Of a DNA stretch of 32,650 bases, positions 1 through 32,650 are shown piece after piece; position 1 is the first letter of the stretch; every line of letters starts with the position of its first letter. The notes under the pieces are model-generated. The model made no database searches. It was not told the origin of the DNA and saw only the letters and a list, made by a program, of their open reading frames with translations. Location: assembly GCA_029864235.1 (NCBI GenBank), contig JAOTTW010000009.1, positions 1-32,650 of the forward strand. Reading direction: 5' to 3'. A program made the translations under genes and the position numbers. The DNA comes from Candidatus Nitrosopumilus sp. (GTDB lineage: Archaea > Thermoproteota > Nitrososphaeria > Nitrososphaerales > Nitrosopumilaceae).

Positions 1-684
1 GAATAATTCATCAAAAACAATACTAATTGAGCTAAATCCCTCTTCTCCTATTACATATCCAATAATGATACTTCCAAGGAGAATTACTATGGCTTTGCCT
101 GTAATGGATTCATGTAATACTTGTTTCAAGTTAGTTTTTGTTTCAGAAATACCCATTTCAAACTCTGATTCGGTTTTTATTTTTCCAAGTGATTCTTTTT
201 TAGCCTTGATTTGCTTTGATACTGCTATGTTTGTCAGAAATATTGCCAAGATGAATGCTACTGGTTCTAGAACTGCAAGAATAGCAGCAAGATAACCCTC
301 TGATGTCACTCCCTGATTTTTAAGAAATGACAATCCAACTGAAAATGTAACTGCGCCAACGGCGCCATATGTAGATGCAAGTGCATAAGAATCAAAAAGA
401 TTGAATTTTCCAAGACGTCTTAAAATTTGATAGTGGTTTAGTGTAAACAACAAAGACAACACAATTGCTATTAACATTGGAAGTAACATTACTTCAAAGC
501 CAGTATTTCGCATCTCAATTCCACCATGCAGTCCAATTGCTGCAAGCAGGTATATCGGTAAAAATTCGGAAATTGCATCAGGAATCTTCAAGTCAGATTT
601 TATTCGTGCAGCAATAATTCCAAATAGAAAAAACAAGACGATGGGAGTTAAAAGATTTGATTGAATTAATTGAAGAACGTCCAT
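1..684 (-). CDS. sbtA: SbtA-like sodium-dependent bicarbonate transporter, 3'-truncated by window
   Basis: The minus strand is open from ATG at 684 to the window edge (228 codons; the usual family length is roughly 320-370). The translation is a polytopic membrane protein. It begins MDVLQLIQSNLLTPIVLFF and continues with KIPDAISEFLPIYLLAAIG and LHGGIEM, which matches the first SbtA helices (family SBT/DUF897, PF05982). A charged cytoplasmic loop follows (about residues 160-190, KQIKAKKESLGKIKTESEFE), then more helices. Known SbtA proteins import HCO3- with Na+. The start lies 53 bp behind the PiT stop on the same strand, so the two may be co-transcribed. Import of bicarbonate would feed thaumarchaeal 3-hydroxypropionate/4-hydroxybutyrate carbon fixation; that link is inference. 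The family call rests on remembered sequence pattern. Confidence 0.72.
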   Translation of the reverse strand, partial: MDVLQLIQSNLLTPIVLFFLFGIIAARIKSDLKIPDAISEFLPIYLLAAIGLHGGIEMRNTGFEVMLLPMLIAIVLSLLFTLNHYQILRRLGKFNLFDSYALASTYGAVGAVTFSVGLSFLKNQGVTSEGYLAAILAVLEPVAFILAIFLTNIAVSKQIKAKKESLGKIKTESEFEMGISETKTNLKQVLHESITGKAIVILLGSIIIGYVIGEEGFSSISIVFDELF

Positions 685-737
685 ATAATGATTCAGAAAA
701 TTTTCTGTTGAATAAAAATCAAGGTATTAGATTGATC

Positions 738-1724
738 CTAGACAAACAAGTGTATAATGTAAGTAAATGCAACACCAAATGCTGCTGCACCAGGAATCGT
801 GATTATCCATGCATAGATTATCTGTTTACCTACATTCCACCTAACTGCTCTTTTTCGTCTTGCTGCACCTGCACCCATTATTGAACCTGTAATGGCATGT
901 GTTGTACTTGCCGGAATTCCAAGGTATGCAAATACAGCTAACATTAAACCACCACCAGTTTCAGCACAGAATCCTTGATATGGCCTTAATCTTGCAACTT
1001 TGACACCAAGTGTCTTGATGACTTTGTAACCACCAAAGAAAGTTCCAAGTCCCATTGCAGTTGCAGCGGCAAAAATTACCCACAACGGCATTTCAATTTC
1101 TGGAATGAAGCCTGCCGAGAATAAAACAAGTACAATTATACCCATAGTCTTTTGTCCATCATTTGCGCCATGAGTTAATGCAAACCAAGCTGAAGAAATA
1201 ATTTGTAATCTGCCAAAAGATTTGTTAACAATTGCAGGTTTTCTACTTGCAAAAACAGTGATTATTAATCCGGTAAGTAACATTCCAAAAATTATTCCAC
1301 CGATTGGGGCAATAACAATTCCAGCAAAGATTTTAGTCAATCCACCATAAACTAATTTTTCAAAACCCAATCCTGCAATTCCTGCACCCATAACACCGCC
1401 AACAAGAGAGTGACTATTTGAAATCGGCAATCCAAAGTAGGTGCAAATTGTGCTCCAAGTAATTGCTCCTGTCAATCCACCAACAATCATGTAGATTGTA
1501 ATATCATCAGGGCTTACAATGCCTTTAGCAATTGTTGTTGCAACTGCCACTCCAAAAATAAATGGACCGATAAAATTTGCAATTGCAGATAAAGAAACTG
1601 CCTGAAGAGGTTTTAGTACACGCGTTCCAATTACAGTTGCAACAGAATTTGCAGAGTCATTGAATCCATTTACAAAATCAAAGATTAGTGCTATAATTAT
1701 TGCTCCAATCGCCAGTTCTAACAT
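738..1724 (-). CDS. pit: PiT-family inorganic phosphate transporter
   Basis: This 328-residue, strongly hydrophobic protein carries the two halves of a PHO4/PiT permease (PF01384). The first signature is near residues 16-30 (FDFVNGFNDSANSVATVIGT). The second, inverted copy is near residue 185 (THGANDGQKTMGI). A cytoplasmic linker with SRKPAIVNKSFGRLQ lies between them. Such permeases move inorganic phosphate with H+ or Na+, or metal-phosphate, across the cytoplasmic membrane. The gene starts 9 bp after the DUF47/PhoU-like gene on the same strand. That pairing is common in archaea and bacteria, and the DUF47 protein is thought to modulate the permease. Length and both motifs are complete. Confidence 0.93.
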   Translation of the reverse strand: MLELAIGAIIIALIFDFVNGFNDSANSVATVIGTRVLKPLQAVSLSAIANFIGPFIFGVAVATTIAKGIVSPDDITIYMIVGGLTGAITWSTICTYFGLPISNSHSLVGGVMGAGIAGLGFEKLVYGGLTKIFAGIVIAPIGGIIFGMLLTGLIITVFASRKPAIVNKSFGRLQIISSAWFALTHGANDGQKTMGIIVLVLFSAGFIPEIEMPLWVIFAAATAMGLGTFFGGYKVIKTLGVKVARLRPYQGFCAETGGGLMLAVFAYLGIPASTTHAITGSIMGAGAARRKRAVRWNVGKQIIYAWIITIPGAAAFGVAFTYIIHLFV

Positions 1725-1733
1725 CTTAATTAC

Positions 1734-2363
1734 CTAGGTATATTTTAGAACAATATCTTCAATTACATCCGCAACATCTACACACCTGTCTGATGCTGTT
1801 TCAATTGATTCATAGATATCCTTTAGTTTAATGATACGAATTGCATCAGAACTTTCAAACAGTTCCTTTATTGCTTCTCTATACAAGTCATCTACCTTGT
1901 GCTCAATCTCACTAGTGTTTCGACAATGATTAATCATGTCCCGAGGGTTTTTGATTTTTTGTAATTGTGATATCATATAATGGACCTCTTTTGTTGCTTT
2001 TACTAGTTCCTCTATCATCATTCTTGAAAATGCAGGAGGTGTTTCAATTTTGTAACTATACAATCGTGCAGCAATACCATCCATAAAGTCAATTACATCG
2101 TCAATTTTTGAGGCTATTCTTTGCATATCTTCTCTGTCTAATGGAGTGATGAAGGTCTTGTTTAATTCAGCAAAGATATCTCTTGTAAGAACATCACCTT
2201 CACTTTCAAGTTTTCTAACATTTTCCATTTTTTCAAGATTGCCCAAATCATCAAGCAGTATTAGTAATGCCTCAGATGTTTCAACCGCTTTTTTTGCTAA
2301 ATTATCTAGTATTGTTAAAAGTTGTTTTTCATTGGATTTTACCCAAGATAGCCATAGTCCCAT
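1734..2363 (-). CDS. DUF47 / PhoU-like phosphate transport regulator
   Basis: A 209-residue all-helical protein, first gene of the PiT unit. The pattern fits the DUF47 (TIGR00153-type) relatives of PhoU: a coiled N-terminal part, TFITPLDREDMQRIASKIDD at about residues 70-90, and KLKDIYESIETASDRCVDVA near the C terminus. The acidic E/D-rich helices are typical of PhoU-fold metal-cluster sites. In other organisms these proteins are encoded next to PiT and adjust its activity. Here the stop lies 9 bp before the PiT start, so translation is probably coupled. The ATG at 2363 gives the normal family length. Confidence 0.88.
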   Translation of the reverse strand: MGLWLSWVKSNEKQLLTILDNLAKKAVETSEALLILLDDLGNLEKMENVRKLESEGDVLTRDIFAELNKTFITPLDREDMQRIASKIDDVIDFMDGIAARLYSYKIETPPAFSRMMIEELVKATKEVHYMISQLQKIKNPRDMINHCRNTSEIEHKVDDLYREAIKELFESSDAIRIIKLKDIYESIETASDRCVDVADVIEDIVLKYT

Positions 2364-2494
2364 AAGCAGATTAAAGTGGGTTAGAAGTTAAAATTGTTGA
2401 CCATACAATATACGTAACTATATAGAATACACTTAGTCGATAAACAATCAGAATTTAAAAAATTAATTAATTTTTTAAATAAAATAAAAACATA

Positions 2495-4096
2495 TTATTT
2501 TATGTAGAATCCGGGTTTCCAGGTATCGGTATTTCTAAGATCTTTTGTACTTGTTGTGTCAGCTTTTGCGTATGTGTTAAACATTGCATCATAAACAGGG
2601 TTGTTTGGATGATATCCTTGACATTCCAAATGGAATTCATTTGTTAATGAAAATCCTTTGAAGAAACTTTCTTCTTTATCATGCTGTGTTTTTACAACAT
2701 AATCAACAATTCTGCAATTTGAGTAGTTGAATCCTCTAACAGAGTTTTCACCATAAACAAGATTTACATCTACATCAAATAAATCAGTTAGTGCATTTAT
2801 TCCAGTCATTTTTTGTCCCATTTTTTGGGCAGCATCAATATGCTTGTACAATAATGGGTATGTTCCTGGCACTCCAACTAATTTGACTGTAGGATTTGCT
2901 CTATTCAACATATTTCCTTGCTCAAACATTGGAAAATCAATTATCTCTTGTCCATCATTGTAAGTGAACGTGACTATTGCATGAGGACCTGTTCCCATAT
3001 TGTATGAATTGGTTAAGTATTCATTTGACATTTTAATGGATGACCAAACTGGCTCATTTCCTTGAATGTCATCATATGATGGATTAAGAGGAGTTATACC
3101 AGCACATGTAAAGTCGGTTTTTTCAATTACTGCAAAACCACGTTTACCAGTATATCCTTCTTCTTTGTCTTGATATGTATCAATAAAGAATGAAGATACT
3201 CTACAATCAACAAATTCAAGTCCTCTGACAACTTTACCAGTATTTGTAAATTCAACAGTTGCTTCAAAATCTGTATTAAAAGGACTTGTGATTCCATTTG
3301 TCATGCGTGCCTGATTAATTGCATTGTCCAATAATGGATGGTGAGAAACAATTCCTTCTACATGAAAACTTGGGCCGGCATCATCATCTTCTCCAAATCC
3401 AGTTGTCAATTCGAAGATAGGAAATTCAATTTTCTCGATTCCTTCATCGAATTTGAAAGTAACAAAAGTTCTTGCATCTTCAGCAAATTTAAAGGGGGTT
3501 TGACTATGGTCATATGAAACTTGGTTTGTTATGTAGCGCGATTTTTGTATTATGTGATCATTTGATTCTACACCACCACATCTAAAATCAATATCATCTA
3601 CAATAGCAAAACCAACATTATCATAGAATCCATAGCTTTCATAGTCATCGTTGAGTGTTTCAACTTTGTATTCCTGAACTTCACAGTTGTAGTAATTTAT
3701 TGTTCGAATTACTTCAGAGTTTTTTGAAAAATTTACAATTACATCAAAAAATTTGTAATCATACTCAAAACTATTACCTCCAGAAGACATCAATCTATAT
3801 TTGAAAGAATCATCTAATGCTTTGTGTAAATGAGGTGAGCCTCCAACTACACTTTGAACATTAAATGTTGTTCCAACATTAGATACAAAATCAGATGTTG
3901 TCTTGAAGACAGGAAATTCATGAGTTTCAACACCATCTCTGAAAAGGAATGTGACAGTTGCACTAACGTCATCAGCCATTTTGTATCTAGTATTTTCTTC
4001 TGCAAATGCATTAAAAGTTGGAATCAAAACAGACATTACTACAAAAACACTCAGTGTGATAGTGAAGAATGTGAATTTTGTCTTCATTAATTTCAT
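2495..4096 (-). CDS. Secreted protein with three internal ~140-residue repeats
   Basis: A 533-residue protein with a clear signal peptide (Lys-rich start, hydrophobic residues 9-30, likely cleavage after FNAFA). The mature part is three copies of one domain at about residues 37-180, 203-340 and 369-500. Each copy has a [AT]-x-VTF-x(2)-DG-x(3)-FP-[MIV]-F strand near its beginning and ends in a Cys-containing strand, a D/K-E-rich loop and a second Cys. The Cys pairs are 138/173, 298/331 and 461/492, so each domain probably holds one disulfide. I cannot name the domain. It is probably an extracytoplasmic beta-rich protein tied to the cell surface, with no transmembrane anchor or sorting tail visible. 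About 130 bp of AT-rich spacer on the 2364-2494 side and 210 bp on the other set it off as a monocistronic gene. Confidence 0.8.
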   Translation of the reverse strand: MKLMKTKFTFFTITLSVFVVMSVLIPTFNAFAEENTRYKMADDVSATVTFLFRDGVETHEFPVFKTTSDFVSNVGTTFNVQSVVGGSPHLHKALDDSFKYRLMSSGGNSFEYDYKFFDVIVNFSKNSEVIRTINYYNCEVQEYKVETLNDDYESYGFYDNVGFAIVDDIDFRCGGVESNDHIIQKSRYITNQVSYDHSQTPFKFAEDARTFVTFKFDEGIEKIEFPIFELTTGFGEDDDAGPSFHVEGIVSHHPLLDNAINQARMTNGITSPFNTDFEATVEFTNTGKVVRGLEFVDCRVSSFFIDTYQDKEEGYTGKRGFAVIEKTDFTCAGITPLNPSYDDIQGNEPVWSSIKMSNEYLTNSYNMGTGPHAIVTFTYNDGQEIIDFPMFEQGNMLNRANPTVKLVGVPGTYPLLYKHIDAAQKMGQKMTGINALTDLFDVDVNLVYGENSVRGFNYSNCRIVDYVVKTQHDKEESFFKGFSLTNEFHLECQGYHPNNPVYDAMFNTYAKADTTSTKDLRNTDTWKPGFYIK

Positions 4097-4306
4097 ACAG
4101 ATAATTTAATGCTATAAGTTAGATCATCGTTCTCTCTGTATGTAATATAATAATAGATAGTTCTTGTAACTCTATATAGAAGGAATTCAAACAAAAATAT
4201 TTCGAGTCAGGAATAAAACTTGGAATGGAATAAACTGAGAACTAAAACAGTATGATTTCCAATTCATCGAGTTAGACTAATTGTTCTGGTTTTTGTCAAT
4301 TAATTC

Positions 4307-5092
4307 TCAAAAGGGCTTGTTTACTTCACGGGTAAATACATAACTTGCAAGACCAACCATTACCAGTACAAACATGCAGATTATACCTATGCTAAGAATT
4401 GCAGGGATTCCACCTTCTGAAACACCTGTCATCATTTCTCTAACAAGCAAGACAGTATACGTTACAGGGTTGAGTTTTGCAATTGAGGCCAGCCAATCAG
4501 GAAGTAGTTCTAAGGGGAAAAGAGCGGGACTGAGCATGAATAATGGCATTCCAAGAAAATTGATAATTCCCCAAAAAGTCTCCTGAGATTTTGCAGTAGC
4601 TGCAACCATGACTGATATTCCAGAAAATCCCAATGAAAACAAGATAACAATTGCCATTATTGGTGCAATCATCAATGGGTTTGGAAATGAAACACCTATC
4701 GCTAATGCAATCCCCAAAATCAAGCTTGCCTGAAGTGCAGCTATTAATGATATTGCAAGCATCTTTCCTAACGCAATAGATGAACGTGAGATTGGTGATG
4801 TTAATGCTTTATTCATAAAACCATATCGTCGATCCCAAAGAGTATTAACACCTCCAAAGATGCTTGTAAAAATTGCAGTCAAAATAATGACACCGGGTGC
4901 CATAAACTCAATATATTGACCTTCAAATCCAACTGATTGAATTAGTGGTTGAGTTCCTGCAAATGTATTTCCGATAACTACAATCCAAATTGCAGGTTGT
5001 ATTAAACGAATTAAAACACCACTACGAGATTTCTTGTATCTTTTTAGCTCTCGCCAAAAAATTGTATATGTATCATACATCAAATATATCAT
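4307..5092 (-). CDS. ABC-2 type exporter permease
   Basis: A 261-residue membrane protein with about six hydrophobic segments. Its N terminus (YDTYTIFWRELKRYKKSRSG) is the amphipathic start typical of ABC-2/DrrB-type permeases, and the central motif INFLGMPLFMLSPALFPLELLP is characteristic of the ABC2_membrane family (PF01061). Its ATG overlaps the stop of the ATPase gene by 4 bp (ATGA), so the two are translationally coupled and form one exporter. The substrate is unknown; relatives export drugs, glycolipids or polysaccharide precursors. Spacer 4097-4306 separates it from the secreted repeat protein. Confidence 0.9.
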   Translation of the reverse strand: MIYLMYDTYTIFWRELKRYKKSRSGVLIRLIQPAIWIVVIGNTFAGTQPLIQSVGFEGQYIEFMAPGVIILTAIFTSIFGGVNTLWDRRYGFMNKALTSPISRSSIALGKMLAISLIAALQASLILGIALAIGVSFPNPLMIAPIMAIVILFSLGFSGISVMVAATAKSQETFWGIINFLGMPLFMLSPALFPLELLPDWLASIAKLNPVTYTVLLVREMMTGVSEGGIPAILSIGIICMFVLVMVGLASYVFTREVNKPF

Positions 5093-6108
5093 GCACGTAA
5101 CCTCTTCATTTTTGCATGTTCACGTTTTCTATTAAATACAGAGTCATCATCTCGAATTTCATGACCAGTGTATGAGATAAAGACATCATCCAGTGTTGGC
5201 TGTTTTAAAGAAATAGAATTTATTTTAATATCAAGATTTGATGAAATTTTAAAAATTTTAGGAATTGCTTCTGTTACTTTTGATGCAAATAATATGAGTT
5301 TGCCATTATCTTCATTAATTTTGTTTATTGTTTCAATTTTATTTAATTCAGAAACAAACGACCCATGAGAATTGCTATTTTGAATGGAAAGGGTAATGAC
5401 TTCGTTTCCCATCGCACTTTTCATGTTTTGAGGAGTGTCTATCACCTGAATCTTGCCATAATCAATGATTCCTATTCTGTCACAGAGTTGGTCTGCCTCT
5501 TCCATGTAGTGTGTTGTAAGAAAGATGCTCATCTCAAATTCGATGTGAATTTTTTTTATATATTCCCAGATTTTACGGCGGGTTTGAATATCCAAGCCTA
5601 CTGTAGGCTCATCTAGGAACAAAACTTTTGGATGGTGAAGTAGACCGCCTGCAATGTCAAGGCGCTTTCGCATTCCACCAGAATAAGTTACAACAGAATC
5701 ATTTTGTTTGTCAGATAATTCAATCAAGTCCAGTACTTCATCAATTCTTTTGTTAATTTGATCCTTTGAGATGTGGTTCAATCTTGCTTGCAAAAGTAGA
5801 TTCTCTCTTCCTGTAAGGTATTCATCAACGGTAGTTTCTTGTTGAACATAGCCGATATTTTGGCGAACCTGTTTCGCTTGTGTTACAACATCATATCCAG
5901 ACACAAATGCGTGTCCTGATGTTGGTTTGAGGAGTGTTGTTAAAATCATCATGGTCGTACTTTTTCCAGCGCCGTTTGGTCCCAAAAATCCAAATATCTC
6001 CCCACTTTTTACTGCAAAAGAAATATCATCAACTGCAGTTACATCTCCAAATGATTTTGAAAGAGATTTTGTCTCTATAGAATTCAACACTTTGATCGCT
6101 TGTGTCAA
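5089..6108 (-). CDS. ABC-2 exporter ATP-binding protein (DrrA-like)
   Basis: A 339-residue ATPase with all nucleotide-binding motifs: Walker A GPNGAGKST at residues 43-51, Q-loop YVQQE, signature YSGGMRKRLDIAGG, Walker B VLFLDEP with D-loop VGLD, and H-loop TTHYMEE. The C-terminal ~100 residues form the extra domain of DrrA-type ATPases, with the family's LKQPTLDDVFISYTGHEIRD tail. It energises the permease encoded immediately downstream (4-bp overlap). The ATG at 6108 gives the normal N terminus. It is divergent from the miniprotein gene at 6182. Confidence 0.93.
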   Translation of the reverse strand: MTQAIKVLNSIETKSLSKSFGDVTAVDDISFAVKSGEIFGFLGPNGAGKSTTMMILTTLLKPTSGHAFVSGYDVVTQAKQVRQNIGYVQQETTVDEYLTGRENLLLQARLNHISKDQINKRIDEVLDLIELSDKQNDSVVTYSGGMRKRLDIAGGLLHHPKVLFLDEPTVGLDIQTRRKIWEYIKKIHIEFEMSIFLTTHYMEEADQLCDRIGIIDYGKIQVIDTPQNMKSAMGNEVITLSIQNSNSHGSFVSELNKIETINKINEDNGKLILFASKVTEAIPKIFKISSNLDIKINSISLKQPTLDDVFISYTGHEIRDDDSVFNRKREHAKMKRLRA

Positions 6109-6181
6109 TTATAAATTGCTAAGTGTTTGTCATACTATCAATACTCATAAAAAATTTAAAGATATAACACCAAGATGGCAC

Positions 6182-6277
6182 ATGAAGGGGCTCTGCCAAA
6201 AGTGTCATTCATCAAATGTAGAAATCACAGTTCAAGAAGGAATTCCGGTCTGCAGAAAGTGTAACAATGTAGATTAG
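6182..6277 (+). CDS. 31-residue zinc-ribbon miniprotein
   Basis: The ORF MKGLCQKC...CRKCNNVD has two CxxC knuckles (C5/C8 and C24/C27) separated by 15 residues, enough for a minimal zinc ribbon. A TATA-like stretch (aaatttaaagatat, about 6150-6163) ends some 20 bp before the ATG, which fits a leaderless mRNA. A relative with the same opening (M-x-GLC-x-KC-x-SS-x-V) is encoded at 32375-32488, which strengthens the case that this is a real gene. Function is unknown; small thaumarchaeal zinc ribbons are often suspected of nucleic-acid or protein binding. A longer in-frame reading begins inside the ABC ATPase gene but is antisense to it and not credible. Confidence 0.65.
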   Translation: MKGLCQKCHSSNVEITVQEGIPVCRKCNNVD

Positions 6278-6303
6278 AATTATTAAAAATAAAAATAAGA
6301 AAT

Positions 6304-6756
6304 CTATTCTAATTTTTTAAATTCTTCTTTAGTCATTCCAAGAATTATTTTTTCTCCAATTCCCCAAATTTCTGATTTCGAGAGAATTTTAGAATGAACT
6401 AATCCATTAGTGATTTCAATTGATTCTAGTTCGTTTGTGTCAGGATTTTTATGTAGACGTTTTACTTTTCCAATCTTATGGCGGTCAATATCAACAACCG
6501 TAACTCCGGTTCTTACAGGAGGTCTACTAAGCAAAAGGGTTTCTGTTGTGAATTTGTCAATATAGTCATCAGATAGAAAATAGTCCTTGTTGAATCCTTG
6601 ATGTATTGTTACACCTGAAACTATAAGCGTGTCTTGGTTAATGTGAATGTGTTTTACTTTGCCATATTCGATTCCTTCTCTGTCAATGACTTTTTTTCCG
6701 GGAAAGGTGTCTGCGGTGGCAATGTTTGAAGGCATTCCTTCTAGTTTAATGGACAT
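6304..6756 (-). CDS. PRC-barrel domain protein (two barrels)
   Basis: A 150-residue protein with two PRC-barrel-like halves. The first (residues ~18-60) has GKKVIDREGIEYGKVKHIHI. The second (residues ~85-140) has VTVVDIDRHKIGKVKRLHK, followed by ESIEITNGLVHSKILSKSEIWGIGE. PRC barrels are small beta-barrels found in RimM and in archaeal cell-division partners (CdpB-like proteins) and in photosynthetic reaction-centre H subunits. Nothing here fixes the role. The N-terminal MSIKLEGMPSNIATADTF has no signal sequence, so it is cytoplasmic. It is divergent from the DUF385-like gene and convergent with the zinc-ribbon miniprotein. Confidence 0.72.
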   Translation of the reverse strand: MSIKLEGMPSNIATADTFPGKKVIDREGIEYGKVKHIHINQDTLIVSGVTIHQGFNKDYFLSDDYIDKFTTETLLLSRPPVRTGVTVVDIDRHKIGKVKRLHKNPDTNELESIEITNGLVHSKILSKSEIWGIGEKIILGMTKEEFKKLE

Positions 6757-6844
6757 AATATGTACTGGACAGATTTACTTATGAGATCAGATATCAGAAT
6801 TTTCTATCAATGGGGTTAAATTACTTGACAAGTCAAAGTTTGTC

Positions 6845-7165
6845 ATGACAATTGAGGAGAATTTATTTCGCGGCATTCTAAGCACAAGAGGAAGAAAAAC
6901 GGGCAAGTATCATTCTGTAATGCTTCGGGGGGTAAAGTATAACGGAAAAATATATTTTTCAAGACATAGGCCTGATGGAGACTGGTTTAAAAATGCAATT
7001 ACAAATCCAAATGTGATAATAAAATACAATGACTCAGAATTTACTGGAAAAGCAAGACAAGTTGCAGATGAGAATCTAGAAAAAAAAATTTCCCAATTAA
7101 AATATCCTAATGAAGAGAGGGCAAATGAGAAAAGAGTTGCAATCGAAGTTACACTAGATGAATAA
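6845..7165 (+). CDS. DUF385/Ddn-type deazaflavin-dependent nitroreductase-like protein
   Basis: A 106-residue split-barrel protein. The diagnostic stretch is STRGRKTGKYHSVMLRGVKY, followed by YFSRHRPDGDWFKNAITNP and VIIKYND. This is the pattern of the F420/FMN-dependent nitroreductase family (TIGR00026/DUF385, PF04075), where R-G-R-K-T-G contacts the cofactor phosphate. It is short compared with mycobacterial Ddn (about 150 residues) and lacks an N-terminal membrane helix. The substrate is unknown. Its 3' end overlaps the convergent gene on the other strand by 17 bp (7149-7165). Confidence 0.7.
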   Translation: MTIEENLFRGILSTRGRKTGKYHSVMLRGVKYNGKIYFSRHRPDGDWFKNAITNPNVIIKYNDSEFTGKARQVADENLEKKISQLKYPNEERANEKRVAIEVTLDE

Positions 7166-7793
7166 TAGTACTAAGACCTCTTCTGTCATATTCTACATCA
7201 TTTTCTGTTTCAATTATGGTTACGGTAAATGAAATGACATCTCTTTGTTTTGCATTTTCTGCATGAAGTTTTAGATTAATATCCATCAAATCAAATTGAT
7301 CAGTTGGAAGATTTGTTTCATCAATGTATGCACCACATGTAGATTCAATTCTAAACCTATCGTCTTTGAAATGAAAGCCAAGTTTTGTTTTTCTATTTTC
7401 TCTTCCATTTGCTTTTACATTAATATCAATTACTCCAGGTTTTCCAACTGTGTAACTTGATGTTTTATTTACAAAAACTCCAATTGGAAAGGGTTTTCCT
7501 GCAGTGGCCTCTGCCATCTTTTGAATTCCATCATTCATTACAACATCAACTGCTTGGATTGATTGGGCAACTTTGGCAATCCAATCATTTGTTTTCTTAA
7601 TAGTAGCATGAATTCCGGCTCGTCTCTTTTTGTCTTCATCTTCTGGTAGCTTATAGTAATCAACCCATGCTTCATAATCATGTGATATATCTTCGATAAA
7701 ATCCATACATGTTCTCTTGTAATCATCAACGTTGTTTGTCCTCTCAGATGCGTCGTCTGTTCTAAGTCCGTCATAATCCATTGGAAGTGCCAA
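7149..7793 (-). CDS. Conserved-looking hypothetical protein
   Basis: A 214-residue soluble protein with no family I recognise. The N-terminal ~110 residues are helical and charged (VDDYKRTCMDFIEDISHDYE). The C-terminal half looks beta-rich (TSSYTVGKPGVIDINVKANG, then a strand-rich region ending TIIETENDVEYDRRGLSTII). There is no signal peptide, transmembrane segment or cysteine cluster. The end is convergent and overlaps the DUF385-like gene by 17 bp. The long uninterrupted frame and ordinary codon use support a real gene; function is not predictable. Confidence 0.65.
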   Translation of the reverse strand: MALPMDYDGLRTDDASERTNNVDDYKRTCMDFIEDISHDYEAWVDYYKLPEDEDKKRRAGIHATIKKTNDWIAKVAQSIQAVDVVMNDGIQKMAEATAGKPFPIGVFVNKTSSYTVGKPGVIDINVKANGRENRKTKLGFHFKDDRFRIESTCGAYIDETNLPTDQFDLMDINLKLHAENAKQRDVISFTVTIIETENDVEYDRRGLSTIIHLV

Positions 7794-7875
7794 TAGTACT
7801 CATTGATTTTTACATCTAAAAAACTAATCCTGCCACAAAATTAATGAATATAATAGGATTCTGAGAACTGGTAGC

Positions 7876-8355
7876 ATGATATTTTCAGAATTAATCCAAG
7901 AGTTACAAAAAGAACTCAAGACCAATTTGGCTCAAATCAGATTTTTGTTAAAGAAAAATCCGGCTATGGGATATACAAGGGTTGTAGAGATCGGAAAGGA
8001 GGTTGGAAAAAAATACAACATTAAACTTGTAGTCAATTTTCCAAAAGAGGGAAGAATTGAAGAATTTGACATGTATGGAAAACGAGATCTTAGTTTAATT
8101 ATTGATTATGAAAAAAAGAATTTTCCAATGAATAGAAATATCATCAAAGAAAAGGCAAAAGAAATCCTAGGTGATGTGAAAACAGAAGATGCATACATGT
8201 ATGAGAACAAAGAAGGAGTCAGAGTTTTTTCAGAAGGATGGAAGATAGACATTTTGCCACACTCTTTGCACATTTGGACAGAGTTTAATGAGAATGTTAC
8301 AAAGTTTTGTGATTGGCTGATGGATGATGTTTATTTAGTAAAGCGCAATCAATGA
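7876..8355 (+). CDS. Hypothetical protein
   Basis: A 159-residue acidic and basic soluble protein of unknown family. A helical N terminus (ELIQELQKELKTNLAQIRFL) is followed by mixed alpha/beta sequence and an aromatic C terminus (SLHIWTEFNENVTKFCDWLM). No motif points to an enzyme. It stops 4 bp before the convergent TPR gene. The ATG at 7876 is preceded by AT-rich DNA but no clear ribosome-binding site. Confidence 0.65.
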   Translation: MIFSELIQELQKELKTNLAQIRFLLKKNPAMGYTRVVEIGKEVGKKYNIKLVVNFPKEGRIEEFDMYGKRDLSLIIDYEKKNFPMNRNIIKEKAKEILGDVKTEDAYMYENKEGVRVFSEGWKIDILPHSLHIWTEFNENVTKFCDWLMDDVYLVKRNQ

Positions 8356-8359
8356 AAAA

Positions 8360-8719
8360 TCAAATATTTTCTAATTTTTCAAGCAGTCCATGAGCCTCAA
8401 AATTATCAGGTTGAATTTTTAGAATTTTTTTACAACAGTCAATTGCATCATCTCTTTGTTGCAATGAGAGATGTGCATTCGTTTTGAGGATGAGTGTCTC
8501 CACATCATTACTGTCAATTTCAAGGGCTCTCTCGAAATAAGGAATTGCCTTTTTTGCATCCTCTAATACGTAGTAAATACTTCCCATTATAAACAAGAAA
8601 TCAGAGTCTTTAGAAAATTTAGATTCAAGATTTTTTCCAAAATCAAGTGCTTCAGCATATTCCCCATCTTTAATGAGTTTTTTGAGATGCCTTTTGGGAT
8701 AACTAAACAAACCTACCAT
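8360..8719 (-). CDS. TPR-repeat protein
   Basis: A 119-residue protein made almost wholly of tetratricopeptide repeats. The clearest runs from about residue 40 to 73 (SDFLFIMGSIYYVLEDAKKA, then IPYFERALEIDSND). A second follows to about residue 107 (ILKTNAHLSLQQRDDAIDCC, then KKILKIQPDN), and a weaker one precedes them. TPRs are protein-protein scaffolds; the partner is unknown. It is cytoplasmic, with no signal peptide, and its stop is 4 bp from the convergent neighbour. Confidence 0.85.
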   Translation of the reverse strand: MVGLFSYPKRHLKKLIKDGEYAEALDFGKNLESKFSKDSDFLFIMGSIYYVLEDAKKAIPYFERALEIDSNDVETLILKTNAHLSLQQRDDAIDCCKKILKIQPDNFEAHGLLEKLENI

Positions 8720-8776
8720 TACAAATCAATTATCCAAAATAATGTCTAACAATTTGAATGTAACAAAATAAAAACA

Positions 8777-10270
8777 CTAAGAAGAAATTTTCATTATTCC
8801 TTCTTTGATCAAGAATTGTATTCCTTGAACAAAGGAGTTATCATCAATGTCGCCATTTGCCCACCAGCCTGCGTTGTTCTTAATCCATTCAGGAATTTCA
8901 TTGGTTCCAGTGCTTGCACCTTGGGTAGTTGGAGGAATCTTCATTATTCCTTCTTTGATCAAGAATTGTATTCCTTGAACAAAGGAGTTATCATCAATGT
9001 CGCCATTTGCCCACCAGCCTGCGTTGTTCTTAATCCATTCAGGAATGCTTTGCGTTTGTTTTGGAGGTGGAGTGATAACAGTGCCTCCTTCTCTAGCCGA
9101 TATTGGAATTTCAATTATCAGGTAATCATCAGGAACTGATGGAACAATTCCTTCTGGAGCTAAACCATAAACCCATATAACATATCTTGCAGTTCCTGGT
9201 TCTGCTTCAACAATGAAATCAATTAGAGCTTGTCCTGATGGAGAATAAAGGAATTGCCTCCCCTCATCTTGAGCCTTTGACCAGAGAGGTTTTAGATTTT
9301 TATCTACACGTAGAAAATCATACTGAACTTGATTAAGAAATTCTGTGTCATCATATTTGCTGATAAATTCAATTAGCCATTGCATTGAGCAACCTTCTAC
9401 TGGATCTTCAGGACCATAGAATGCATGTATTTGATAGCTAAAGTTTTTTGTAGGTTTTTTGATACTTTGTGTTTTCTCAAAATTTGTTTTGCATCCCATT
9501 TCAGCTGCGCGAACTGAAGTTGACAAGATTCCTTCAAATGGACTTGATTGTACATTTTCTTTATACTCTAATAATTCAAAACGATATTCAGCAGGAGGAA
9601 TTCCTTCTGAAACGTGCGTCCAAGTTTCAGCTTTTATTGGAAACGGAAAGTTATCTACAATCCAAACCTTGCTTGAATATCCACCAGTTTTCCATGCAAT
9701 CAAAACTGTCTCCCAAGTTCCTGCAGGAACTGTTATTGTTTGGATAGCAGTTGGAATTACTTGTTCACCGCCAATGTTTCCAATCTTTCCCCAAGATTTT
9801 GCTGAAAATTCTTTCGGTCCTTTACCACCTGAACTTGAATCAGATGTTGCAAATGCTGACAGCCATGCAATAGATGACTTGAATGCACCTCTGTAAACTC
9901 CTAGTTCTGCACTTCCACCAGTTGGTTCTGGTGCAACTTTTCCTAGTTCTAATTCTCCTACAATAATTTTATTTCCATCATACACAACTGCTTCTGCAAG
10001 CCATTTTGTTTCACTGCCAACCTGCTTGTCGCCTTTTATCCAAAAATCCAACTCAAATGTAGCACATTCTTTGTAATCAACATGACACATGGAATATCTA
10101 AAATAATCTCCTTGTTTGAGACCCTCTCCAGCATACCATGACCCTTCTTTGTTTACTCCACCAGATTGGAATTGTGCAGACGCTAGTGGTAGCGAAACCG
10201 ATCCTAGAATCAAAATTGCAATCAATGAAATAGCCATAAATGCTGTCTTCAAATCAAAAAAAATGGGCAT
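8777..10270 (-). CDS. Secreted protein with two C-terminal IPEWIKNNAGWW repeats
   Basis: A 497-residue exported protein. The signal peptide spans roughly residues 8-32, with likely cleavage after LASA. The mature part is a beta-rich domain of about 370 residues (start QGDYFRYSMCHVDYKECATF, Trp/Gly-rich strands). A Pro/Gln linker and two identical copies of IPEWIKNNAGWWANGDIDDN...FLIKEGIMKI follow at the C terminus. This C-terminal module is widespread in secreted thaumarchaeal proteins and may bind the cell surface or S-layer; that role is inference. Two methionines (residues 1 and 12) could start it; both keep the signal peptide. Confidence 0.8.
   Translation of the reverse strand: MPIFFDLKTAFMAISLIAILILGSVSLPLASAQFQSGGVNKEGSWYAGEGLKQGDYFRYSMCHVDYKECATFELDFWIKGDKQVGSETKWLAEAVVYDGNKIIVGELELGKVAPEPTGGSAELGVYRGAFKSSIAWLSAFATSDSSSGGKGPKEFSAKSWGKIGNIGGEQVIPTAIQTITVPAGTWETVLIAWKTGGYSSKVWIVDNFPFPIKAETWTHVSEGIPPAEYRFELLEYKENVQSSPFEGILSTSVRAAEMGCKTNFEKTQSIKKPTKNFSYQIHAFYGPEDPVEGCSMQWLIEFISKYDDTEFLNQVQYDFLRVDKNLKPLWSKAQDEGRQFLYSPSGQALIDFIVEAEPGTARYVIWVYGLAPEGIVPSVPDDYLIIEIPISAREGGTVITPPPKQTQSIPEWIKNNAGWWANGDIDDNSFVQGIQFLIKEGIMKIPPTTQGASTGTNEIPEWIKNNAGWWANGDIDDNSFVQGIQFLIKEGIMKISS
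8790..9046. repeat. Perfect 107-bp direct repeat inside the secreted protein gene
   Basis: Bases 8790-8896 and 8940-9046 are identical, with a period of exactly 150 bp (50 codons). They encode the two C-terminal modules. The linker between the copies shows no such identity. Zero mismatches, synonymous sites included, point to recent duplication or ongoing gene conversion rather than protein-level selection alone. Confidence 0.95.
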
Positions 10271-10332
10271 TACGGATAGTTAAAGGTTATTCAAATAAGC
10301 AAATATAGAGGAAAATCAAAGAATTTGCAGAC

Positions 10333-10500
10333 ATGTGTGAGTGCTCCAAAGTTCACTTGTTTGAAGTTGAATTCAAGCTTGACGGAATGATAGTAGTACC
10401 TACACACAAAAATTGTGGTTTTGCTCTTGATGAAAAGCAGTCAGACAAGTTTCAGAAAGAATTGGTAAAATCATGGGGCTTCGAAGCAGAAGAAGAATAA
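10333..10500 (+). CDS. 55-residue small protein with CxC motif
   Basis: The ORF starts MCECSKVHLFEVEFKLDG and contains a second Cys region (HKNCGFALDE), then an acidic tail ending EAEEE. The CxC plus later Cys could bind one metal ion. The frame uses good codons and spans the gap between two minus-strand genes, where no other coding frame fits. Family unknown. The short length keeps confidence moderate. Confidence 0.5.
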   Translation: MCECSKVHLFEVEFKLDGMIVVPTHKNCGFALDEKQSDKFQKELVKSWGFEAEEE

Positions 10501-10540
10501 CTTTAAAAAAGAAAAAATAAGATTGTAATCTACTATCCAA

Positions 10541-10684
10541 CTACATTTGTCCGACAGCTTCTTTACAAACGTTGGTTGAACATTTGCAATCTGAACTGCA
10601 TATACAATGACCTTGCATTGCGCAATCACATGCATAGTCAGGATCGCCGCTATCAGCTTCGCATCCACATGCTTGATCTACCAT
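10541..10684 (-). CDS. 47-residue cysteine-rich, metallothionein-like protein
   Basis: The frame opening at ATG 10684 encodes nine Cys in 47 residues, arranged as four CxC pairs plus one: C6-G-C8, C19-D-C21, C27-I-C29, C33-K-C35 and C40. It starts MVDQACGCEADSGDPDYA and ends NVCKEAVGQM. This spacing is typical of metallothioneins, which bind Cu(I) or Zn(II) in thiolate clusters. Ammonia oxidisers of this group are rich in copper enzymes, so copper buffering is plausible but inferred. A different minus-strand frame across the same DNA is longer, but reads as a hydrophobic shadow without Cys pattern. Confidence 0.62.
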   Translation of the reverse strand: MVDQACGCEADSGDPDYACDCAMQGHCICSSDCKCSTNVCKEAVGQM

Positions 10685-10737
10685 GGTAAATCAGTAATCT
10701 TACTTATTTTAAAAGGTTAGTATAAAACATTAGAAAA

Positions 10738-11622
10738 TTACCCTCTTGAAATTATCTCTAGTATTTCATTACAAGATTTCTGGACAAGATCTCCTTGATG
10801 TAACAATAGATTAGAGTCAGATTCAACATCAAAAGCGATCTTTAAGATATGAATCAAGTCAGGTTGTCTTTTCAGGGTACTTTTAATTTTAGTAAAATTT
10901 TCTTTGTTGATGTATCCCAAGTAAAAATAACTATCAGACAGCATTGAGTTTTTTACAAAAAAGTCATGTTTTTGTTGGATTATTTGAGAATGACTGTTTT
11001 TCTCAATAAGATCTGAAAAACCAATAGTTGATTTTAGCATTCTTTCTAAAAGTATAGGAGTAGCACGCTCTATTCCTACTGTCTCATTGATGATAGATAT
11101 ATTTTTGTTAACAGGAGTTTTTGAGAATTTTCTCATCATGTCTAGCATGTGAGAAGGAGAAGAGTTTTTCTGATTTAATGCACAAATTGCATCAGCCAAA
11201 TAAAATGAGGCACATTTTTGCCAGCAAGATGCAAAAACATTTGAAGAATTTATTCCATCTTTACATTTTTTACAGCAGAAAAGAGAATCAATCAAGCAGT
11301 TCTTTGCAAAGTCATTAAACAGATTTAGTCTTTTTTCTTTAATTTTTGATAAGAACATTTGAAGTTCCCAAGATTCATCCTGAATTATTTGCATTTGATC
11401 ATATTGTATAAGAATTTTTGATTGTGTTTCTTTTAATGAGCCATGATGAATACAAATGAGTTTATCTTCAAATGAGACAAATGTGTCAGGTTCAGGTTTT
11501 TCATCAAATATGGTTATATCATAATCACATAAATCAAAACTAACACTAGATGTTCTGCAACCACCTAACCCAACAGGGAAAATTGTCAGTCCTTGTTGTT
11601 CAATGAGTTTTTTAAAATTCAT
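10738..11622 (-). CDS. Hypothetical protein, possible nucleotidyltransferase-like N terminus
   Basis: A 294-residue soluble protein. The N terminus (FPVGLGGCRTSSVSFDLCDY, then DITIFDE) loosely resembles the G-G/S...D-x-D loop of the nucleotidyltransferase fold, but I cannot confirm a family. The middle contains CCKKC (residues ~114-118) and further Cys that might bind metal. The C-terminal half is helical. It is transcribed away from tRNA-Glu and ends 53 bp from the metallothionein-like gene. Function unknown. Confidence 0.6.
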   Translation of the reverse strand: MNFKKLIEQQGLTIFPVGLGGCRTSSVSFDLCDYDITIFDEKPEPDTFVSFEDKLICIHHGSLKETQSKILIQYDQMQIIQDESWELQMFLSKIKEKRLNLFNDFAKNCLIDSLFCCKKCKDGINSSNVFASCWQKCASFYLADAICALNQKNSSPSHMLDMMRKFSKTPVNKNISIINETVGIERATPILLERMLKSTIGFSDLIEKNSHSQIIQQKHDFFVKNSMLSDSYFYLGYINKENFTKIKSTLKRQPDLIHILKIAFDVESDSNLLLHQGDLVQKSCNEILEIISRG

Positions 11623-11702
11623 TAGAATAAGTTGTTTTAAATTTTGTATAAACGATCCAACTTACTAATTTTTACCAAACGATTTACTGTGTAAACATTT
11701 CC

Positions 11703-11710
11703 TTTAAATT
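11703..11710 (+). promoter_or_regulatory. TATA-like box for tRNA-Glu
   Basis: The sequence tttaaatt lies 25-32 bp before the first base of the tRNA, the standard archaeal TATA-to-start distance. Confidence 0.5.
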
Positions 11711-11734
11711 GAGATTGGGATTGTTTTTGAACAA

Positions 11735-11810
11735 GCTCCTGTGGTGTAGTCCGGCTAAGCATACTGCCCTCTCAAGGCAGTGATCTCGGGTTCAAATCCC
11801 GACGGGAGCA
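11735..11810 (+). tRNA. tRNA-Glu(CTC)
   Basis: A full cloverleaf can be folded. The acceptor is GCTCCTG/CGGGAGC with discriminator A. The D arm carries AGTCCGGCTAA. The anticodon stem is CTGCC/GGCAG around loop CTCTCAA (anticodon CTC, reading GAG). The T arm is TCGGG-TTCAAAT-CCCGA. No CCA is encoded and there is no intron. Its 3' end serves as the attachment site of the element to its right (repeat at 29776-29789). Confidence 0.96.
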
Positions 11811-11811
11811 T
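11798..11811 (+). repeat. att repeat, tRNA side
   Basis: cccgacgggagcat covers the T-stem 3' strand, acceptor 3' strand and discriminator of tRNA-Glu plus one base. It is identical to 29776-29789. Tyrosine recombinases typically cross over in this part of a tRNA gene and restore the tRNA from element DNA. Confidence 0.7.
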
Positions 11812-11820
11812 CTCATTTTA

Positions 11821-12454
11821 GTGACTAAAATAGACGCAGACCATATTAGAAATGTGAAGCTACAGTTAAACAGATTGGAAGAAGATGCTTTTGTTAACTT
11901 TGTAGAATCAATAGCAAGTCCACAGACAAGGCGCAACTACATAAGAGATATTCAGGTATTTTTAAAACTAATCCCAAGTAGCATATTTGAAGAGTATGAA
12001 ATTAAACATAATGCAGGAGATTTCCAGTTAGAAGACAGGTGTGAGGCGTTTGTGGCCTTGGCAAAAAAGGACACAAGCATCATAAAAAACCATAATAAAG
12101 TCATACTTGATTGAAATCAAACGAAAAGTGGATGTAGGAAAGTTGAGTCCTAATTCGGTGTCCAATAGAATCAAACCAATCAAGGCACTGCTTTCTGCAA
12201 ATGAAGTAGACATTTCCTGGAAGATGATCAACAAAATGTTTCCGCGAGAGATAAAAAGCCAGGATAGAGCATACACAAGAAAAGAAATTCAGGACATGCT
12301 AAAGCATTGCACAGATATTATTGATAGACTCATAATTTTGATGTTTTCATCTGGGGGTTTCAGACTAGAGGCATGGGACTATTTCTGTTGGAAAGATGTA
12401 GTTCCACCTGATGGACTGCCACTTGGAATAGCAGTACATGATCTGACTTCCTAG
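11821..12454 (+). pseudogene. Broken tyrosine recombinase (integrase)
   Basis: Two reading frames encode consecutive parts of one integrase. From 11821 (GTG): a SAM-like N-terminal core-binding domain (NFVESIASPQTRRNYIRDIQ). From about 12107: GKLSPNSVSNRIKPIKALLS, then RAYTRKEIQDMLKHCTDIID and the start of the catalytic domain (SSGGFRLEAWDYFCWKDV, with the first catalytic-type Arg). A one-base frameshift at about 12107-12114 joins them. After KDV the frame runs into PPDGLPLGIAVHDLTS and stops, so the rest of the R-H-x-x-R...Y catalytic core is absent. It is therefore both frameshifted and truncated. Its position directly behind tRNA-Glu identifies it as the integrase of the surrounding element. 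Confidence 0.82.
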
Positions 12455-12504
12455 AAAAGGAATCAATTCTTTTTTCTTTTTATTCTTTTCAAATATTTTA
12501 TCAT

Positions 12505-12694
12505 ATGAAACAAATCAAACTACAACACAGAACATATCTTGGAAAAGACAAGAAAACCAAATACCTTCAACACAGAATCAACATTCCTCACGACATAATT
12601 AAAAAAATTAAATTGGAATAATGAAAATCAAATCATTCTAAATGTAAACACAAAGAAGAAAATTATAATTTTGGATCTTAAGACCAACAACTAA
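12505..12694 (+). pseudogene. Frameshifted AbrB/SpoVT-like small DNA-binding protein
   Basis: The first frame (12505-12621) reads MKQIKLQHRTYLGKDKKTKY, then LQHRINIPHDIIKKIKLE and a stop. Shifting by one base near 12617 continues NNENQIILNVNTKKKIIILD and ends at 12694. Joined, this is about the length and pattern of a swapped-hairpin AbrB domain (R-x-x-I-P-x-x-[IL]-x-x-[KL]-x(n)-L-x-V-x(3)-K-x-I-I). Such proteins are transcription factors or antitoxins. The shift suggests it is dead, unless a sequencing error is responsible. Confidence 0.5.
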
Positions 12695-12781
12695 CAGTTG
12701 TCTGGTGACAACCCCAAGTATCTTGCTCAACACAACTATACTTCACTAGTATTTAGATCACACTGATGATTTCTCAGTTTG

Positions 12782-13002
12782 TCTTTTATACGAATTTTGC
12801 AATAATACAAATTGTAATTCATACTGTGGAGTCATCAATCGTTTTCCAGACCACAATAGTTACGTCCTATGTTGGGTTGGGCAATTTTAGCCCAATTCTA
12901 AATTGTAATTCATGATCAAATAATATGATTTTATTCTTCATACGATTCCCTGATGATTTATGTGAACAATTTCTTCTTGAATCTTTTATACGAATTTTGC
13001 AA
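12782..13002. repeat. Pair of 21-bp direct repeats 200 bp apart
   Basis: Bases 12782-12802 and 12982-13002 are identical (starting tcttttatacgaattttgc). A second pair, aaattgtaattcat, occurs at 12809-12822 and 12900-12913. The stretch 12695-12924 holds no convincing gene. The repeats may mark a small duplication in decaying element DNA or a protein-binding region. Confidence 0.6.
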
Positions 13003-13089
13003 AGGGATATCATGAATCAATCTAACAATAATCTAACTTGGGAAGAAGTACAGGGACTGTCGTGGATTTTCGTTGATGAAAACGAATGA
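12925..13089 (+). CDS. Possible 54-residue small protein
   Basis: An ATG-started frame (MILFFIRFPDDLCEQFLLES ... WEEVQGLSWIFVDENE) in otherwise gene-free DNA. Its middle overlaps the right-hand copy of the 21-bp repeat. No family is recognised and no promoter is convincing. It may be a chance frame. Confidence 0.25.
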   Translation: MILFFIRFPDDLCEQFLLESFIRILQRDIMNQSNNNLTWEEVQGLSWIFVDENE

Positions 13090-13185
13090 TCTAATCTTTC
13101 TTTTATTTTAAACAAAATGCTTTTTGAAATGTCACGTTTACCATTCCACTGGAAAATCATTTCATGTTGTAAAAAATAAAGAAAA

Positions 13186-14226
13186 TTATGGATGAGGTAT
13201 TGAGGTTTCCCACATTCCTTTTTCCATCTGTTTTTCTCTTTCCATGATCAACTTTTCAAGATCCATCTCGTCATATCCTTCTGCGAGTTGTTGGTTGACA
13301 TTAAGAACGGCATCATTTGTTCCCTCATAGTGGCTACCAATTCTTTCTGGAAGTGCGTCGGCTTGTTCTTGTGTAGTGATTACTGCACCTGGTGGAACAA
13401 ACTTGCCATCAGATATCTCCACACCACCAGTAATGGTAGCTGATACTCCAACTGCAACGTTGATTCCAATCTTTGCATTAAACACTAGTGATTCCATTCC
13501 AACAAACGTATTGTCTCCAATCCATGCAGGTCCATGAATCATTGAACCATGCGCAAGACTGACGTTATTTCCAACATATGCTGCAAATCCTTCTGCAAAT
13601 CTAGGATCATCACCTTTTAGTCTGTCACCATCAGCTGAGAATCTTCTATCATCAATGTTGTGTCCTTCTTCTACTGTCTCTAGTGCGTGAATTACTACAC
13701 CGTCTTGCATGTTGGCACCATCTCCCACATGAATTGGTGTACCTTCATCTCCTCTGCACACTGCAGTTGGAGCCACAAAGACCATCTTTCCAATGTGACA
13801 GTTGCCAATTACTACTGCAAATGGATGGATAAATGCATCTTGTTCTATTGTGGGTATTACTATTACTTCATTGAAGCTGGTATGTACATTAGAGTGGACA
13901 TTTAACCATCGGTGTTTTATCTTGTTTGCGCTGTTGTCTTTGTCAAGATTTTTGGCATTCTTGTTTTGATTGTCATCTTTGACATCATCATCATTGATGT
14001 TTTTTGTATCGTCATTATTATTGTCAGCATCTGAAGCAGATTTTTGGGGTGCTGGTTCACTGCATAACCTGTCTCCGCATACCTTGCTGCTTGTGCCTTG
14101 TTGATTTGGCACTCCTTGTCCTTTTAGAGCATCAACCTGGATTGGCTCTAGCACTGTAGATAACGCGACAGCAGATGCTAGGATGAGAATTGTTGCCGTA
14201 ATGGTTATTGTCTGTTTTTTGTTCAT
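13186..14226 (-). CDS. cam: Extracellular gamma-class carbonic anhydrase
   Basis: A 346-residue exported enzyme interconverting CO2 and HCO3-. The signal peptide is at residues ~5-34. A low-complexity Asn/Asp/Lys linker (about 64-103) precedes a left-handed beta-helix close to Methanosarcina Cam. Visible active-site residues are R158 and E161 (CRGDEGTPIHVGDGANMQDG region), H180 with E183 (VVIHALE), and H226 and H231 (SLAHGSMIHGPA). The three His would ligand the metal. The acidic loop between HALE and YVGNNVSLAH is present, as in Cam. The C terminus (LNVNQQLAEGYDEMDLEKLI) also follows Cam. Sited outside the membrane, it would supply bicarbonate or CO2 near importers such as the SbtA-like protein encoded at the window start. 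It is a single gene within the tRNA-Glu element. Confidence 0.92.
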   Translation of the reverse strand: MNKKQTITITATILILASAVALSTVLEPIQVDALKGQGVPNQQGTSSKVCGDRLCSEPAPQKSASDADNNNDDTKNINDDDVKDDNQNKNAKNLDKDNSANKIKHRWLNVHSNVHTSFNEVIVIPTIEQDAFIHPFAVVIGNCHIGKMVFVAPTAVCRGDEGTPIHVGDGANMQDGVVIHALETVEEGHNIDDRRFSADGDRLKGDDPRFAEGFAAYVGNNVSLAHGSMIHGPAWIGDNTFVGMESLVFNAKIGINVAVGVSATITGGVEISDGKFVPPGAVITTQEQADALPERIGSHYEGTNDAVLNVNQQLAEGYDEMDLEKLIMEREKQMEKGMWETSIPHP

Positions 14227-14349
14227 TGATATGATGAAATTATGATATGCATAATATCTTTACTACATTAATGCAATGAGTAATAGGAATGTATTTTTTG
14301 AAACAATACCCTAGTTTTTTCCTTTTATGTAAATGATCCATCTTTTTTT

Positions 14350-15259
14350 GTGAAAAAAATCAAGATCTATCTGCCACTGTTTATAATTATTGTAACTACA
14401 ATTGGACTAATATTTGATGTGATAATTCCAAATGTTTATGCTTTGACCCCACCATCATCGTACAACGAACAGATTTCTGCATTATATCAGAACAATATGT
14501 GGCAGCTTGGAAAGAACTTGCCAGTTGGTGATTCTTACACTTACAAGATTTGTGATCCTTCTGCAATACTGAACTATTCGGCTGAAAGTTATCATTACTT
14601 TACAAAAGATTTGAGACATAATTCCAGTCTTTGTTATATCATAAAACTATGTCAACCTGCTAAATTCAGATGAAAACCAGATTAATAATGACATTTGGTT
14701 AGTACAGGCATCAATTAGTGACATTTTAGGCACAGATAATTCCATCAGACGCTCAGTGTTTCATGTTGATTCTCAAAACTATGAGGTCAGATCAGCTGAC
14801 ACCATCCATCCAGACATCATAAGATACACCCAATCCTTGGAAAACACTCTTTTTTCAATTGTAAAATATACTGCATCTGAACCCAAATTCTTGCAACAGG
14901 GAATCAAGTGGGGTGAGGTCACTGAATATCTTGATAAAATGCAGATCAACCCGTACATGGAAGTTTTGGAGGAAAATCTGGAATTTCCCACAATCCAAAA
15001 TGTTGTGGATTATTCTCAAAACAAAGTAATTTCACTGAACAAAACATTTGATGTATACAAGGTAGGATATGAAATCGACATCATTGATAGTGATTTAACA
15101 CAAGAAGACACAAACAATGTAACTAATTCTTATTTGATTTACTCACAGTTTCCATTTCCGTTATAAGGACTCTTGTACAGCCCAGCTCACGTAGTGGAAC
15201 CATTCAAGGAGACATACGTTCCAAAGATAGAGAAATTACACCGCTTTCTAAATGGATAG
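14350..15259 (+). pseudogene. Broken secreted protein gene
   Basis: The first frame (GTG at 14350) begins with a signal peptide (KKIKIYLPLFIIIVTTIGLI, likely cleavage after VYA) and a QLGKNLPVGDSYTYKICDPS domain start. This resembles the mature N terminus of other thaumarchaeal exported proteins. It breaks near 14640-14650. A second frame, open from 14645, continues VNLLNSDENQINNDIWLVQA through NSYLIYSQFPFPL to a TAA at 15164-15166. Reading through that stop gives GLLYSPAHVVEPFKETYVPK up to a stop at 15257-15259. So there is one frameshift and probably one nonsense mutation. The intact ancestor was likely a surface protein; its function is unknown. DNA from 15260 to 15340 holds nothing I recognise. 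Confidence 0.7.
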
Positions 15260-15340
15260 TTAGCTTTGCCAAAGCTTGGGGATTATTCTTAGATACTCCT
15301 GAATCAACAAAAATTCAAAACCAATTGTAGAGGAGGCAGA

Positions 15341-15348
15341 AATATAAA
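15341..15348 (+). promoter_or_regulatory. TATA box setting the start of the jelly-roll gene
   Basis: aatataaa lies 25-32 bp before ATG 15373. This favours that ATG, as a leaderless start, over the upstream in-frame ATG at 15349, which touches the box. Confidence 0.55.
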
Positions 15349-15372
15349 ATGCAGATTAGAAGTAATGATAAA

Positions 15373-15867
15373 ATGTCAGAAAAAAACCAAACAACTCAAA
15401 GAGATTACAGGAAGGCCTTTGGTCAATTGGCATCTACAAAAACTCAAAGAATTGAGACCTTGAAGCCCATAGAAATTCAATTAGATATTCAAGAAGATAT
15501 AGCTGGAGGAATTCATACTATTGACTTTGAGAAAGGAGACATTATGATTAAACAATCTGGTATGTATCTTATCATTGCAGCTCCTCAAGTTGGTAAAGCA
15601 AAAGGCACTAGAAACCGTTGGATTGATTTTTGGGTAAGGGTAAATAATGTTGATGTGGCTTATTCAAACATTCGACGAGTCTTGACAGATTCTCAAGAAA
15701 AAGATGTCATACCACTAAACATGGTCACACACCTTAACAGAGGAGATACCTTGAATATAATGATGTCTGGAGAAACAGAAGATGAAGGTATAGGAATAGA
15801 GGCAATAGAACCAGAAGGAGAACCTGCAATACCTAGCATAATTGTAACAATAGTACAGCTAGATTGA
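15373..15867 (+). CDS. C1q/TNF-like jelly-roll protein (paralogue of 23854-24336)
   Basis: A 164-residue soluble protein. The pattern QSGMYLIIAAPQVGKAKGTR, then NNVDVAYSNIRRV, HLNRGDTLNIMMSGETEDEG and GEPAIPSIIVTIVQLD follows the strand order of C1q/TNF-type jelly rolls (G-x-Y-x-I, N...S, L-x-x-G-D-x-I, P-S-I-I). A clear paralogue in the opposite orientation lies on the other side of the GOGAT/GlnA cluster. No signal peptide is present. In bacteria such domains often form trimers; the role here is unknown. The next gene starts 4 bp downstream, so they are likely co-transcribed. Confidence 0.65.
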   Translation: MSEKNQTTQRDYRKAFGQLASTKTQRIETLKPIEIQLDIQEDIAGGIHTIDFEKGDIMIKQSGMYLIIAAPQVGKAKGTRNRWIDFWVRVNNVDVAYSNIRRVLTDSQEKDVIPLNMVTHLNRGDTLNIMMSGETEDEGIGIEAIEPEGEPAIPSIIVTIVQLD

Positions 15868-15871
15868 GATA

Positions 15872-16387
15872 ATGGAAGAAATTCTTCGCATGTCCCCTAA
15901 TCAAATAGGAGAGATGGTAAAAGAATGGCTAGAAGATGATGGGTATATTATTGATAATGCAGGACTATCAAATACAGATTTTGGATGGACATTTACTACA
16001 TGTGAACACCAGATTTATGTAGTAAAACTAAAAAACAGAAGAGACTCAGTTGTAGTATCTGGTAGTTTCATTTTAGGTAAAAACAAAGAAAAATTACTAA
16101 AAAATTCATTGATACAAGAATTATTCTATGAAATATCAATGAAGTATTTAGAACAGTGTTTAGATTATTTCTTTAGACCAAACTTTCAGCGTCCTGATTT
16201 AATTGAAGTGTGTAAACATATACACTATGACAAACTTTCAAAAAATGAATTATCTATATCTATCAATATTATTCGAAATATCATAATTTGGACTCAACAA
16301 AAAATAGATAAAGAAGTTTTTGGTGTATACAATACTCAAAAGCTTGATTCTGTAAATTCCCCAATTACAGAAGGAATGCCTTACTAA
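15872..16387 (+). CDS. DUF2299-like hypothetical protein
   Basis: A 171-residue cytoplasmic protein. The N terminus (VKEWLEDDGYIIDNAGLSNT DFGW) resembles the archaeal DUF2299 pattern (I-x-E-W-L-x(2)-E/D-G), followed by beta strands (YVVKLKNRRDSVVVSGSF) and a helical C-terminal half including ISINIIRNIIIWTQQK. Function is unknown. It starts 4 bp after the jelly-roll gene stop and was probably inherited with it. The family match is from memory and tentative. Confidence 0.6.
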   Translation: MEEILRMSPNQIGEMVKEWLEDDGYIIDNAGLSNTDFGWTFTTCEHQIYVVKLKNRRDSVVVSGSFILGKNKEKLLKNSLIQELFYEISMKYLEQCLDYFFRPNFQRPDLIEVCKHIHYDKLSKNELSISINIIRNIIIWTQQKIDKEVFGVYNTQKLDSVNSPITEGMPY

Positions 16388-16611
16388 ATTTGAATCATCT
16401 TTTACAAGGATAATTTTGAGTATTAGAATATGAATTAATTGTATATTTTTCAAAACTTTGAGAGGGCATCATATTGGTATATGTGATTAAGATGGCAGCA
16501 GCTGCCATTCCCTGAACGTTTTTTGAAGGAAGAATAGACTTTGTAAAATATTTTTTTATAATATCAATTGCAGTCTTCTATTTTTTTCTCAAAGTTGTTT
16601 CTTTTTGTGAT

Positions 16612-16865
16612 TTATTTTATAGCACGTAATGTACTTGATTGTAATTGTAAAATATGAAGATCCTCTTCTACATTACCACTAACCAAGTTTATCGTTGCTG
16701 CACATTGATAACAATATTTTTTCTAGTGGAGTTTGCGACAATGTCGTTTATATCAAATTTTTTTGAGCATCTTGCACATACTGATTCTTCGTATGTCAGT
16801 TTTGATATATTCCATTGCTGAACAACATAAACAGTATTGGTCTTAGACAAGATTCCCTCAGGTTT
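16612..16865 (-). pseudogene. Remnant of a small zinc-ribbon protein gene
   Basis: In the 16388-17149 gap, the minus strand encodes KPEGILSKTNTVYVVQQWNI, SKLTYEESVCARCSKKFDIN and, after a one-base shift near 16715, YCYQCAATINLVSGNVEEDL to a stop at 16612. The two CxxC pairs (CARC and CYQC) would form one zinc ribbon. No proper start codon remains upstream. The rest of the gap (16388-16611 and 16866-17149) shows nothing beyond AT-rich DNA and a short 7-bp-arm inverted repeat (atggcag/ctgccat) near 16490. Confidence 0.55.
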
Positions 16866-17149
16866 TTAATTTGTACTAGTTGAAAAAGGTATTGTAAGAC
16901 TTGATGTTAACCATGTGTTTCCATTATGTGGTAATAATTGGTGATCAAAATATTTACTACAAATTTTATGAATTGAATTAGAAACAAACCAAAGAGAAAG
17001 GACAGATGTTTTGTTATTTTTTTTGATTGATTGTTAAATATTCAAAAGAGTAAATTTTAGTTATTTCTTTGTTGAAATTATTATTGAACTCTTAATTTGA
17101 AGAACTTTTAGATCGTAGATTTAAAAAAGTAAAACCCGATTTGTATTAT

Positions 17150-18058
17150 TTAGTGCATATTGTTACTATCAGCAATAATTTTTTCGAATTCTTTAAAATT
17201 TATTTCCTCATGTTTTATGTTAGTCATATTCAATTTTGAATTTGAGTGAGATAAATCATTAAGATTTTCAATCATTAGCTCTTGCTCAAATATTTTCAGA
17301 ACATTTTTTATTTTTTCATAATCGTTGTCGTCCAGTTTTTTTATTACTGCACCCTTACCGGTAGTTGTTCCTTGTCTTGTGTAAATTATACCTCCCACCA
17401 TACCTGAACCAAACTGTTCACCAGGGGGACCCAAGTTAATCAGAATTCCATCTGACATGTATATTCCGGAATTAAATCCTGCTCCAAAGGTAACAAGATT
17501 TCCTCCTCTAGCTTGAGCCATCGCTCTTTCCATGCAGCCTTTTCTTACAAGTATATCTACTCCATGACTATAACTTGTTGATTGATTGTTTTGTCCAACA
17601 AGTTCTGTTGCTAATCCATCTATGACAAATTTTCCACAATATCCTTTGTCAGCTAATCCATTCTCTGCATGGCCCTTGACTGTCCATGTTCCATTAAAAT
17701 TGCAAAATGCGCCAAAGAAATTCCCAACATTTCCTTCCACAGTCAAGTTGAGTTCAACAGGGTCCAAATAACCCAACACGCCAATTCTATAAAGTGCCTT
17801 GGGGTTTCTTATGAGTATGTCAGTTTCTCCTTCTTCCACTTTTTTTCGAAGTATTGAGTTTGTTATGTTTTCATAAAGTATTGGCGAGCTGGCAATATCC
17901 CCAAATTTTTCAATTGCGGCAGTTTTGAGCCCATTTGGTAATATTATCCCGTACTTTTCATTGAGTTTGGTCTTCAGTAATTCAAATTCTCTATCAGTTC
18001 CTTTTTGCGAAATTTCTTGTGCTAATGACCTAATGTCATCTATATCCAGAGTAAACAT
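17150..18058 (-). CDS. Glutamate-synthase GXGXG-domain subunit
   Basis: A 302-residue protein, last gene of the four-gene GOGAT unit. From about residue 100 it shows the right-handed beta-helix of the GltB C-terminal domain (PF01493): ELNLTVEGNVGNFFGAFCNF, GTWTVKGHAENGLADKGYCG, SYSHGVDILVRKG, then GAGFNSGIYMSDGILINLG and FGSGMVGGIIYTRQG. In GltB this domain is structural and holds the catalytic domains together. As a separate protein it corresponds to GlxC of rhizobia, MgsB of N-methylglutamate synthase, or archaeal GltB-3. The N-terminal ~95 residues are helical and specific to stand-alone forms. It starts 4 bp after the amidotransferase gene. Confidence 0.85.
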   Translation of the reverse strand: MFTLDIDDIRSLAQEISQKGTDREFELLKTKLNEKYGIILPNGLKTAAIEKFGDIASSPILYENITNSILRKKVEEGETDILIRNPKALYRIGVLGYLDPVELNLTVEGNVGNFFGAFCNFNGTWTVKGHAENGLADKGYCGKFVIDGLATELVGQNNQSTSYSHGVDILVRKGCMERAMAQARGGNLVTFGAGFNSGIYMSDGILINLGPPGEQFGSGMVGGIIYTRQGTTTGKGAVIKKLDDNDYEKIKNVLKIFEQELMIENLNDLSHSNSKLNMTNIKHEEINFKEFEKIIADSNNMH

Positions 18059-18062
18059 TTTG

Positions 18063-18917
18063 TTAATTCCTGTAAAAGATCTTAGGTTTTCCCGGATGAG
18101 GAGTTTCTATTTTCTCAGTAGCACCTATCACATCTAAGGCAGACAGGTCAGTTGCCATGGCCCAAAAGGGTGGTTGTTTTTCTGTTCCTGGATTGTATCC
18201 TATTATTCCTTTTCTAGTACCAAACTTGTCACGTACGATAGCAAGCGAATCAGCCGTTGCTGCTATGTATGTAAATGGTCCATCTGCTCTTGATATAAAC
18301 TCGCGATGTGCCCTCTCCACATCTCCATGTTTTAGTATTTGACTTGCTATGAAAACTGCAATTACTTCAGAATCACTGTCTGTGTAAAAGCTATATCCCT
18401 CTAATTCCAGCATATCTCTTAACATGTTATAATTTGTAATTTCTCCATTATGCACAATTGCAACATCAGGTAAGATGGTAGTACTAAATGGATGAGTGTT
18501 GTACGGAGTAACTCTACTGCTAGTTGCAATTCTTAGATGGCCTATTCCATGAGATCCCGTAATTTGTCGTATGTTGTATTTTTTGTCTAGATCTTTTGCT
18601 AGTCCTACATCTTTAATTAACATCATTTTATTTTCAAGACTGTAAAAGGTACAATCTGCATCATCATACAAGCTTATCAAATTTTCATTTATTTTGTCAG
18701 TTGAAGAATTAATCTCATCACTGGTGAATTTTTCTCCATTGGCTCTAAAGCTCTTTATTCTAAAAGAATTACTAGAATTACTGTTATCGAATATTGCAAT
18801 ACCTGCACCATCTTGAGCTCTAATCTGCTGGCTTTCCATCATGTCTTGTAAGAGTGAGCCAACATGTGAATAACGGATATCTGCATCATCCATCATAATC
18901 CCACATATTCCGCACAT
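18063..18917 (-). CDS. Class-II glutamine amidotransferase subunit of GOGAT-type enzyme
   Basis: A 284-residue Ntn-hydrolase domain that would release ammonia from glutamine. It begins MCGICGIM, so Cys2 becomes the N-terminal nucleophile after Met removal. Other family blocks are GHLRIATSSRVTPYNTHPFS, VAIVHNGEITNYNMLRDMLE, the YTDSDSEVIA region, and DGPFTYIAATADSLAIVRDK. The overall pattern matches the stand-alone GlxB/MgsA class better than asparagine synthetase or GlmS. It lies directly against the upstream gene (stop at 18918) and 4 bp before the GXGXG gene. Compared with GltB, the amidotransferase is third rather than first in order. Confidence 0.88.
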   Translation of the reverse strand: MCGICGIMMDDADIRYSHVGSLLQDMMESQQIRAQDGAGIAIFDNSNSSNSFRIKSFRANGEKFTSDEINSSTDKINENLISLYDDADCTFYSLENKMMLIKDVGLAKDLDKKYNIRQITGSHGIGHLRIATSSRVTPYNTHPFSTTILPDVAIVHNGEITNYNMLRDMLELEGYSFYTDSDSEVIAVFIASQILKHGDVERAHREFISRADGPFTYIAATADSLAIVRDKFGTRKGIIGYNPGTEKQPPFWAMATDLSALDVIGATEKIETPHPGKPKIFYRN

Positions 18918-20066
18918 TTAATTTTCCTCCAAAATTACTTTCTCAAGGATTTTTTGTTTTTGTTGCTCATTTATTTGAATTTGTTTTTTACTTATGTGGT
19001 CGTCGAATATCTCTTCAAGGATTTGTGTGTATGTTTTGTCTACTCCCTCAAGCATGATATCTCCTTCCAAACTTGCCTTAATGTTTGAAGTTCTAAAATC
19101 ACTAGGAGAGAGATTGTGAAAATTGCTATACCCTAGAGCAGCAGGAATTCCTGTTAATTCATTTTTGGTAGCCATCATGTGATTGTATATTTTTTTAGCA
19201 GTAATTTCTTCATCAAAGAATTCTTCAGAATAATGACCAACTTTGGCAATCAACAGACTTGTGTCATAACCAATGACATCCGCACCCAGTCCTGCAACCT
19301 TTATTATTTTTCCAGTACTGTCCACATCTCCTGCAACAATTAAACATGCCCCATCATTTTCTTTTCCCTGATAAAACTCATTTATTGAAGCCCTAGCATC
19401 ATGTATGACAGATATTGCGTGTTTCTCTGCATATTTTTCGCTTTTTGTTATTTTTGCAGTATCAATTAAAATTCCATCTACTCCCAATTCCAACAATTGG
19501 GGGACATAATATGAGAAATTCTCATCTACCTCCACTATGACAGGACCCCAAAATTCTTTTCTAATTTTTTTTATTTTTTCAATGGTATTTGCATTGACAT
19601 ATTCTATTACGATTCCATCAGGATCAGATATTTGGTTGATGTCACTTATTATTTGAAAATGAGGGTATTTTCTTTCATCACATGGTTCATCTTTGGAAAT
19701 AATTCCTATCGTTGAATTACTGTCTGCTAAATCATTTAGTGCGAGATTCAGTGAATCTTTTGAACTTTGCGACAAGTCAAATTCTCCATAAAGCAATAGA
19801 GGTATCTTCAAGGTAACCTTTTGATCTCCTTTTCTTCCTATTTCTGTCCTAAGCTTGATTTTTTCTCGGTATGGATCAAACGGAGGCCTTGACAATTGAG
19901 CCCCAAGGGCCACTACATAATCCCACAAGCTTTCATCGCGGTTTTTGTTTCCACGTTTTTCTCTGATTGCTCTTATTGCATCATCCATAGACTCCTTTCT
20001 GACCGGCTCTGCATTGCAGAGCTCAATTATGGATTTTCTAATTATTGCTTTTTCATTTAGTCTCAA
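18918..20066 (-). CDS. Degenerate GOGAT-like barrel subunit
   Basis: A 382-residue protein encoded between the FMN subunit and the amidotransferase. The N-terminal third has WDYVVALGAQLSRPPFDPYR, recalling both the GltB central domain (AQVTNPPIDPIRE) and the start of archaeal FMN-domain proteins. The C-terminal part (GLGADVIGYDTSLLIAKVGH and GIPAALGYSNFHNLSPSDFR) follows the end of the FMN barrel. The FMN-site and [3Fe-4S] signatures of the active subunit (GQGAK, GGTGA, C-x5-C-x4-C) are missing. I infer a non-catalytic barrel, equivalent to the GltB central domain. Its ATG overlaps the upstream stop by 4 bp. Confidence 0.72.
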   Translation of the reverse strand: MRLNEKAIIRKSIIELCNAEPVRKESMDDAIRAIREKRGNKNRDESLWDYVVALGAQLSRPPFDPYREKIKLRTEIGRKGDQKVTLKIPLLLYGEFDLSQSSKDSLNLALNDLADSNSTIGIISKDEPCDERKYPHFQIISDINQISDPDGIVIEYVNANTIEKIKKIRKEFWGPVIVEVDENFSYYVPQLLELGVDGILIDTAKITKSEKYAEKHAISVIHDARASINEFYQGKENDGACLIVAGDVDSTGKIIKVAGLGADVIGYDTSLLIAKVGHYSEEFFDEEITAKKIYNHMMATKNELTGIPAALGYSNFHNLSPSDFRTSNIKASLEGDIMLEGVDKTYTQILEEIFDDHISKKQIQINEQQKQKILEKVILEEN

Positions 20067-21649
20067 GAATTCCCACCTTGTAAATTAAGTACAGCCATCG
20101 CATTCTCTATTCTTTGTTTGATTTTTGATACATAATCTGTTCCATCTAAAAATTTTAATTTTGAAATAATGCTGGTTAGCAAATCACTTACAACCAGATC
20201 ATCAGGATTCATGTCATGAATGCTTTTTCTTCCAAGTGATCCTGCGATATTTTCTAGCTCGGTTTTTGTTGTTTTGATGTAATTGAAGATTCCATCTGCA
20301 CTGTTTTCGACATCAAGTTTTTCATGAGAACCAGTAATTCCGGCAGGACAAATATCAGTATGGCATTCCTGAATAAGTGTACATCCCATTGCAAGAAGGA
20401 ATCCTGTACCAATTCCTACTCCGTCTGCTCCCAATGCAAGTACTTTTGCCACTCTTTCAGAGTCCCAAATACCGCCATTCATCAATAGCTTGAATCCGTC
20501 ATTGTCATGGGTCTTGTAATAATCTGCAATTGCGTTTCTTATTGGAAAAAGTGAAGCTATGGTGTTTATTCCAATATCTTCTCTTACTTCAAAGGGTGCA
20601 GCACCTGTACCTCCTGCCAATCCATCTACTGTTGCAGCATCGGCATACGATTTTAGAATTATTTCCATATCATCATAAATGCGTGAAGCGCCTACCTTCA
20701 CAATTATTGGCATTTCCCAATTGGTCAGTTCTCTGAGTTCTAAAACCTTGGCTACCAAGTCTTCAGGTCCCAAAATATCTAAATGTCTTGAAGGTGAATG
20801 TGCAGGTTTGTTTGGAAGTATTCCACGGTTTTCAGCAACTAGTTCTGTTACTTTGGAACCTGGAAGCAATCCACCATGTCCTATTTTAGCACCTTGGCCA
20901 ATTTTGATTTCAATTCCGTCTGCATTAAGAAGATATGAAGGATCCTTCCAAAATCTTCCAGATGCATACTGAACAACTAGAGGATATTTTCGTTGAAACA
21001 ATTTATCCATATCAATCCCATCCAAATTACTATCCTTTAGCAGTCGGTCTGTATATTGCAAGATTGAATCCCAATGAGATTTGGACAAATGTTCACGAGA
21101 TTTTTCAGAGCCATATACCTCCCATGGCAAAGCACCACCTTCACCGGTATTCATCAAAACTCTGATTCCATTTTCTGCAAGTCTGTTTAAGGCAAAATGT
21201 AATGCAATCTTTGCAGGTAACTTTACAGAGCCATAACTCATAGCTCCCACTGAAAATGGAACATCGGTTTTGATAATATTTTTAGAGTATCTTCCACCAA
21301 TTGTCAATGAAGTGTCTATATCAGAATTATCTTGTTGAATCGAATTTAATTTTGCATTCTTTATTCTTATATCTGGAAAATAGTCATTTGGTACATGAGC
21401 ACCCAAGCTAGCATAAGGAACATTTCCTTCTACTGCCTTTTGAGCATCAAGCAATAGATTTTTTAAGCTAGTAGCATGTCCAATTTCCTTTGCTGTTTTT
21501 TCCATGTTCCACCTAAAGTTCATAATGTCTTTTGATAGCGGCATTCTTTTTATTCCAAATTCATGTCTTATATATTCATTGGTAATGATAACCAATGACA
21601 ACCAATTTCTACCATAGTTTATATATTGGGTATTAGCTTGAAATGACAT
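20063..21649 (-). CDS. Glutamate-synthase FMN/[3Fe-4S] catalytic subunit
   Basis: A 528-residue synthase subunit, which would form glutamate from 2-oxoglutarate and glutamine-derived ammonia using electrons from ferredoxin or a similar donor. Visible motifs are MNTGEGG at 166-172, IKIGQGAKIGHGGLLPGSKV at about 248-267, HSPSRHLDILGPEDL, VDGLAGGTGAAPF at 341-353 for FMN and substrate, and C423-x5-C429-x4-C434 for a [3Fe-4S] cluster (CTLIQECHTDIC). The first ~85 residues differ from typical archaeal GltB and lack its two 4Fe-4S ferredoxin modules. It is the first gene of the operon and divergent from glnA, with a 100-bp gap. An NMG-synthase-type (MgsC) role cannot be excluded from sequence. Confidence 0.88.
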   Translation of the reverse strand: MSFQANTQYINYGRNWLSLVIITNEYIRHEFGIKRMPLSKDIMNFRWNMEKTAKEIGHATSLKNLLLDAQKAVEGNVPYASLGAHVPNDYFPDIRIKNAKLNSIQQDNSDIDTSLTIGGRYSKNIIKTDVPFSVGAMSYGSVKLPAKIALHFALNRLAENGIRVLMNTGEGGALPWEVYGSEKSREHLSKSHWDSILQYTDRLLKDSNLDGIDMDKLFQRKYPLVVQYASGRFWKDPSYLLNADGIEIKIGQGAKIGHGGLLPGSKVTELVAENRGILPNKPAHSPSRHLDILGPEDLVAKVLELRELTNWEMPIIVKVGASRIYDDMEIILKSYADAATVDGLAGGTGAAPFEVREDIGINTIASLFPIRNAIADYYKTHDNDGFKLLMNGGIWDSERVAKVLALGADGVGIGTGFLLAMGCTLIQECHTDICPAGITGSHEKLDVENSADGIFNYIKTTKTELENIAGSLGRKSIHDMNPDDLVVSDLLTSIISKLKFLDGTDYVSKIKQRIENAMAVLNLQGGNS

Positions 21650-21750
21650 GTTTTTACAAGATTACAAAGATTCTATACAAAATAATCTCGTAGATTTCAG
21701 TTTGAGCGATTATGGAAAAAGTCTTGGTTTGATAATTGTTGGAGAAGAAA
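21650..21750. promoter_or_regulatory. Shared divergent promoter region of GOGAT operon and glnA
   Basis: The only gap between the two divergent units. It contains an AT-rich core at about 21671-21685 (ctatacaaaataat). Read on the minus strand this gives a TATA-like box 24-32 bp before the GOGAT ATG. Read on the plus strand it would give a glnA mRNA with a leader of about 45-50 nt. A ggag purine run (21740-21743) precedes the glnA ATG and may be a ribosome-binding site. Joint control of both units is likely but inferred. Confidence 0.4.
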
Positions 21751-23250
21751 ATGAGTGATAATTCAAATCAAAATGTTGTAAAAGTATTAGATACAATAAA
21801 GAATGAAAAAATTGAATGGATAAGATTACAGTTTTGTGATCCCTTTGGAATACTACAACAGATTAGCGTTTCAAGTGAAGATATAACCGAAGAGGCATTT
21901 TCTCAAGGTTTGCCCAGATTAGATGGCAGTTCGATTAAAGGCTTCAAGGAGATTTATGATTCGGACATGCTACTATCTCCTGATCCTAATACATTTGCAA
22001 TAAATCCTGATTTTTTTGACATGGACTATCGTGAAAGAGAAAATACAGATTACAGCACCAAATCAGCACGGTTTTTTGTAAATATTCATGAAGGATATAC
22101 TGGAAAACGCTATTCCAGAGATTCACGATACATAGCAGAAAGAGCATGCGAGATTGCAAAAGAAGTAGGATTTGACAAGTGTTATTTTGGTCCAGAAGTT
22201 GAATTTTTCATTTTTGACAAGATTGTTCTAGGTCCAAGTCCAATGTCTACCATAAATTGGTCTGGAGGAACTGGTTATTCAATTGAATCAAGAGAGGCAC
22301 CGTGGTCGACGGATACTGGTAGTGGTTATCATATTCCAGTAAAGGGAGGATATTTCCCAGCTCCACCTGCTGATAGTCTTAATTGTGCCAGAGATGAAAT
22401 AGGGAGTACATTACACAGATATTTTGGAATTAAAATAGAAGCCCACCATCACGAGGTTGCAACTGCAGGACAAGGAGAGATACAGATGGAATTTGACGAA
22501 TTACTCCCAATGGCAGATAATGTAATTACAATGAAAAAGACTACAAAAGAGATAGCATCTAAACGTGGCAGAATTGCAAACTTTATGCCAAAACCATTAG
22601 AAGTGGATAATGGTTCAGCTATGCACATAAGCCAGAGTTTATGGAAGGAAGAAAATGGCAAAAAAATCAACACCTTTTATGATGCAAATGATGAGTATGC
22701 CGAATTAAGCCAGACTGCACTATATTACATTGGAGGACTGCTTGAGCATGCAGGATCCCTTTGCGCCATAACAAATCCAACTACTAACTCTTACAGGAGA
22801 TTAGTTCCTGGTTTTGAGGCACCCACAAATCTAGCATGGAGTAGAAGCAATAGATCTGCATGTATAAGGATTCCATCACATCACAAAAACATGGAAACTA
22901 GAAAAAGAATAGAATCTAGAATCCCTGATCCTAGCGCCAACATCTACTTGGCTCAATCAGCCATGCTGTTAGCTGGCCTTGACGGTATTAAAAAGAAGAT
23001 TCAACCTCCCGACCACGTAGATATGAACATTTACAAACTTTCTGAAGAAAAGAAACGTGAGATGGGAATTAAAAAACTACCTGTTGCTTTGCGAGAATCA
23101 ATTGCAGCATTAGAAAGTGATGATGAATACTTGCAGCCAGTATTTGCCAAAGATTTCCTTGAAGAATATTGTGAAATTAAAATGCATGAACACATCTCTG
23201 TATTTTCGTTGCCTTCCCCAAGGGAATTTTACTTGTATAGCAATGTATAA
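21751..23250 (+). CDS. glnA: Glutamine synthetase type I
   Basis: A 499-residue enzyme making glutamine from glutamate, ammonium and ATP, probably as a dodecamer. Family signatures are IEWIRLQFCDPFGILQQ, FDGSS-type (LDGSSIKGFKEIYDSDM), GPEVEFFIFD, HHEVATAGQGEIQMEFDELL, the HISQSL segment, and NPTTNSYRRLVPGFEAPTNL, then SRSNRSACIRIP. In place of the NLYDLP adenylylation loop of type I-beta enzymes it has MNIYKLSEEK, so adenylylation control is unlikely. ATG 21751 is chosen because ggag lies 8 bp before it; an in-frame TTG at 21736 is weaker. It is divergent from the GOGAT operon, so the two form a GS-GOGAT cycle. Confidence 0.95.
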   Translation: MSDNSNQNVVKVLDTIKNEKIEWIRLQFCDPFGILQQISVSSEDITEEAFSQGLPRLDGSSIKGFKEIYDSDMLLSPDPNTFAINPDFFDMDYRERENTDYSTKSARFFVNIHEGYTGKRYSRDSRYIAERACEIAKEVGFDKCYFGPEVEFFIFDKIVLGPSPMSTINWSGGTGYSIESREAPWSTDTGSGYHIPVKGGYFPAPPADSLNCARDEIGSTLHRYFGIKIEAHHHEVATAGQGEIQMEFDELLPMADNVITMKKTTKEIASKRGRIANFMPKPLEVDNGSAMHISQSLWKEENGKKINTFYDANDEYAELSQTALYYIGGLLEHAGSLCAITNPTTNSYRRLVPGFEAPTNLAWSRSNRSACIRIPSHHKNMETRKRIESRIPDPSANIYLAQSAMLLAGLDGIKKKIQPPDHVDMNIYKLSEEKKREMGIKKLPVALRESIAALESDDEYLQPVFAKDFLEEYCEIKMHEHISVFSLPSPREFYLYSNV

Positions 23251-23377
23251 TGACTATGATTGAATTTTGTATTTGTTGAGAATTCATCATAATTTTCTAT
23301 CTTTTTGAATCATCATCGTTTTTTACAAACTTGGAATCATCAAAATGTTTTTCATTTGTGAATGAGCATATTATGAT

Positions 23378-23743
23378 ATGCTTGAAAACAGAATCTTAGG
23401 ATACAATAATATTTGTGATAAAATAAAAATGGAAAACAAAGTTAGATTTGCTGGAGTAATCAATTCCAGAGGCCGATGGTTGCTGGAGGAATGAAAGAAA
23501 ATGTAGAACCACTTGAAAGTGAAAAAGATGACGAGATGATCTTCATGGGGTTAGCATTAAGAGTGAAAATGCGAAGAGTTTGACAAACAATTAGGACCTG
23601 TAAATTTTTCAATGATATTAAGAGAAAAAGGATTGGCCATGAGTTTTCCAATCAAACATGATGATATTTTGTATATTTTTTCAGAATCTGATTCAAACTA
23701 TGCCGAACTTCCATCAAAGATTACTAAAATTATACAAGAATAA
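23378..23743 (+). pseudogene. Frameshifted DUF6659-like gene
   Basis: From ATG 23378 the frame reads MLENRILGYNNICDKIKMEN, then KVRFAGVINSRGR. It shifts near 23474 to MVAGGMKENVEPLESEKDDE and LALRVKMRR, and shifts again near 23580 to FDKQLGPVNFSMILREKGLA, ending at 23743. The joined protein (~120 residues) has the same VxFxGVxNSxGR...P-L-x-S-E pattern as the intact gene at 28324-28710. Two frameshifts make a sequencing error unlikely. The remaining gap 23251-23377 shows nothing recognisable. Confidence 0.72.
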
Positions 23744-23853
23744 TTCTAGCGTCGTTTTTTTTACAGATGTTACATGTTACAAAATTTTAAAATCCACATT
23801 ACACTAAAACAAATATGAAATGAGAATTTTTAGATGAAAAGTGAAATAATTAG

Positions 23854-24336
23854 TTAGTCAGTAAAACTTCCGTATTCTTTTATTTTATGCATAGAAAATA
23901 TTATGCTAGGAATAACAGGTTCACCTTTTGGTTTAATTGTTTCAAGCCCTAAACCTTCATCTGCTACTTCTACGGACATCATTATGTTGATTATATCATC
24001 TCTATTGAATGGCAACATGGTTTGATTAACTATCACGTTTTTGTCGTCTTTAGTTCTAATGACTAAACGTACATTAGAGTGTGGAATATCTGTGCCATTT
24101 TTTCTTAACCAAATATCGACATATCTTGGTTCACTTCCTTTAGTTCTGCCTATCTGAGGTGCTGCTATAACTACATAAACACCTGATTCTGTAATGTGTA
24201 TATCTCCGGGGTTTTCATCTGATGTGTGTTCTATTCCACTTATTGCATCATTTTGATTGAGGGTGACTATTGTAGGTTTCGTAGTTTTTGGTCTTTGATC
24301 TTCGGTGCTAGATATTTGAGCAAAACTAATGGCCAT
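23854..24336 (-). CDS. C1q/TNF-like jelly-roll protein (paralogue of 15373-15867)
   Basis: A 160-residue protein with the same core as its paralogue: ESGVYVVIAAPQIGRTKGSE, IWLRKNGTDIPHSNVRLVIR, RDDIINIMMSVEVADEGLGL and GEPVIPSIIFSMHKI. A TATA-like stretch (attaaatattttt, 24361-24373 on the plus strand) lies about 25-37 bp before ATG 24336. I therefore prefer that start to the ATG at 24351. MAISFAQ at the N terminus is too short to be a signal peptide. It stands alone, convergent with the DUF6659-like remnant. Function unknown; the shared fold suggests an oligomeric binding protein. Confidence 0.65.
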   Translation of the reverse strand: MAISFAQISSTEDQRPKTTKPTIVTLNQNDAISGIEHTSDENPGDIHITESGVYVVIAAPQIGRTKGSEPRYVDIWLRKNGTDIPHSNVRLVIRTKDDKNVIVNQTMLPFNRDDIINIMMSVEVADEGLGLETIKPKGEPVIPSIIFSMHKIKEYGSFTD

Positions 24337-24523
24337 TAGTTTAAAGTGCATAATAAAGTAATTAAATATTTTTAAGAAGCAGAAAATTGCAAAACATATT
24401 TAATATATTAAGAAATTATTGTTTGAACATTAAATCTAACAATCTGATCAGAACCTAGTGAAATTTTCTCTTTAGCACCCTTTGATAAAAAATTAAACTA
24501 GTGTTTTAGAGTATTTGCGGTCT

Positions 24524-24739
24524 TTAGTTCCAAGGCTCTGGATAAATTGGTGCTAGTTCACATTTGCAGTCATCTCTTTTTCCACATTTTGGACAATTAC
24601 AATTACAAAACAACAATGATGAATTACATGTTATGCACTTTGTGTATTCTGCAGTCTTCTCGCAAGTTGCTTTTAGAAGACAATACTCAAAATTAAATTT
24701 GAAATCAATTTCCTTAACATTTGTGTGTTTTACAGACAA
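24524..24739 (-). CDS. 71-residue cysteine-rich zinc-ribbon-like protein
   Basis: A TTG-started small protein with eleven Cys. The arrangement is C20, C26, KC-x-x-C (ITKC/ITC region near 35-38), and a dense C-terminal block FCNCNCPKCGKRDDCKC. The latter contains a CPKCG knuckle typical of zinc ribbons. It probably binds one or two metal ions. It is divergent from nirA, sharing the 190-bp gap 24740-24930. The start is uncertain; a later initiation would keep the Cys block. Confidence 0.5.
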   Translation of the reverse strand: MSVKHTNVKEIDFKFNFEYCLLKATCEKTAEYTKCITCNSSLLFCNCNCPKCGKRDDCKCELAPIYPEPWN

Positions 24740-24896
24740 AATACTAACAATTGTTTATTTGTAATTTCATAATTTTTCCCAATCAATTTTTTTAATTTGG
24801 AAACTAAATTTAGTATGAGTCATCATTGGTAAGCATTGGTTTTAGATGGAGAATTCTACCAGAAAAGGTATGAAGAAATGAACGATCAATAATAAT

Positions 24897-24904
24897 CTTA
24901 AATC
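24897..24904 (+). promoter_or_regulatory. TATA-like box of the nirA gene
   Basis: cttaaatc lies 27-34 bp before TTG 24931, with no ribosome-binding site between. This fits a leaderless mRNA with a TTG start. Confidence 0.45.
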
Positions 24905-24930
24905 TAATATCGACGCATCTTTTATCATAC

Positions 24931-26745
24931 TTGGAAAATCCAAAACAAAAGATTGTCAAGACCAAAACAAAACAGGGGCGCAATTGGTCGAAATTACAAG
25001 AGATAGAAAAATTTGCTGAAACTGTAAAGATGTATCGTCAAGGAAAGATTGACAAAGACATTTTCCGGAGATTCAGGCTACAACATGGAGCTTATGGCTC
25101 TAGAATGACTGATGATTATTCAATGATTAGAATCAAGGCTCCTGCAGGACAAATTTATCCATATCAATTAAGAAAATTAGCTCAACTTAGCGAGGCATTC
25201 TCAATAGGTAGCGTACATGTATCAACACGACAGAGTATCCAGATGCATTGGGTGGTACTAGAAGATGTATCAGAGGTAATGCGAGGACTAGCCGAAGTAG
25301 GAATGACATCAAGAGAAGCTTGTGGCAACTCTGTGAGAAACGTAATGTGTAGTCCCCTTGCAGGAGTCTGCAGTAATGAAGCCTTTGATGCAACACCATA
25401 TGCATTTGCAATAACCAAATTCTTTTTACGAAACCCATTGAGCCAGAACCTTCCGAGGAAATTCAAATTTAATTTTACATGTTGTGAAAAACACGGCATG
25501 GCAAGAATGGTGGATGTTGGGTTGATTCCGCAAACTAGAGTAATTGATGGAGACACTCAAAGAGGATTCAAAATATTTCTTGGCGGGGGGTTGGGAAACA
25601 AATCCTTTGTAGGGCATCAGCTAGAGGAATTTACTCCAGAGGAGGACTTGGTATATACGTCAATTGCAGTAATTCGAATATTTGACAGACTTGGTAACAG
25701 AAAAAACATGGCAAGAAACAGAATGAGGTATCTAGTTGATGAAATGGGTTGGGAGAACTTTCAAAATGTGGTATTAAAAGAAAGGTCCGTTATGCGTGCA
25801 ACTCAATCTGTTATTGTTAAACTTGACATCGATCATTCTTTACCTGAAATCAAAAAATCAATTAGTGTTTTAGAAGAAAGTGGCACTCCAAACCTTGATG
25901 GTTATTCTAGATGGTACAAAACCAATACAATAAGACAAAAACAAGAAGGATACTACTGTGTATTCATAAACTTGGAGGCAGGAGACATCACCTCAAGCCA
26001 ACTTTTATCCTTAGCAGATATTTGCCAAGACTTTTCTGCTGAAGACTTTGCACGAAATGGATTTTCTCAAGGGATAGTATTGCGATGGATAAGTGAAGGC
26101 GACTTGCCAAAACTTTACTCTAGATTGATTGGGGCAGGACTTGCAAAATCTGGTTCGTTAACTATGGCATCACCTGTTGGATGTTCGGGAACTACCTCCT
26201 GTAACTTGGCCTTAACGAATTCACATAGATTGGCAAAGGAAATTCAGAGAAAACTACTGGAGTTGAAATTAGACGAAGATGATGATCTAAGGGATTCTAC
26301 AATCAAGGTAAGTGGCTGTCCCAACTCTTGCGGTCAACATGAAATTGCGACCATAGGGTTCTATGGCGGAGGCGGAAGAGTAGGAAAAAATATGTATCCT
26401 AACTATCAAATGTCTTTAGGAGGACGTTCAGACGAGCATACCATGCTTGGCGTAAACTGTATGAGGGTTCCGGCCAAACGAGTGATTCCAGTATTATTGA
26501 AAATAATTGAACTGTTCAAGAACAACAAAAAACATGAAGATTCACTATCGTCATGGATTAGTAGAATAATCAACGGAAAAGAAGAAAGTGAGGATTCCGA
26601 AATAAGTTCAGTGGGAGATTTTAAAAAAATCCTATCACCGTTAGTTGTTCCTCCATCCATAGACGAAGACAAGGACTTTTTTTCAGACTATGGAAGTGAC
26701 ACAAGCTATCATACAGTTACAGGGAAAGGAGAATGTGCTGCTTGA
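24931..26745 (+). CDS. nirA: Siroheme/4Fe-4S nitrite (or sulfite) reductase, assimilatory
   Basis: A 604-residue enzyme performing six-electron reduction of nitrite to ammonium (or sulfite to sulfide) with reduced ferredoxin. It has the two pseudo-symmetric halves of the family: GSVHVSTRQSIQMHWVVLED (96-112) in the first ferredoxin-like domain, FKFNFTCCEKHGMARMVDVG, and the cluster motif C418-x5-C424 ... C463-x3-C467 (CSGTTSC and SGCPNSCGQH). SGCPNSCGQH is shared by NirA and SiR. I favour nitrite because the neighbours are GS/GOGAT and a PII-like gene, with no sulfate-assimilation genes nearby. The C-terminal ~70 residues are low in conserved pattern. TTG is the best start by promoter spacing. 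Confidence 0.85.
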   Translation: MENPKQKIVKTKTKQGRNWSKLQEIEKFAETVKMYRQGKIDKDIFRRFRLQHGAYGSRMTDDYSMIRIKAPAGQIYPYQLRKLAQLSEAFSIGSVHVSTRQSIQMHWVVLEDVSEVMRGLAEVGMTSREACGNSVRNVMCSPLAGVCSNEAFDATPYAFAITKFFLRNPLSQNLPRKFKFNFTCCEKHGMARMVDVGLIPQTRVIDGDTQRGFKIFLGGGLGNKSFVGHQLEEFTPEEDLVYTSIAVIRIFDRLGNRKNMARNRMRYLVDEMGWENFQNVVLKERSVMRATQSVIVKLDIDHSLPEIKKSISVLEESGTPNLDGYSRWYKTNTIRQKQEGYYCVFINLEAGDITSSQLLSLADICQDFSAEDFARNGFSQGIVLRWISEGDLPKLYSRLIGAGLAKSGSLTMASPVGCSGTTSCNLALTNSHRLAKEIQRKLLELKLDEDDDLRDSTIKVSGCPNSCGQHEIATIGFYGGGGRVGKNMYPNYQMSLGGRSDEHTMLGVNCMRVPAKRVIPVLLKIIELFKNNKKHEDSLSSWISRIINGKEESEDSEISSVGDFKKILSPLVVPPSIDEDKDFFSDYGSDTSYHTVTGKGECAA

Positions 26746-26901
26746 ACAGATATAGATTACCTCATTATCTTGTTGCGTTACAAATTGAATAGAATCGCAA
26801 CAAAGATCTTTAATTTTATGAATTATTTGTGATTCTTAGAAGGATGGCTTTGATTTTTGGTTCTCAGTTTCTAAATTAAGAAAAAGAGAGAGACATCTTT
26901 G

Positions 26902-27519
26902 TTAATATGCATAATTTACCATTTTATCAAATACAGTTAGATTAGAGTCACATTTAATTTGTAGTTCATTTGTTACGAGATACTTCTGTATGCAATAATT
27001 GATAAAATCACTATATGAATTTATTCCGTATTCTGATTGGAGTATTTTTTTATGTTTTTCATAGAACTGTGATGTCTTTGAGACGGTTAGCTGTTGAAGT
27101 GAAACCATTCTATTTCTTTTGATAAAAGGTGTTTTAATGAGTTGTTTTTTCTCATCTCGTGGATCGGCGTTGATATTATAGGAACCATCATCTTTTATTA
27201 CAGAGATGTCTTTGATACGAGGCATCTCCACAGTTGTTACAAACATACTTTTTCTTTTTGCATGATCAGATAATCCAGAATGTTTTGTAATTATTTGAGA
27301 TGCTTTTTTGAGATTTTTGTCAGAAACTGCAATTTCTAATTTTGAGAGTGAAATAGAATTATTATTTGGGTATTGTTTCTCATATGTTTGAACATTTAAT
27401 ATTTTTTCACAATCACCTGTTAGATTTTGAACATCTATTATTACATAATTTATTTTTTTTAATTGGTTAATTATAGATGAACGGTTTGATCTTTTCATCA
27501 ACGCTTCAATCTTTTTCAC
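26902..27519 (-). CDS. Divergent PII-like signalling protein with C-terminal extension
   Basis: A 205-residue protein. Residues 1-~115 follow the PII (GlnB) fold: MKKIEALMKRSNRSSIINQL, NYVIIDVQNLTG, a shortened and altered T-loop region, then SLSKLEIAVSDKNLKKASQI and RKSMFVTTVEMPRIKDI where PII has the IFV-x-P-V-x-x-x-x-x-IRTG block. The uridylylation Tyr context and the terminal RTGE are not evident. About 90 further residues, including a SYSDFINYCIQKYL helix, have no PII counterpart. It lies next to nirA and close to glnA, so it may sense 2-oxoglutarate or ATP/ADP for this cluster. It starts with GTG 4 bp after a truncated ferredoxin gene. Confidence 0.6.
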   Translation of the reverse strand: MKKIEALMKRSNRSSIINQLKKINYVIIDVQNLTGDCEKILNVQTYEKQYPNNNSISLSKLEIAVSDKNLKKASQIITKHSGLSDHAKRKSMFVTTVEMPRIKDISVIKDDGSYNINADPRDEKKQLIKTPFIKRNRMVSLQQLTVSKTSQFYEKHKKILQSEYGINSYSDFINYCIQKYLVTNELQIKCDSNLTVFDKMVNYAY

Positions 27520-27523
27520 TAGA

Positions 27524-27790
27524 TCAATTACGAGTAATGGTATTTATTCTTGGATCTGAGAATGGTGATTTTAAAATTAATAGAAAAGCAACTGCAACCA
27601 TTGTTCCACTAACACCAAGTGGTACTTGTTTTTCCCCACGTGCCTCATATGCCTTTATCACATCTTCATTTTTAGATGCATCAGCATCGGACTTACCTGG
27701 ACCCCAAATCCAGTGAAAGTGTTCACCATCTGAATGATTAATTTTTCCAATTGGTTTTAGTCCCTCAGGAAAGTTTGCATCTATTGGCAT
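27524..27790 (-). pseudogene. Truncated thaumarchaeal ferredoxin (N-terminal part only)
   Basis: An 88-residue frame from ATG 27790. Its first ~67 residues (MPIDANFPEGLKPIGKINHS, HFHWIWGPGKSDADASKNED, YEARGEKQVPLGVSGTMVAV) match, from memory, the N-terminal extension of the group's 4Fe-4S ferredoxins. There MVAV is followed by an Asp/Cys-rich cluster domain. Here the frame changes to AFLLILKSPFSDPRINTITR and stops, with no cluster Cys. A TATA-like tttaaataata lies 25-35 bp before the ATG, so the promoter looks intact. It may now serve as the leader of the PII-like gene 4 bp downstream. Confidence 0.62.
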
Positions 27791-27907
27791 AATGTCCAAA
27801 AATTTGAGTTATTATTTAAAACCAGACAAAATTAGTTTATCCTAACATAATGAAATGTAATGACCTTTTTAGAAATTTTCATTAGTGATGTCTTGTAATT
27901 GTACTCT

Positions 27908-28216
27908 ATGGTAACAATTGATCAGGATAAGGCAGTTTATCTTTTTGTTCATGGTAGAAAAGATCTTGAAGAATCATCAAAGAATCTTCTTGTAGAAAAT
28001 GGTTTCTCGAAAGACAAAATAATTATTGCAAAAAGTGACATTGTTGGAAATATAGGAGATTATATGGCATTATTGTGGGCACCAAGAAACCCATCTGTCA
28101 TAAAAATTCAAAAGATTACCAAAGTAGAAAAAGTAGAGAGGCCTGAAGGAGTGTTAGGAGTTTGGAAAGGAGTAACATGGGATGATATTTTTGAAATTCC
28201 ACTTGCAGAAAAATAA
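27908..28216 (+). CDS. Hypothetical protein
   Basis: A 102-residue soluble alpha/beta protein (VTIDQDKAVYLFVHGRKDLE ... GVLGVWKGVTWDDIFEIPL). No family is recognised. An in-frame TTG at 27899 would add three residues; ATG 27908 is preferred. No metal or active-site pattern is visible. It stands alone with AT-rich DNA on both sides. Confidence 0.6.
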   Translation: MVTIDQDKAVYLFVHGRKDLEESSKNLLVENGFSKDKIIIAKSDIVGNIGDYMALLWAPRNPSVIKIQKITKVEKVERPEGVLGVWKGVTWDDIFEIPLAEK

Positions 28217-28323
28217 TTTTTTTGAAATGATCTAAATGATCTGAGTTTCATCAAGGGTTTAACAATTGAGTTATTTCTTTTTAATCAAAAATATACTTAT
28301 TAACTTGCAATCTAATTTTCAAT

Positions 28324-28710
28324 GTGACAAAGACTCCATCTGAAAAATGGAAGACAGAAATTGCGCAATACAGAAAAAAATGTCAAAACATTCATCAAAT
28401 ATCAAATGACATCAGATATGTTGGTGTTGTAAATTCTTACGGAAGGACAATGGCAGGCATTCTCAAACCTAATCTTAAACCCTTAATAAAATCAGAAATA
28501 ATGAAAAATGAACTTTTTGTAATATCGTCTCTAATGACATTAAGAAAAGAAACTACAAGTAAAGTAGGCAAACTGGATTATGTGTTGATGCAACATCAGA
28601 AAATATCTGTACTAATTTTTCAGAAAGGCAATGTTGCATACTATGTCACAATAAACAAAACAGCAAAAAACATCAATAAAATTATAGCATCTATTAAAAA
28701 AATGATTTAA
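28324..28710 (+). CDS. DUF6659-like protein
   Basis: A 128-residue soluble protein of a small family common in ammonia-oxidising archaea, as I recall it. The core is IRYVGVVNSYGRTMAGILKP, then NELFVISSLMTLRKETTSKV, DYVLMQHQKISVLIFQKGN and a Lys-rich C-terminal helix. The fold resembles roadblock/profilin-type sensors, but this is inference. It starts with GTG 25-35 bp after a TATA-like aaaatatactta. A decayed relative lies at 23378-23743. Confidence 0.7.
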   Translation: MTKTPSEKWKTEIAQYRKKCQNIHQISNDIRYVGVVNSYGRTMAGILKPNLKPLIKSEIMKNELFVISSLMTLRKETTSKVGKLDYVLMQHQKISVLIFQKGNVAYYVTINKTAKNINKIIASIKKMI

Positions 28711-28857
28711 GATTTTTTGTTTTTAAAATATCTATCATGTCGTTCTTTACTCTAACACTAAATAAAATAATAATGAGTAATCATCGCAAATATCTAAAAT
28801 AATTAATTTTCATATATGATGTTTGTTTTTAACTTTCGCTGAATGTATCTTTTCAGT

Positions 28858-29064
28858 TTAGTCTATCATCTTCTGATGGAATCTATCTTTGTACGGTCTA
28901 GTTCTAGGTCTCGTTCTTAAAGACATACCACAACATGGGCAATGAACACCTTCCCAAATAAGAAAAATATTGCACGCATTACATCTTTTCTGACCATTTC
29001 TGTATCTATCTTCATGAGACATCCATTTTGCCTTGTATCGGGTACAAACCTCTTTACATGCCAT
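28858..29064 (-). CDS. Small zinc-ribbon protein (CPCC type), copy 2
   Basis: A 68-residue protein starting MACKEVCTRYKAKW. It has C-x3-C near the start, then GQKRCNACNIFLIWEGVHCP and CCGMSLRTRPR. The set C-x3-C / C-x2-C / C-P-C-C could hold two zinc ions. It is a tandem paralogue of the gene just upstream, which it overlaps by 11 bp. ATG 29064 is chosen by alignment with that paralogue rather than the in-frame GTG at 29073. Function is unknown; the Arg-rich tail suggests nucleic-acid contact. Confidence 0.7.
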   Translation of the reverse strand: MACKEVCTRYKAKWMSHEDRYRNGQKRCNACNIFLIWEGVHCPCCGMSLRTRPRTRPYKDRFHQKMID

Positions 29065-29305
29065 AGATTTCACCTATAGTCGCTTTTGTAGGGGCCGCCT
29101 TCTGAACTATTGTTTTCTTTTTAGATTTTGTATGTCGTGGTTTGACTCTCAACCGATAATTACAACATGGACAAAAAGGACCATCCCAGTAAAGAAAGAG
29201 TTCACAAGAGTTACATCGTTTTTGTCCTAGTCTGTAGCGTCCACTGCTAAATGATTCTTTGGATGCCTTGTATCTAATGCATATTCCATTACATGTAATT
29301 CCCAT
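29054..29305 (-). CDS. Small zinc-ribbon protein (CPCC type), copy 1
   Basis: An 83-residue protein: MGITCNGICIRYKASKESFS, GRYRLGQKRCNSCELFLYWD, GPFCPCCNYRLRVKPRHTKS, then a Lys/Ala tail. Cys layout and order match the next gene, so the pair arose by tandem duplication. This copy has an extra basic C terminus. The 11-bp overlap implies translational coupling. This RYKA...GQKRC...CPCC pattern is one I associate with thaumarchaea. Confidence 0.72.
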   Translation of the reverse strand: MGITCNGICIRYKASKESFSSGRYRLGQKRCNSCELFLYWDGPFCPCCNYRLRVKPRHTKSKKKTIVQKAAPTKATIGEIYGM

Positions 29306-29362
29306 TATTCATCTCACCTAGGACAGAACTACACAAATTAATAACAAAAACATCGATTGAGA

Positions 29363-29602
29363 TCAGCGTAACTCTCCATGAAATTTTTGAGACAAGTCAA
29401 CAATGTTTACATTTGCTAGATTTTTTTCAAGAGCATTTAGGTTCTTTTGTAACACTTTGTCAGTAACAGGCAGAACAACATCTAGGGTTTTAGATTCTTT
29501 TTTCTTTATCTTACAGGCAAGCCTGATGGCAGCACAAGAAAGTCTTAGATGATTTTTTGACACATAATTCGTATTTTTAAAAACTGTTTTAATTAGAAGC
29601 AA
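29363..29602 (-). CDS. Short hypothetical or gene fragment beside the right att repeat
   Basis: A 79-residue frame with TTG start (VSKNHLRLSCAAIRLACKIK ... LAN VNIVDLSQKFHGELR). The frame stays open about 14 codons further upstream (…SFIRLGWQ) without an ATG, so it may be the C-terminal end of a gene cut at the element edge. It is basic, helical and of no recognised family. Confidence 0.35.
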   Translation of the reverse strand: MLLIKTVFKNTNYVSKNHLRLSCAAIRLACKIKKKESKTLDVVLPVTDKVLQKNLNALEKNLANVNIVDLSQKFHGELR

Positions 29603-29699
29603 TTGCCAACCTAGTCGAATGAACGAGCATGGTTGTTGTCGCCTCTAATAAAACACAAATCAATAATTGTTAAATATCATTTTTGTTCAATAAAGACGT

Positions 29700-29722
29700 C
29701 ATGACTTTACAAAAAAGTCATG
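29700..29722. other. Hairpin in the gene-free stretch 29603-30037
   Basis: catgactt/aagtcatg form a perfect 8-bp inverted repeat with a 7-nt loop. A second inverted repeat (gggcat 29751-29756, atgccc 29773-29778) runs into the att copy. Apart from these and the att copy, the 29603-30037 gap shows only AT-rich DNA and the promoter of the next gene. Confidence 0.5.
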
Positions 29723-29775
29723 GGCGCAAAGTTGTTAATGATGTCTTACAGGGCATGGGAAAAAGTGCTCTAATG

Positions 29776-29789
29776 CCCGACGGGAGCAT
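29776..29789 (+). repeat. att repeat, distal side
   Basis: cccgacgggagcat is identical to the 3' end of tRNA-Glu (11798-11811). The rest of the tRNA is absent here, so this is a displaced 3' fragment rather than a second tRNA gene. Confidence 0.7.
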
Positions 29790-30037
29790 AATTTCTACAC
29801 TACCTAATTAAGAGAAACTGTTGGAACAACGTTAGAATTTAGTAATTTCAGAAAAATCAAAATTTGAGTTTACAATTTAATTTAAGTGTAGAAGAAAAAA
29901 GAGTATTTTCTAAAATTTGCCGGTGGAAATCACAATTACACATACTAAAGACTGAATTGACAATTAATTTCCAAAAACTATGGTACTTTGGATAATTAAA
30001 GTATAATTTCTTTAAATATTTTAATGAAAGTGGAATT

Positions 30038-30697
30038 TTGTTGGGATTAAAAGACATACCACTCAAAGAAGAATATCGTTCTGATAGAGACGATATTGTT
30101 GCAGAATTTTTTTTCCCATGTCTTAGTAATTGCACAGAGTACAACAGATGCGTAGATTTAGTTTCAATTCAGACTTTGGCTACCCTATCTATGGCATTTG
30201 ATAATTTTACTTCAGGAAAAGCAAAATTAAAAATGATTACAGGACATAGATTTAGAATTTCTGATCTTAATGTTCTAACAAAGATTTTCTCAGAAAAATA
30301 CACTAAGGGATTTCAAGGGGTTTTTATCAAAAATTCCAAGATTCAAAGGTTGCAAGACTTTGTAAATAACAATCAAATCGAATTAAAGATTGCAATTCCA
30401 AACTCAGAGCAGATTGCAAATTCATTTTCTGAAAGAATTGGAGTATTTATTGATAAAAATGATAATGCAGTTGCATTTACTGGAACATCAAAGGAATCCT
30501 TTTCCACACAAACAAGAGATTTTGAATCAGTTGATGTCTTTACATCATGGAATGACAAATCTAGAGTAGAGAGAAAGATAAAAGACTTTCAAGAGTTGTG
30601 GGACAATAAAACAAAGCATGTAGAAGTATATGACTTTGAGTATGCCGAGAAAAATAATTTGTTAAAATACTCCTCAGAATGGGCATTTAGTGTTTAG
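30038..30697 (+). CDS. Orphan PLD-family protein related to helicase-associated PLD modules
   Basis: A 219-residue protein. It opens GLKDIPLKEEYRSDRDDIVA-x-FFFPCL and ends ESVDVFTSWNDKSRVERKIK-x-FQELWDNKTKHVEVYDF, closely following the N-terminal PLD module of large DEAD/SNF2 helicases found in defence loci. Where that module has HEKIG(I/L)F it reads SERIGVFIDKNDNAVAFTGTS, so the HKD His and Lys appear replaced and nuclease activity is doubtful. No helicase follows; the next gene is convergent. TTG is 15-27 bp behind tttaaatatttta. It lies 250 bp outside the att copy. Confidence 0.65.
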   Translation: MLGLKDIPLKEEYRSDRDDIVAEFFFPCLSNCTEYNRCVDLVSIQTLATLSMAFDNFTSGKAKLKMITGHRFRISDLNVLTKIFSEKYTKGFQGVFIKNSKIQRLQDFVNNNQIELKIAIPNSEQIANSFSERIGVFIDKNDNAVAFTGTSKESFSTQTRDFESVDVFTSWNDKSRVERKIKDFQELWDNKTKHVEVYDFEYAEKNNLLKYSSEWAFSV

Positions 30698-30708
30698 ACG
30701 AGAGATTT

Positions 30709-31254
30709 TTACAATATAGCTTTGTTTTCATAAAAATCCATTCTGTTAATTTTATAGTAAATGACTTCACCTCTACGTTCAATTACTGCAATAACAGGCT
30801 CTTTTCCCATTTGTGTAATCTGCTCAATTTTTTTTTGAAGAGTTCCCATCTTTTCTTGCTGTCCCTCATTTAGCCCAAAAATCAGAAATTTTGCTCCTTT
30901 TTCACCAAATTGTCCTCTCTCATAGACCCTAAAGTCAAAACCAAAACCAAAACCATCTTTGACTACATATCCACGATTTCTTAAATCACGATATATCAAA
31001 AATTTTGTTAAAATTTCATCATTTTGTTTTTGATAGAGGCCCATCATTGTATCAAAATCAATTTTCTTTTTCCCTTTTTTTAGAATCAGCTTTTCTAAAT
31101 AAAGAAGATAAAGAGATTCAAATGGTTTTAGGAATAATTTTTCTTTTTCAATATCCCCATATCCTTTGAGTTCCAAGTCATGAATCATTTCTTTTTTTGA
31201 TATGATTACTTGTTCAGATACTAATTCTCCTTCAACAAGTGGAGCTTCTTCCAT
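30709..31254 (-). CDS. endA: tRNA-splicing endonuclease subunit (EndA family)
   Basis: A 181-residue protein that would cut introns from pre-tRNAs at bulge-helix-bulge sites. The C-terminal catalytic-type domain is clear: FLIYRDLRNRGYVVKDGFGF, GFDFRVYERGQFGEKGAKFL and VIAVIERRGEVIYYKINRMD. The Tyr (RVY) and Lys (YYK) positions are present, but the family His of the RG-x(3)-H-[SA]-x-[YF]-L motif is not obvious (GEKGAKFL). It may be the structural partner of a heteromeric enzyme. ATG 31254 is chosen because a TATA-like ttatattaaaaa lies ~25 bp before it; the upstream in-frame ATG at 31290 would precede the TATA box. Confidence 0.85.
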   Translation of the reverse strand: MEEAPLVEGELVSEQVIISKKEMIHDLELKGYGDIEKEKLFLKPFESLYLLYLEKLILKKGKKKIDFDTMMGLYQKQNDEILTKFLIYRDLRNRGYVVKDGFGFGFDFRVYERGQFGEKGAKFLIFGLNEGQQEKMGTLQKKIEQITQMGKEPVIAVIERRGEVIYYKINRMDFYENKAIL

Positions 31255-31352
31255 AATTAAGAGAAAGTTGTGTGTTTTTAATATAAGCATTGGAATATAT
31301 GAAATGAATATGGCTAACCGTTAAAATATGGGGATTTTGGTTTGAGTTTATC

Positions 31353-31865
31353 ATGCATGGGGCAAACTATAGAAAAGGTAATGGACAGCCATTTACTAGA
31401 AAAAAATACATCAAGGGCAAACCACAGATCAAAATTGCAAAATTTCAAGGTGGTAAGAGAGGGAATTATCAATATTGCATACAATTGCTTTCAAATGAGA
31501 AAGTTCAGATTCGTCACATGGCAATTGAATCATGCAGATTAGCGGCAAATAAAACACTTGAAAAAACAACTGGTGAGGCAGGATACTATTCAAGACTTAG
31601 AATTTACCCACATAATTTGCTAAGAGAAAACAAAATGATTGCAGCAGCAGGTGCGGATAGACTTCAGGAGGGAATGAGGAGAGCATGGGGTAAGGCAACA
31701 AGTCTTGGGGCCAGAGTTAGACAAGGTCAATGTATAATGGAATTGTATGTTAATACTGAAGCACATTTAGCAGCAGCAAAGAAGGCATTAAAGAGTGCAT
31801 GTGTAAAATTACCAGGAACACCAACAATCAAAGTTGTTAACTGGGATGGAAAAGAATCACCATAG
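31353..31865 (+). CDS. rpl10e: Large ribosomal subunit protein L10e (uL16)
   Basis: A 170-residue archaeal L10e. MHGANYRKGNGQPFTRKKYI, HMAIESCRLAANKTLEKTTG, YYSRLRIYPHNLLRENKMIA, GADRLQEGMRRAWGKATSLG and ARVRQGQCIMEL are all diagnostic. It sits near the peptidyl-transferase centre and binds the tRNA elbow. Length is normal. Its stop overlaps the convergent gene by 9 bp. Confidence 0.97.
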   Translation: MHGANYRKGNGQPFTRKKYIKGKPQIKIAKFQGGKRGNYQYCIQLLSNEKVQIRHMAIESCRLAANKTLEKTTGEAGYYSRLRIYPHNLLRENKMIAAAGADRLQEGMRRAWGKATSLGARVRQGQCIMELYVNTEAHLAAAKKALKSACVKLPGTPTIKVVNWDGKESP

Positions 31866-32120
31866 ATTCTCTAGTTCAGATTTTCTACATTTTACAAATT
31901 CTAAAAATTCTTTAAATTCAAAATCAGAAGGATCTCTTTTTAAAATTCTTTTTGATTGGTAATAAAATGCATTATAGATTCTACCAATGATAATTCCAAG
32001 AGCAAATGATTTTGAATCATCAATAACAGATAAAGTTTCGGCAAGTTGTTTAATTTCCTGTTTATTTGAAATGACCTCTTGAATTTTTTGTTCTATTTTT
32101 TGAATTAGAATTTCATTCAT
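31857..32120 (-). CDS. Small helical hypothetical protein
   Basis: An 87-residue, mainly helical protein (EILIQKIEQKIQEVISNKQE, then ALGIIIGRIYNAFYYQSKRI). No family is recognised by name. The heptad-like pattern suggests a coiled coil or helical dimer. The gene is convergent and overlaps the L10e stop by 9 bp. Confidence 0.65.
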   Translation of the reverse strand: MNEILIQKIEQKIQEVISNKQEIKQLAETLSVIDDSKSFALGIIIGRIYNAFYYQSKRILKRDPSDFEFKEFLEFVKCRKSELENLW

Positions 32121-32183
32121 AATTTTTCTTAGATGAAATAGTTAAAAACAGTTTAATATCCAAATTCTTCCTTTAGTGGTGTT

Positions 32184-32257
32184 GCAGTCATAGTACAGTT
32201 TGGTTAATATTCGAGCTTGCCAAGTTCGTGACCCGGGTTCGAATCCCGGTGACTGCA
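32184..32257 (+). tRNA. tRNA-Gly(GCC)
   Basis: Cloverleaf: acceptor GCAGTCA/TGACTGC with discriminator A; D loop with AGTTTGGTTAA; anticodon stem CGAGC/GTTCG with loop TTGCCAA (anticodon GCC); T arm CCGGG-TTCGAAT-CCCGG. No encoded CCA and no intron. A TATA-like tttaatat lies about 25 bp upstream (32151-32158). Confidence 0.96.
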
Positions 32258-32374
32258 TCCTATCACCAGTTCAAATTACCGACAAAGTTTCTCTTTAAAC
32301 AACATTTTTTGACATTAAATAAATTAAACACCAACAAAAAACTTCAAATTAATTCCAATCTCACTTACTATTTC

Positions 32375-32488
32375 ATGATAGGTTTATGCTCAAAATGTTA
32401 TTCATCAGGAGTCTCACTGGTATTTGATGAAGATACCTTTGAGGCATTATGTGACAAGTATAGAGTAAAATCAAAGATAAATGAATAA
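32375..32488 (+). CDS. 37-residue zinc-ribbon miniprotein, second half degenerate
   Basis: The ORF opens MIGLCSKCYSSGVSLVFDED, closely like the miniprotein at 6182-6277. The second knuckle is reduced to a single Cys (LCDKY) and the tail is basic (RVKSKINE). Either it binds metal as a dimer or it is a drifting copy. A longer in-frame reading would start inside the tRNA and is not credible. Confidence 0.5.
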   Translation: MIGLCSKCYSSGVSLVFDEDTFEALCDKYRVKSKINE

Positions 32489-32513
32489 ATGCAATAATTA
32501 ACCAGTAATCACA

Positions 32514-32650
32514 TTGAAGACTACACACAAGCAAGGAGGCAGAGAGTTTACAATAATGATACAAAAAGAGTCTGAGGGAGGATACAGTGGACAGTGCCTT
32601 GAGATTCCAGGGGCAATCAGCCAAGGGGAAACTCTAGCTGAATTAAAGAA
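32514..32650 (+). CDS. HicB-like protein, 3'-truncated by window
   Basis: The open frame to the window edge encodes REFTIMIQKESEGGYSGQCL, then EIPGAISQGETLAELK. This is the HicB/UPF0150 beta-alpha-beta pattern (I-x-x-E-x-E-G-G-Y-x-A-x-C-x-x-[IL]-P-G-x-x-[ST]-Q-G-x-T-x-x-E). HicB proteins are antitoxins to HicA or stand-alone. No hicA-like frame precedes it; one may follow outside the window. The start is taken as TTG 32514; the internal ATG at 32556 is an alternative. Confidence 0.65.
   Translation, partial: MKTTHKQGGREFTIMIQKESEGGYSGQCLEIPGAISQGETLAELK

Follow-up and report, generated by a model that had tools for sequence, protein, structure and literature searches.

PII-RHH, a family of PII-domain proteins with a probable DNA-binding module and a candidate operator at glnK-amtB in ammonia-oxidizing archaea

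We analysed a stretch of 32,650 nucleotides (hereafter the window) from Candidatus Nitrosopumilus sp. (assembly GCA_029864235.1, contig JAOTTW010000009.1, positions 1 to 32,650). One of its genes encodes a member of an undescribed protein family, which we name PII-RHH, made up of a PII domain, a loose linker and a conserved C-terminal module of ~55 residues. The larger result, beyond the single window gene, is this family together with its candidate operator at glnK-amtB, found at one or two places per genome. We propose, with a probability of roughly 0.6, that PII-RHH proteins are PII-based transcription factors whose ancestral members regulate glnK-amtB and bind the palindrome TGATNATCA, the window protein being an island paralogue that likely acts in the same way.

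PII proteins act on transcription via partner proteins. Fusion of PII directly to a DNA-binding module would, if true, shorten this chain to one protein. To our knowledge, transcriptional control of nitrogen genes in ammonia-oxidizing archaea is poorly known, and PII-RHH would then represent an undescribed nitrogen gene switch in microbes that are among the most abundant on Earth. A literature search, covering mostly papers available without subscription, found no description of a fusion between PII and a DNA-binding domain.

Results

The window protein carries a PII fold

The 205-aa open reading frame is real and occupies exactly positions 26902-27519 of the minus strand, stop codon included, with a GTG start. 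It encodes a PII domain (residues 1-105; 27205..27519) with a T-loop at about residues 36-55 (27355..27414), a linker at about residues 106-134 that is predicted to be disordered (27118..27204; pLDDT <50), and the C-terminal module at residues 135-190 (RNRMVSLQQLTVSKTSQFYEKHKKILQSEYGINSYSDFINYCIQKYL...; 26950..27117), all on the minus strand. Linker and helical module together make up an extension of ~100 residues beyond the PII part.

That the N-terminal ~105 residues adopt a PII fold is near certain. The Pfam P-II model aligned with residues 1-97 of the window protein at E 9e-4 and 20 bits, missing its cut-off of 25 bits; the chromosomal paralogue clears it with 32 bits, and the family profile matches solved GlnK/PII proteins with E ~1e-13. 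An AlphaFold model of the monomer showed the PII order of strands and helices with a core pLDDT >90, and its top PDB matches were all PII proteins. This comparison with GlnK had been suggested by an earlier, sequence-only reading of the same DNA, and it bears out the strand and helix order that this reading had assigned to the N-terminal part. The helical C-terminal extension and the loss of RTGE were also read correctly: at the C-loop, the window protein has KDIS.. and the family METLEG. The 'short' T-loop has to be corrected. In the alignment to M. jannaschii GlnK1 the loop has 20 residues in both proteins, and is therefore rewritten rather than short, lacking GRGQ and the Tyr51-type site.

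In reference PII proteins, ATP and 2-oxoglutarate are contacted by R9, Q39, K58, K90, R101 and R103, with F92 stacking (PMC8395244). The window protein and its family retain K90 and F92 and keep a basic residue at position 9 (K instead of R in the window protein). Q39, K58, R101 and R103 are replaced, so that canonical 2-oxoglutarate sensing is not predicted. Some of these side chains are also missing from several ordinary PII proteins that the genome encodes. Judged from the sequence, the PII-RHH sensor may possibly respond to an altered ligand or mix with GlnK. The window genome (1.7 Mb) holds ten PII-domain genes in total; among those aligned, the T-loop ranges in length from 12 to 22 residues.

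The C-terminal module is probably an RHH domain

Across 41 aligned relatives, the C-terminal module is conserved no less than the PII part. Since the pair of domains is kept in at least 41 aligned relatives, its occurrence is not due to chance. The module opens with an almost invariant KRxRxV stretch, followed by a long, kinked helix A and by helix B, which starts with SFSDF. R137 is invariant in the 41-member alignment, and K134, R135, V139, S170 and D171 are nearly so. Both helices were modelled at high pLDDT in the AlphaFold monomer; the strand would form only in a dimer.

Searches of Pfam, NCBIfam, PHROGs and PDB sequences returned nothing usable for the module: the RHH families of Pfam and NCBIfam did not match the C-terminus of the fusions, and no solved structure matched it by sequence. 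Foldseek with the C-terminal model gave one insignificant PDB match (3no7, a ParB, E 6.3) and insignificant viral matches. Profile searches recovered small free-standing relatives, L050 and L051, and the more distant L282. L050 reached Pfam RHH_5 with E 0.04, and L282 also touched Pfam RHH models weakly. When a profile of the fusions and L051, without L050 and L282, was compared by hhalign with 30 archaeal RHH domains, the score was 18, compared with a median of 8.9 after shuffling, and one of 150 column shuffles equalled it. With L050 and L282 added, the alignment spanned the strand, helix A and helix B at a probability of 66-84% (P 6e-5 to 7e-6; equalled by 0/200 shuffles), strong values that are partly due to the inclusion of L282; the fusions alone gave 14-28%, and with L050 alone the value was 55%. 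Together with the family conservation and the modelled helices, this profile match via free-standing relatives indicates that the module is probably an RHH DNA-binding domain.

PII proteins normally work by protein contacts, and the module could instead be a protein-binding helical hairpin, for instance for AmtB, GlnK or glutamine synthetase, a reading that would also suit the missing curated RHH match and the structure-library searches described above. We consider it quite improbable in view of the nearly invariant, basic and strand-like KRxRxV ahead of helix A, the RHH-type start of helix B and an RHH profile match far above shuffles. The free-standing copies, at 57-81 aa, moreover resemble small RHH proteins.

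PII-RHH genes usually adjoin glnK-amtB

Relatives of the window protein are encoded at 235 places in the genome collection. Searches of viral contigs, phages and plasmids found none. The two-domain layout occurs in many Nitrosopumilaceae and also in Nitrosocaldaceae. The usual order is PII-RHH on the plus strand, glnK on the minus strand and amtB on the plus strand. In 58 of 80 PII-RHH loci amtB lies at most 3.5 kb away, and several of the remaining loci are cut by contig ends. One genome (G168) has a truncated PII-RHH gene (L052:2662-2928), with amtB absent from the surrounding sequence obtained.

Besides the window gene, the window genome carries a glnK-amtB-linked PII-RHH gene on contig C14 (L004:415-991). 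Compared with its relatives, this copy has a 2-nt deletion, so that the C-terminal module is no longer in frame with the PII part; the frameshift may be either real or an assembly error.

A candidate operator accompanies glnK-amtB and PII-RHH

The intergenic region that separates glnK from the divergently oriented amtB holds the 9-bp palindrome TGATNATCA repeated at 11-bp spacing, as in TTTTGATAATCAAATGATAATCAAATGATAATCAAA. Arrays hold two to three copies, and about ten in one locus (L078). TGATAAT resembles Fur-type boxes. A perfect TGATNATCA was present in 37 of 40 amtB promoters (0.2 expected). Where the PII-RHH gene is detached from glnK-amtB, an array often stands upstream of PII-RHH: of 26 promoters belonging to detached genes, 13 had a tandem array, as against 0 of 40 attached ones. 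The array occurs almost nowhere else genome-wide. The family loci, 0.92 Mb in all, contained 118 tandem sites when up to 2 mismatches were allowed; 97 directly precede amtB, 17 are upstream of PII-RHH, and the other 4 lie elsewhere. Among 250 Nitrosopumilaceae genomes, those having a tandem array usually had it once or twice, and a reversed-pattern control matched in one genome. The array of the window genome lies at glnK-amtB (C14:1366-1385).

Presence of the array follows that of the gene. In counts compiled by hand, 35 of 43 genomes with PII-RHH had an array compared with 1 of 21 without (Fisher P 3e-9), and in the largest genus the figures were 19/23 and 0/7; the loci share descent, so these counts are not independent and the P values are weakened. 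The correlation may also arise from loss of the glnK-amtB module in its entirety, of which G168, with its truncated PII-RHH gene, may be a case. We hold with moderate confidence that the array is a candidate operator of PII-RHH.

A different regulator, Lrp/AsnC-like or Fur/DtxR-like, might bind the array, with PII-RHH merely a co-located signalling protein. GATAAT is a Fur-type core, a literature search on the 9-mer yields Fur-related papers among others, and the 11-bp helical spacing fits many archaeal regulators; the array upstream of amtB is, moreover, conserved with or without a separate PII-RHH promoter. However, one or two sites per genome, located at glnK-amtB or PII-RHH, are unlike an iron regulon. 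Arrays at the promoters of detached PII-RHH genes are what autoregulation predicts, and the array is missing where PII-RHH is missing. We therefore regard another regulator as rather unlikely and favour binding by PII-RHH itself.

The window gene is a divergent copy in a nitrogen island

The window gene lies in an integrated island of ~18 kb at a tRNA-Glu gene, which also encloses glutamate synthase, glutamine synthetase and nitrite/sulfite reductase. The left, attL-like end is the 3' end of the tRNA, CCCGACGGGAGCAT (11798..11811, plus strand), and an exact 14-bp repeat of it forms the right, attR-like end (29776..29789, plus strand). Recombinase-like ORF fragments at 11821-12454, judged by eye and with no match in Pfam, adjoin the tRNA. 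The split archaeal-type glutamate synthase comprises four ORFs (17150..21649, minus strand), with GXGXG, glutamine amidotransferase and, in two of them, glutamate synthase domains. By comparison with relatives, the last of these ORFs probably starts at 21544 (MPLSKDIMN). Glutamine synthetase (21736..23250) and a ferredoxin-type nitrite/sulfite reductase (24931..26745) follow on the plus strand. The reductase gene is a second copy in the genome (the other is on contig C93), and a widespread homologue in other Nitrosopumilaceae neighbours rhodanese, cysteine synthase and thiazole-synthase-like genes; the enzyme may hence reduce sulfite and not nitrite.

A 91-aa ORF (27524-27799, minus strand) precedes the PII-RHH gene at a distance of 4 bp; it has no match in Pfam, and resembles the N-terminal region of thaumarchaeal ferredoxin, apparently truncated and with an unrelated tail. 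At 28858-29305 (minus strand), two tandem small ORFs of 71 and 83 aa are zinc-ribbon-like; they contain several cysteines, of which some form C-x2-C pairs.

This glutamate synthase is rare in Nitrosopumilaceae, with 5 of 250 genomes having it. One relative, G256, shares the gene order as far as the reductase, at which point its contig breaks off; G306 and G349 have the GOGAT-GS part, and no PII-RHH gene was found in them. The divergent promoter between GOGAT and GS holds an ACC(A) repeat array with a 10-bp period (21586-21617), which is also present in G256, G349 and G356 (loci L248, L249, L250 and L251). It is a second, different candidate operator. We did not assign it to PII-RHH, given its presence in G349, one of the genomes that yielded no PII-RHH gene.

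The sequence-only reading had proposed a fused effector domain and a regulator dedicated to the nirA/glnA module. The effector domain stands, probably as a DNA-binding RHH module. The case for specificity is weak: the usual home of the family is glnK-amtB, the window copy is the sole one next to nirA/glnA, and no TGATNATCA was found in the 32,650-nt window, which leaves the island copy without a visible target there.

Identity between the window copy and other members does not exceed 39%, and the window copy has lost the GGKIF pattern that most of them keep. Its branch in the tree is very long (4.3 changes per site), and its placement is unsettled for this reason. The window genome is close to Nitrosarchaeum. 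We rejected the presence of orthologues of the window gene elsewhere in the genus, as other Nitrosarchaeum genomes have the glnK-amtB-linked gene only. The long branch, the lost pattern and the lack of an obvious local operator would fit a non-functional or decaying piece of island cargo, as would an earlier report of PII genes on integrated elements in this group of archaea (PMC6563490). Yet the window frame is open at full length and keeps the invariant C-terminal residues, the nitrogen-assimilation genes of the island look intact, and the frameshifted copy is the chromosomal one. Decay thus appears unlikely to us. We prefer to see the island copy as a divergent paralogue, and put forward any role for it with little confidence.

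Discussion

According to our model, the ancestral, glnK-amtB-linked PII-RHH proteins would most likely be one-component regulators. The PII part would act as the sensor core, either by itself or in mixed assemblies with the GlnK encoded next to it, its canonical ATP/2-oxoglutarate pocket being largely rebuilt, and a flexible linker would join it to the RHH module. Signal sensing and a trimer/dimer assembly are inferred: the RHH parts would pair and bind the tandem palindromes, spaced by one helical turn, in the region that separates the promoter of glnK from the divergent one of amtB. Detached PII-RHH proteins would bind at their own promoters too, resulting in autoregulation. The window protein, a fast-evolving paralogue carried by the tRNA-Glu island, could use the same operator in trans, that is the C14 array at glnK-amtB, or another one within the island. 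More tentatively, many ammonia-oxidizing archaea might use PII-RHH as their transcription factor for nitrogen status, an intermediary-free switch from PII to DNA that binds TGATNATCA arrays at glnK-amtB as well as at its own gene, with the island copy recruited to the GS-GOGAT cassette.

Compared with GlnK/GlnB (PF00543; M. jannaschii GlnK1), the window protein shares the ferredoxin-like fold, the 20-residue T-loop, K60, K90 and F92, and the usual location of its family adjoins glnK-amtB. In contrast to GlnK/GlnB, PII-RHH has lost Q39, K58, R101 and R103 (with R9 changed to K), RTGE and the T-loop modification site, and has gained the linker and the C-terminal module. With RHH/CopG proteins (PF01402, PF07878) it shares the basic strand-like stretch, the two helices and the S-x-S-D start of helix B, and its candidate operator is likewise a tandem array of short palindromes. 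It differs from them in a helix A that is ~8 residues longer, in fusions without a Pfam match and in the position of the module behind a PII domain.

NikR combines an RHH domain with a ferredoxin-like ACT domain. It offers an analogy of working, in which a ferredoxin-like sensor controls DNA binding by RHH next to a transporter locus, whereas in PII-RHH the domain order is reversed and the sensor belongs to a different family. NrpR of methanogens likewise exerts archaeal transcriptional control of nitrogen genes and the glnK-amtB locus, but PII-RHH is an unrelated protein with a different operator sequence.
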